A DNA stretch of 46,455 bases from Chthonomonadia bacterium (GTDB lineage: Bacteria; Armatimonadota; HRBIN16), in assembly GCA_013314755.1 (NCBI GenBank), contig JABUFA010000029.1, positions 1 to 46,455 on the forward strand. Reading direction: 5' to 3'. Below are positions 1-46,455 of this stretch, piece by piece. The position numbers were made by a program, and so were the translations under genes. Under the pieces are notes generated by a model, which was not told where the DNA came from, did no database searches, and saw only the letters and a program-made list of their open reading frames with translations. Position 1 is the stretch's first letter, and every line of letters starts with the position of its first letter.

Positions 1-79
1 CTCGCAGGTGAGCGACTTCTGTTTCCAGAGCACTCAGACGCCTGAGCAGTTCCTCAATGGTTGGTGTGTTCTTGCGCAT
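1..79 (-). CDS. 5' end of an unidentified gene (cut by window edge)
   Basis: An ATG at 77-79 on the minus strand opens a frame that runs off the window start without a stop. The 26 visible residues begin MRKNTPTIEELLRRLSALE and look like an amphipathic, leucine-rich helix, possibly a short coiled coil. I do not recognise a family from this much sequence. No strong Shine-Dalgarno site is visible upstream. The frame could be real or chance; the regular heptad-like leucine pattern favours real. Confidence 0.45.
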   Translation of the reverse strand, partial: MRKNTPTIEELLRRLSALETEVAHLR

Positions 80-258
80 GGCAAGAGTTTACCACATCTT
101 TGGTGAAATGAGTAGGTAGGTAGTTACCATTTTAGATGACTCGCATGGACTCATACCGCGCTTCAGTAATCTTCGCCTCTGGCTGACACTAACCACTACT
201 CCCCTTTCTCAAGCAATATGCGCTTCCGACCGCAGAAACACCGAGGCAGGATACAACT

Positions 259-294
259 GGCGAATTGTATTCGCCAAGCAAATGATGGTACAAT
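259..294 (+). promoter_or_regulatory. Palindrome overlapping a candidate promoter
   Basis: A perfect inverted repeat GGCGAAT-TGT-ATTCGCC lies at 259-275. A plausible sigma70 promoter overlaps it: TTGTAT at 265-270, an 18-base spacer, and TACAAT at 289-294. A repressor binding the palindrome would cover the -35 box. The likely target is the ABC exporter at 483. The placement is seen in the sequence; regulation is inference. Confidence 0.35.
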
Positions 295-333
295 AAAGTA
301 ACCTTTCCGAAGGGGAAGGGGTTCGCGACAGCG

Positions 334-486
334 ATGGGAAAAAAGAGTATCGCAAAGGTACAGTCGGCGCACAGTGTGCCCCTCGCATGGCTTGCGCTCA
401 GCGGGGAGATGCAGGAACGCTGGCTCTTCTGCTTCCGCAAGCAGAAGAGCGGTAATCCGTTCAGCGACGTTCGCATCGTGCCATGA
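334..486 (+). CDS. Possible 50-residue leader ORF coupled to ABC exporter
   Basis: An ATG at 334 opens a 50-codon frame whose TGA (484-486) overlaps the ATG of the ABC exporter (483), the ATGA arrangement typical of translational coupling. The peptide begins MGKKSIAKVQ and has no family I recognise. Its Shine-Dalgarno site is weak (a GGGG run about 14 bases upstream). Bases 423-450 inside it form a perfect 12-bp hairpin, so the frame may be incidental to a structured RNA leader. The exact stop/start overlap is the main argument that it is translated. Confidence 0.25.
   Translation: MGKKSIAKVQSAHSVPLAWLALSGEMQERWLFCFRKQKSGNPFSDVRIVP
415..462 (+). promoter_or_regulatory. Strong hairpin in the leader of the ABC exporter
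   Basis: GCTCTTCTGCTT (423-434) and AAGCAGAAGAGC (439-450) are perfect 12-base complements around a CCGC loop. An outer GAACG (415-419) can pair with CGTTC (458-462), giving a two-tier stem ending about 20 bases before the exporter ATG. No T-run follows, so this is not a standard terminator. A role in translation or mRNA stability is inferred. Confidence 0.6.
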
Positions 487-2225
487 AGAATCTCATCCGT
501 TTTCTGAAAGAGCTGCGCCCCTACCGGCGCACCATGTTTCTGGCGGCGGTGCTGACCTTCCTCAGCGCAGGGCTCGGTCTGCCCATGCCCCTCATCATCC
601 AGTACATCACCGACCACCTGATCAAGCGTGAACCGTTCCCGTTGTGGGGGGTCTTCTTCGCCATCGTGGGCATCTCGGCGGCATCGGGGCTGGTTGGCTA
701 CGCGCTGGCAGTCACCATCACCTATCTTGGACAGCGATTTATGTATGATATTCGCCGAAAGTTATACAGCCATATGCAGTCGCTGTCCATCGGCTTCTTC
801 GAGAAACATCAGACGGGCAAGCTGATGTCCAACGTGATTAACGACGTGGCAACTATCAACCAGCTGCTGACGGGCGGCTTTGTGAACATGATTTCGGATG
901 CCGTGACGCTGGCGGCGGTGCTGGTCATCGCCTTCTATAAAAACTGGATGCTGTCGTTGATTGCCCTGTCGGTGTTCCCCATCTATATCCTGAACTACCT
1001 CGCCTTCGTCAACAAGCTGAAACAGGGCAGTCGCCAGATACGGCACGAGCGCGATGTGATGCTCGGTGACCTGCAGGAAAAGCTGGCAGGGGTGGCGGTG
1101 GTCAAGTCCTACGCGAAGGAGCGCTACGAGGTACGCCAGTTTCTGGGACAGACTCGCGAACTGCTTGTGCTGAACGTGAGGCAGGGCGTTATCGGCACGC
1201 TGTTGTGGGTCATCGCCGAGGTCATCGGTGCGCTCGGCACGGCGCTGATGCTGTGGTACGGCGGTCGCCTGGTGATTTCCGGGCAGATGTCGCCCGGTTC
1301 ATTGATTGCGTTCATCTCGTACATTGGCGGCTACATGTATGGTCCTATCCTGCGCCTGATTCAGATGAACGACATGATTGCCCGCACCAACGCCGCACTG
1401 GAACGCATCTTCTACACGCTGGACACGAAACCTACCATTGAGGACAAACCAGATGCCATTGAAATGCCCCCCATCGTGGGCAAGGTGGAGTTTGATAACG
1501 TGTGGTTTGAGTACGAGCCGGGACAACCGGTGTTGAAAGGCATTAACCTGGTGGTGGAGCCGGGCGAGATGGTCGCGCTGGTCGGACAGTCGGGTTCCGG
1601 CAAAACCACCATGGTGAACCTGCTCCAGCGAAACTACGATGTCACCTCCGGCGCGATTCGCATTGACGGCATCGACATCCGCGATGTGAAACTGAAGAGC
1701 CTGCGCCGCCAGATCGGTGTGGTTATTCAGGAGACCATCCTGTTCAACACCACCATTATGGAGAACATTCGCTACGGACGGCTGGACGCCACGGACGAAG
1801 AGGTGTATGAAGCCGCCCGCGCCGCAAACATTCATCACGTGATTGAGGCGTTACCGAAAGGCTACGAAACGCGCATCGGCGAGGAGGGCGTGAAGCTGTC
1901 AGGGGGAGAAAAACAGCGTGTTGCCATCGCCCGCGCCATCCTCAGCGACCCGCGCATCCTCATTCTGGACGAAGCCACCAGCGCACTCGACTCCGAAACC
2001 GAGGCGCTGATTCAGGAGGCACTGGAACGGCTGATGCAGGGACGCACCAGCTTCGTTATCGCGCACCGCCTGTCCACCATCATTAAAGCCAATAAAATCG
2101 TGGTGATGGAGAAGGGCGAAATCAAAGAGGTGGGCACGCACGAGCAGTTGCTGGCTTATGGAGGCATCTACGCGAATCTGTATCATCAGCAGTTCCGCGT
2201 TGCACTGGAAGCCCAGATGGCTTAA
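483..2225 (+). CDS. ABC exporter, fused membrane and ATPase domains (MsbA/LmrA type)
   Basis: This 580-residue half-transporter is expected to work as a homodimer, exporting a lipid, peptide or drug-like substrate. Residues 1 to about 310 form the six-helix membrane domain, with a cytoplasmic coupling-loop region near GFFEKHQTGKLMS. The C-terminal ATPase has Walker A GQSGSGKTT (about 367-375), signature LSGGEKQRVAIARA (about 472), Walker B ILILDEATS (about 490) and the H-loop in AHRLST (about 525). Length and domain order are normal. The ATG at 483 has no good Shine-Dalgarno site but overlaps the stop of an upstream 50-codon frame, so translation may depend on coupling. No neighbour indicates the substrate. 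Confidence 0.92.
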   Translation: MKNLIRFLKELRPYRRTMFLAAVLTFLSAGLGLPMPLIIQYITDHLIKREPFPLWGVFFAIVGISAASGLVGYALAVTITYLGQRFMYDIRRKLYSHMQSLSIGFFEKHQTGKLMSNVINDVATINQLLTGGFVNMISDAVTLAAVLVIAFYKNWMLSLIALSVFPIYILNYLAFVNKLKQGSRQIRHERDVMLGDLQEKLAGVAVVKSYAKERYEVRQFLGQTRELLVLNVRQGVIGTLLWVIAEVIGALGTALMLWYGGRLVISGQMSPGSLIAFISYIGGYMYGPILRLIQMNDMIARTNAALERIFYTLDTKPTIEDKPDAIEMPPIVGKVEFDNVWFEYEPGQPVLKGINLVVEPGEMVALVGQSGSGKTTMVNLLQRNYDVTSGAIRIDGIDIRDVKLKSLRRQIGVVIQETILFNTTIMENIRYGRLDATDEEVYEAARAANIHHVIEALPKGYETRIGEEGVKLSGGEKQRVAIARAILSDPRILILDEATSALDSETEALIQEALERLMQGRTSFVIAHRLSTIIKANKIVVMEKGEIKEVGTHEQLLAYGGIYANLYHQQFRVALEAQMA

Positions 2226-2311
2226 CCTGTTCCCTTCCTCCTGCGTGCAGGGATAACCCTCCCCTGTGAGGAAGTAACTCTCGAAACAAACCATCAGAGG
2301 GGAGGTTTCCG

Positions 2312-3403
2312 TTGGCAGCCGAGCTACTGGAAAAACCCGTTCAGCCCAACTGGCAGGGGCTGGTAGATTGCATTCTTCGTAAAGGCACGCCAGAACGTGT
2401 GTACTACATCGAACTCTTCCTGGACCCCGAAGTGCAGGATGCTATCTGCAGACGTTACCATCTGCTGGACGACCTGGACCCCGACCACCGCGAGTTCTAC
2501 CTGCAGAAACAGGTTCGTCTGATGCGCTTTCTGGGAGATGACTACGTGCGGGCAACGCTGGAAGGCATGGACTGGCCCCTCAACCGCGTGGTCACCGAAG
2601 ACACCGCCTCCATACCTCGTAGCGGCGGGCGCAGCTATATCGACGAACATCGCGGGCCCATAACCAGCTGGGAAGAGTTCGAACGCTATCCGTGGCCCGA
2701 CCCTTGCCGCGCTTCTACCTTTGCGCTGGAGTGGTATGAAGAGAACCTGCCGGACGATATGTGTGTAATTGCCAGCGGCGGGTTTGCACACTTTGCCGAG
2801 CACCTCACATGGTTGATGGGCTATGAGACGCTCTGCTATGCACTGTACGACCAGCGTGACCTGGTGCAGGCAATCGCTGAACGACTGAACGAGATTTACA
2901 GCGTGATGCTTGACCGCCTGCTGGAGTTCGACCGGGTGAAGATTGTCTGGGGTAGCGACGATATGGGTTTCCGCAGTGGAACGCTTATCAGTCCCAACGA
3001 CCTGCGCGAATTTGTCCTGCCCGGACACCGGCTGATGACACAGAAGTCGCACGCTGCTGGGCGTCCGTACCTCCTGCACAGCTGCGGCAACCTGCAGGCG
3101 ATAATGGATGACCTGATCGAGAATGTGCAAATCGACGCCAAACACTCATTCGAGGACACCATTGAGAGCGTGATAGACTTCAAGCAACGCTATGGGCATC
3201 GCATCGCTGCGCTCGGAGGGATTGACGTGGACTTTCTCTGCCGAGCCGATGAGGCACAGATTCGCCAGCGGGTTCGGCAAACCCTGGAAGCGTGTCTGCC
3301 GGGCGGAGGCTACGTGCTGGGAACCGGTAACAGCGTCGCAAACTATATCCCGCTGCACAACTACCTTGTGATGCTGGACGAAGGCAGGCGGTTTACACCA
3401 TAA
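2312..3403 (+). CDS. Uroporphyrinogen-decarboxylase-family (MtaA/UroD-like) protein
   Basis: A 363-residue protein starting at TTG 2312 behind GGGGAGG at 2299-2305. The fold family is UroD/MtaA, a TIM barrel including true HemE and cobalamin or corrinoid methyltransferases. The motif HSCGN at residues 256-260 resembles the zinc-binding His-x-Cys of the MtaA/CmuA branch, and the C-terminal half (LGGIDVDFL, GGYVLGTGNSV) is typical of the non-heme paralogues common in degradative bacteria. HemE-specific N-terminal arginine motifs are not evident, so haem synthesis is unlikely. No partner corrinoid protein is adjacent; substrate unknown. It may be co-transcribed with the exporter, 86 bases upstream. 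Confidence 0.8.
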   Translation: MAAELLEKPVQPNWQGLVDCILRKGTPERVYYIELFLDPEVQDAICRRYHLLDDLDPDHREFYLQKQVRLMRFLGDDYVRATLEGMDWPLNRVVTEDTASIPRSGGRSYIDEHRGPITSWEEFERYPWPDPCRASTFALEWYEENLPDDMCVIASGGFAHFAEHLTWLMGYETLCYALYDQRDLVQAIAERLNEIYSVMLDRLLEFDRVKIVWGSDDMGFRSGTLISPNDLREFVLPGHRLMTQKSHAAGRPYLLHSCGNLQAIMDDLIENVQIDAKHSFEDTIESVIDFKQRYGHRIAALGGIDVDFLCRADEAQIRQRVRQTLEACLPGGGYVLGTGNSVANYIPLHNYLVMLDEGRRFTP

Positions 3404-3443
3404 AGGCGCAGAGGCAAAATCGTTCGCTCCTCCCCCTATCCTA

Positions 3444-3473
3444 TTGGCGACCCGTTCGGCTAAGGTGTATAAT
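3444..3473 (+). promoter_or_regulatory. Sigma70 promoter of aspS
   Basis: TTGGCG at 3444-3449, an 18-base spacer and a perfect TATAAT at 3468-3473 lie 35 bases before the aspS start. Confidence 0.7.
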
Positions 3474-3508
3474 AATCGTGCTTCAGGACGATAGAGGGAG
3501 GTTGACTG

Positions 3509-5299
3509 TTGCAACGCTGGAAACGCACTCATTTCTGCGGAACCCTGCGCCCCGAACATATCGGGCAAGTGGTGGTACTGAACGGCTGGGTGCATCGCAG
3601 CCGCGACCACGGTGGGCTTATCTTTATTGACCTGCGCGACCGGAGCGGGCTGGTACAGGTCGTTTTCGACCCCAGCCACGCCCCCCACGCACACGACATC
3701 GCCGAAACGGTACGCGCCGAGTATGTGCTGGCGGTAGAAGGAACCGTACGCCGCCGCCCCGAAGGGCTGGAAAACCCCAAGCTGGCTACAGGTGAAATTG
3801 AAGTGCTGGTCTCCGATATGGAGGTGCTGAACACCTGCCGCCCCCTGCCCTTCCAGATTGCGGAGGAGAACCTGAACGTCGACGAGTCCATCCGCCTGCG
3901 CTATCGCTATCTGGACCTGCGTCGCCCGGAGATGCTCCATCGCCTGGAGCTGCGCCACCGGGTGGTGAACCTGATACGCCAGTTCCTCAACGAGCGCGGT
4001 TTTATAGAGGTTGAAACGCCAATCCTTATCAAATCCACACCGGAAGGAGCACGGGACTACCTGGTGCCTTCGCGCCTCTACCCGGGGCATTTCTATGCCC
4101 TGCCGCAATCGCCACAGCAGCTCAAGCAGTTGCTGATGGTAGGCGGTGTGGAGCGTTATTACCAGATTGCCAAGTGCTTCCGCGACGAGGATACCCGTGC
4201 CGACCGCCAGCCCGAGTTCACGCAGCTCGACCTCGAGATGTCTTTCGTGGAGCAGGAGGACATCCTGAACCTGATTGAAGAGATGACCATTTTCGTGGTG
4301 GAGTCGGTGTCGGACAAGAAGATGATCAAGCCATGGCCCCGCCTCACCTACGACGAGGCAATGGCTCGCTACGGCACCGACAAACCCGACCTGCGCTTCG
4401 GGCTGGAGCTGGTGGACCTGTCGTCCGCGCTGGCAAACACGCAGGCGCAGATATTCCGCGGCGCACTGGACAGCGGCGGACAGGTGAAAGCGATTCGCAT
4501 CCCCGGCGGAGCACAGTACAGCCGGAAGGATATCGATGAAATCACCGAGTTTGCCCGCCGCTTCGGCGCGAAGGGGCTGGCGACGATTCAGTGGATGGCG
4601 GACGGAGTGCGCTCGCCAATCGCCAAGTTCCTCTCCCCCGAAGAGCTGGAAGCGATTCGCACCGCGACCGAAGCAAACGTCGGCGACATGGTAGCTATCG
4701 TTGCCGACCAGCCGAAGGTGGTCGCGAACGTGCTCTCTCGCTTGCGCAACGAGTTTGGTAAACGCCTGGGGCTGTTAGACCCCAACATGCTGGCGTTCTG
4801 CTGGATTGTGGACTTTCCGCTGGTGGAGTGGAACGAAGAGGAGGGGCGATGGGACGCCATGCACCATCCGTTTACCATGCCCCACCCCGAAGATATTCCC
4901 CTGCTGGATACCGACCCGGCGCGTGTTCGTGCCTCGTGCTATGACGTGGTGTGCAACGGCGTGGAGTGGGCAAGCGGAAGCATCCGTATCCATCGCCGCG
5001 ACATCCAGCAAAAGGTATTCAAACTGCTGAACTACAGCGAGGAGGAGACACAGGCGCGCTTTGGGCACATGCTGGAGGCGTTTGAATACGGTGCACCGCC
5101 GCACGGGGGAATTGCGCCCGGGATTGACCGCCTCATCATGTTCCTCACCGACGACGAGAACATCCGTGAGGTGATTGCCTTCCCCAAGACCGCTACGGGG
5201 CAGGACCTGCTCTTCGGTGCGCCCGCGCCTGTAGACGAGAAACAGCTGCAGGAACTGCACATCCGCGTGGTGCTTCCCGAGGAGAAAAAGGGGCAATAA
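3509..5299 (+). CDS. aspS: Aspartyl-tRNA synthetase
   Basis: This 596-residue class IIb synthetase charges tRNA-Asp with aspartate in the cytoplasm. It has the N-terminal OB-fold anticodon domain (from [16 protein letters not shown]), class II motif 2 around [16 protein letters not shown] (about 224-239), a bacterial GAD insertion between motifs 2 and 3, and motif 3 GIAPGIDRL (about 533-541). The start is TTG 3509 behind GAGGGAGG, with a clear promoter upstream. His34 in RDHGG, together with a RPEG segment further on, resembles non-discriminating AspRS enzymes that also charge tRNA-Asn, which is then amidated by GatCAB; that part is inference. The stop codon is overlapped by the 3' end of an antisense RNA candidate. 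Confidence 0.96.
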
Positions 5300-5500
5300 A
5301 AAACTGGAGAGGGGGTTAAATCCTGTCCTCCGCGCTCTTGATCCAGCGGCTTACCCCTGAGCGGGGGGCTTTCACACCGGAGAGGGCGGGGCAGGTACCG
5401 AACAGAGTCGGACGGGAAACCTCCCGCCTCTCGACTTCAGCTCGGGCAGGCAAACCCCCTCTTGGCTCCGGAGCCCGGTCTCTGCCGGGACGGGTCACTC
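5297..5500 (-). ncRNA. Candidate structured small RNA, about 200 nt (6S-like rod?)
   Basis: This non-coding stretch downstream of aspS can fold, read on the minus strand, into a long rod: GGGG/CCCC, CCGA/TCGG, AGTCG/CGACT and CGGGA/TCCCG nested around a GGTT loop, with an outer AGAGGG/CCCTCT and CCGG/CCGG. A minus-strand promoter (5507-5535) lies just upstream. The 3' end is a CTGGA/TCCAG stem followed by six T residues (5298-5303). Promoter, rod and terminator together predict a transcript of roughly 200 nt. Size and shape recall 6S RNA, but I cannot confirm the conserved bubble. The plus strand could form the same stems; a leader for the 5675 gene is the alternative. SRP, tmRNA and RNase P motifs are absent. 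Confidence 0.5.
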
Positions 5501-5506
5501 ATCTAT

Positions 5507-5535
5507 ACATTACATCGATTCCACATCTTTGTCAA
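5507..5535 (-). promoter_or_regulatory. Minus-strand promoter of the structured RNA
   Basis: Read on the minus strand, a perfect TTGACA (5530-5535) is followed after 17 bases by TAATGT (5507-5512); an overlapping TGTAAT at 15 bases is an alternative -10. It faces away from the 5675 gene, towards aspS. Confidence 0.55.
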
Positions 5536-5543
5536 GAGATATA

Positions 5544-5567
5544 CCCGCAACAACACGGGATTTTTTC
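5544..5567 (+). terminator. Weak plus-strand terminator-like hairpin
   Basis: A CCCG stem with an 8-base loop and CGGG is followed by A and six T residues near 5560-5567. The stem is only 4 bp, so confidence is low. It could end readthrough from aspS. Confidence 0.35.
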
Positions 5568-5674
5568 TTTTGGCTCCATTCTTGCTGTAGCCCTCAGCCA
5601 ACGATAAGAGGTAACCGCCACTCGCACAGCGAAGAGTACTTACAAACTCAGACCGACTTCAAAGAGGTGAGCCG

Positions 5675-6775
5675 ATGCAACCGATAAGGATTGGGATGAT
5701 TGGCGTTGGACAGATTGGCAAGATGCATCTGCGCCAGTATGCTCAGATTCCGGGCGCACAGATAGTCGCCGCTGCCGACATCAACGAGGCGGAACTGAAG
5801 CGTGTGGCTGAGGAGTATCAAATCCCCTTCACCACCACCGACTTTCGCAAACTGCTGGAACGCGACGACATCGACGCCGTGGACGTCTGCCTGCACAACA
5901 ACCTGCACGCCCCGGTCACGATCGAGGCACTGCAGGCAGGCAAGCACGTGTACTGCGAGAAGCCCATGGCGGGCGCGTATGTGGACGCCCTTGCCATGTA
6001 CGAAACCGCTAAACGCACCGGCAGGAAGCTCTCCATCCAGCTGGCTACCCTCTTCTCCAAGGAAACCAAAGCCGCAAAGCGCCTGATTGATGAAGGCTAC
6101 CTGGGCAAGCTGTATCACGCGCGCTCGACCGGCTTCCGCAGACGCGGCAGACCTTACGTGGACGGCTATGGCACCGCTTCCTTCGTCCAGAAGGCGGTCG
6201 CTGCGGGAGGCGCACTGTACGACATGGGGGTCTACCATATCGCTCAGGTGCTGTACCTGCTGGGATTGCCGCAGGTCGAGCGCATCAGCGGGAAGATATA
6301 CCAGGAAACCGACATGGACGCCCGCCGGCGCGAAATCAGCGGCTACGACGTAGAAGAACTGGGGTTGGGGTTCGTCAAATGCGCGGACGGCGTGACCATC
6401 GACATCATCGAAGCGTGGGCAATCCACCTCGACGGCTTCGAGGGCAGCAGCATCGTCGGGTCAAAAGGTGGAGTACGCCTGAACCCGTTCGGCTACTTCA
6501 CCACCGTCGCCGACATGGACATGAACGCCACCTTTGACCTGAATAGCGCGGACTGGCGATGGCACCAGCTGGTTGAGAACACCGATGCCTACGACTCGCC
6601 CCAGCATCACTGGATCGCCGCCCTGCAGGGCAGAGTGGAACTCCTGCCTACCGCCGAAATTGCGCTCGCGACCATGCTTATCAGCGAGGGCATCTACCTT
6701 TCCGACCGTCTTGGACGGGAGGTGAGCGCGCAGGAGGTCGTAGAAAACTCTCGCTCAACTGCCGTCAAGCTGTAG
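5675..6775 (+). CDS. Gfo/Idh/MocA-family NAD(P)-dependent dehydrogenase
   Basis: A 366-residue oxidoreductase. The N-terminal Rossmann fold opens with [14 protein letters not shown], the glycine-rich NAD(P) site, and continues to the family motif EKPMAG (about residue 105), whose Lys-Pro pair is catalytic in this family. The C-terminal alpha/beta domain contains [12 protein letters not shown], matching the GG..D.G.H signature. Such enzymes oxidise or reduce sugars, inositols or sugar acids; the substrate cannot be read from sequence. The ATG at 5675 has GAGGTG upstream. It is followed by an 11-bp hairpin, so it is probably monocistronic. Confidence 0.9.
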
Positions 6776-6783
6776 GAATAACG

Positions 6784-6811
6784 GGGTGCGCTCCACCTGC
6801 GGAGCGCACCC
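6784..6811 (+). terminator. Hairpin after the Gfo/Idh gene
   Basis: GGGTGCGCTCC (6784-6794) and GGAGCGCACCC (6801-6811) form a perfect 11-bp stem with a six-base loop, 9 bases after the stop. There is no strong T-run, so it may be a weak terminator or a 3'-end stabiliser. Confidence 0.5.
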
Positions 6812-6824
6812 TCCTAATGCGCAT

Positions 6825-6854
6825 TTGTGACCCCTCTGTCAGGACTGGTATAAT
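6825..6854 (+). promoter_or_regulatory. Extended -10 promoter of the glycosyltransferase operon
   Basis: TTGTGA at 6825-6830, an 18-base spacer and TATAAT at 6849-6854 preceded by TGG, i.e. an extended -10 element. Confidence 0.7.
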
Positions 6855-6894
6855 GAAAACGATATAAGAACACAGGACGTGAGGAACAGTACCC

Positions 6895-7674
6895 TTGAGC
6901 AAAAGCGCCGAACCATTTGACATGGAACAGCCGAGCCTCTCGGTGGTGGTTCCCGCCTATAACGAGGAGCACCGGCTGAACGATACTCTGCCTGTTATGT
7001 ATGCCTACCTGCGAGAGCACTATCCGCACTTCGAGCTGCTCGTGGTGGACGACGGTTCTACCGACCGCACGCCCGATATTGTGCGCGAATTCGCCCACCA
7101 GCACCCCGAAGTCCGGCTCATCTCCTACCAGCCGAATCGGGGCAAAGGACACGCTGTGCGAACAGGCATCCTGCAGTCGCAGGGCGAGTGGGTGCTCTTC
7201 TCTGACGCCGACCTGGCAACCCCCATTGAGGAGCTGCCGAATCTGAGCGCAAAACTACGCGAGGGCTACGACATCGCCATCGCCTCGCGTGCGGTGCGCG
7301 GTGCCAAACTGGTGGTCAGACAACCCTGGTACCGGGAGTTCGCAGGGCGCAGCTTCAACCTGATGGTGCAACTGCTGGCGGTTCCCGGCATCCACGACAC
7401 GCAGTGCGGCTTCAAGCTGTTCCGGCGGGAAGCAGCGTGTGAAATCTTCTCTCGCTGTGAGGAGAACGGCTTCAGCTTTGATATCGAGGTGCTTCATGTC
7501 GCTCTGCGTTTAGGATACAGAATAGCAGAAGTGCCTGTCCACTGGATGCATCGTGAAGGTTCCAAAGTGCGGTTACTGCGCGATGCGGTGCGGATGTTTC
7601 TGGCTCTTCTGCGCATCTCACGCCGACACCACTCCCTGCGGGCTATTGCTCAAGAGCCACGCCAGGCGCCATGA
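6895..7674 (+). CDS. Family 2 glycosyltransferase (dolichyl/polyprenyl-phosphate sugar synthase type)
   Basis: A 259-residue cytoplasmic-face enzyme expected to move a hexose from a nucleotide sugar onto polyprenyl phosphate. It shows the GT-A motifs VVPAYNEE near the N-terminus, VVDDGSTD, the metal-binding DAD (FSDADLATP) and the acceptor-side CGFKLF. It is closest in pattern to ALG5/DPM1-like enzymes and has no long C-terminal membrane domain. TTG 6895 is chosen because GAGGAA lies 8 bases upstream. Its TGA overlaps the ATG of the methyltransferase. It starts a three-gene set that probably acts on envelope glycolipids; that role is inferred. Confidence 0.88.
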   Translation: MSKSAEPFDMEQPSLSVVVPAYNEEHRLNDTLPVMYAYLREHYPHFELLVVDDGSTDRTPDIVREFAHQHPEVRLISYQPNRGKGHAVRTGILQSQGEWVLFSDADLATPIEELPNLSAKLREGYDIAIASRAVRGAKLVVRQPWYREFAGRSFNLMVQLLAVPGIHDTQCGFKLFRREAACEIFSRCEENGFSFDIEVLHVALRLGYRIAEVPVHWMHREGSKVRLLRDAVRMFLALLRISRRHHSLRAIAQEPRQAP

Positions 7675-8405
7675 ACCCTGCCGAATACGAACGCATGTAC
7701 CGCTACGAGGACCACTACTGGTGGTTCGTCAGCCGAAGGGAGCTGGTCGACTCGCTGGTCAGCCACCTTCAGCTACCTCCCCGTCCGACCATCGTGGATG
7801 TCGGCTGCGGCACCGGCGCAACCTCTGCGCTCCTGCAGAGGCACGGAACCGTCATCGGTGTGGACATCTCACCGCTCGCCCTCTCGTGGAGCCGAAAACG
7901 CGGGCTGGCAAACCTTCTGCTTGCATCGGCGGAGAGGCTACCTATCGCTCGCGAAAGCGTGGACGTGATTATCGCCACCGATATTCTGGAACACCTGGAC
8001 GATGATATAGCCGTGCTCTGCGAGTTCCATCGTGTGCTGAAGCCGGGCGGGTTTGTGGTGGTTACCGTACCCGCATATCGTATCCTCTGGAGCGAACACG
8101 ACCTGGCTCTGATGCACCGCAGACGCTACGTGGCTGGCGTGCTGGCGAAGCGTGCCCGTCTCGCCGGCTTCGGGGTCGACCGCCTGACCTACGCGCTCTT
8201 TTTCCTCTTCCCGCTGGCACTGATTATGCGCCTGCTGAAACGCAAGCCACCTCCTCACAAAGAGCCAGAAGCGCAGCTGCCTCCTCTGCCCGGCTGGCTC
8301 AATCGGTTCCTGATTCGGTTCCAGCGCATAGAGACATCTCTTCTGCACCGCTTTAACTTCCCGTGGGGAGTCAGCGTGGTGGCGGTGTTGCGCAAGCCAT
8401 GTTGA
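7671..8405 (+). CDS. SAM-dependent class I methyltransferase
   Basis: A 244-residue protein with the Methyltransf_11-type SAM site VDVGCGTGATSALL (about residues 43-56), an acidic VIGVD at the end of strand 2, and IIATDILEHLDDD as the motif II region. The C-terminal part carries a hydrophobic FFLFPLALIMRLL helix, so the protein may sit at the membrane. ATG 7671 overlaps the glycosyltransferase stop (ATGA). The methyl acceptor is unknown; gene order suggests a glycan or lipid-linked intermediate. Confidence 0.85.
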   Translation: MNPAEYERMYRYEDHYWWFVSRRELVDSLVSHLQLPPRPTIVDVGCGTGATSALLQRHGTVIGVDISPLALSWSRKRGLANLLLASAERLPIARESVDVIIATDILEHLDDDIAVLCEFHRVLKPGGFVVVTVPAYRILWSEHDLALMHRRRYVAGVLAKRARLAGFGVDRLTYALFFLFPLALIMRLLKRKPPPHKEPEAQLPPLPGWLNRFLIRFQRIETSLLHRFNFPWGVSVVAVLRKPC

Positions 8406-9247
8406 GCGAGTGGATATGGCTGAGTGTCGTCCTCGCATGGGGCTGGACCAATTTGGTTGAGCCGTTCTATCCCCGCCTTCGACGGCGTGTTGTCCGCCTG
8501 CCCGAACTTCCTCCGTCCCTTGACGGTTTCACCATCCTGCACTTGAGCGACCTGCACACGCGCAGAATGGGCGCGCTGGAACGAAAAGTATGCAGACTGC
8601 TGGCACAAACTTCGGCGGATATAGCGGTGCTGACGGGAGACCTTGTGGACGCGGACAGCGGTATTGCTCCCCTGCTGGAGATACTTTCACACGTGCACAC
8701 GGCACAGGGTGTGTATGCTGTTTTCGGTAACTCGGAACATAAGCCCTCTCGCCTCTCTCATCCCGACAGACTGGCGGGTTCTCTGAGGGAAAACGGGGTG
8801 CATCTTCTGATTAACGAAACGCGAATCATCACTCACCACGGGGCAACCATCTGGCTCGCCGGTGTAGATGACCCGCACTCCGAGCACGCTGACGTACAAA
8901 AGGTCGCTCCCCTTCCCCGGCAGGCGGACTTACACCTCTTGCTGGCACACTCGCCCGATGTGCTTCTGCATCCGTCCAGCGTGGCGTTTGACCTGATTCT
9001 CTGTGGGCACACACACTGCGGGCAGATACGCATCCCCGGCTTGGGCGCACTGTGGAGCCATACCCGTCTGGGCAGGTGGGCTGGCGAGCCGGTGATTTTT
9101 CCCCAACAGGTTGCCCATCGCCTGCGTCGCTCGCTACCTCAGCCGCACGTTATCGTCTCACCGGGCCTGGCAACGGTTGGCACGCCCCTGCTGAAGATGC
9201 GCCTGTTCTGCCCGCCGGAGGTGACGCTCCTGCAGCTGGCTCGTTAG
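8399..9247 (+). CDS. Membrane-anchored metallophosphoesterase (YkuE/YaeI type)
   Basis: About 282 residues. A hydrophobic N-terminal segment (WIWLSVVLAWGW) is probably a membrane anchor. The calcineurin-like motifs follow in order: LSDLHT (D-x-H), LTGDLVD (GD-xx-D), GNSEHK (normally GNH), LAHSPD and CGHTHCGQ. The YkuE/YaeI subgroup cleaves phosphodiester or pyrophosphate bonds in lipid-linked substrates. The ATG at 8399 is preferred to a GTG at 8363 because it overlaps the methyltransferase stop by 7 bases. The GNSEH in place of GNHE is a small deviation. Its end overlaps the convergent 9244-9984 gene by 4 bases. Confidence 0.88.
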   Translation: MLSEWIWLSVVLAWGWTNLVEPFYPRLRRRVVRLPELPPSLDGFTILHLSDLHTRRMGALERKVCRLLAQTSADIAVLTGDLVDADSGIAPLLEILSHVHTAQGVYAVFGNSEHKPSRLSHPDRLAGSLRENGVHLLINETRIITHHGATIWLAGVDDPHSEHADVQKVAPLPRQADLHLLLAHSPDVLLHPSSVAFDLILCGHTHCGQIRIPGLGALWSHTRLGRWAGEPVIFPQQVAHRLRRSLPQPHVIVSPGLATVGTPLLKMRLFCPPEVTLLQLAR

Positions 9248-9984
9248 CGTTTCTGCACCAGCGCGTAGGTCGGCAAAGGTTTCTCCAGGTCGGGATATTT
9301 AACCAGCAGAGCGGTATGGATGATTCGGGCAACGCCTTCCAGCGGTAAATCATCCGTATAGATGACCATGTCGTACGCGCCCTCTTCATCGATATCCCGC
9401 CCGAACATCTGCTTCACGAACGCCTCGCGCTTTTTGTCCGACTCGCGAATGGCGTGTTCCGCCTGCCGGCGCGACAGGTTCATCTGCTGCATCACCCGCT
9501 GGATGCGCACGGGCATGGATGCCTTCAACCGAACGTTCAGCACACGGCGCAGGAGGAAATTTGCTCCTCGCCCCAGAACAATCGCGAAGCCGGCGCGCTC
9601 GATGGTCAGCAGTACCTCAGCGAGATGTTTGCGGTAACCGGGAGCCTCAATCCCACCGACACCGAGCAGAGATTTCACTACTGTGTCAATCTCGCTTTGA
9701 GCCTGCTCGTCCAGCGACTGCACGATCTCCTTGCGCACCTCTGCATGGTTCGCGATGGCGTCAATAATCTGCTGGTCCCATATCTGCCACGGCTCTCCAA
9801 GTATCTCCAGCAGTTTCTGCGCCACCTCCGTTCCACCAGCACCCATCTGACGCGAAATGGTAACTACCGGCAATACCGTCTGCATCCGTTCCCGCTTTTG
9901 CAGTTCCTCAATACTGCGCAAACGGATGATCGACTCGGTCACGCGCTGATCAACGAGTCTCGAGTCCTCTCCGATGCGAATCAT
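9244..9984 (-). CDS. Cytidylate-kinase-like family protein
   Basis: 246 residues. VVTISRQMGAGGTEVAQKL (from about residue 40) is the P-loop region seen in the cytidylate-kinase-like family, where a shortened loop replaces the canonical GxxGxGK(S/T). IVLGRGANFLL and a lid rich in Arg and Lys (ESDKKREAFVKQMF) are also family features. The first 40 residues (charged, ESIIRLRSIEELQKRE) are an extra extension. Bona fide CMP kinase activity is uncertain; many members are annotated only by fold. ATG 9984 has GGAG upstream. Confidence 0.8.
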   Translation of the reverse strand: MIRIGEDSRLVDQRVTESIIRLRSIEELQKRERMQTVLPVVTISRQMGAGGTEVAQKLLEILGEPWQIWDQQIIDAIANHAEVRKEIVQSLDEQAQSEIDTVVKSLLGVGGIEAPGYRKHLAEVLLTIERAGFAIVLGRGANFLLRRVLNVRLKASMPVRIQRVMQQMNLSRRQAEHAIRESDKKREAFVKQMFGRDIDEEGAYDMVIYTDDLPLEGVARIIHTALLVKYPDLEKPLPTYALVQKR

Positions 9985-10023
9985 TGCTCACACGCTCCCC
10001 TCTACACAGTCCTCTTCACTTTC

Positions 10024-10053
10024 AGTATATCATTGACGTTACCAAACTGCCAG
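10024..10053 (-). promoter_or_regulatory. Extended -10 promoter of the cytidylate-kinase-like gene
   Basis: On the minus strand CTGGCA (10048-10053) precedes TATACT (10024-10029) by 18 bases, and TGA before TATACT makes an extended -10. Confidence 0.5.
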
Positions 10054-10084
10054 CAGTAAATTACCAGTTTTCAACGGCATGGCA

Positions 10085-10114
10085 AGAAAAAGACGGCGGT
10101 GAGTGCCACCGCCG
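10085..10114 (-). terminator. Rho-independent terminator of the large glycosidase gene
   Basis: On the minus strand an 8-bp stem, CGGCGGTG/CACCGCCG (10094-10114) with a five-base loop, is followed by TCTTTTTC. It lies about 75 bases past the stop of the 10188-14570 gene. Confidence 0.75.
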
Positions 10115-10187
10115 CCAAGCCGGGGGATTAACGGGCGCCTCAGGTGCTTGATTTCTGCCATTCCAAGGCGACCATTGCACCCATATT

Positions 10188-13100
10188 CTACCGCCTCTGT
10201 GTTAAGGAGGTATTAACGGCGAACGATATTTCCCGGAGAGCAGATGGCAGGGCGTTTTCGGGACATACCAGTATCAGCTCTACCGATTTGGAGGAAACCT
10301 CCCAGCCGTCGGCAGTTTTGCGCAGGGGCACTCGTGCCACCGTCTGTGCCACGCCGTCATGCCAGTCCACAATCCACGCCGACAGACCCTTTGCCTCGCT
10401 TCGCCAGCGCAGTTTCCCTCCATCCATGCTGGTCAGGGCAAGCATTTGCGACTGTCGCAGCGGTTTGCCATCCACACTTACCAGCATCCACGCACTCTCG
10501 CCCTGCGCAACGAGCCTGTCGTTCACCCGCATTGTCCCGCCGCCAGTTGCCGCAACAGGTTCTCGTGATCTGTCCAGTAGCACCGCACACGGTAACGCCC
10601 CAGAAGCCTCCGCTTCTATCTGCACATCGCCGGTGCGCAGTCTGACCATTGCGACATCTGAAGACACACCGCGCGGGAACAGGCTGACCAGCTGCATTGT
10701 TTCGTTGCCCGTCAGCGTTGCCCGCCAGACTCCCTCCGAAGCTTCCACCTTTACCGGGGCATCTGCTCCGAGAAGAGGAAGCAGACTGAGGTACAGGTTA
10801 TCTGCTCGCGAGGCGGTAAGAGCCACATCCTGCACGAACACGTCCCGCCCGGGCAGGGTCTCCCAGGGCACAGGGGTATACCACACTGCGCCCCTGCCTG
10901 TGGAGAAGCGATATAGTGGAACGTCTGAAGGCGTGCTGACCAGATCCGCGCCAGCAGACTCCACGTTCGGCTGAGGAAGCCCTGAGGCATGTTCCCCTAC
11001 CCCCTGCAGTCGAACCCCACATAACCGCTCCAGCCGCTCCGCCTGCCGCCGTCCCATCGGGTCGGTGGATGGATCACCCGAAAGATAGACCATGCACCCC
11101 GATTGTGCCAGTGCAAGCAGGGCTTTCACGCCCTCCTCCGAAAGCGTATACGCGAGAGGCATCAGCACCACACGTGGCGGATTTTTCGCCAGAGCGTTCA
11201 GGTCGCTCTCGTTCGCCACGTCGAAAGCAACGCCAGTCGCCAGCAGGCACTCCATCGCGTTCATCAGGGAGGAATGCGCCAGCCCTTCCGGTGCGCCCAG
11301 TCGCCAGTTGTCAGGTGTTACCAGCACCACGTCCGCCCTGCGATACTCCCGAGGCACCCTGTCTGAGAACAGACGCAGGTTGCGGTAGAGTTTCAACACG
11401 GGCTTGGGTCGTAGAGGATTGTTCCATGCGATGCCCCACGGGAACACGCTGTCAGGGTCATCCGTCCAGCACCAGTTTTGAATCTTGGTCACATCCAGAG
11501 CGAGCGCGACATGCACCACCCACCAGAACAGCTGCCTCTGCTGCCATTCGGTGCGCCGGATGTGGTAATGCGTGCCCCCCAGCTCTTGCTTCCATGCATC
11601 ATGCGTCTTTACCCCGAACTCGCCAAGGTTCACCGTCTTGCCCGCGAAGCGCATATCGTTCCACTTAACGGTCGCCATAATCTGCGCCAGGTCCTGCTGA
11701 GGCGGACCGAAATAGCCGATATTGGAAGCGTCCATACCGTCAATCGTGAGGCGCAGATCAATGCCGTTAAACGGTCGCTGGTAGTACTCGCTGGTGATGG
11801 GATGCACGGCATCCTCACGGCGTATCGCCTCGCACAGGGCGCTAATCCATCGGCGCATGAGCAGGGTCTGAAACTCGCGCACATCGCGGGTGCGCACCTC
11901 ATACCAGCTGCCCGATACCGCGTTCTGCACCAGTATCTCGCCCAGATTCGCTTCGGGAACATGCGGCGCCCATGCCTGCCGTAAAGCCTCGTCCGTGCCG
12001 TAGCGTTCGCGCAGAAACTGGTTCCACAGGAGACGAATATCTGGGATATCTTTCAGGTTTAACTGGAAGTCGCCGTTCAGGTAGTAGATTAAGCCCGGCA
12101 CGTGTTTGTATCGCGCGGCAAACTGCCGACACATCTCCGCCTGCTGCTGTAAGGTGGCATCATCCACCACCACATCCTGCCCGATGAGCAATCCCGCCAT
12201 GTACGGCAGGCTAAAGCGCTGCGATATCTGCACCACTGCGTCCAGCTGTCGCCACTGCGCCTCGGTGAACTGATACCCCTGCGGATGGAACTGCAGGTTC
12301 TCATACATGTGCAGTCCGTAATCGCGCATCAGGCGGATTTCGCGAAACCAGGTCAGCGGATTGTGTGTGCGCGACCAGAACCAGTTGCCGTAGGTGTCCG
12401 TGCCCAGCAGTAGCACCCGCAGAGGGGAGCCGTTCGGCGGTGTCAGGGTGAAAGCGTTATCTTCGTAGCTGATGCGCACACCGTTCCGCAGTGTCTCTGC
12501 GTCCTCCACGCAGAAGCTGCTTTCCACCCTGTCGAGCACCATATCACCTTGCCTGACTTCCAGTCGCACCACCACAAAATCGGGAGCATTTTGTGGAACC
12601 GTCCATGTCCAGCCGGTGCTGGCTTTCTCTCTAGGCGCAACCTCCAGCCTATCCTGCCGTTCCTGCAGAACGACACCGTCCGGACTTAACAATCGCCAGA
12701 CCAGCCTCACCGCCTGTTGGGCTGACGAGCTATTGCGTACATCCAGAGCTATCTTCGCCACCTCTCCCTGCCGATAGGTCGCGTAATCGCAGTGCAGGGA
12801 TTCGGCAAACACTCCCGCCCGCAAAACCTTCAGCACACGGCGCAGCAACGCCTCGCCCTGTGCTCCCGCGAAAATATCCCGACTGGTCACTCCGAAAATT
12901 GCCCAGGTGGAGTCGGTAAACGCGCCAGCGAAGTGCCTCACCAGCGCTCCTGCCACCCCGGCAAATCGCCCATACTCATCCCGCACCGCCACCAGCGGAA
13001 GCCATCGGGCGGACTGGCGCAGCTGAGCGGTCGCTTCGTAGCCCTGCACCTCCCCCTCGGAACGCCAGCTGCCTGCCACAGGTCCACCCTCTGCCGCCAC

Positions 13101-14570
13101 CAGTCGCTTCCCTGAAATCGGCTGATCCGGGCTGAAGAGGGTAAGCTGGGTCGGTGTAATAACCAGACCATCTTCTGGCTTGCCGTAATGGGCGTTGATA
13201 CGCTCTTCGCGCGGAACAGGCGCACAGGTCACCTCATCAAACCACATCCTGCCCGACGCCAGATACAGCCCCGCGTGAAACACCACTTTCTCCGCATTGG
13301 GAGCGATTTCGAAACGCTCCTCGTAACGCTTCCATCCCTGCGTGCCGCGTATCTGGGCGAAATCCTTGAAGGCAGCCAGCTTGTCCTCGCGGTCGTACTG
13401 ATACACCGCCAGAAACGCGAAGCCGGGTCCCTGCACGTTTTCTGTACGGGCATGTGCGCCAACCAAGTAGACGCCTCCGGGCTTCACCGGCAGAGTGTAG
13501 CTGAAACGCGCCCCCGACTGCACACTGCTTGCGGTTACCGTGCCACATCGCTCGCCGGCATACGCTCCTTCGGCGACGATACGGCACTGCTCGTGCTGGT
13601 CTGCCTCCCAGCCGATTCCGCCCTCCTCCAGGCCGCCGTCCGGCACGCGCGCAAAGTGCGGGTCTCGCGCACGAGCCATCTGCTCCTTGATGAACTGCGC
13701 ATAAGGAACCCATTTGCCGTTTCGCCTCATCAGCAGGTGGTCGAAAGCGTATCCACCAGTACACAACAGGTCGCCTCCCTGCATCAGGAACGCCTGCAGA
13801 CTCTTTCGCGCCTCCACGGGAAACGATGCCCCGGTGGGCACAATGAGCAGGTCGAATCTGTCCGCATTGAAGGTCTGTGGGTCCGCAAGTTGCGAGGCGT
13901 TCAGCGGCGTCAGCGGTATCTTCTCCTCCGCCATCACCCGCTTGAAAGTCTCCAGCGGAGTTGCTTTCCCTTTCACGGGCATTGTCGGCTCATGCAGTAT
14001 CGCCGCGCGATAGCCCTGTCGGCGGATGTTAGTCGCAGGCTCCGTCCATTCCACCGCCTTCTCTCCCTTCACCAGATTGATGTCATCGAACCACGCCGTA
14101 CCCGAAGCGTTGTAGATGCCGATGCGCACCGCGAGGTACTCCGCGTGCACGTGTACGTCAAAGGTATAGCTGGCGTACGTCCACGAGCGGGTGCCGGCGA
14201 CCTGCACAAAGTCGTGTGCGCTTACCATCCGCCCCGCCGCGTCGAACTGATAGATTGCCATGAAGGCATAACCGCCTCCCGAAGCAGGAAGCACGTTCTC
14301 GGTGGCAAGCCACCCACACACCGTCAGCTTCTCGCCCGGTAGGACGGCGTACACAATCTGCTCGGTCTGAACGCCCTGCGAGCTGTCCACCCGCAGGCTC
14401 CGTTGCCCACTGCGTTTATGCTGGGTATCGTATGACGCTCCGCTTGGCAGGCTCCATCCGGCGTCGGTTTCAAATCCACCGTTGCGCAACAGCGAATCGC
14501 TTTTCACCTTGGCAGACACATTACCCAGCAGAATCATGCATATCGCTGCAACCATCAGAACGCGCTTCAT
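10188..14570 (-). CDS. Secreted multidomain glycoside hydrolase, GH42-like barrel (1460 aa)
   Basis: The ATG at 14570 begins a signal peptide (MKRVLMVAAICMILLGN, cut near VSA-K). Two similar beta-sandwich modules of CBM4/9 appearance follow, near residues 27-170 and 310-455; both start with a GGFE- or GGIGW-like stretch and end WFDD/WFDE. Between them is a GATase-like segment (RAAILHEP..., LLIVPTGASF). A TIM barrel spans about 715-1075, then a second GATase-like segment as in the GH42 trimerisation domain, and a C-terminal beta region. The candidate nucleophile is Glu984 in NLGEFG. At the expected acid/base site the sequence reads NGD (832-834), not the usual N-E. The exact glycoside substrate is unknown. 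The upstream frame to 14681 lacks a plausible start. Confidence 0.8.
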   Translation of the reverse strand: MKRVLMVAAICMILLGNVSAKVKSDSLLRNGGFETDAGWSLPSGASYDTQHKRSGQRSLRVDSSQGVQTEQIVYAVLPGEKLTVCGWLATENVLPASGGGYAFMAIYQFDAAGRMVSAHDFVQVAGTRSWTYASYTFDVHVHAEYLAVRIGIYNASGTAWFDDINLVKGEKAVEWTEPATNIRRQGYRAAILHEPTMPVKGKATPLETFKRVMAEEKIPLTPLNASQLADPQTFNADRFDLLIVPTGASFPVEARKSLQAFLMQGGDLLCTGGYAFDHLLMRRNGKWVPYAQFIKEQMARARDPHFARVPDGGLEEGGIGWEADQHEQCRIVAEGAYAGERCGTVTASSVQSGARFSYTLPVKPGGVYLVGAHARTENVQGPGFAFLAVYQYDREDKLAAFKDFAQIRGTQGWKRYEERFEIAPNAEKVVFHAGLYLASGRMWFDEVTCAPVPREERINAHYGKPEDGLVITPTQLTLFSPDQPISGKRLVAAEGGPVAGSWRSEGEVQGYEATAQLRQSARWLPLVAVRDEYGRFAGVAGALVRHFAGAFTDSTWAIFGVTSRDIFAGAQGEALLRRVLKVLRAGVFAESLHCDYATYRQGEVAKIALDVRNSSSAQQAVRLVWRLLSPDGVVLQERQDRLEVAPREKASTGWTWTVPQNAPDFVVVRLEVRQGDMVLDRVESSFCVEDAETLRNGVRISYEDNAFTLTPPNGSPLRVLLLGTDTYGNWFWSRTHNPLTWFREIRLMRDYGLHMYENLQFHPQGYQFTEAQWRQLDAVVQISQRFSLPYMAGLLIGQDVVVDDATLQQQAEMCRQFAARYKHVPGLIYYLNGDFQLNLKDIPDIRLLWNQFLRERYGTDEALRQAWAPHVPEANLGEILVQNAVSGSWYEVRTRDVREFQTLLMRRWISALCEAIRREDAVHPITSEYYQRPFNGIDLRLTIDGMDASNIGYFGPPQQDLAQIMATVKWNDMRFAGKTVNLGEFGVKTHDAWKQELGGTHYHIRRTEWQQRQLFWWVVHVALALDVTKIQNWCWTDDPDSVFPWGIAWNNPLRPKPVLKLYRNLRLFSDRVPREYRRADVVLVTPDNWRLGAPEGLAHSSLMNAMECLLATGVAFDVANESDLNALAKNPPRVVLMPLAYTLSEEGVKALLALAQSGCMVYLSGDPSTDPMGRRQAERLERLCGVRLQGVGEHASGLPQPNVESAGADLVSTPSDVPLYRFSTGRGAVWYTPVPWETLPGRDVFVQDVALTASRADNLYLSLLPLLGADAPVKVEASEGVWRATLTGNETMQLVSLFPRGVSSDVAMVRLRTGDVQIEAEASGALPCAVLLDRSREPVAATGGGTMRVNDRLVAQGESAWMLVSVDGKPLRQSQMLALTSMDGGKLRWRSEAKGLSAWIVDWHDGVAQTVARVPLRKTADGWEVSSKSVELILVCPENALPSALREISFAVNTSLTQRR

Positions 14571-14632
14571 CCTTGCCCCCTTGCAGAACATACTGTATTT
14601 GTCGATTCGACATCGCGCTGGAGCATCCCCTG

Positions 14633-14671
14633 TAAAAAAACGGGTCCCCTTCCCGCGTCGGAAAGGGGACC
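14633..14671 (-). terminator. Rho-independent terminator of pckA
   Basis: On the minus strand GGTCCCCTTTCC (14660-14671) pairs with GGAAGGGGACC (14643-14653) with one bulged base, followed by CG and seven T residues. Confidence 0.9.
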
Positions 14672-14688
14672 TGCTGAGCATTCAGAAC

Positions 14689-16242
14689 CTAAACTTTCTT
14701 CATCTGCACATCCCACATCGCCTTGAGCTTGCGTGCCTGCAGGTCGTATGCTTCCTTATCCTGCCATGTCTGGCGCGGGTCCAAAATCTCGGCAGGTACG
14801 CCCGGGCATACTTTGGGCACATGCAGACCGAACACCGGGTCGAGGCGATACTCCACCTCGTTCAGGTCGCCGTTTATCGCAGCACGTACCATCGCCCGCG
14901 TGTACGGGATGCTGATGCGATGCCCGATTCCAAAGGGTCCACCCGTCCAGCCGGTGTTGACCAGCCAAACCTGTGCCTTATGTTTGCGCAAGCGGTCGCC
15001 CAACAGGTTGGCGTAGACCCTTGGCTGGAGCGGCAGGAATGGTGCACCAAAGCAGGTGCTGAAGGTCGCCTGCGGTTCGGTGATGCCGGTCTCCGTACCT
15101 GCCACTTTTGCAGTGTATCCCAGCAGGAACTGGTCCATCGCCTGCTCTTCGGTGAGGCGGGCAATCGGAGGCAGAACGCCAAAGGCGTCGCAGGTCAGGA
15201 AGAACACGTTGTTCGGGTGTCCGCCGACGCTGGGGATGACCGCGTTGTCAATGAAACTGAGCGGATACGCCGCCCGGGTGTTCTCCGTCAGGCTGGCATC
15301 ATCGAAGTCCAGCAGGCGCGTCTGCATATCAATCGCCACATTCTCCAGCACCGCGCCGAAGCGGATGGCATTCCAGATCTGAGGTTCGTTCTCCTTCGAG
15401 AGGCGAATGCACTTGGCGTAGCATCCCCCTTCAAAGTTGAAGATACCGTCATCGCTCCAGCCGTGCTCGTCGTCGCCGATGAGGCGTCGCTCAGGGTCGG
15501 CGGACAGGGAGGTTTTGCCAGTGCCGCTCAGCCCAAAGAACAGCGCGACATCGCCTTTGCTACCCATGTTGGCGGCGCAGTGCATGGACAGCACGCCCTG
15601 CTCCGGCAGGAGATAGTTCATTATCGTGAAGATGGACTTCTTCATCTCGCCGGCGTATTCCGTGCCGCCGATGAGGATAATCCGCCTGGTGAAGTTCACG
15701 ATAATGAACGCTCCCGACCGCGTGCCGTCGATTTCGGGGTCGGAGTGAAAGCCGGGCGCGGAGATGATAACAAACTCCGGCTTGTGCTCCCCCGTTTTGG
15801 TCCAGTCGGGGCGGACAAATAGCTGCCTCGCAAACAGATTGTGCCAGGCATACTGCGTTACCACCCGGATGGGAATGCGATAACGCACATCTGCTCCCGC
15901 GAAGCAGTCCTGCACAAACAGCCGCTTGTCCTGCAGGTAAGCCAGAACGCGCTTGTAAAGCGCATCAAACTTCTCTGGTTCAAACGGCTGATTGACCTCT
16001 CCCCACCAGATTTTGTCCTCGACCTCCTGGTCGCGCACTACGAACTTGTCCTTCGGTGAGCGTCCGGTATGCTGTCCGGTGCGCACCACTAAGGCGCCGC
16101 CAGAAGCCAGAACGCCCTCCTGCTGACTGAGGCAGTACTCTATCAACTGGGCAGTGCCGAGATTCCACAGCGCTACCCTTGCATTCTTAATCCCGTGCAT
16201 CTCCAATCCATATCGGCTAGGGTTCACACCCAGGTTTTGCAT
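14689..16242 (-). CDS. pckA: Phosphoenolpyruvate carboxykinase (ATP)
   Basis: 517 residues, normal for the ATP-dependent family, converting oxaloacetate plus ATP to phosphoenolpyruvate, ADP and CO2 at the start of gluconeogenesis. The P-loop [13 protein letters not shown] (about 236-248), the metal and nucleotide segment [21 protein letters not shown], and the substrate region [13 protein letters not shown] are present. The start ATG 16242 has AGGAGGAAGG upstream; the frame extends further upstream but without a comparable site. A 26-base hairpin (16268-16293) lies in the leader. A strong terminator follows. This enzyme fits growth on sugar acids, glycolate or peptides. Confidence 0.96.
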
Positions 16243-16267
16243 CGTCCTTCCTCCTTGCCTGTTGACT

Positions 16268-16293
16268 GGTACGGGAGAAACCTCCCCAGTACC
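16268..16293 (-). promoter_or_regulatory. Hairpin in the pckA leader
   Basis: GGTAC/GTACC and GGGAG/CTCCC pair across a short AAAC-type loop with a two-base bulge, 26 bases before the pckA ATG. No T-run follows in the direction of pckA. It may influence translation; function is not shown. Confidence 0.35.
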
Positions 16294-16354
16294 ATTGTAA
16301 CGCTGTTTACAGGGCTGTTGCTCTTCGTTCCGCCTCTGCAATGTTAAAACAATT

Positions 16355-17119
16355 TTAAAGAGAGGTACCCTGTCGCGTGCCGCGAACACCTACCATCAGC
16401 AGTATCTGGCTGACCGCCACAAGCGCCGCTGTCTCCGTGCGCAGGATGCGCGGCATCAAGGAAACCGCACTCGCCCCAAACTGCTCACACAGCGCCACCT
16501 CCCTCTCGGTAAATCCGCCCTCTGGTCCCACAATCACCGCCACGCCGTTGATGGTATCATCGCTCTCCATCCACTCTACCAGCGATACCGAGGTGTGCGC
16601 AGGGTGAAGCAAAGCCGTTTTCGTCCCTTCCAGCCCCTGCAAAGCCTCCCCCAGGGAAACCACCCCATTCACCTCAGGTATCTTCGCGCGCCGCGCCTGT
16701 TCCGCTGCCTCCTTGGCAATACGCTGCCAGCGCTGGACGCGCCCCCGCTCGCGCTCCCCGTCTAACCGGACCACACTGCGGTCTGTATGCACTATCAGAA
16801 AGCGCGACACCCCTATCTCCGTGCCGTGCTGTATCACCTGCTCTACCTTTTCGCCCTTTGCCAGCGACTGAACGACCGTGATGTGCACGTCCGGCTCCGT
16901 ATCCACCGACATCACGTGGTGTATCCGCGCCACCACCTCGTCCTTTCGCATTGCCTCCAGCACGCAGTGATACTCGTTACCCGCTCCGTCGAGCACGCCG
17001 ATTTCGTCGGATGGGCGCAGGCGCAGGACGGTTCGAATCTGGCGGGCATTCTCCCCCACGATGCGCACAATACCGTCTGTGAACTGTTCCCGCGGTACAA
17101 AAAAACGATGCTTTACCAC
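16355..17119 (-). CDS. rsmE: 16S rRNA m3U1498 methyltransferase
   Basis: 254 residues, full length for RsmE, which methylates N3 of U1498 in 16S rRNA using SAM. The N-terminal PUA-like domain (MVKHRFFVP...[18 protein letters not shown]) is followed by a SPOUT trefoil-knot domain with [11 protein letters not shown] (about 198-208) and the terminal [14 protein letters not shown] 17119 starts three bases after the prmA stop and has GGGG upstream. The prmA-rsmE order is a common bacterial pairing. Confidence 0.94.
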
Positions 17120-17122
17120 TGG

Positions 17123-17971
17123 TTATCCCCTTCGCGCACAGAAAGCACACCACTCGCCCTGTTCGCGCATGGTTACCTCGCCCCAGGGCGCCCGGGACAG
17201 TAATACCCGAATACGTTCACTGCGCTCCTTCACAATTCCGCTGACCACTAAAAAGCCTCCACGTCGGACGCAACGCGCGAAATCGGGCAATAACCCCTCT
17301 ATCACTTCGGCGGTAATATTGGCAACCAGCAAATCGCACTCCGGCGTGCCCTCGCACCCTTCTGCCAGATGTACCGACACCACTCCTTCCACGCCATTGC
17401 GTGCCACGTTTCGCTGCGCCGTCAGAACTGCTACGGGGTCGTTATCCCCTGCCCACACCTGACCGGCGCCCAGCTTCGCCGCAACGATAGCCAGTATCCC
17501 CGACCCCGTGCCCACGTCCACCACCGTCGCGCCTTCCTGTACCAGTTCTTCTAAAAACTCTATACAGAGCTGAGTGGAGGCATGCTGTCCCGTGCCGAAC
17601 GCCATGCCGGGGTCCAGCTCCACTACCACTTCGCCCTCCTGCGGCTCATACTCCTGCCAGGACGGCTTGATAACCACCCGCGTGCCCACACGCTGTACAT
17701 GGAAGAACCGCTTCCACGACTCCGCCCATTCTGTGTCGTCCACCTCTCGCTCGTCTACTGCCTGAACGGGCGGCAATCCCCATTCGGGCAGGTGAGACAG
17801 CCGTTCCCGCAGAAACCGCTTGCGTTCCTCAGTTTCGCCCGTGATGGGCAGGTAAGCAACGACACCGTCCGCTTCCAGCCTTACCCCCTGTGAGCCAGCC
17901 TGCCGGCAAATCTCCGCCACCGCCTCATGCGATTCCGCAGGCACAGTAATGACGAACTCCAGCCAACGCAT
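17123..17971 (-). CDS. prmA: Ribosomal protein L11 methyltransferase
   Basis: 282 residues. PrmA trimethylates lysines and the N-terminus of ribosomal protein L11. An N-terminal substrate-recognition domain precedes the class I SAM fold with VDVGTGSGILAIVAAKLGA (about 146-164) and the DLLVANITAEV segment that matches the NI-containing motif IV of PrmA. Its ATG shares one base with the stop of the ABC permease (TGATG), so it is translated from the ABC transporter message. Confidence 0.94.
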   Translation of the reverse strand: MRWLEFVITVPAESHEAVAEICRQAGSQGVRLEADGVVAYLPITGETEERKRFLRERLSHLPEWGLPPVQAVDEREVDDTEWAESWKRFFHVQRVGTRVVIKPSWQEYEPQEGEVVVELDPGMAFGTGQHASTQLCIEFLEELVQEGATVVDVGTGSGILAIVAAKLGAGQVWAGDNDPVAVLTAQRNVARNGVEGVVSVHLAEGCEGTPECDLLVANITAEVIEGLLPDFARCVRRGGFLVVSGIVKERSERIRVLLSRAPWGEVTMREQGEWCAFCARRG

Positions 17972-19383
17972 CAGCCGTCACCTCTGTCCACTTCCCGCCG
18001 TTCGCGTCGTCGCCGAATCAGTGCGGTGCCAATGGTAACCACCAGCCCCAGAGCTGGATAAAGTGCTGCCCATAATTCAACATTGCTGGGCAGGTTTCTG
18101 GGTGCAAACGGCGCGAAAGGCACAAAAAGATTGATGAAGGTATAGAGTGCACGATAGTCAAGTACCTCGCTTAAAGTGGATACAAACTGCACCCCTAAGG
18201 CTATGGCTCCCACCAGCGCGGTGCCTGCACCCCAGCGATTGGGTATCAGCGTGGAAAAGGCATAACCCAGCGACCAAAGCCACCACAGGTAGCCTGCACA
18301 GAATACCCACACGACAGCGCTGGAGCGGAAGGATGCCGGTACCCAAAGCCCTCCCATTAACGTTGCCATGAAAAGAAGGACAAGATACAGAGGCGCGCTC
18401 TGCACCGTGCCGACCGCCAGCGCTCGTGGGTGAAGCCACTCGTACCATCTCCGCCCGGTCATCGGCACACCGGTAGAGACCGCTACGCCAATCGGTGCAA
18501 GCCATGTCATCATCAGCATTGCGAGAAGGTCCTGCCCTGAGATGAGTGACGGGCTGTTCTGGAGACCGAGAACGGTGGTCGACACGCTCCAGAGGTACAG
18601 CACAGCGGTCAGCAGGCGGGTTTTCCACGCTCCTTCGCGCGGGTCCAGCAGAAGATAGTTCGCAGCGATTTGCAGAAACAGCCACACCGTTAAGAATACC
18701 GATCCCAGTGTAAACATCCAGAACTGCCACGTCGTTAAGCCAAAAACCGTCGTTGAGATACCGCTTGACCCACCGAATGCTCTGCTCATCACTAAGGCAG
18801 TGCCCGCCAGCGCACCAACAAAATACAGCACTCCAACCAGACCGTAGGTAATCAGGTTAGCCAGCGTAGAGGTTCCGCACACCGCACTCATCATCAGCCC
18901 AAACGATGCCAGCACTGCGCTCACCAGCACCATTCCCGCATAGCGAACCACCATGGCGCCCACATCTATGCCGCCCATTAAAAACAGCACTGCGACCAGA
19001 GGCATCCCGCAAAGTATCATCACCACCACAAACGCCAGCGCAGAGGTAAACTTTCCCCACACGATAGCGAAACGCGAAAGGGGCGTCATGATGAGCAGGT
19101 CGATGGTGCGCTGTTCACGCTCCATCGTAATGGCACTCGTGGTCAGGGCAGGCGTGACCAACGCCACCAGAAACCACTGGGTGAGGGTCAGCGTTTCAAA
19201 CAGCGTTTGCGCCAGACCGGTGGTGGTGCGCTGGGCGCTGTGCGCGGTAAACTGGTCATAAGCGGTAATCACCACCAGCGCCAGGGTCAGCAGGTAAGCC
19301 AGCAGGCAGCCGTAGGTGCGTGCCCCGCGCATCCTCTGGCGCGAAGCCTGCCGAAATACCGGATTTTCCAATCGCTCAAGCAC
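17971..19383 (-). CDS. ABC-2 type permease
   Basis: 470 residues with many hydrophobic segments (LLAYLLTLALVVITAY near the N-terminus, FVVVMILCGMPLVAVLFLM, LVSAVLASFGLMMSAV and others to VTIGTALI at the C-terminus). The TMEREQRTIDLL segment after the second helix is typical of ABC-2 membrane proteins that export drugs, polysaccharides or lipids. GTG 19383 shares its first base with the TAG of the ATPase gene, so both subunits are made from one message. The basic tail RRRRERREVDRGDG is cytoplasmic. Substrate unknown. Confidence 0.88.
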   Translation of the reverse strand: MLERLENPVFRQASRQRMRGARTYGCLLAYLLTLALVVITAYDQFTAHSAQRTTTGLAQTLFETLTLTQWFLVALVTPALTTSAITMEREQRTIDLLIMTPLSRFAIVWGKFTSALAFVVVMILCGMPLVAVLFLMGGIDVGAMVVRYAGMVLVSAVLASFGLMMSAVCGTSTLANLITYGLVGVLYFVGALAGTALVMSRAFGGSSGISTTVFGLTTWQFWMFTLGSVFLTVWLFLQIAANYLLLDPREGAWKTRLLTAVLYLWSVSTTVLGLQNSPSLISGQDLLAMLMMTWLAPIGVAVSTGVPMTGRRWYEWLHPRALAVGTVQSAPLYLVLLFMATLMGGLWVPASFRSSAVVWVFCAGYLWWLWSLGYAFSTLIPNRWGAGTALVGAIALGVQFVSTLSEVLDYRALYTFINLFVPFAPFAPRNLPSNVELWAALYPALGLVVTIGTALIRRRRERREVDRGDG

Positions 19384-20318
19384 TACTGCACAGCCCCCTG
19401 CGTGACGCGCATGAAGATGTCTTCCAGGTCGGTCGGCTGTTCGGCAAAGGAGAGCACTTTCACCCGCTTCTCAGCCAGCGCCCATACCACCCGATAATGT
19501 TCGCCCGGCGGACCGACGTAATGCGCTCGAATGATGCCGTCCTCTACCTGCACGTCGCGAATGTCTTCCAGCTGACTCTGCAGAACCTGCACGGCGATAT
19601 CGGTGTCCTCCGCGACCTTTATCTCCAGCACATGCGAGCCGGTTAGCTGGCGCATAATCGCCCCAATCTCGCCGCTGATCAGCAGCTCACCCCGCTCAAT
19701 GATGGCAATCTTGTTGCAGATGTCCGCCAGCTCGGGCAGGATGTGCGAAGAGATGAGGATGGTCTTGCCCATGTTGCGCAGCTCTTTCAGCAGCTCCTTG
19801 ATTTCGATACGCGCCCTGGGGTCCAGGCCCGACGCCGGTTCATCCAGCAGAAGCACCTGCGGGTTGTGCAGCAATGTCTTGGCGAGGCATAGCCGCTGTT
19901 TCATCCCGCGCGACAGTGCCTCTACATAGTCCTCCTTCTTGTGTGAGAGGTCGGTCAGGGCGAGTACGTCGTCTATCAGCTTCTCCCGCTCGGACCGGGG
20001 CACGCGATACGCGCTGGCGAAAAAGTCCAGATACTCCCATACCTTCACATCATCGTACACCCCGAAGAAGTCCGGCATATATCCGATAATCCGCCGAACG
20101 GCTACCGGCTCTTTCTGCACATCATGTCCCGCAATGAGTGCCGTTCCGCTGGTAGGCTCCAGCAGGGTGGCAAGCATTCGGATGGTGGTGGTTTTGCCTG
20201 CTCCGTTCGGACCGATAAAGCCGAGGATATCCCCCTCCTCGATGCGCAGGTTCAGGTTGTTCACTGCCACCAGCTGCCCATACTTCTTGGTGAGGTTGAT
20301 TGTCTCGACAATCGCCAT
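19383..20318 (-). CDS. ABC transporter ATPase (ABC-2 exporter partner)
   Basis: 311 residues of the CcmA/NatA type. Walker A is GPNGAGKTT (36-44), the signature is LSRGMKQR (about 138-145), Walker B is VLLLDEPASGLDP, and the H-loop is ISSHILPEL. The C-terminal extension (from GELLISGEIGAIM) is the DUF4162-like tail of many ABC-2 ATPases. It heads an operon with the permease, prmA and rsmE. A minus-strand promoter lies at 20381-20408. Confidence 0.93.
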   Translation of the reverse strand: MAIVETINLTKKYGQLVAVNNLNLRIEEGDILGFIGPNGAGKTTTIRMLATLLEPTSGTALIAGHDVQKEPVAVRRIIGYMPDFFGVYDDVKVWEYLDFFASAYRVPRSEREKLIDDVLALTDLSHKKEDYVEALSRGMKQRLCLAKTLLHNPQVLLLDEPASGLDPRARIEIKELLKELRNMGKTILISSHILPELADICNKIAIIERGELLISGEIGAIMRQLTGSHVLEIKVAEDTDIAVQVLQSQLEDIRDVQVEDGIIRAHYVGPPGEHYRVVWALAEKRVKVLSFAEQPTDLEDIFMRVTQGAVQ

Positions 20319-20380
20319 GGCGGTTCTCCCATCGATTACGACTGCGCGCCCGAGCCGTCAAGCTGCTGTAGTGATTGGAG

Positions 20381-20408
20381 ATTATCATAAAACAGGTGTT
20401 TTTGGCAA
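20381..20408 (-). promoter_or_regulatory. Promoter of the ABC-prmA-rsmE operon
   Basis: On the minus strand TTGCCA (20403-20408) and GATAAT (20381-20386) are separated by 16 bases, about 60 bases before the ATPase ATG. Confidence 0.55.
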
Positions 20409-20420
20409 GACCACAACCAG

Positions 20421-20450
20421 TTGAAGAGGTTACTCCCGCTTCTGTATAGA
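20421..20450 (+). promoter_or_regulatory. Promoter of the second Gfo/Idh gene
   Basis: TTGAAG (20421-20426), an 18-base spacer and TATAGA (20445-20450) lie about 40 bases before the ATG at 20493. It diverges from the ABC operon promoter. Confidence 0.5.
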
Positions 20451-20492
20451 AAATAATCTTTGATGACCTCAACGAACGGAAGGAGACACACG

Positions 20493-21536
20493 ATGTCTGT
20501 TGTTCGTATAGCCATTGCCGGATGTGGCAGTGTGAGCCGACACTACCTGAACGACCTGAAGGGAAGCGCACATGCACAGGTTGTGGCGCTCTGCGACATA
20601 GCCTTAGAACGTGCGAAGGAACGCGCCGAACAATATGGGATACCCCAGGCGTTCGGCAGTGTGGATGAAATGCTGGAGGCGTGCGATTTTGACATGCTTA
20701 TTAACCTCACCTCCATGCAGGAACACTATCCCATCAACCTGAAGGCGTTGCAGGCAGGCAAGCATGTGCTGTGCGAGAAGCCGTTTGCCACCACGCTGGA
20801 CGAGGCACGCAAGCTGATAGAAACCGCCAAACAGCACGGGGTCAACCTGTGGGCAACCCCTACGGTGGTCACCAGTCCCGCTTTCAAATGCATGGCAGGC
20901 CTGCTGGCGCAGAAGGCAGTGGGAGATGTATACGTGGCGAGGGCATGGTATGGACACGGCGGACCCGGCTGGGGACCCTGGTTCTACAAAAAAGGTGGCG
21001 GATGCCTGTTCGACCTGGGCGTCTACAACATCACCACGCTGACGGGACTGCTGGGTCCCGCAAAAAGCGTCACCGCCCTGATGGGAACCGCCATCCCCCA
21101 GCGCTTTGTGGAAGGAGAGCACGTGAAAGTAGAGGCAGACGACAACACCATCGTGCTGATGGACCACGGCAACAGCGTCTTTTCATGCGTGATGACCGGT
21201 TTCGTGTATGGACCTTATCACGAAGAGCGCACCATTGAGCTGGTTGGCACGAAAGGCAGTATTAACATGCTGGGATGGGACTGGCATCCCAAAGGCGTGG
21301 AAATATGGGACACCGAAAACAGCACGTGGAAAGTGGTCTGCGAAGACCAGAAGGGCTATAACTGGAATCAGGGAGGCTCGTATCTGGCACGCTGTCTGGC
21401 AACAGGCGAAAAGCCCCTGATGACTATTGAACACGCCTTCCACGTGCTGGAGGTGATGATAGCGGCTCAAAAGTCCGCCGAGACGGGACAGCGCGTGACC
21501 GTACACAGCCAGTTCCCTACTCCATGGCTGGAATAA
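20493..21536 (+). CDS. Gfo/Idh/MocA-family dehydrogenase
   Basis: About 347 residues. The N-terminal IAIAGCGSVSRHYL is the NAD(P)-binding loop, CEKPFA is the catalytic Lys-Pro motif, and GGGCLFDLGVYNI is the C-terminal family signature; the final residue of this motif is Asn-Ile where a His is often found. Start ATG 20493 is chosen because GGAAGGAG sits 8 bases upstream; an earlier ATG at 20460 has no such site. It is followed by a GH43-like gene after 24 bases, so the two probably act on one carbohydrate. Confidence 0.88.
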   Translation: MSVVRIAIAGCGSVSRHYLNDLKGSAHAQVVALCDIALERAKERAEQYGIPQAFGSVDEMLEACDFDMLINLTSMQEHYPINLKALQAGKHVLCEKPFATTLDEARKLIETAKQHGVNLWATPTVVTSPAFKCMAGLLAQKAVGDVYVARAWYGHGGPGWGPWFYKKGGGCLFDLGVYNITTLTGLLGPAKSVTALMGTAIPQRFVEGEHVKVEADDNTIVLMDHGNSVFSCVMTGFVYGPYHEERTIELVGTKGSINMLGWDWHPKGVEIWDTENSTWKVVCEDQKGYNWNQGGSYLARCLATGEKPLMTIEHAFHVLEVMIAAQKSAETGQRVTVHSQFPTPWLE

Positions 21537-21560
21537 ACGCAAACACGAGGGGTGTTGCAC

Positions 21561-22520
21561 ATGGCGCCCGTGCCTCAGGTTACCGCCATAGCTGGCAGAA
21601 TACCTGACCTGTTCCGGCAATGGCAGGTGGTTGCAGAACCCGACCGTGATGCGCCTGAATGGTGGGCAGGTGCTCCATCAGTGGTGCGTGACGAGAAGGG
21701 CGTTTTCTGGATGGCGCTGCGGATGCGCACCGCAGAAGGACAACTGGGTCAGCGAGGATATGAGATACGGATCTTCCGAAGCGACGATGGTGTGCATTTT
21801 GTTAAAGTTCACAGCATCAAGAGGGAACAGATACCCACAACGGGCTTCGAGCGACCGGCTTTGCTGATAGACCCTCATACTCGAAAGTTCAAGCTGTACG
21901 CCTGCGGACCCCTGACGGCGGACTGGTGTATCTTCAAGTTTGCTGGTGCGGACAGTCCCGACCAGTTCGACCCTGCTACAGTAAAGCCGGTCATCGAAGC
22001 AGTACCTTCGCACCCACAGGGTGTGCCCTACCCCACTGCCTACAAGGACCCGTTTATCCTGTATGCGCACGGGGCGTACCACTGCTACGTCATCGGTGTG
22101 TTGCGCTCGGAGCGTATCTTCCACTTTACCAGCGAGGACGGCGAACACTGGCAGCCCGTCGGGCATCCTTCGGAATCGCTGTTGCCGCTTGCGGGGTGGC
22201 ACTCTTTTTACGTGCGCCCTGCGTGTGTGTTACCGGTCGGCGTGGGCTACCTGTTTATCTACGAAGGATCGAGTGTACAGTGGGAGGACCCGGTATACAA
22301 TATCGCGACCGGATTGGGGTTCACCTTTGACCTGCACCATGTCATAGACCTTACGCCCGATGCGCCCCTGCTGGTCAGTCCCACGCCAGGTAGGCTCCAC
22401 GTCTGGCGTTACTCGCACTGGCTCTGGGTAGAAGAAGAGCTGTGGGTGTATGCGGAGGTGGAGAAATCCAACGGCGCACACGAGACCAGACTCTTCCGAT
22501 TGCCACGGTCGCCGGGGTAG
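21561..22520 (+). CDS. GH43-like five-bladed beta-propeller protein
   Basis: About 319 residues made of repeated beta-strand motifs (WWAGAPSVVRDEKGVFWMALRMR, EIRIFRSDDGVHFVKV, YKDPFILYAHGAYHCYVIG, FHFTSEDGEHW). This pattern fits glycoside hydrolase families 43/62/130 and related propellers, in which a KDPF-type Asp is catalytic or positions the base. No signal peptide is visible. I cannot assign an exact family or substrate. ATG 21561 has GAGGGG 8 bases upstream; in-frame GTG and TTG codons at 21552 and 21555 are closer to that site and less likely. It follows the Gfo/Idh gene as a likely two-gene operon. Confidence 0.6.
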   Translation: MAPVPQVTAIAGRIPDLFRQWQVVAEPDRDAPEWWAGAPSVVRDEKGVFWMALRMRTAEGQLGQRGYEIRIFRSDDGVHFVKVHSIKREQIPTTGFERPALLIDPHTRKFKLYACGPLTADWCIFKFAGADSPDQFDPATVKPVIEAVPSHPQGVPYPTAYKDPFILYAHGAYHCYVIGVLRSERIFHFTSEDGEHWQPVGHPSESLLPLAGWHSFYVRPACVLPVGVGYLFIYEGSSVQWEDPVYNIATGLGFTFDLHHVIDLTPDAPLLVSPTPGRLHVWRYSHWLWVEEELWVYAEVEKSNGAHETRLFRLPRSPG

Positions 22521-22532
22521 TGCGTGCCTGTC

Positions 22533-22562
22533 TTGTGCTATCAGCGCCCGGCAATGTATACT
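22533..22562 (+). promoter_or_regulatory. Promoter before the Uma2 remnant
   Basis: TTGTGC (22533-22538), an 18-base spacer and TATACT (22557-22562), 41 bases before the ATG at 22604. Confidence 0.5.
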
Positions 22563-22603
22563 GTATCCAGAAAACGGCGATACCCGCCAGGGGGTGAACG
22601 AAC

Positions 22604-22753
22604 ATGGAGGCGTCGCCATCCCTGAAAACGAAAGTGTATTATCCCGACTCGGATGGTCAGCCCATGGCGGATAACACGGTTCAGTACGAGTGTATCGTCA
22701 CGCTGAAGGGAAACCTCGAACTGCTCTTCGCGGATGACCCCGACCAGCTTTAA
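22604..22753 (+). pseudogene. N-terminal remnant of a Uma2-family (DUF820) nuclease gene
   Basis: An open frame of 49 codons starts at ATG 22604 behind GGGGGTG and stops at TAA 22751. The product (MEASPSLKTKVYYPDSDGQP, then a VTLKGNLELLFADDP stretch) matches the start of Uma2 proteins, which normally continue through a VFVAGDLLWYP-type segment into a PD-(D/E)xK nuclease fold of about 190 residues. Here the frame ends right after ADDPDQL and no later homology is visible before the groES promoter. The catalytic part is gone, while promoter and ribosome-binding site remain. It is most likely a decaying copy; a retained short peptide is possible. Confidence 0.65.
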
Positions 22754-22761
22754 GCCCGCCC

Positions 22762-22790
22762 TTGCATTCTCCCAAAAGTTGGGGTATCAT
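22762..22790 (+). promoter_or_regulatory. groESL promoter
   Basis: TTGCAT (22762-22767), a 17-base spacer and TATCAT (22785-22790). The CIRCE operator begins 11 bases downstream, covering the expected transcription start. Confidence 0.75.
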
Positions 22791-22801
22791 ATTGCGTGGA
22801 A

Positions 22802-22828
22802 TTAGCACTCGGCAACGTCGAGTGCTAA
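22802..22828 (+). promoter_or_regulatory. CIRCE operator (HrcA binding site)
   Basis: TTAGCACTC (22802-22810), nine bases, then GAGTGCTAA (22820-22828): an exact match to the CIRCE consensus. It places groESL under the heat-shock repressor HrcA, which is not encoded in this window. Confidence 0.97.
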
Positions 22829-22855
22829 AATTATGCGCAAGGAGGTGACTCTGCG

Positions 22856-24792
<1,937 letters not shown>

Positions 24793-24815
24793 GCCGCGGA
24801 CGGGAACGAATGGCA

Positions 24816-24843
24816 ACAGGGACAGGCACTCGCCTGTCCCTGT
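24816..24843 (+). terminator. Terminator of groESL
   Basis: ACAGGGACAGGC (24816-24827) and GCCTGTCCCTGT (24832-24843) pair perfectly with an ACTC loop, followed by GTTTGTTT. It is also suitable for the convergent minus-strand gene ending at 24869. Confidence 0.8.
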
Positions 24844-24868
24844 GTTTGTTTACGAACGAGCGCCCTAC

Positions 24869-26764
24869 CTATGAGGGCGTGTATATAAACAGTATCCAGC
24901 GTGGAGGCTCGAAGTTGGTGATGATACGTCCTGCCGTCGCCTGCGGAATGGGATATATGCCCCCCGCCACCGGGTCATACGGTGCCCGTCTTCGCGATTT
25001 CCACGCCTGTGCAACCTGCTGTGCCTGCTTCTGGTCGCGCACCAGGTACGACTGGAACACGAACTGCGCGGCTTGCTGGTAGTGCTGAGCCCATCCCTGG
25101 AGCCTCTCTCCGTCCGGTGCACCGCCCACCGCAGGGGTGATGATAGCGAACAGAGGCTGAACTTTCTGAAGAATGTCACGCGCGGCAGACATGTTCGGGA
25201 CAGGCTGGTTGATGGTGAACGTTACCTGTCCTTGCCGCATCTGCACCGGCACCTGCACCAGCGGCGTCTCGGGAAGCCATACCCACACATGATGGGTGTA
25301 CCATGCCGCCCGCCAGGGCACATCGCTGATGCCAACCAGCGGCGTCTGCAGGTTCCCCTGTGGATTGCGCGCCTTCAGGTCAGAGATGATTCGGTCAAGC
25401 CGCTGGGAGATAATGCTGAACGCTATCAGCTCTTCACGAGGCGCTTTCGGCTCGCGGAAAACGAACGACAGCCCCAGCGGAACCAGCAATATCAGCACAA
25501 TCCCGGTCAGCCCCACACGCCACACGCGCACGGGTTCCTCGAACATACGCTGGACAATGTCTTCCAGAGCGCCCAGCGCGAGCACGCTGAAAACTACCGC
25601 AAAAGGCATCAGCGCATACACGTTAACGCCGGGAACCCCAAACGAACAACCCAGTAGAACCAGTATCGCCGTCCACCATATCATATTGCGCCACAGCGCC
25701 AGCGCACGCAGACGCATCGGCACGAATAGCCCTGCAAACGCCAGCGCCATCACGACCGGGTTGGGAAACGTCAACAGTGCACCAAGTCCACCACGCAGGT
25801 TGCGCGACCATTTGCCCAGAACCTGCTGGGCATTCTCCAGAAAGAGAGAGGTTACGCTGGGAGGTTGCTTCCCTTCTTCATAGTAGCGATACAACGAATA
25901 GCCCGGATAAGGCTTGGTCGCCATGCCTACCTCGTACACACGCAGGTTGAAGAACGGATTGCCGAACAGGCGCGTGTTGCGTATCCAGTAGGGCAGGCTG
26001 ATAACCGCAAAGCCCAGCAGAAACAGGGCAACGTGTTTGGCGCGACGTTCGGGGTTGGTAATCGCCAGATAGATGGTAGCGGGTATCAGCAGAAGCCACA
26101 GCGAAAGCTGCGTCAGGTAAGCCAATCCCGCCAGCACGCCGGCAGCGAAACTGCGCCGTGGTCGCCGAGGCGACCACATCTCCACTACCTGTCCGGCGTC
26201 CGGGTCTAACTGCTCGGAACTGGGGCGATACAGCAGATAGCAGGTTGCCAGCAGAAGGAATCCTGCCATTGCGGTAGGCGTCCCCGATATCGCCATCATC
26301 GTCAGCGCACCTTCCGACAGGAGCAGTATCCCTGCCGCCCAGTAGCCCACGCGCTGGCTGAACAGACGACTGCCCACAAAATACACCAGAAGCAGGCTGA
26401 GCACAAACCATATCAGCGAGCCGAGCACCAGGGTACTGTCCTGTGCGCCCCGCACGCCGATAATCGGTGCAAGGAAAATCGGATAGAGGGGACCGTGTTC
26501 CAGGTCATACGCCTCCCTGACATCTTTCCAGAAATAGAGCCCCAGCGGCACAATGTTGTTCGTGACAAAACCGCGCCCCTTCGAGATGTTGTACGCGATT
26601 TGCCCGTAGTCCATCGCCTCGTCCAGGGGACCCGTATACCGCGTGCGGTAAAACATGCCGACAACCGCCGCCACTACCGCCAGCGATACGACCCATATCA
26701 CTATCTGTCTTATCACACCCGTTACTCTGGCTTCCGTCGATCTCCTGGGCGTCTCCTCCAGCAT
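24869..26764 (-). CDS. GT-C type membrane glycosyltransferase (PMT/ArnT-like, GT39 family)
   Basis: 631 residues with one N-terminal helix (IVIWVVSLAVVAAVVG) followed by a luminal-type loop containing DEAMDYGQIAYNISKGRGF and LEHGPLYPIF; the Asp in that loop corresponds to the catalytic acid of protein mannosyltransferases and ArnT. About ten further hydrophobic helices follow, then a C-terminal soluble domain. Such enzymes use polyprenyl-phosphate sugars to glycosylate proteins or lipids outside the membrane. The acceptor is unknown. It could work with the GT2 enzyme at 6895, which would make the lipid-linked sugar; that is inference. Start ATG 26764 has AAGGGG upstream. Confidence 0.75.
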   Translation of the reverse strand: MLEETPRRSTEARVTGVIRQIVIWVVSLAVVAAVVGMFYRTRYTGPLDEAMDYGQIAYNISKGRGFVTNNIVPLGLYFWKDVREAYDLEHGPLYPIFLAPIIGVRGAQDSTLVLGSLIWFVLSLLLVYFVGSRLFSQRVGYWAAGILLLSEGALTMMAISGTPTAMAGFLLLATCYLLYRPSSEQLDPDAGQVVEMWSPRRPRRSFAAGVLAGLAYLTQLSLWLLLIPATIYLAITNPERRAKHVALFLLGFAVISLPYWIRNTRLFGNPFFNLRVYEVGMATKPYPGYSLYRYYEEGKQPPSVTSLFLENAQQVLGKWSRNLRGGLGALLTFPNPVVMALAFAGLFVPMRLRALALWRNMIWWTAILVLLGCSFGVPGVNVYALMPFAVVFSVLALGALEDIVQRMFEEPVRVWRVGLTGIVLILLVPLGLSFVFREPKAPREELIAFSIISQRLDRIISDLKARNPQGNLQTPLVGISDVPWRAAWYTHHVWVWLPETPLVQVPVQMRQGQVTFTINQPVPNMSAARDILQKVQPLFAIITPAVGGAPDGERLQGWAQHYQQAAQFVFQSYLVRDQKQAQQVAQAWKSRRRAPYDPVAGGIYPIPQATAGRIITNFEPPRWILFIYTPS

Positions 26765-26850
26765 CTGCTAAGACCCCTTTCGTCGCTTCTTCTGATGCGC
26801 TATTTCAGATTCTCGCCAGGCAAGCGTTTGTCCTCTAGCTGTTCCCTCGC

Positions 26851-26897
26851 ATTATACCATTCAGTACTTGCAACAAGTATGGGGGGTGTCATAAAAT
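26851..26897. promoter_or_regulatory. Divergent promoters sharing a palindrome
   Basis: Minus strand: TATAAT at 26851-26856 preceded by TGG (extended -10), driving the glycosyltransferase. Plus strand: TTGCAA (26868-26873), 18 bases, TAAAAT (26892-26897), driving the membrane protein at 26935. The perfect inverted repeat TACTTG-CAA-CAAGTA (26865-26879) overlaps both -35 regions and is a good operator candidate for a LacI- or GntR-type regulator. Confidence 0.55.
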
Positions 26898-26934
26898 GAG
26901 AGCGTAAAAGTTCGGTGGCTGGAGGCATACTTTG

Positions 26935-28962
26935 ATGCGAGCAGTCTGGCAGTCGCTGTTTGCGGTGCAGACTCCTTCTGCAACGCTTGCACGACCCGCG
27001 GAGCAAGAAGGCGTCGAGGAAGCCGTTCGCGAGCGGGGGGTTACCCTGCGCTCGGTGATTATCGGCACCCTGCTTATCCCCGTCAACACCTACTGGATTA
27101 TTCAGGTAGAGGGTATCTGGCACCTCAACCACGCGACGGCGATGTCTCTCTTCTGGAACACCGTTTTCTGCCTGATGATTCTTATCCTGCTCAACATACT
27201 GGTGCTGAAACGGTTTGCCCCTCGCTTCGCCTTCACACAGGGCGAGCTGATTGTCATCTACGTCATGATTACGATTGCTTCTGCGCTCGCCGGGCACGAC
27301 ACCTTGCAACTGGGTATTCCCGCGTTATCCATGCCCTTCTACGGTGCGAACGATACCAACGGCTGGGACCAGCTGTTCAATCACTATTTTCCCAAATGGC
27401 TCACCGTTCAGGACAAAGAGTTCCTGCGCCCCTACTATGAGGGACACAGCTCGCTGTACATCGCAGGGCGTATCTATGTCTGGTTGAAGCCTGTGCTCAT
27501 CTGGAGCCTGTTCATCGGTGTGATGGGGCTGGTCATGGTCTGTATGAACGTCATCCTGCGCAAGCAGTGGATGGAGAACGAGAAGCTCTCTTACCCCATC
27601 GTTCAGCTGCCCATGGCGATGACCGCACATGGAGGAAACACCAGCTTCTTCCTGCAGAAGCCGTTGATCCTGGGAGCGCTGCTTGGAGGCTCGCTGGACG
27701 TGCTGAACGGACTGCACGTGCTGTTCCCAGCCATCCCTCAGATTGTGGTCAGACACGACGACCCCTCGCGCAACCTCCAGCAATACTTTACCACCCCGCC
27801 GTGGAACGGTATCGGCTGGTTCCCCCTGCCCCTCTATCCGTTCATCATCGCGTTGGGCTACTTCCTACCGGTAGACCTCGCTTTCTCCATCTGGTTCTTT
27901 TTCCTGCTGAAGATGGCTCTGCGCGTGGTGGCGACGGCTCTGGGTGTTGAACAGGGACAGCCGTATACTTTCCCCTTCTTCAACGAGCAGTCGTATGGAG
28001 CGTGGTTTGCCATCGTCACCTTCGCCCTGTGGGGCGCACGCAATCACATTCGCGAAGTGTGGCGCAAGGCGATTAACCCCCGCTACGCAGGCATTGACGA
28101 CTCCCGTGAGGCGTTGACCTATCGCAGTGCTGTGGCTGGATTCGTGCTGGGCACTGTTCTGTTGATTGCCTTCTGTGTCGCTGCGGGCATGAAGCTGTGG
28201 GTAGCAGTACTATTTTTCCTCATATTCTACATCATATCTATCGGCATCACTCGCGTACGGGCAGAGCTGGGACCTCCTGCACACGAGGTGGTGGGAATGA
28301 ACGCACAGACGTTCCTCATCATGGCGTTTGGCTCCACCGCCATCGGTGCGCCCAGCTTGACCATGTTCACCATGTTCTGGTGGTTTAGCGGGCGAGGCTA
28401 CCGAACACACCCCATGCCCTGCCAGCTGGAAGCCATGAAGATGGCACAGCAGGGCGGTGTCAACATGAAGGGCATGGGCTGGGTGATGATGTTTGCCATG
28501 TTCTTCGGCGGACTGGCATCCTACTGGGCAGCGCTCCACCTGAAATATGCCAATACGACCGGCGTGGACTATATGGATATGCACAACTGGGGGAACTACT
28601 ACTGGTTAGAGAGCATCCTGCGCTCGCCGCGAGAGCCGAGTATCACAGGCATGTTAGCCGTGCTCTTTGGTTTCGCCGCAGCTTCGCTAATGCACCTGGC
28701 GCGGATGCGATTCTTATGGTGGCCCTTCCACCCCGCCGGTTACGCCCTCTCGTTGAACTTTGGGGTGGAGTACTTCTGGTCGTGCCTGCTGATTGCCAGC
28801 GTCATCAAATGGCTGGTTCTGCGCTACGGCGGTTACAAGCTGAACCGTCAGATGATGCCCTTCATGTTCGGGGTCATTCTGGGCGAGTACTGCGTGGGCG
28901 CCTTCTGGAGCGCGATGAGCGTTATCCTTAACACGCGCATGTACGACTTCTGCCCGGGCTAA
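26935..28962 (+). CDS. Large polytopic membrane protein, DUF6785/DUF6784 type
   Basis: About 675 residues with a cytoplasmic N-terminus and at least a dozen hydrophobic segments (LRSVIIGTLLIPVNTYWII, VFCLMILILLNILVL, VIYVMITIASALAGHD, WSLFIGVMGLVMV, later AALHLKYANTTG and FGVILGEYCVGAFW). Size, the WMENEKLSYPIVQLPMAM motif and the HPMPCQLEAMKMA region match DUF6785/6784 proteins annotated in Planctomycetota, Lentisphaerota and Armatimonadota. Resemblance to oligopeptide-transporter-like carriers is possible but I cannot show it. The start is ATG 26935 (TTG 26932 is also possible) after GGAGG. Substrate unknown. It diverges from the GT-C glycosyltransferase at a shared palindrome. Confidence 0.65.
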   Translation: MRAVWQSLFAVQTPSATLARPAEQEGVEEAVRERGVTLRSVIIGTLLIPVNTYWIIQVEGIWHLNHATAMSLFWNTVFCLMILILLNILVLKRFAPRFAFTQGELIVIYVMITIASALAGHDTLQLGIPALSMPFYGANDTNGWDQLFNHYFPKWLTVQDKEFLRPYYEGHSSLYIAGRIYVWLKPVLIWSLFIGVMGLVMVCMNVILRKQWMENEKLSYPIVQLPMAMTAHGGNTSFFLQKPLILGALLGGSLDVLNGLHVLFPAIPQIVVRHDDPSRNLQQYFTTPPWNGIGWFPLPLYPFIIALGYFLPVDLAFSIWFFFLLKMALRVVATALGVEQGQPYTFPFFNEQSYGAWFAIVTFALWGARNHIREVWRKAINPRYAGIDDSREALTYRSAVAGFVLGTVLLIAFCVAAGMKLWVAVLFFLIFYIISIGITRVRAELGPPAHEVVGMNAQTFLIMAFGSTAIGAPSLTMFTMFWWFSGRGYRTHPMPCQLEAMKMAQQGGVNMKGMGWVMMFAMFFGGLASYWAALHLKYANTTGVDYMDMHNWGNYYWLESILRSPREPSITGMLAVLFGFAAASLMHLARMRFLWWPFHPAGYALSLNFGVEYFWSCLLIASVIKWLVLRYGGYKLNRQMMPFMFGVILGEYCVGAFWSAMSVILNTRMYDFCPG

Positions 28963-28999
28963 AATTTCGCGGAAATCTGCAGGAACAGGCAGGAAAGGG

Positions 29000-29028
29000 T
29001 TGACACAGGCGCGAAGTTATGGTAGCGT
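29000..29028 (+). promoter_or_regulatory. Promoter of the LysM/stalk-domain gene
   Basis: A perfect TTGACA (29000-29005), 17 bases, then TAGCGT (29023-29028) preceded by TGG, an extended -10 that may compensate for the poor hexamer. Confidence 0.55.
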
Positions 29029-29095
29029 AGAGTGCCTGTTACGCCAGGCGTGATGCCAACCGTGAATCCAAACCCTTAACAAAGGAGGCAGGTGT

Positions 29096-30670
29096 ATGAG
29101 ACGAACGATGTGCGTTCTTGCCGTTTCAGCCGCGCTGTTGACGTCCACAGCATGGCTGCCGGCAAACGTACAAGCAGTTCCCGGCAACACACCTCGCCTG
29201 CAGGTGATTAACACGCAGGATTTCGCACAACCACTGCAGGTGACCAGGGAGCTGTCGGTGCGATACCAGGGCAAGGCGATAGTGAAGCTGGAACTGTGGG
29301 TGGATAACGTGCTTTTCGCCGAGAAGTCTCTGGATATTCCCAGCGAACGCGGCGTTGCCTCGTTCATGCTTGACCCCGCTTACCTCAGTGCGGGAAAACA
29401 CACCATCACTCTTAAAGCGTTCGAAGCGGATGGCACGGTCGGCACCACGCGCACCAGCGTAGTCGTTGAGGCACCTGTTCTTACCAACCTGCCTCTCGCT
29501 ATCGTTTCCCCGGCGAACGGCACTGCCGTGTCGGGCAAAGTGGAGATCAGCCTGCGGGTCAACGAGCAACTCGGCAGGGCGTACGTCAGCCTGTTCATCG
29601 ACCGCCAGTTCAAAACCCTGCGTAACTTTCCGCCCTATACCTATACATGGGATACAACAACCGTCGATAACGGATGGCACCTTATCGAAGCACTGGGCGT
29701 AGATGAGGGGCGGAACACCTATAGAGCAGCGCCTGTGCGCGTGCTGGTCAACAACCCGGGCGGTCAAACGGTGCGTGAGACGCGCCTGCCAGAAGCTGCG
29801 ACCAGCTCTCCCGACATCCTGCTTACCCCGTCGGGCAGTGCACTGACGCTGCAGCCCGCAGAGGCAGTTCCCTACTCCGCTGTGCGCGAGTCGATGCCTT
29901 CTCCCGTTACGGGTATCGGGGTGAAGCGTACTGCCGGCGAGATCGAAGCGGCACCTTCCAAACCTCAGCAGTTAGCACGTGCAACCGTCCCCGCAACCAT
30001 GTTGGGCGAACAGCGCAACACTATCCCGACATCGGAACCGCGCGTGTCGGTACAGTCGCCTGCTAACATCGCCGAGGCAGACCGCCAGATGGAGATGCTG
30101 TCGGCATCATCGGCTCCTGCTGGTCAGAAGCTGGTTGTGCCGCAGATGGTGGCAATGGCACCGCCCACCCCACAGTCGGTGTACGAGGTGCGCAAGGGCG
30201 ATACCCTGATAGGCATCGCGAAGAAGCACGGCGTTTCGCCCGAAGCGGTCGCCGCGGTCAACGGCATCACCAATCCCAATCGCGTGCGTGCAGGCGATAA
30301 GCTGGTTATTCCCGGCTCCACCTTCCAGGTGGTGTTCGACAATACCCGCATCGTCTTTGACGTGCCGCCGCGCGTGCAGGATGGTGTGCCGCTGGCGCCG
30401 TTCCGCCAGATTTTCGAACACACCGGCGGATGGCTCTTCTGGTATCCTCAGTCACGCACGGTCCGAGCAGTCAACGCCGAGCGTGAAATAGAGCTGAGAA
30501 TCGGCTCTGCATCGGCACGAGTGAACAACCAGACCCTGCCGATGGAAGTGGCACCTTTCATCGACCGGGGACGCACCATCGTGCCTCTGTCGTTCGTGCG
30601 TGATGCGATGGATGTCAAAATCCACTACGACCCGAAAACGGGTAACCTGCTCATCGAAAGCGAGAGGTAA
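29096..30670 (+). CDS. Secreted protein with Ig-like, LysM and copper-amine-oxidase stalk domains
   Basis: 524 residues. A signal peptide (MRRTMCVLAVSAALLTST, cut near VQA-V) is followed by Ig-like repeats (about 40-220; SPANGTAVSGKVEISLRV is a Big/Ig-type strand), a Pro/Ala/Ser-rich linker (about 225-355), one LysM domain (363-406, YEVRKGDTLIGIAKKHG...) and a C-terminal Cu-amine-oxidase N-terminal-like stalk domain (about 412-523, DRGRTIVPLSFVRDAM). LysM binds peptidoglycan, so the protein is probably held in the cell wall. No catalytic domain is seen; a structural or scaffolding role is inferred. ATG 29096 follows AAAGGAGG. Confidence 0.85.
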   Translation: MRRTMCVLAVSAALLTSTAWLPANVQAVPGNTPRLQVINTQDFAQPLQVTRELSVRYQGKAIVKLELWVDNVLFAEKSLDIPSERGVASFMLDPAYLSAGKHTITLKAFEADGTVGTTRTSVVVEAPVLTNLPLAIVSPANGTAVSGKVEISLRVNEQLGRAYVSLFIDRQFKTLRNFPPYTYTWDTTTVDNGWHLIEALGVDEGRNTYRAAPVRVLVNNPGGQTVRETRLPEAATSSPDILLTPSGSALTLQPAEAVPYSAVRESMPSPVTGIGVKRTAGEIEAAPSKPQQLARATVPATMLGEQRNTIPTSEPRVSVQSPANIAEADRQMEMLSASSAPAGQKLVVPQMVAMAPPTPQSVYEVRKGDTLIGIAKKHGVSPEAVAAVNGITNPNRVRAGDKLVIPGSTFQVVFDNTRIVFDVPPRVQDGVPLAPFRQIFEHTGGWLFWYPQSRTVRAVNAEREIELRIGSASARVNNQTLPMEVAPFIDRGRTIVPLSFVRDAMDVKIHYDPKTGNLLIESER

Positions 30671-30687
30671 CGCACCTAAAAAGCATT

Positions 30688-30711
30688 GCCGGAGAGGAAA
30701 TCCTCTCCGGC
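30688..30711. terminator. Bidirectional terminator between convergent genes
   Basis: GCCGGAGAGGA and TCCTCTCCGGC form a perfect 11-bp stem. It is followed by CTTTTCTT on the plus strand and by ATGCTTTTT on the minus strand, serving the genes ending at 30670 and 30742. Confidence 0.85.
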
Positions 30712-30741
30712 TCTTTTCTTCGACGACCCGTCTCGCCTCCA

Positions 30742-30996
30742 CTACACAATGCCGGCAATCTTCTCCTCTTTTTTGCCCGAGTCGCCCTCCGACTTCTTTT
30801 CCGATGACGAACCGTCCGATTTACGATAATCGGTAATATGGAAACCGGGACCCTTGAACAGAATGCCGACCGGATACAACAGCCGGCGCACCGTGCCACC
30901 ACACTGCGGGCACTCGGTCAACGGCGGCTCGGTAATGCGCTGAAACTGCTCAAACTCCACACCGCAGCTATCACATCGGTAACCGTAAGTAGGCAT
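30742..30996 (-). CDS. FmdB-family zinc-ribbon protein
   Basis: 84 residues. The N-terminal MPTYGYRCDSCGVEFEQ and CPQCGG make the two CxxC knuckles of the FmdB/regulatory-protein zinc ribbon; a hydrophobic GILFKGPGFHITDY segment and a charged Ser/Lys/Glu tail follow, as in the family. The molecular role is not established. Start ATG 30996 follows GGAGGTG; longer upstream frames have no such site. Confidence 0.9.
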   Translation of the reverse strand: MPTYGYRCDSCGVEFEQFQRITEPPLTECPQCGGTVRRLLYPVGILFKGPGFHITDYRKSDGSSSEKKSEGDSGKKEEKIAGIV

Positions 30997-31018
30997 TTTC
31001 CACATCACCTCCGATAAT

Positions 31019-31048
31019 ATTATGACCGCCATTTACCCGGTGGGTCAA
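31019..31048 (-). promoter_or_regulatory. Promoter of the FmdB-family gene
   Basis: On the minus strand TTGACC (31043-31048), an 18-base spacer and CATAAT (31019-31024), about 20 bases before the ATG. Confidence 0.6.
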
Positions 31049-31093
31049 CCTTTCATGGAAAAATTACGGAGGAGTCGAAGGAAATTGCAGGAC

Positions 31094-31123
31094 TTGACAA
31101 CAGCATCGTCGAATGGGTATAGT
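31094..31123 (+). promoter_or_regulatory. Promoter of the NlpC/P60 gene
   Basis: TTGACA (31094-31099), an 18-base spacer and TATAGT (31118-31123). A leader of roughly 70 bases follows, with a small GGCT/AGCC hairpin. Confidence 0.75.
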
Positions 31124-31197
31124 CACGAGGCGTTGTGCTGTCGGGATAACGCCGTGGTCGGCTTCGAGCCAACAACACACTCTCGGGAGGTGAACCA

Positions 31198-32163
31198 ATG
31201 CGGAAATGGCTCACACTCTGCAGTTTGACAATCGTATACAGTGCGTTGTGGATAACGGGTGCTGATGCCCAGCGCGTGATCGTGGTTAAAGAGAACGATA
31301 CGGTGTGGTCCTTGGCGAAGCAATACCATGTTCTGCCCGAGGACATTGTGAAAGCAAACGGTTTGAGAAACCCGGACTCGCTCAAGCCGGGAACTCGCCT
31401 GAAAATCCCGCCAGCGGTCAAGCCCAAAGTGGTGCCGGCGACCATGCGCAAAACCGCAGTCATCAACGCCGACAGGGTGTGCGTTCGCTATGCGCCAAAC
31501 CGGACCGACCGTTCCATCGTTCTGCTGGACAAAGGGCATTCTGTTCTGGTAACGGCACGAAGCGGCAACTGGCTACAGGTAAAGCTTGCCAGCGGTCGTG
31601 TGGGCTGGGTACGTGATGACCTGGTGAAAGTGACGGGCACGCTAACCGCAAAGGCAACGACAAGGCACACGCCTCAGAAGGTGGCGAAGCGACCAGCGAA
31701 GGCGAAGCCATCCCATCCCAAAACCGCCAAAGCCTCCAAGAACGGCGGCACGCGTACGGCAGCCAGGCAAAGCGATGGAGGGGGAACGACAACAGGCAAT
31801 GCCATTGTGCGCACTGCGTCGCGCTTTCAGGGCGTGCGTTACCGATGGGGAGGCTCTTCGCGCAGCGGGTTTGACTGTTCGGGCTTTACACGCTACGTCT
31901 TTCGGCACAAAGCGGGGGTGGAACTGCCCCACTCTGCCAGCGCACAGTTTCGGATGGGCAAGCGGGTGCCGCGTGACCAGCTGAAGCCGGGCGACCTGGT
32001 CTTTTTCCAGACCTATCGCCGCGGAGCATCGCATGTGGGTATCTACATCGGCAACGGCAAGTTTATTCACGCTTCCAGCGCAGGCGGGCGCGTGCGTGTG
32101 GACAGCCTGAACGAGGGCTACTATCGCCAGCGGTATCTTGGGGCACGCCGCATCACGAAATAG
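31198..32163 (+). CDS. Secreted LysM-SH3-NlpC/P60 peptidoglycan endopeptidase
   Basis: 321 residues: signal peptide (WLTLCSLTIVYSALWITGADA), LysM (about 26-72), bacterial SH3 domain (about 83-145; VCVRYAPN and GRVGWVRDDLV), a Lys/Ala/Thr-rich linker and a C-terminal NlpC/P60 domain (about 200-321). The catalytic triad is visible as Cys227 (FDCSGF), His279 (SHVGIY) and His291 (FIHAS). Such enzymes cut D-Glu to diaminopimelate bonds in cell-wall peptides. ATG 31198 follows GGGAGGTG. It shares the LysM theme with the 29096 protein. Confidence 0.93.
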   Translation: MRKWLTLCSLTIVYSALWITGADAQRVIVVKENDTVWSLAKQYHVLPEDIVKANGLRNPDSLKPGTRLKIPPAVKPKVVPATMRKTAVINADRVCVRYAPNRTDRSIVLLDKGHSVLVTARSGNWLQVKLASGRVGWVRDDLVKVTGTLTAKATTRHTPQKVAKRPAKAKPSHPKTAKASKNGGTRTAARQSDGGGTTTGNAIVRTASRFQGVRYRWGGSSRSGFDCSGFTRYVFRHKAGVELPHSASAQFRMGKRVPRDQLKPGDLVFFQTYRRGASHVGIYIGNGKFIHASSAGGRVRVDSLNEGYYRQRYLGARRITK

Positions 32164-32253
32164 CGCACGCCACGTATATAAAAATGCGCACCGCCAGGCA
32201 GGACTCCGGCGAGGTAATGTGGAAGTAAGGAGCCGGATACGGCGTGTGTTCGC

Positions 32254-32523
32254 GTGCAACCGATGGAACAGCACGAAATCGGACAAGAGTTCGACATGCA
32301 CCGTGTCCGCAAGGTGGTAGAAGTTCGTGCCAACATCGTGAACGAACTTTTAGACCAGGGCTGGATACTGCACGATATCTATATCTCGAACGAGTATCGA
32401 AGCGTCTATATCCTGCTGATGTTGGACGAGCTGACCTGCCCCCGTTGCGGCGCACCAGCAAACATAGAGGTCTCTGAAGAAGGAGACCGCTACCGTTATA
32501 TCTGTACGAAGGAATGTCATTAG
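32254..32523 (+). CDS. Small zinc-ribbon protein of unknown function
   Basis: 89 residues if started at GTG 32254; ATG 32263 is an alternative. No start has a good Shine-Dalgarno site. The N-terminal two thirds (MHRVRKVVEVRANIVNELLD, then QGWILHDIYISNEYRSVYILL) read like a small alpha/beta domain. The C-terminus has CPRCG and CTKEC, a four-cysteine zinc-ribbon pattern. No family is recognised. It lies between the NlpC/P60 and sigma-factor genes on the same strand. Confidence 0.65.
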   Translation: MQPMEQHEIGQEFDMHRVRKVVEVRANIVNELLDQGWILHDIYISNEYRSVYILLMLDELTCPRCGAPANIEVSEEGDRYRYICTKECH

Positions 32524-32559
32524 AGGCTGGCGTAATTTCTACCAGCAACATTCTGCGAG

Positions 32560-32589
32560 TTGCACAACGTAATTTCCTTTGGGTACACT
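32560..32589 (+). promoter_or_regulatory. Promoter of the sigma-factor gene
   Basis: TTGCAC (32560-32565), an 18-base spacer and TACACT (32584-32589), about 100 bases before the ATG. Confidence 0.5.
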
Positions 32590-32692
32590 TAAATAGGGAT
32601 AAAAGAGCGAAACCAAATCCGAGTGTAGAGTGTCCTGCCAAACAGGGAATGAGTGCAGGACCTGCTGGCGTGACTGACTTTCGAGGAACAAG

Positions 32693-33598
32693 ATGAACAG
32701 CAACAACCCAATCAACCGAAGAGGAAGCTCACAGGGCACTCCGACCCTGACAGCGAACCGCAAAACAGCGTCGTCCGAGGTGCCGTCGCTGTTGAACCGG
32801 CTGACTCGCGTTGCCCTGCTCACGCCAGAAGAGGAGCAGGAGCTGGCAGAGCGCGCCCGCAAGGGCGATGAAGAGGCACGCCAGAAGCTGGTGGAAGCCA
32901 ACATGCGCCTGGTGATGAACATCGCCAAGCACTATCGCAACGCGCTGGTGCCTTTTGAGGACCTGGTGCAGGAAGGCGCCATCGGACTGATGAACGCTGT
33001 GGAGCGGTACGACCCATCCAGGGGCTATCGTTTCAGCACGTACGCTACCCACTGGATCCGACAGGCTATCGGGCGGGCGATAGACAACAAGGCGAAGACG
33101 GTGCGTATTCCCGCCCACGTTGCCGAACAACTGCGCCGGATGGAGCGCGAACGGGAACGCCTGCGCCGGGAAACCGGCGACGAGCCGAGCATCGAGCAGC
33201 TGGCGAAAGCAATGGGAGTATCGCCCAAGAAGATATTGCAGCTCCAGCAGGCAGCGCAGGAGCCACTGTCGCTGGATATGCTGGTCGGCGAGGAAGAGGA
33301 TACCTCACTGGGCTCGCTGATCCATGACCAGAACGTGCGCGACCCCGAAGAGGTCATTCTGGAAATGGAGCGGCGCAAGGTGCTGGATGAACTGTTGGAA
33401 ACCGAACTCACCGACCGCGAGCGGCAGGTTATCATCCGGCGGCTGGGCTACGGCGACCAGGAGGAGCAGGTCTTACAGGAGATAGGAGAAGCGCTGAAAA
33501 TCTCGCGCGAACGTGTGCGCCAGATTGAAGCGCAGGCAATGCGTAAACTCAAAGACGCCGCAAAGCGCAGGGGTTTACGCGAGTACCTGATGCTATAG
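32693..33598 (+). CDS. Sigma-70 family RNA polymerase sigma factor (primary-type, group 1/2)
   Basis: 301 residues with regions 1.2 to 4 and no region 1.1. Region 2 (NMRLVMNIAKHYRNALVPFEDLVQEG...YRFSTYATHWIRQAI) includes the RpoD-box aromatic residues that melt the -10 element; region 3 follows (VRIPAHVAEQL); region 4 ends with the helix-turn-helix LQEIGEALKISRERVRQIEAQA that reads the -35 element. The short length, N-terminal NSNNPINRR and lack of region 1.1 suit a group 2 alternative sigma or a compact primary sigma; I cannot decide without other paralogues. ATG 32693 has GAGGAA upstream. Confidence 0.9.
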   Translation: MNSNNPINRRGSSQGTPTLTANRKTASSEVPSLLNRLTRVALLTPEEEQELAERARKGDEEARQKLVEANMRLVMNIAKHYRNALVPFEDLVQEGAIGLMNAVERYDPSRGYRFSTYATHWIRQAIGRAIDNKAKTVRIPAHVAEQLRRMERERERLRRETGDEPSIEQLAKAMGVSPKKILQLQQAAQEPLSLDMLVGEEEDTSLGSLIHDQNVRDPEEVILEMERRKVLDELLETELTDRERQVIIRRLGYGDQEEQVLQEIGEALKISRERVRQIEAQAMRKLKDAAKRRGLREYLML

Positions 33599-33632
33599 CG
33601 ATACTCGTTATCGCCTGTCTCCCTCACTCCAG

Positions 33633-33658
33633 CGGCACGAGAGGTTTCTCTCGTGCCG
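33633..33658 (+). terminator. Terminator after the sigma-factor gene
   Basis: CGGCACGAGAG and CTCTCGTGCCG are a perfect 11-bp stem with a GTTT loop, followed on the plus strand by a T-rich stretch beginning TTCGCTCTTTATT. No T-run is present in the other direction. Confidence 0.65.
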
Positions 33659-33666
33659 TTCGCTCT

Positions 33667-33852
33667 TTATTCCCCTTCTTTTTGTCCCTTCGGGGACGCA
33701 GAAGACTTCCACCGCCCGGCTTTCCGTGCAGCCTCTTTCAACAGATACTCTATCTGCGCATTGACGCTTCGCAGCTCGTCCGCCGCCCACTTTTCCAGAA
33801 CCGCGTATAACTCTTCGTCAATGCGCAGAAGAAAACGCTTCTTCTCAGGCAT
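33667..33852 (-). CDS. Arc-like ribbon-helix-helix protein
   Basis: 61 residues. [20 protein letters not shown] matches the beta strand and first helix of Arc/CopG-type ribbon-helix-helix domains, and [15 protein letters not shown] the second helix. Such proteins bind DNA as dimers. The ATG (33852) overlaps the stop of the SPFH gene by 8 bases, so it is translated from the same message. A palindrome lies near the operon promoter and could be its operator. Partner to the SPFH protein by position; whether it acts on its own operon is inference. Confidence 0.85.
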
Positions 33853-34729
33853 ACAGCGTCCCCGTGTTGATGACCGGCGTCGCTTCGTGCTCTGAAACCA
33901 GCGCAACCAGCAGGTTGTTCACCATCGCCGCCCGTCGCTCTTCGTCAAGCTCCACCACCTGGTGCTCGCTTAGCTGGCGCAACGCCATCTCTACCATGCC
34001 GACCGCGCCCTCCACGATGCGCTGGCGAGCAGCGATGATTGCCTCCGCCTGCTGACGGCGCAGCATCGCCTGGGCAATCTCAGGAGCATATGCGAGGTGG
34101 CTGATACGTGCCTCAATGACCTCCACCCCGGCGACCTCCAAACGCGCCTGCACCTCTCGCTTCAGCTCCTGGGCAATCTCCTCCGGGTTGCCACGCAGAG
34201 ACGCCTCTCCCTCGATGTGCGAGTCGTAAGGATACCGGGTCGCCAGAGCACGAATGGCGGTCTCGCTCTGCGTCGCCACGAACTCCGGATAGTTCTCCAC
34301 CTCCAGCAGCGCCTTCGCCGAGTCCACCACGCGCCAGACCACTACCGCCGCAATCTCTATCGGGTTGCCCAGCGCGTCGTTGACCTTCAGCTTGTCGCTG
34401 TTGAAGTTGTGGATTCGCAAAGAGACGCGAGGTCGCAGGGTGAACGGATTCGTCCACCAGAAGCCGCTTTCGCGCACCGACCCCACGTACCGCCCGAAGA
34501 ACACCACAACCCGCGCCGTGTTGGGCTGTACCACAAAGAACCCGGACCACAGGAAACTGGCAAGCACCAGCAAGATGATGCCGTACCAGAACCTGCCGGG
34601 CCATGCGATGTCCTGGTCAATCGCCGACCGGATAATCAGCCAGATACACAGCACGTGCACAGCAATCTGCAGCACCAGCACCACAAAGCCATTGGTGTAC
34701 CAAGCCTTACTTTCGCGGATGGGTTCCAT
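33845..34729 (-). CDS. SPFH/band-7 domain membrane protein
   Basis: 294 residues. Two N-terminal hydrophobic segments ([20 protein letters not shown] and [15 protein letters not shown]) anchor it; the SPFH domain begins near [17 protein letters not shown] and continues through [20 protein letters not shown] and [11 protein letters not shown] to the helical [17 protein letters not shown] coiled-coil region. Proteins of this stomatin/flotillin-like type form membrane-associated oligomeric rings. ATG 34729 follows AGGAGG. Promoter at 34762-34790. It is the first gene of a two-gene operon with a ribbon-helix-helix protein. Confidence 0.9.
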
Positions 34730-34749
34730 CTTGTGCCTCCTGATTTCAA

Positions 34750-34790
34750 GATGATATCATCATTATATCATACTTTCTGATATTCTGCAA
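34750..34790 (-). promoter_or_regulatory. SPFH-RHH operon promoter with palindrome
   Basis: On the minus strand TTGCAG (34785-34790), a 17-base spacer and a perfect TATAAT (34762-34767). Immediately downstream is the 12-bp palindrome GATGATATCATC (34750-34761), and related TGATAT words overlap the -10. This is a strong operator candidate for the co-transcribed ribbon-helix-helix protein. Confidence 0.65.
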
Positions 34791-34817
34791 CAGTTTAGCC
34801 TCCACGCAGGTATGGAT

Positions 34818-34867
34818 TGCTGAAGCCATGCTTCAGCATTCCAAAGTAGCCCGCAACTTCTTGTTGC
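34818..34867. repeat. Single copy of the hairpin repeat family
   Basis: TGCTGAAGC-CAT-GCTTCAGCA (34818-34838) and GCAAC-TTCTT-GTTGC (34853-34867) with the words TAGCCCGCAAC and TTGCAAGG between or after them. The same modules recur in the array at 45808-46191. It sits upstream of the SPFH promoter and the DUF5060 gene. Confidence 0.75.
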
Positions 34868-34959
34868 AAGGGTGCGTTTCTCTGATGTGGACAAAGGTAG
34901 AACGCCTGCGAAGGGCGAAAACAAAGTTAAGCACATGCCGATGAAGCGAGGTACAGTCT

Positions 34960-36945
34960 ATGCAGAAGTCCACATCGGAAGCCGGGTGGCAATCCGCAAA
35001 CGCCAGAGCCTTTCACCTGCACGAATGGAGATTCCAGCTGAAACCGTCGGGGAATCCCTTTTCGCCTGTGGATAACGACATCGTTGCAGAGATTCGCCTG
35101 CCCACGGGCGAAACGGTTCGCCAGCCCGCTTTCTGGGACGGCGATAGCACATGGAAGGTCAGGCTAACCCCTGTTCGCTCCGGGCGCATTCAATGGCGAC
35201 TGCTCAGAAACGGTGCTCCGCTTTCTGTACAGGCGCAATTAGAAATTAAAGCGATTTCACCGCAGGCGTTGCAGGGTTTCGTTCGGAAGCATCCCCGCCT
35301 GAAGCAGTTTGTCACCGACACGGGTAAGGTCTTCTATCCCCTTGGGCAGAACGTTGCATGGAGAACCCAGAATACCGATTACCCTGTCTTTTTCGAGCAG
35401 ATGTCGCGGGCGAACATGAACTGGGCAAGGGTGTGGCTGTGTCACTGGGACGGTAAAAACCCCGACTGGGTGATGAATAAGCCGGTGGAACCCGGCTGGC
35501 TGGACATGGAGGTTATCCGACGCCTAGAGGAAATCGTGCGCCTTGCGGAAAGGTACGGCATTTTCATCCAGCTGACCCTTCAGCATCACGGGCAATACTC
35601 CACCCGAACGAACCCAAACTGGGCAGAAAACCCCTGGAACAGGCAGAACGGCGGCTTTCTCGAATCGCCGGAGCAGTTCTTCACCCACCCTCGCGCCATA
35701 GAGCTGACGCGCCATAAATACCGTTACTTCGTCGCGCGATGGGGCTACTCGCCGCATATCATGGCGTGGGAGCTGTTCAACGAGGTGGAATGGACCGACG
35801 CTTCCGCCAGCGGCAGGTGGGAGGTCGTTGCGCAGTGGCACCAGCAGATGGCGCAGTTCTTGAGGTCTATAGACACACACCGACACCTCATCACTACCAG
35901 CTCCGCCATGCACGTTCCCTCACTGTGGCAGGAGATGGACTATTACCAGCCTCACTACTATGTGCCGGACATTGCGGGCACTCTGCTGGCAATGCACCCC
36001 GACCAGTGGAACAAGCCCATTTTTATCGGTGAATGGGGTGGCGCAAATCCCCAGCAGTGGAACGATGAAGCTTTCCTGCGGCAGGGGCTATGGGTGGGCG
36101 TCATGCGCGGACTGGCAGGCGCAGCACAGTGGTGGTCCTGGGAGACCACCGAATCGCGCAAATGGTACCCTTACTGGGCGTCGCTTTCACAATTCTTGAA
36201 GATGGCAAATTACTCCACCGACCGCCTCTGGCAGGCATTACCTGCACGAGTGCTATCGGATGCACAGGCGCCGTTTCGCTTCTCGCCGGGCGGCGGATGG
36301 GAAGCCACTACGCAATATCGCTTCTCTGTGCCGACCGACGGCTCGCCGGTGGAGGGGCTGTCGCGTTTATCGCGGTTTGTTCAGGGCGAGTCGCATCGTG
36401 ATATGTGCCGGGAGCCTGTGGTGCTGGAGGTGCAGTTCGCCAGAGATGGAACGTGTACGCTACACGTGGGCACCGTCGCCCGCAGTGGCGCGGCTATAGT
36501 CGTCAAACTGGACAATCGCACCGTCGTTGAAGAGAAGTTCCCGTCGGCACAGCGCGATACTTTCGTGAACAGGCAAATCTCCTTCCCTGTGCCTGCGGGC
36601 AAGCACACCGTCTCCATCTTCAACCCGGGACCCGACTGGTTCACGCTGGACAGCGTCACGCTGGCTCCCTATGCCCCGCCCAGCAAGGCGGCCGCCTGCG
36701 GCAACGGCCAGAGCGCCATATGGTATCTGTGGCGTGAACAGCCCGTGGAAGCGCAGATTACCCTGAAGATACCGGACATCAAACGGGGAAGATACAGGAT
36801 TGTGTGGTGGGAACCCTCCTCTGCGAAAACGGTATACACGGAGACCATCGCCGTAGCGCAGGGAGGATTGGAGGTGAAAGTTCCCTCGCACGAGCGAGAT
36901 ATCGCAGGTTGTTTGCTTCCCGAGGGGCGCCGAGTCAGCCTGTAA
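34960..36945 (+). CDS. DUF5060-containing GH5-like glycoside hydrolase
   Basis: 661 residues. The N-terminal beta-sandwich (about 15-95; WRFQLKPSGNPFSPVDNDI...GRIQWRLL) resembles DUF5060, usually joined to a GH5-like (DUF4038) barrel. The barrel spans about 100-420; Glu275 in FNEVEW is the acid/base position and Glu358 in IGEWGG the nucleophile position of clan GH-A. The C-terminal beta region (about 480-660) looks like carbohydrate-binding modules. No signal peptide is visible, so it may be cytoplasmic or exported atypically. The start ATG 34960 has only a distant GAGG. Its last ~16 bases overlap rnpB on the other strand. Confidence 0.82.
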   Translation: MQKSTSEAGWQSANARAFHLHEWRFQLKPSGNPFSPVDNDIVAEIRLPTGETVRQPAFWDGDSTWKVRLTPVRSGRIQWRLLRNGAPLSVQAQLEIKAISPQALQGFVRKHPRLKQFVTDTGKVFYPLGQNVAWRTQNTDYPVFFEQMSRANMNWARVWLCHWDGKNPDWVMNKPVEPGWLDMEVIRRLEEIVRLAERYGIFIQLTLQHHGQYSTRTNPNWAENPWNRQNGGFLESPEQFFTHPRAIELTRHKYRYFVARWGYSPHIMAWELFNEVEWTDASASGRWEVVAQWHQQMAQFLRSIDTHRHLITTSSAMHVPSLWQEMDYYQPHYYVPDIAGTLLAMHPDQWNKPIFIGEWGGANPQQWNDEAFLRQGLWVGVMRGLAGAAQWWSWETTESRKWYPYWASLSQFLKMANYSTDRLWQALPARVLSDAQAPFRFSPGGGWEATTQYRFSVPTDGSPVEGLSRLSRFVQGESHRDMCREPVVLEVQFARDGTCTLHVGTVARSGAAIVVKLDNRTVVEEKFPSAQRDTFVNRQISFPVPAGKHTVSIFNPGPDWFTLDSVTLAPYAPPSKAAACGNGQSAIWYLWREQPVEAQITLKIPDIKRGRYRIVWWEPSSAKTVYTETIAVAQGGLEVKVPSHERDIAGCLLPEGRRVSL

Positions 36946-37307
36946 GCGGGGTTCTGTGCCCTGCCTGTAAAGGGCAGGCGGCGGCTATCTCTCTGGGGCG
37001 CCGGTTACCCGACACCTCTAGCGGCTGTACCCGGAGGCTCAGCGGGCGCACCTCACCGCCTCCCTATTCAGCCTTGCTCCCGATGGGGTTTGCCCTGCCA
37101 GTGGCATTACTGCCACTGCGGTGCGCTCTTACCGCACCTTTTCACCCTTGCCCGCATTCAGCAAACGCTGAACCGCTGGCGGTGTGTTTTCTGTGGCACT
37201 TTCCGTAGGGTCGCCCCTCCCGGACGCTATCCGGCATCGTGCCCTGTGGAGCCCCGACTTTCCTCCCCGCCCCAGAGGGCGAGGCAGCCGCCCGGCTGGC
37301 TCGGTAC
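36928..37307 (-). ncRNA. rnpB: RNase P RNA, type A
   Basis: On the minus strand the 5' P1 strand CCGAGCCAGCC (37294-37304) pairs with GGCTGACTCGG (36930-36940) with one mismatch. Between them are the universal core GAGGAAAGTC near the 5' end, ACAGAAA, GTGAAAAGGTGCGGTAAGAG, GAGCAAGGCTGAATAGG and ACAGAACCCC near the 3' end. These identify bacterial class A RNase P RNA, the catalytic subunit that removes 5' leaders from pre-tRNA. The end positions are judged to within a few bases. Its 3' strand overlaps the DUF5060 stop codon. Confidence 0.97.
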
Positions 37308-37316
37308 CCACGATTC

Positions 37317-37322
37317 ATTATA
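37317..37322 (-). promoter_or_regulatory. -10 element of rnpB
   Basis: A perfect TATAAT on the minus strand, about 12 bases before the predicted RNA 5' end. The -35 region lies inside the end of the PD40 gene and is a poor match. Confidence 0.5.
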
Positions 37323-37327
37323 CCTCT

Positions 37328-38503
37328 TTACGGATGGGGCGACCACGCGGGCGCATAGTTATCGCCCGTGCCATCGGTCAATCGCCGGGCATCTGAGCCG
37401 TCTGCGCTCACTATCCACAGGTCACGCCCGCCATCCTCCCGAAACTTCACATACACCAGGCTCGTGCCACCCTGCGACCAGGTGGGGGTCACCGCGTTGC
37501 CTTTGACAATCAGCCGCGGTTCCGGGTCGCCGATGCCCATCACGCCGATTCCTGCCCGGTCCTTCTCCTCGCCCTTAATACGCCACATCTCAAAGGCGAG
37601 ATGGGTTCCCTCCGGCGCCCAGACTACTACCCCCGGCGCCACGTCGCCCTCGCTGCGCCAGAGAGGCTGCATCGTCTCGGTGACCAGATTGTACAGCGCT
37701 ACGACGTGACCCAGCTGCCTGTTGCCGATAACTGTAATCGCTAACTGCGTACCATCCGGCGAAAGAGCAACGTGTACTTCCTCTCCGCCGATAATGGGTT
37801 CCGGCAGCTTCTGCGTGGAAGGCAAGGGGAGTTGCTGAGTCTCCTGTTGCGTCTCCCCCTCGTGCTCGTGGTCGGCGCCGCCCCGTTTGTAGCGCACCAG
37901 CACTTCGCCCCCCTCGGTGCGCTGTACCGCGTACACAATCCGCTTCTCGGTATCGTATGTCGGCTCGCGGAACAGCACACTGCCTCCGAAAGTGTTGCGC
38001 CACTGCTGTTCCAGCTCAAACGGAGGCATAATCTTCTCCGCCTCGCCGCCCTCGATATCCATCAGCAGAACCTGCCCCTGCAGGAGGAAGATGATATGCT
38101 TGCCGTCGGGCAGGAACTGTGGCTTCTCCTTTGCTCCCACGCTGACGGTCAGCTGCTGGACCCGCCTGCACTCTGGGTCGGCATAGAACAGCTGAGGCAC
38201 GCGATTCTCTCTGTCGGAGATGAACGCAATCAGCCGCCCATCGGGCGACCAGGCGGGATCGGTCTCTGCAGAGGGGTCTGTGGTTATCTGGCGAAGCCCA
38301 CTCCCGTCCGGACGAATCACCCAGAGGTCAGGGTTGCCAGAACGGTCGGATACGAACAGTATCCAGTCCTTTGTATTGATGTCAGCAGGCTTGACGCGGA
38401 AGGGATTGAAATAGCGAATCCAGAACATGCCCGCCCCGACCAGCACCGCCACGGCAAGTAGCCCCAGTAGCGTGTGCTTGAACCAGACACGGCGTAGATA
38501 CAT
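37328..38503 (-). CDS. TolB-like PD40 beta-propeller protein with N-terminal anchor
   Basis: 391 residues. One hydrophobic helix (TLLGLLAVAVLVGAGMFWI) anchors the protein, and the rest is a propeller of PD40/WD40-like blades, seen in the repeats WILFVSDRSGNPDLWVIRPDG, AWSPDGRLIAFISDRENR, QFLPDGKHIIFLL and the final NYAPAWSPHP. The propeller should lie outside the cytoplasm and bind a protein or other ligand. No catalytic domain is present. ATG 38503 has AAGGGAG upstream. It may be co-transcribed with the preceding 38572-39177 gene. Its 3' end overlaps the rnpB promoter region. Confidence 0.85.
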   Translation of the reverse strand: MYLRRVWFKHTLLGLLAVAVLVGAGMFWIRYFNPFRVKPADINTKDWILFVSDRSGNPDLWVIRPDGSGLRQITTDPSAETDPAWSPDGRLIAFISDRENRVPQLFYADPECRRVQQLTVSVGAKEKPQFLPDGKHIIFLLQGQVLLMDIEGGEAEKIMPPFELEQQWRNTFGGSVLFREPTYDTEKRIVYAVQRTEGGEVLVRYKRGGADHEHEGETQQETQQLPLPSTQKLPEPIIGGEEVHVALSPDGTQLAITVIGNRQLGHVVALYNLVTETMQPLWRSEGDVAPGVVVWAPEGTHLAFEMWRIKGEEKDRAGIGVMGIGDPEPRLIVKGNAVTPTWSQGGTSLVYVKFREDGGRDLWIVSADGSDARRLTDGTGDNYAPAWSPHP

Positions 38504-38571
38504 CGTACGCTCCCTTCAGAATGGTTTGCTCTCGCCTTTCGCTTTTCGCCCTGTAAAGCGCGGATTCCTGT

Positions 38572-39177
38572 TTAATGCAGTTGTACACTCAGCGGGCGAG
38601 CCAGAGCATCAACCACATTCCCGGAGCCGTAGGGTATCTGTACCAGCAGGTGCCGTTCGCCCGGATTGGCAATGAAAAACGCCATGCCATGTGTAAAGAT
38701 CAGCCCTTCGGGCGCACGTTTGGACAGCAGACGCACCTTAAAGAACCGAGGCAGATGTCCGTGCCGAATGTTCCCTCGCACATACTCAATCAGCGAATCG
38801 CTCAACGCACCGCGCTGGCAATGATAAGCGTAGATGTTCTGGTAGCTGATCCAGTCAAAACGGTCGTAAACCACAAAGAGCGAGAACTCAGTCACTTCAT
38901 GGATAAGGTCGGTACGGGGTAACTCGTAAAGGTTCTCCAGCAGAGCAAGAGCGTCTCCCACTCCAATAAACTGATGAGTAAACTCCCCCAGTGCACCCGA
39001 AAACTCCTCCGGTAAGTCGCGGAACTCGTAGTAACAGCCGTTGCTGGACAACACCACGCGGGCGATTTCATTGCTGAACTCCAGCCCCTCACCAACCTGT
39101 TGTTTCACGTATCGCGCCAGAACCTGTGTTGCCCCCCCGTCCGCCTCTAACTGATCAAGTAGCCATTCACTGTCCAT
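38572..39177 (-). CDS. Protein of unknown function (about 200 aa)
   Basis: About 201 residues from ATG 39177; a TTG at 39213 or GTG at 39192 could add up to 12 residues. It has no signal peptide or membrane helix and I recognise no family. It is acidic overall with a well-spaced hydrophobic core (ARYVKQQVGEGLEFSNEIAR, VTEFSLFVVYDRFDWISYQN, HGMAFFIANPGERHLLVQIP) that looks like an ordinary alpha/beta protein. The promoter is at 39245-39273. It lies 68 bases upstream of the PD40 gene on the same strand. Confidence 0.75.
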   Translation of the reverse strand: MDSEWLLDQLEADGGATQVLARYVKQQVGEGLEFSNEIARVVLSSNGCYYEFRDLPEEFSGALGEFTHQFIGVGDALALLENLYELPRTDLIHEVTEFSLFVVYDRFDWISYQNIYAYHCQRGALSDSLIEYVRGNIRHGHLPRFFKVRLLSKRAPEGLIFTHGMAFFIANPGERHLLVQIPYGSGNVVDALARPLSVQLH

Positions 39178-39244
39178 GGTTACCCCGTCCACTTCAGTTC
39201 CCTTCCTTCCCAAAGAGAGATGAACTGCCCCATTTCACAATAGG

Positions 39245-39273
39245 ATTTTAAGCCACCGGGACACGAAAGTCAA
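39245..39273 (-). promoter_or_regulatory. Promoter of the unknown/PD40 gene pair
   Basis: On the minus strand TTGACT (39268-39273), a 17-base spacer and TAAAAT (39245-39250). Confidence 0.7.
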
Positions 39274-39346
39274 CAAGTACAAACGATTTTACGTGAAAAA
39301 CAGCATTTTGACGGGGATAGATGGCAATATACAGATACCTGATTAT

Positions 39347-40648
39347 TTAACGGGGATGGTAAAGGGTATCGCTTTCCCCGTGATAGGCACGATGCAGAAG
39401 CTCCACAGGATGCATGATAGCCACAGGCTCCGGCAGGTCATTCAGCCCCTGAGCAATCCACGCCAGACAGCCGGGATTGCCAGTCAACACGATTTCCGCC
39501 CCCGTCGCGCGGACGCGCTCTACCTTGCGCCTCAGCAAACGTGACGCCATCTCGGGCTGTAGCAGATTGTAAATCCCTGCGCTCCCACAGCACATATCTG
39601 CCTCGTCCAGCTCTACCAGTCTCACGCCGGGGATACTGCGGATAATCTCGCGGGGCTGTCGACGTATTCCCTGTGCATGCGCCAGATGGCAGGCGTCATG
39701 ATAGGTCACCACCAGCTCCGAACGCCCATCTCGCCCCGTCAGGGGATGTTCCGGCGGCGCAATACCCACCTCTGCCAGAAACTCCATAATGTCCTTTACC
39801 TTTGCGGAAAAAGCGCGTGCGCGCTCGTCATGAGGGGTACAGGCAAACAGCCTGCCGTACTCTTTCATGGTGGAACCACAGCCCGCCGAGTTGACGATAA
39901 CTGCATCCACCCCCGCCCGCTCGAAACACTCTATCAAACGCAGTGCCCGCCGCCGTGCCTCTTCCGGGAAGCCGTTGTGCAGATGCAGAGCGCCACAACA
40001 GCCCTGCTCCGGCGGCACTACCACCTCGAAGCCATTGCGCTGCAAAACCGCAACCGTCGCCGCGTTCACCTCATGGAACAGCACCGACGCCACACAGCCT
40101 GTTAATAGTCCCACCCTGTCCCGCCGTTCGCCCACCGGCGGATAGACGCCTGCCAGCCTGGTGTGGCTTGTACCGCTGCGCACTTGGGGCAGCTTCGCCA
40201 CCACCATCCCCGCACCCAGCAACCGCGCAAACGGCACAGGCAGCGAGCCACCGCCAAACAACGGCGCAAACACCCGCCCTGCCTTCAGTGCCAGGGCAAA
40301 AGCGCGAGGTTGAGTCATGATGTCCAGAAGCCACTTCCTCGCCAGCCGCCGCACACCCGACCGGGCAGGTGAACGCTCTACCTGCGCCCGGGCAATCTCT
40401 ATCAGCCACCCGTACTTCACTCCAGATGGACACGCCGTCTCACATGCCAGACATCCCAGACAGGCGTCGATATGCTCCACCGCGCCAGCCTGCCACTGGA
40501 TACGCCCCTCAGCGACCGCCCGCATCAGGTAGATGCGCCCGCGCGGCGAGTCGGCTTCACTGCCCGCTTCCACGTAGGTGGGACACGCCTGGAGGCATAA
40601 ACCACAGTGGATACACTTCAGCAGGTCTTCACTGCGAAACTCCTGCAT
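39347..40648 (-). CDS. glcF: Glycolate oxidase iron-sulfur subunit
   Basis: 433 residues. Two ferredoxin-type 4Fe-4S motifs (CIHCGLCLQACPTY near residues 13-26 and CLGCLACETACPSG near 65-78) precede two CCG domains (GCCGALHLHNG and CCGSAGIYN) that bind a further Fe-S cluster. This matches GlcF, which passes electrons from glycolate (or lactate) oxidation to the quinone pool. The ATG shares its first base with the glcE stop (TGATG). GlcD, the third subunit, is not adjacent. Confidence 0.9.
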   Translation of the reverse strand: MQEFRSEDLLKCIHCGLCLQACPTYVEAGSEADSPRGRIYLMRAVAEGRIQWQAGAVEHIDACLGCLACETACPSGVKYGWLIEIARAQVERSPARSGVRRLARKWLLDIMTQPRAFALALKAGRVFAPLFGGGSLPVPFARLLGAGMVVAKLPQVRSGTSHTRLAGVYPPVGERRDRVGLLTGCVASVLFHEVNAATVAVLQRNGFEVVVPPEQGCCGALHLHNGFPEEARRRALRLIECFERAGVDAVIVNSAGCGSTMKEYGRLFACTPHDERARAFSAKVKDIMEFLAEVGIAPPEHPLTGRDGRSELVVTYHDACHLAHAQGIRRQPREIIRSIPGVRLVELDEADMCCGSAGIYNLLQPEMASRLLRRKVERVRATGAEIVLTGNPGCLAWIAQGLNDLPEPVAIMHPVELLHRAYHGESDTLYHPR

Positions 40649-41883
40649 CACAGCCCCTCCACAAACCTGCCGGGCGCCAGTATCCCATGCGGATCAAAGC
40701 CCTCTTTCAGCCGCCGCAGCACACCAACGCCGCCACGTACAGCATCCCACACGCCCACTTCGCGCTTTATCTCTGCGGACGCCTTCTCCAGCACGCAAAA
40801 GCCCTCCAGTGCGTGAGCCTGCGCCCGCAGTTCCCGTAACGCCTGCACGTCGGGCACGGTCTCTTCCCACCATACATACACAATGCCTGCCCCGAAATGT
40901 GCCTGCAGGTTAGCATCAGGAAAGCGCTGGTGTGTCCACACCAGCATGTCCGCCGTCTGTGCCGGCGGCACCACGCACCGACAGCGACACACCGCACTGG
41001 CAAGCAGGTAACGGTCACGCAACCACTCCACCTCATCTGCCTCTATCTGTGCCCATTCGGAATGAGTCCGTTCGCGCAGAAGGTCAAACTGCCAGCGCAC
41101 ATCCTCTTCAAACCCCGCCAGCCCGCAATACAGACGCCATCCTTCCTCGCGTCCATAGGTTACTTCCAGCATCTCTGCTTGCAGGAGGGGATGGTTCAGC
41201 GCATCCTGTAACTCGAACAGCCGCGCCACGTCGGCGACGTCCGAACGCACAGCAAGGGAGACCTCCGGCAGAGGAGCCACTTTGAAGGTGAGTTCCACCA
41301 GAACGCCCAGCGTGCCCCAGGAACCGGCGAAAAGACGAGGCAGGTCGTAGCCAGCAACGTTTTTGACCACGCCCACACCCGCTTTGACCCCCTCGCCCGA
41401 CGCCAGCACCACACGCACCGCCAGCAGCCACTCGCGAGGCAGACCGTAACGCTGGCAACTGAGCCCTGCCCCCTGCGACGCCACCACTCCGCCCAAGGTC
41501 TGCACATCCGGCAGGGGCACGTCAATAGGCAGCCACTGGTGATGCGGAGACAGAAGGCTTTGCAAAGCGCTGACGGTCATACCCGCCTCCACGGTGACCA
41601 CCAGGTCGCCCGGCGAATAGTCCTTGAGGCTCGCCAGCCCGCGCATGTCCATCGCCCAGAGATATTGCTGAAGGGGCGAACCGATACCGACATGCGATCC
41701 CCCACCCCACACTACTCCGGGCGCTTGAAGCCGATGGCATACCTCCAGCGCATCGCGCACTTCCTGCACGGAGGCGGGCTTGATGACGGTCTGAGGCACA
41801 CAGCCATCCAGTGCGTATGCTGTGCACCCCTCTCCTTCCTCAGCGGTTGTGACCGCTTTCAGCTCGGAAACGATGTCTGGCAT
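40648..41883 (-). CDS. glcE: Glycolate oxidase FAD-binding subunit (GlcE type)
   Basis: About 411 residues. The PCMH/FAD_binding_4 region runs from VIKPASVQEVRDAL through WGGGSHVGIGSP and TLGGVVASQGAG to VGVVKNVAGYDLPRLFAGSWGTLGV, and the C-terminal part ends FDPHGILAPGRF, the usual FAD-oxidase tail. It is shorter than GlcD and matches GlcE, partner of GlcF. The ATG at 41883 is preferred because a promoter ends only about 10 bases upstream, implying a nearly leaderless message; in-frame starts further upstream would lie inside or before that promoter. Confidence 0.8.
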   Translation of the reverse strand: MPDIVSELKAVTTAEEGEGCTAYALDGCVPQTVIKPASVQEVRDALEVCHRLQAPGVVWGGGSHVGIGSPLQQYLWAMDMRGLASLKDYSPGDLVVTVEAGMTVSALQSLLSPHHQWLPIDVPLPDVQTLGGVVASQGAGLSCQRYGLPREWLLAVRVVLASGEGVKAGVGVVKNVAGYDLPRLFAGSWGTLGVLVELTFKVAPLPEVSLAVRSDVADVARLFELQDALNHPLLQAEMLEVTYGREEGWRLYCGLAGFEEDVRWQFDLLRERTHSEWAQIEADEVEWLRDRYLLASAVCRCRCVVPPAQTADMLVWTHQRFPDANLQAHFGAGIVYVWWEETVPDVQALRELRAQAHALEGFCVLEKASAEIKREVGVWDAVRGGVGVLRRLKEGFDPHGILAPGRFVEGL

Positions 41884-41892
41884 GGTATCTGC

Positions 41893-41922
41893 ATTATAGA
41901 CGAAGCCGGTCTGCTTGCGCAA
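41893..41922 (-). promoter_or_regulatory. Promoter of glcE-glcF, predicting a leaderless mRNA
   Basis: On the minus strand TTGCGC (41917-41922), an 18-base spacer and a perfect TATAAT (41893-41898). Transcription should begin near 41886, only 3 or so bases before the ATG. Confidence 0.6.
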
Positions 41923-42005
41923 GCGCATTGGGATGGACGGCATGCGTCCCTCTGTCGCCCTCAGCGAGGCGAAGGGTCTCAATCGTCTACCTGGCATGAA
42001 TATTT

Positions 42006-42067
42006 TTCAAAAAATTATCAGAAAAATCAAAAATAATATTGATTTTTTGAATATCGCCTGATATAAT
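42006..42067 (+). promoter_or_regulatory. AT-rich promoter with nested inverted repeats
   Basis: TTGATT (42039-42044), a 17-base spacer and a perfect TATAAT (42062-42067). Two inverted repeats are nested over it: TTCAAAAAAT (42006-42015) with ATTTTTTGAA (42042-42051), and AAAAATCAA (42022-42030) with TTGATTTTT (42039-42047). Both cover the -35 box. The AT content is far above the surroundings. Confidence 0.7.
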
Positions 42068-42170
42068 GTGAAACATAGTCGCTGGATACGGTGTCTGTAT
42101 GTGATGGACAGGGCAGGCAGAGTTGACAAAGCCAGAGCCGCCCAGAGGCGAAACAAACGGGAGGTCCGCC

Positions 42171-42362
42171 ATGCAAGCGATACAGGAGCAAAAACCGAAG
42201 CACCACGGTCGCAATCAACCGTTGAACGCAGAAGCACCCTGCGATAACTGGCTGTTCGTCTGCGACCGGTGCGGTCAACCCATTTGCTACGACGAGCCTC
42301 TGCAGGTGAACTGTGTAAAAGGCGTTCCAGAGGTCGCCCACGTGAGGTGTGCGCAGAGATGA
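42171..42362 (+). CDS. Small cysteine-rich (zinc-finger-like) protein
   Basis: 63 residues from ATG 42171 behind GGGAGGT. The C-terminal half has CDNWLFVCDRCGQPICYDE and later VNC and VRC, giving several CxxC-type pairs that could bind zinc. The N-terminus is polar and probably flexible. No family recognised. It is transcribed from the AT-rich promoter and is followed by a small membrane protein. Confidence 0.65.
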   Translation: MQAIQEQKPKHHGRNQPLNAEAPCDNWLFVCDRCGQPICYDEPLQVNCVKGVPEVAHVRCAQR

Positions 42363-42398
42363 CCTCGCGCGAGGCTCGGTTAAAAGGAGAGCATGGCA

Positions 42399-42818
42399 AT
42401 GCGACTGGCACGAGAAACATGGCTCTTGCTGGCACTCGGCTTAGCCGACCTGGCCAGCACCGTCTACCTGGTGCGACATGGACTGGTGCGAGAAGCCAAC
42501 CCCGTGATGGCGTGGTATCTGGTGCACTTCGGGATGTGGGCGTTCTGCGCAGCCAAAACCACCATGCTGGTGTGTCCGCTGATGATACTGGAATGGGCGC
42601 GCAGGATAAAGCCGTATCTGGGACTGCTGGCACTTCGAATCGCGTTCATCGCATACGTTGCGCTCTACCTCAGCATTGTGTGGCGTGCCAATCAAGCCCA
42701 TCTCCAGCAAGTATTCAGCCCCTATCTGTCCCGCGCTACTCGCTTTCTGCAGGCGGCTCCGCGTGTGAACGCCCCTGCTCCTGACGCTCTCAAGCCGATG
42801 GTCATGCCGGTGGATTAA
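42399..42818 (+). CDS. Small membrane protein, DUF5658-like
   Basis: 139 residues, or 141 if ATG 42393 is used; ATG 42399 is better placed after AAGGAG (42384-42389). Hydrophobic segments are LLLALGLADLASTVYLV, WAFCAAKTTMLVCPLMIL and LLALRIAFIAYVALYLSI. The DLASTVYLVRHGLVREANPVM motif recalls DUF5658 proteins, small bacterial membrane proteins of unknown function. The C-terminus is polar. Likely second gene of an operon with the cysteine-rich protein. Confidence 0.65.
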   Translation: MRLARETWLLLALGLADLASTVYLVRHGLVREANPVMAWYLVHFGMWAFCAAKTTMLVCPLMILEWARRIKPYLGLLALRIAFIAYVALYLSIVWRANQAHLQQVFSPYLSRATRFLQAAPRVNAPAPDALKPMVMPVD

Positions 42819-42881
42819 CCCAGCAGGATTCCCTCCCCTTATCACGAAAGCAATATCAAAACGAGTGGGAGGGATGAACAC

Positions 42882-43901
42882 TTGCGAACGGTTGTTCTGA
42901 TAGCGGCAGGTGTGTTGCTGTTGCTTGCCGCCTGCGGTAGGAAACAGACGAGCACCACCGGCACGACCACAGCACCGGGCGGAACGAAGCTGGTGGTGGC
43001 GGTGATGCCCAAGCTGAAGGGCATTGACTACTTCAACGCGGTGGAGCGCGGCGCACGCGAGGCTGCGCAGGAACTTGGCAATATTGACCTCACCTACGAC
43101 GGTCCCACAGAGGGCAAGGTAGACCTGCAGATACCCTTCATTGAAAGCTGGACACTGCAAAAGGTGAACGTCATCGCCGTGGCGTGCAACGACCCGGACG
43201 CCATCTCCCCTGCCCTCAAGCGCGCCCGCGACAAGGGCGTTCACGTTATCACCTACGATGCCGATGCCAACGCTGAGAAGTCGGGACGGGAGTTCTTCGT
43301 GAACCAGGCGACCTTCGAAGACATCGGACGTGCGCTGGTGGACGAGATGGCTTCGCAGGCAGGGGAGGATGCGAAGGTGGCTATCGTCAGCTCCTCGCCT
43401 ACCGCGCCCAACCAGAACGCCTGGATTGCAGTCATGAAGCGCTACATGGCGGAAAAATACCCGAAGATGCAGATTGTCACGGTCCAGTATCCTGAAGAGG
43501 ACCAGGGACGCGCCTTCAGCATGACGCAGGACATCCTCAAAACCTATCCCGACGTGAAAGGCGTGTTTGGGCTTTCCTCCGTGGCGTTTCCGGGCGCTGC
43601 CGATGCCGTGCGCCAGGCTGGCAAGAGCGGCAAGGTGGCTGTTGTCGGGCTGTCTACTCCCAAGAGCATGAAGGAGTTCGTCAAAGACGGCACGGTGAAA
43701 ACGGTCATTCTGTGGAACCCGGTTGACCTGGGCTACCTGACCGTGTACGTAGCGAAAGCGGTGGCGGAAGGCACTCTGAAACCGGGCGTCACCGAGTTTG
43801 AAGCGGGACGGCTGGGCAAGGTGAAGGTAGAAGGTGACCAGGTTCTGCTTGGACCGCCGATGAAGTTCACCCGCGAGAACATCGACCAGTATGACTTCTG
43901 A
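42882..43901 (+). CDS. Sugar-binding lipoprotein of an ABC importer (LsrB/RhaS type)
   Basis: 339 residues. A lipoprotein signal (VLIAAGVLLLLAAC-G) places the mature protein on the outer face of the membrane. The periplasmic-binding-protein type 1 fold follows: VAVMPKLKGIDYFNAVERGAREAA, NVIAVACNDPDAISPALKRARDKG and HVITYDADAN are the typical segments of rhamnose, autoinducer-2 and related sugar binders. TTG 42882 is behind GGGAGGG; a nearby ATG (42874) is out of frame. It is the first gene of a set with two permeases. Confidence 0.9.
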   Translation: MRTVVLIAAGVLLLLAACGRKQTSTTGTTTAPGGTKLVVAVMPKLKGIDYFNAVERGAREAAQELGNIDLTYDGPTEGKVDLQIPFIESWTLQKVNVIAVACNDPDAISPALKRARDKGVHVITYDADANAEKSGREFFVNQATFEDIGRALVDEMASQAGEDAKVAIVSSSPTAPNQNAWIAVMKRYMAEKYPKMQIVTVQYPEEDQGRAFSMTQDILKTYPDVKGVFGLSSVAFPGAADAVRQAGKSGKVAVVGLSTPKSMKEFVKDGTVKTVILWNPVDLGYLTVYVAKAVAEGTLKPGVTEFEAGRLGKVKVEGDQVLLGPPMKFTRENIDQYDF

Positions 43902-44859
43902 GCGGATTTCCTCCCCCCGTCCCACCGCGTGGCGTCAGTACGGGCGCGAGATGAGCGTGGGGGTCTTTTTGCTCTTACTGCTGGCGTATTTCGGCACAAC
44001 GCCCGGCTTTCTGCAGGCGAGTAACCTGCGCGATATCCTCATTAACGCCGCGCCGCTGACCATTGCCGCGTGCGGGATGAGCATGGTCATCATCGCAGGC
44101 ATGATCGACATCTCCGCTGGCTCTGTACTGGCGGTGTGCGCGGTGGTGGCGGGGTTAACGGCAAAGTCGGGAGCGCCGCTTGCGCTGATTGTGTTGTTGC
44201 CGATGCTGGCAGGTGCAGCCATTGGCGCGGTGAATGGCTGGCTGGTGGCTTACCTGCGCATCCCCGCGATTATCGTCACGCTGGGCATGATGAGCGTCCT
44301 GCGAGGAGGAATCATCTGGTATACACGCGGCGAGTGGATTGGCAACCTGCCCCCTTCCTTCTCGGCGGTCGGGCGCGGCGAGGTAGGCGGCATTCCTGTG
44401 CCCGTCTTGCTTGCCATGGGGGTCGTACTACTGACCGCGCTTCTTTTGGCTCGCACGCCGCTGGGACGTCACATCTACGCCGTCGGGGGCAATCCTGTCG
44501 CCGCGGGACGGATGGGCATCTCCGTGCGCCGCGTGCTGTGGCTGGTGTTCGTGCTTCACGGTGCCCTGCTGGGTCTGTCTGCGCTGGTGTATGCCTCGCG
44601 ATTCAGCGTTATCCAGAGCAACGCCGGCGCGGGGTTCGAACTGCTCGCCATCAGCGCGGTGGTGGTGGGAGGAGTCAACATCTTCGGCGGGCAGGGAACC
44701 GTGTGGGGCAGTGCGGTCGGCGCTCTGCTCCTGCAGGTCATCAGCACGGGGCTGATTTTCCGCCGCGTTTCGGAGTACTGGGCGCCGAGCGTGCAGGGTG
44801 CGCTGGTACTGCTGGCGGTGGTGGCAGATGCTCTGCGCACGCGGAGGTTAGGGCGATGA
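43891..44859 (+). CDS. ABC sugar importer permease (RbsC/LsrC type)
   Basis: 322 residues with about ten hydrophobic helices. GMSMVIIAGMIDISAGSVLAV near residue 65 and LGMMSVLRGGIIW are the signature segments of the ribose/xylose-type permease family, and AISAVVVGGVNIFGGQGTVWG is the C-terminal coupling region. It overlaps the binding-protein gene by 11 bases and the second permease by 4. A heterodimer of the two permeases is the expected membrane core, as in LsrC-LsrD. Confidence 0.92.
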   Translation: MTSERISSPRPTAWRQYGREMSVGVFLLLLLAYFGTTPGFLQASNLRDILINAAPLTIAACGMSMVIIAGMIDISAGSVLAVCAVVAGLTAKSGAPLALIVLLPMLAGAAIGAVNGWLVAYLRIPAIIVTLGMMSVLRGGIIWYTRGEWIGNLPPSFSAVGRGEVGGIPVPVLLAMGVVLLTALLLARTPLGRHIYAVGGNPVAAGRMGISVRRVLWLVFVLHGALLGLSALVYASRFSVIQSNAGAGFELLAISAVVVGGVNIFGGQGTVWGSAVGALLLQVISTGLIFRRVSEYWAPSVQGALVLLAVVADALRTRRLGR

Positions 44860-45794
44860 GGGTGCGGTTGCCCCGTCGGGAAGCGGTGCTGTTGATTCTA
44901 CTGGCTGTCGAAATGGCGGCGATGCAATCGCTCTCTCCCCTCTTCCTCACCGCAGATAACCTGATAGAGGTGGTTCGCCAGTCCGCCGAGATTGGTCTGA
45001 TTGCCCTGGCGATGACGCTGGTTATCATCACCGCAGGGATAGACCTCTCGGTTGGTTCAGTCGTGGGTTTAAGCATTATGGTGATGGGCATGTTGTGGGA
45101 AGATGCAGGACTGCCCATTGCCGTCTCCGCCCTGCTGGCGTTGCTGGCGGGAACGCTGTGCGGGGTGTTCAACGGGGCGCTGATTACCGCCGTCGGCATT
45201 CCTCCGCTGATTGTGACGCTGGCGACGATGGCAGGCTTTCGTGGCATCGCGCTGGGCATGAGTCAGGCGCGTTCCATCCGAAACTTCCCGGAAGGCTTCC
45301 TCTGGCTCGGTCAGGGCTATGTGCTGGGCATCCCGGTGCAGGTGTGGGTGCTGGCGGTGTGCGCTCTGCTGTTCCATATAGCTCTCACGCGCACCGCGTG
45401 GGGGCGGTCGGTTTTCAGCATCGGCGCGAACGAGCCCGCCGCGCGGCTGTCGGGGATTGCCGTCAACCGCTTGAAGCGACAGGTATATGCGTTGTCCGGC
45501 TTCATGAGCGCGCTGTCGGCGGTGGTCTATGCCGCGCATGTCTCCGTCGCCAAGCCCGACGCCGGGCTGGGGTTCGAACTCACGGCAATCACCGCGGTGG
45601 TGCTGGGTGGAACCGCCGTCTCCGGCGGCGAGGGCGGCGTGCTGGGCACACTGATTGCCCTGTTGATGGTGGGCTTCCTGCGCAGTGGACTCACGCTGGC
45701 GCGTGTGCCCTCCGAAGCGCAGGACATGATGGTGGGACTGCTTCTTATCCTCGTGGTGGCGATCGACCGCTGGAGCCGCAAGGAGAAGGGGTAA
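44856..45794 (+). CDS. ABC sugar importer permease (LsrD/RbsC type)
   Basis: 312 residues, a paralogue of the preceding permease. IALAMTLVIITAGIDLSVGSVVGL and LIVTLATMAGFRGIAL match the family, as does AITAVVLGGTAVSGGEGGVLGT. ATG 44856 overlaps the previous stop (ATGA) and has GGAGG 9 bases upstream. A much longer open frame starts at 44070 but lies out of frame within the first permease and is rejected. The ATPase (RbsA/LsrA) is not found downstream within the window. Confidence 0.92.
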   Translation: MRVRLPRREAVLLILLAVEMAAMQSLSPLFLTADNLIEVVRQSAEIGLIALAMTLVIITAGIDLSVGSVVGLSIMVMGMLWEDAGLPIAVSALLALLAGTLCGVFNGALITAVGIPPLIVTLATMAGFRGIALGMSQARSIRNFPEGFLWLGQGYVLGIPVQVWVLAVCALLFHIALTRTAWGRSVFSIGANEPAARLSGIAVNRLKRQVYALSGFMSALSAVVYAAHVSVAKPDAGLGFELTAITAVVLGGTAVSGGEGGVLGTLIALLMVGFLRSGLTLARVPSEAQDMMVGLLLILVVAIDRWSRKEKG

Positions 45795-45807
45795 GACCTC
45801 TTTGGAG

Positions 45808-46191
45808 TGCTGAAGCTTGCTTCAGCAGACCGTTAACCTGCGTCCTTTTGGAGTGTTGAAGCTACTTCAGCAAACTCCCTAACCTGCGTCAGCAGGTTTC
45901 GTTCTGTGTAGCCTGCGATTTCTAATCGCAAGGTTGGCATAAAACGGAGGAATACAACCCTGCAACTGAAAGTTGCGGGCTACCCTTAACAAAGCCTCCT
46001 TCGGAGGCTGAGTCTGATGCTGAAGCATGGCTTCAGCACTCCACATGAACCTGCGTCAGCAGGTTTTGTTTTGGGTTGCCTGCGATTTCCAATCGCAAGG
46101 ACACTCTCTCCTGTGCTGAAGCATGGCTTCAACACTCTATAAACCTGCTTTAGCAGGTTTCGTTCTGTGTAGCCTCCGATTTCCAATCACA
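45808..46191. repeat. Array of hairpin repeats in an intergenic region
   Basis: No gene is supported between 45795 and 46294. The region is filled with short perfect inverted repeats in a recurring order: a TGCTGAAGC/GCTTCAGCA type (45808-45827, 45854-45872, 46018-46038, 46114-46134), an AACCTGC/GCAGGTT type (45881-45898, 46048-46065, 46141-46160) and a TGCGATT/AATCGCA type (45914-45930, 46081-46097, and a decayed copy near 46175-46191). Linker words such as TCTGTGTAGCCT recur too. A GCAACT/AGTTGC hairpin (45962-45976) and an AGCCTCC/GGAGGCT hairpin (45993-46009) interrupt the pattern. The unit is about 100-170 bases long and occurs roughly three times. Confidence 0.85.
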
Positions 46192-46234
46192 AGGGCACTC
46201 TCCTCATCCAGCACGCCGACCTCCGCACAACCTC

Positions 46235-46263
46235 TTGACATGTTTTTGTGGTTACCTTATAAT
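46235..46263 (+). promoter_or_regulatory. Perfect consensus sigma70 promoter
   Basis: TTGACA (46235-46240), exactly 17 bases, and TATAAT (46258-46263). A small inverted repeat ACACA-C-TGTGT (46268-46278) follows at the expected transcription start and could be an operator. Confidence 0.85.
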
Positions 46264-46294
46264 GGTCACACACTGTGTAGCAGAGGGAACAACC

Positions 46295-46455
46295 GTGTGC
46301 AGAGTAGCGCTGTTTTGCCAGGATGCACCCCTTCTTCAGAAACTGCGCAGTTGTCTGGAGAAAGAAGGCTTTACCGTGTGCATACATCCCTGCCAGGCGG
46401 AAGCGGCGGCAGTGGTCGATTCGCCCTTGACTCCCGCGCAGGTGGAGGTGTTGCA
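46295..46455 (+). CDS. Start of a regulator-like gene (cut by window edge)
   Basis: GTG 46295 follows GAGGG and opens a frame that runs off the window. The visible ~53 residues (MCRVALFCQDAPLLQKLRSC..., EKEGFTVCIHP) have the look of a CheY-like receiver start: a first strand, a possible acidic residue (QDAP), then an amphipathic helix and the second strand. This is too short to be sure. A consensus promoter immediately upstream suggests strong expression. Confidence 0.6.
   Translation, partial: MCRVALFCQDAPLLQKLRSCLEKEGFTVCIHPCQAEAAAVVDSPLTPAQVEVL

Follow-up and report, generated by a model that had tools for sequence, protein, structure and literature searches.

What is the dense run of short hairpins near the 3' end of the 46,455-nucleotide stretch of DNA analyzed here (the window), and how could it have formed? 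The initial annotation drew this array from 45808 to 46191 and recognized three kinds of hairpin, here termed A, B and C, recurring three times in the same order. We place it at ∼45803–46194, starting a few bases 3' of a permease stop codon at 45794. The A-B-C order does occur three times, with the last copy degraded, and decayed copies are present as described. Perfect hairpins were found at 45808–45827 and 46018–46038 for A, at 45881–45898, 46048–46065 and 46141–46160 for B, and at 45914–45930 and 46081–46097 for C; degraded copies of A and C lie at 46117–46131 and within 46140–46194, respectively. These three kinds hold up, but there are five in all, hairpins D (45961–45976) and E (45993–46009) having been overlooked. 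In 425 bp we counted 8 stems of at least 7 bp, where shuffled sequence gave 0.09 on average and never more than 1, and no other stretch of the window is as dense in hairpins. Relative to shuffles, the array has a folding z-score of –9.9 when treated as RNA and of –10.4 when treated as DNA.

All five hairpin types can be derived from two modules, one being hairpin A and the other a half-unit (HU) made of two hairpins. An alignment of all such stretches in this genome showed that B-C and the reverse complement of D-E are one and the same HU, in which a linker with GTAGCC at its end joins hairpin 1 to hairpin 2. Since D-E is a B-C-type half-unit read on the opposite strand, two half-units of the array are inverted relative to each other, and a simple direct repeat in three copies does not describe it. 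Its modules follow the order A+, HU+, HU–, A–, HU+, A–, HU+, and the features of the region are as follows (bit scores are those of an HU covariance model).

44856–45794 (+), ABC transporter permease (BPD_transp_2; Pfam PF02653, E 2.3e-42), the last gene 5' of the array.
45803–45827 (+), A hairpin in + orientation, with 5' tag GGAGTG, stem TGCTGAAGC/GCTTCAGCA and loop TT.
45834–45843 (+), truncated B-hairpin fragment (AACCTGCGTC), read by eye from the sequence.
45850–45872 (+), decayed A hairpin (GGAGTGTTGAAGCTACTTCAGCA), recognized from its sequence and a repeat-family match and missing from the initial annotation.
45879–45933 (+), HU composed of B (AACCTGC..GCAGGTT), linker, tag GTAG and bulged C (CCTGCGATT..AATCGC-A-AGG); 72.8 bits, E 1.1e-23.
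45958–46012 (–), HU composed, on the reverse complement, of E (AGCCTCC..GGAGGCT), linker, tag GTAG and bulged D (CCCGCAACT..AGTTGC-A-GGG); 67.8 bits, E 6.2e-22.
46018–46042 (–), A hairpin in – orientation, between E and the next B, the centre of a C'B'-A-BC unit.
46046–46100 (+), HU composed of B, linker, tag GTTG and bulged C; 73.5 bits, E 6.1e-24.
46114–46138 (–), decaying A hairpin in – orientation, with one mismatch in the stem.
46140–46194 (+), HU whose C stem has decayed (two broken pairs); 55.0 bits, E 2e-17.
46235–46263 (+), sigma-70-like promoter TTGACA-17-TATAAT, 12/12 matches, between the array and the next ORF.
46296–46455 (+), downstream ORF with a GTG start, open at the window end, read by eye.

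A reduced second copy lies at 34797–34871 (+) and comprises an E-like remnant, an A hairpin and a D-type hairpin with GTAG. It gives a covariance-model match of 20.3 bits at 34823–34871 and is flanked by divergent genes (33845–34729, –; 34960–36945, +). The window also holds lone perfect hairpins with stems of 11–12 bp at 423–450, 24816–24843 and 33633–33658, which fall outside the families of the array and are perhaps terminators.

We compared 202 half-units. The stems differ from one another by compensatory changes. In stem 2, position 3 is CG in 93 and TA in 92 half-units, position 6 is GC in 135 and AT in 62, and position 8 is CG in 98 and TA in 89. Stem 1 likewise has AT in 122 versus GC in 56, and at position 6 GC in 114 versus CG in 75. 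Paired combinations far exceed those in column shuffles, a control inflated by the relatedness of the copies. One bulged base, which may be A, C, T or G, is kept in the 3' arm of hairpin 2, and the foot of this bulged hairpin (C in the array) carries the tag GTAG in 106/202 half-units and GTTG in 77/202.

A genome-wide search showed that copies are dispersed; confinement to this locus, which the initial annotation had named as fatal to its view, is not what we found. A 297-base query taken from the array gave 179 matches in the 3.95-Mb genome, spread over dozens of contigs and including more than 30 strong array loci. Exact A and C hairpins number 122 and 75, respectively, and a reversed control pattern gave 0. 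All told, the genome contains >60 dispersed mosaics of these modules. Two or more modules were present in 64 intergenic regions and in no gene (∼300 kb examined). The grammar is regular: in all 36 parsed HU centres, the pair consists of one E-type and one B-type arm. In 28 of them E and B are separated by hairpin A, 22 times in one orientation and 6 times in the opposite one, and in the remaining 8 E lies directly beside B. Although repeated hairpin-forming units recall a CRISPR, there is no constant direct repeat with unique spacers of constant length and the copies are dispersed; we rejected that candidate, in agreement with the earlier description of the array as modular and unlike CRISPR.

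The two modules differ in their distribution. Exact copies of hairpin A are absent from nine congeners, making it species-specific among the ten genomes of the genus. Its tag is GGAGT and not the canonical GT[AG]G of REP elements. A RAYT-like protein, proposed earlier as something to look for in linkage with the array, is encoded in the genome, but not adjacent to the array. This single RAYT scores 104.6 bits against NF047646 (cut-off 80), has TnpArep 4er8 as its nearest solved structure (E 1.8e-6), and contains an HxH motif and a Y(V/I)HYNP stretch. Its gene (contig C57, locus L046, 1261–1812, – strand) is flanked on both sides by hairpins of the form GCGGAAGC..GCTTCCGC, ten in all. Elsewhere this core is nearly absent; of 7 exact occurrences with a two-base loop, 6 are at the RAYT gene. 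Apart from a single compensatory pair (T-A to G-C), the flanking hairpins match A, down to the tag (GGA[GC]TGC) and both loop types. Hairpin A is probably a substrate of this one RAYT, an HUH tyrosine transposase. Against this link, the flanking hairpins are siblings of A and not A itself.

We saw no link between the RAYT and the half-unit. Congener G003 has no RAYT, yet it carries ∼36 copies of the HU pair, so a RAYT cannot be the general mover of the HU family. In another congener, G005, a RAYT gene (L113, 1096–2135) is flanked by its own, different hairpins (GCACGCTAAAGCGTGC, GCAGGCTTTAGCCTGC and TGCGCACTGAAGTGCGCA). Judged by the motifs NHYH, FQ and YVHYNP, the RAYT of the present genome looks like a member of subclass 2.1, for which automatic and manual searches gave no REP-like sequences (PMC6006769). 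In this it would depart from the known RAYT–REP systems, and the REPtron concept would be widened by a RAYT that has ten non-GTAG hairpins on its flanks.

The HU, by comparison, is widespread. DNA similarity to the array does not reach beyond the genus, but the HU covariance model found matches in at least 39 of 151 genomes of the phylum (at least 27 of 100 genera). Ten of these genomes have at least 19 copies each; the counts are lower bounds, as only the best first-look candidates were scored. In the distant loci that we fetched, the HUs pair in the order – then + (C'B'BC) in 22 loci, and the reverse order was never seen. Across the phylum, bulge and linker are conserved and the stems differ (e.g. 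AGTCGGC/AGTCCGC and GCGACC/GCGACT in distant genomes). Because order and bulge can be traced phylum-wide while compensatory change has rewritten the stems, the family offers a natural experiment that separates what is recognized (bulge, linker and tag) from what is not (stem sequence). The two arms of a unit are also unlike each other. Using covariance-model coordinates, we found stem 1 to differ between the arms in 20/20 C'B'BC units from six distant genomes (L171–L200), with local hairpins intact, and the same is true of all 36 parsed centres of this species. Taken within a single genome, the rule that arms differ is not significant (chance 0.19 and 0.11). Searches of other collections gave little: exact scans of viral contigs with two core motifs had no match, and a distant element queried against a plasmid collection gave only two partial Caballeronia matches, covering one third of the query. 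A literature search, which included queries with the exact stem sequences, turned up no description of the element in the papers covered.

These observations suggest that the array is neither a gene nor a CRISPR but, most likely, what is left of mobile, non-coding DNA. Of the origins considered, we favor, with somewhat better than even confidence, a BIME-like mosaic of two dispersed non-coding hairpin families, in which a RAYT-type REP (hairpin A) invaded an older palindromic element. The older family consists of two half-units joined tail to tail (C'B'BC). Hairpin A would have spread by means of the RAYT acting on single-stranded DNA, entering the centre of the palindromic element, and the composite would then have been copied further. 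Tandem runs such as the one studied here may have grown by recombination or replication slippage. The arrays would persist because sites between transcription units tolerate them, perhaps with some damping of read-through. That the array is a transposition-generated element had been proposed at the outset and is the view we share; we infer the mobility of the modules, and likewise their cleavage and transcription.

How does such a mosaic relate to known repeats? The initial annotation considered the array unlike REP elements, which is right for single REPs. It is very like the BIMEs of enterobacteria, which are mosaics of alternately oriented hairpins joined by short, conserved, shared linkers, intergenic, high in copy number and prone to tandem runs. 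It differs from them in mixing two unrelated hairpin families, in having a two-hairpin half-unit detectable phylum-wide, and in lying often between divergent genes. REP and BIME biology has a mostly proteobacterial basis. The array shares high-copy, dispersed, intergenic modules with GTAG-tagged REPs and REPINs, which are associated with RAYT (TnpA-REP). Hairpin C, with a GTAG/GTTG tag at the foot of a bulged stem, recalls them in part, and the one RAYT gene present is bordered by hairpins of A type, much like a REPtron. Yet the A tag lacks GTAG, and HU pairs thrive in a RAYT-less congener. We do not claim canonical REP membership, since neither the A tag nor the gene context fits. The BOX elements of Streptococcus pneumoniae are modular intergenic repeats that can form stable stem–loops, and to that extent they resemble the array, which differs in its palindromic module grammar. 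On balance, the array is best filed as a BIME-type mosaic, new in that a REP-type hairpin specific to the species, and tied to a RAYT through a near sibling, is combined with a palindromic two-arm element of older date.

A bolder version of this view is that C'B'BC represents an undescribed, phylum-wide class of four-hairpin element, whose arms are kept unlike while local hairpins, bulge and linker are preserved, as if a long palindrome were forbidden but four short ones demanded, and that a RAYT of a supposedly REP-less subclass has hairpins of its own. We put this forward tentatively, as the less probable side of the wager.

To assess where the arrays lie, we used a dynamic-programming gene caller that recovers the genes of the window. 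The 64 module-bearing regions fall between 32 tandem, 28 divergent and 4 convergent gene pairs, whereas the REPs described in the literature are found chiefly where neighbouring genes are unidirectional or convergent (PMC3733652). For comparison, element-free regions of 100 bp or more in these stretches comprised 21 tandem, 6 divergent and 5 convergent pairs. Divergent pairs are enriched relative to this set (odds 3.4, p 0.02), but the excess loses significance when only element-free regions of 150 bp or more are compared, and the depletion of convergent pairs is not significant. The median distance from an array is 48 nt to 3' ends and 116 nt to start codons. A sigma-70-like promoter (at least 9/12 matches) was found in 48% of the flanks that face a gene start; the corresponding shares were 5% in shuffled sequence and 10% for the opposite strand. 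The median spacing between the –35 box and the array edge is 48 nt. Such placement would suit host-useful boundaries, with arrays acting as bidirectional attenuators or insulators that end read-through and shield the next promoter. The position of arrays between transcription units, near 3' ends and promoters, the share in divergent and tandem pairs, and the compensatory changes that keep the stems all fit this idea. The transcription buffer that the initial annotation had suggested would likewise suit positions between transcription units. But insertions that avoid genes and promoters would reach the same places. Moreover, terminator-like sites (a GC-rich hairpin plus a T run) number just 2 in the array versus 0.8 in shuffles, placement is unbiased in distant genomes (14 loci, simpler gene caller; 6 tandem, 4 divergent and 4 convergent), and copies in congeners have ends like those of transposable elements. 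We consider a boundary function an unlikely origin for the arrays, although an insulator role could well be put to the test, given that they lie beside promoters and separate divergent genes.

Strong covariation, the conserved linker, the conserved one-base bulge and the z-score of the array folded as RNA are also what one would expect if the half-unit or the four-hairpin unit were transcribed as a structured RNA, for example a 3' stabilizer or a protein-binding RNA. Hairpins bound as single-stranded DNA would covary in the same way, however. Many of the copies separate divergent genes and precede both promoters, positions at which one would not expect a transcript, and copies number in the tens per genome. 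No Rfam family scored above its gathering threshold, and we judged the sub-threshold matches to be chance. A structured RNA family seems distinctly improbable.

Equally improbable, in our estimate, is that a DDE transposase moved a MITE of which C'B'BC formed the interior, the ends having been lost in this genome. The case for it comes from congeners G003 and G005, where the C'B'BC core, without A, lies within ∼183-bp elements with terminal inverted repeats, reminiscent of MITEs and of RU/ERIC-type small mobile sequences. These elements gave 36 matches in G003 and 32 in G005 (loci L081–L110). Their inverted-repeat ends (TAGTACTYTGTCAA) occur 51 times in G003 and 34 times in G005, and are found also in G002, where HU matches number two only. 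Unlike in those congeners, TAGTACTYTGTCAA ends are absent from this genome and from G001, though G001 has HU matches and a C'B'BC pair; none like them was seen in the distant elements that we read, and no autonomous partner was identified. TA flanks, a possible target duplication, are suggested by eye only for the G003 and G005 elements. Finally, tandem duplication at this locus only has next to no probability and was rejected: two to three tandem units do lie here, but >60 unlinked loci share the same modules.
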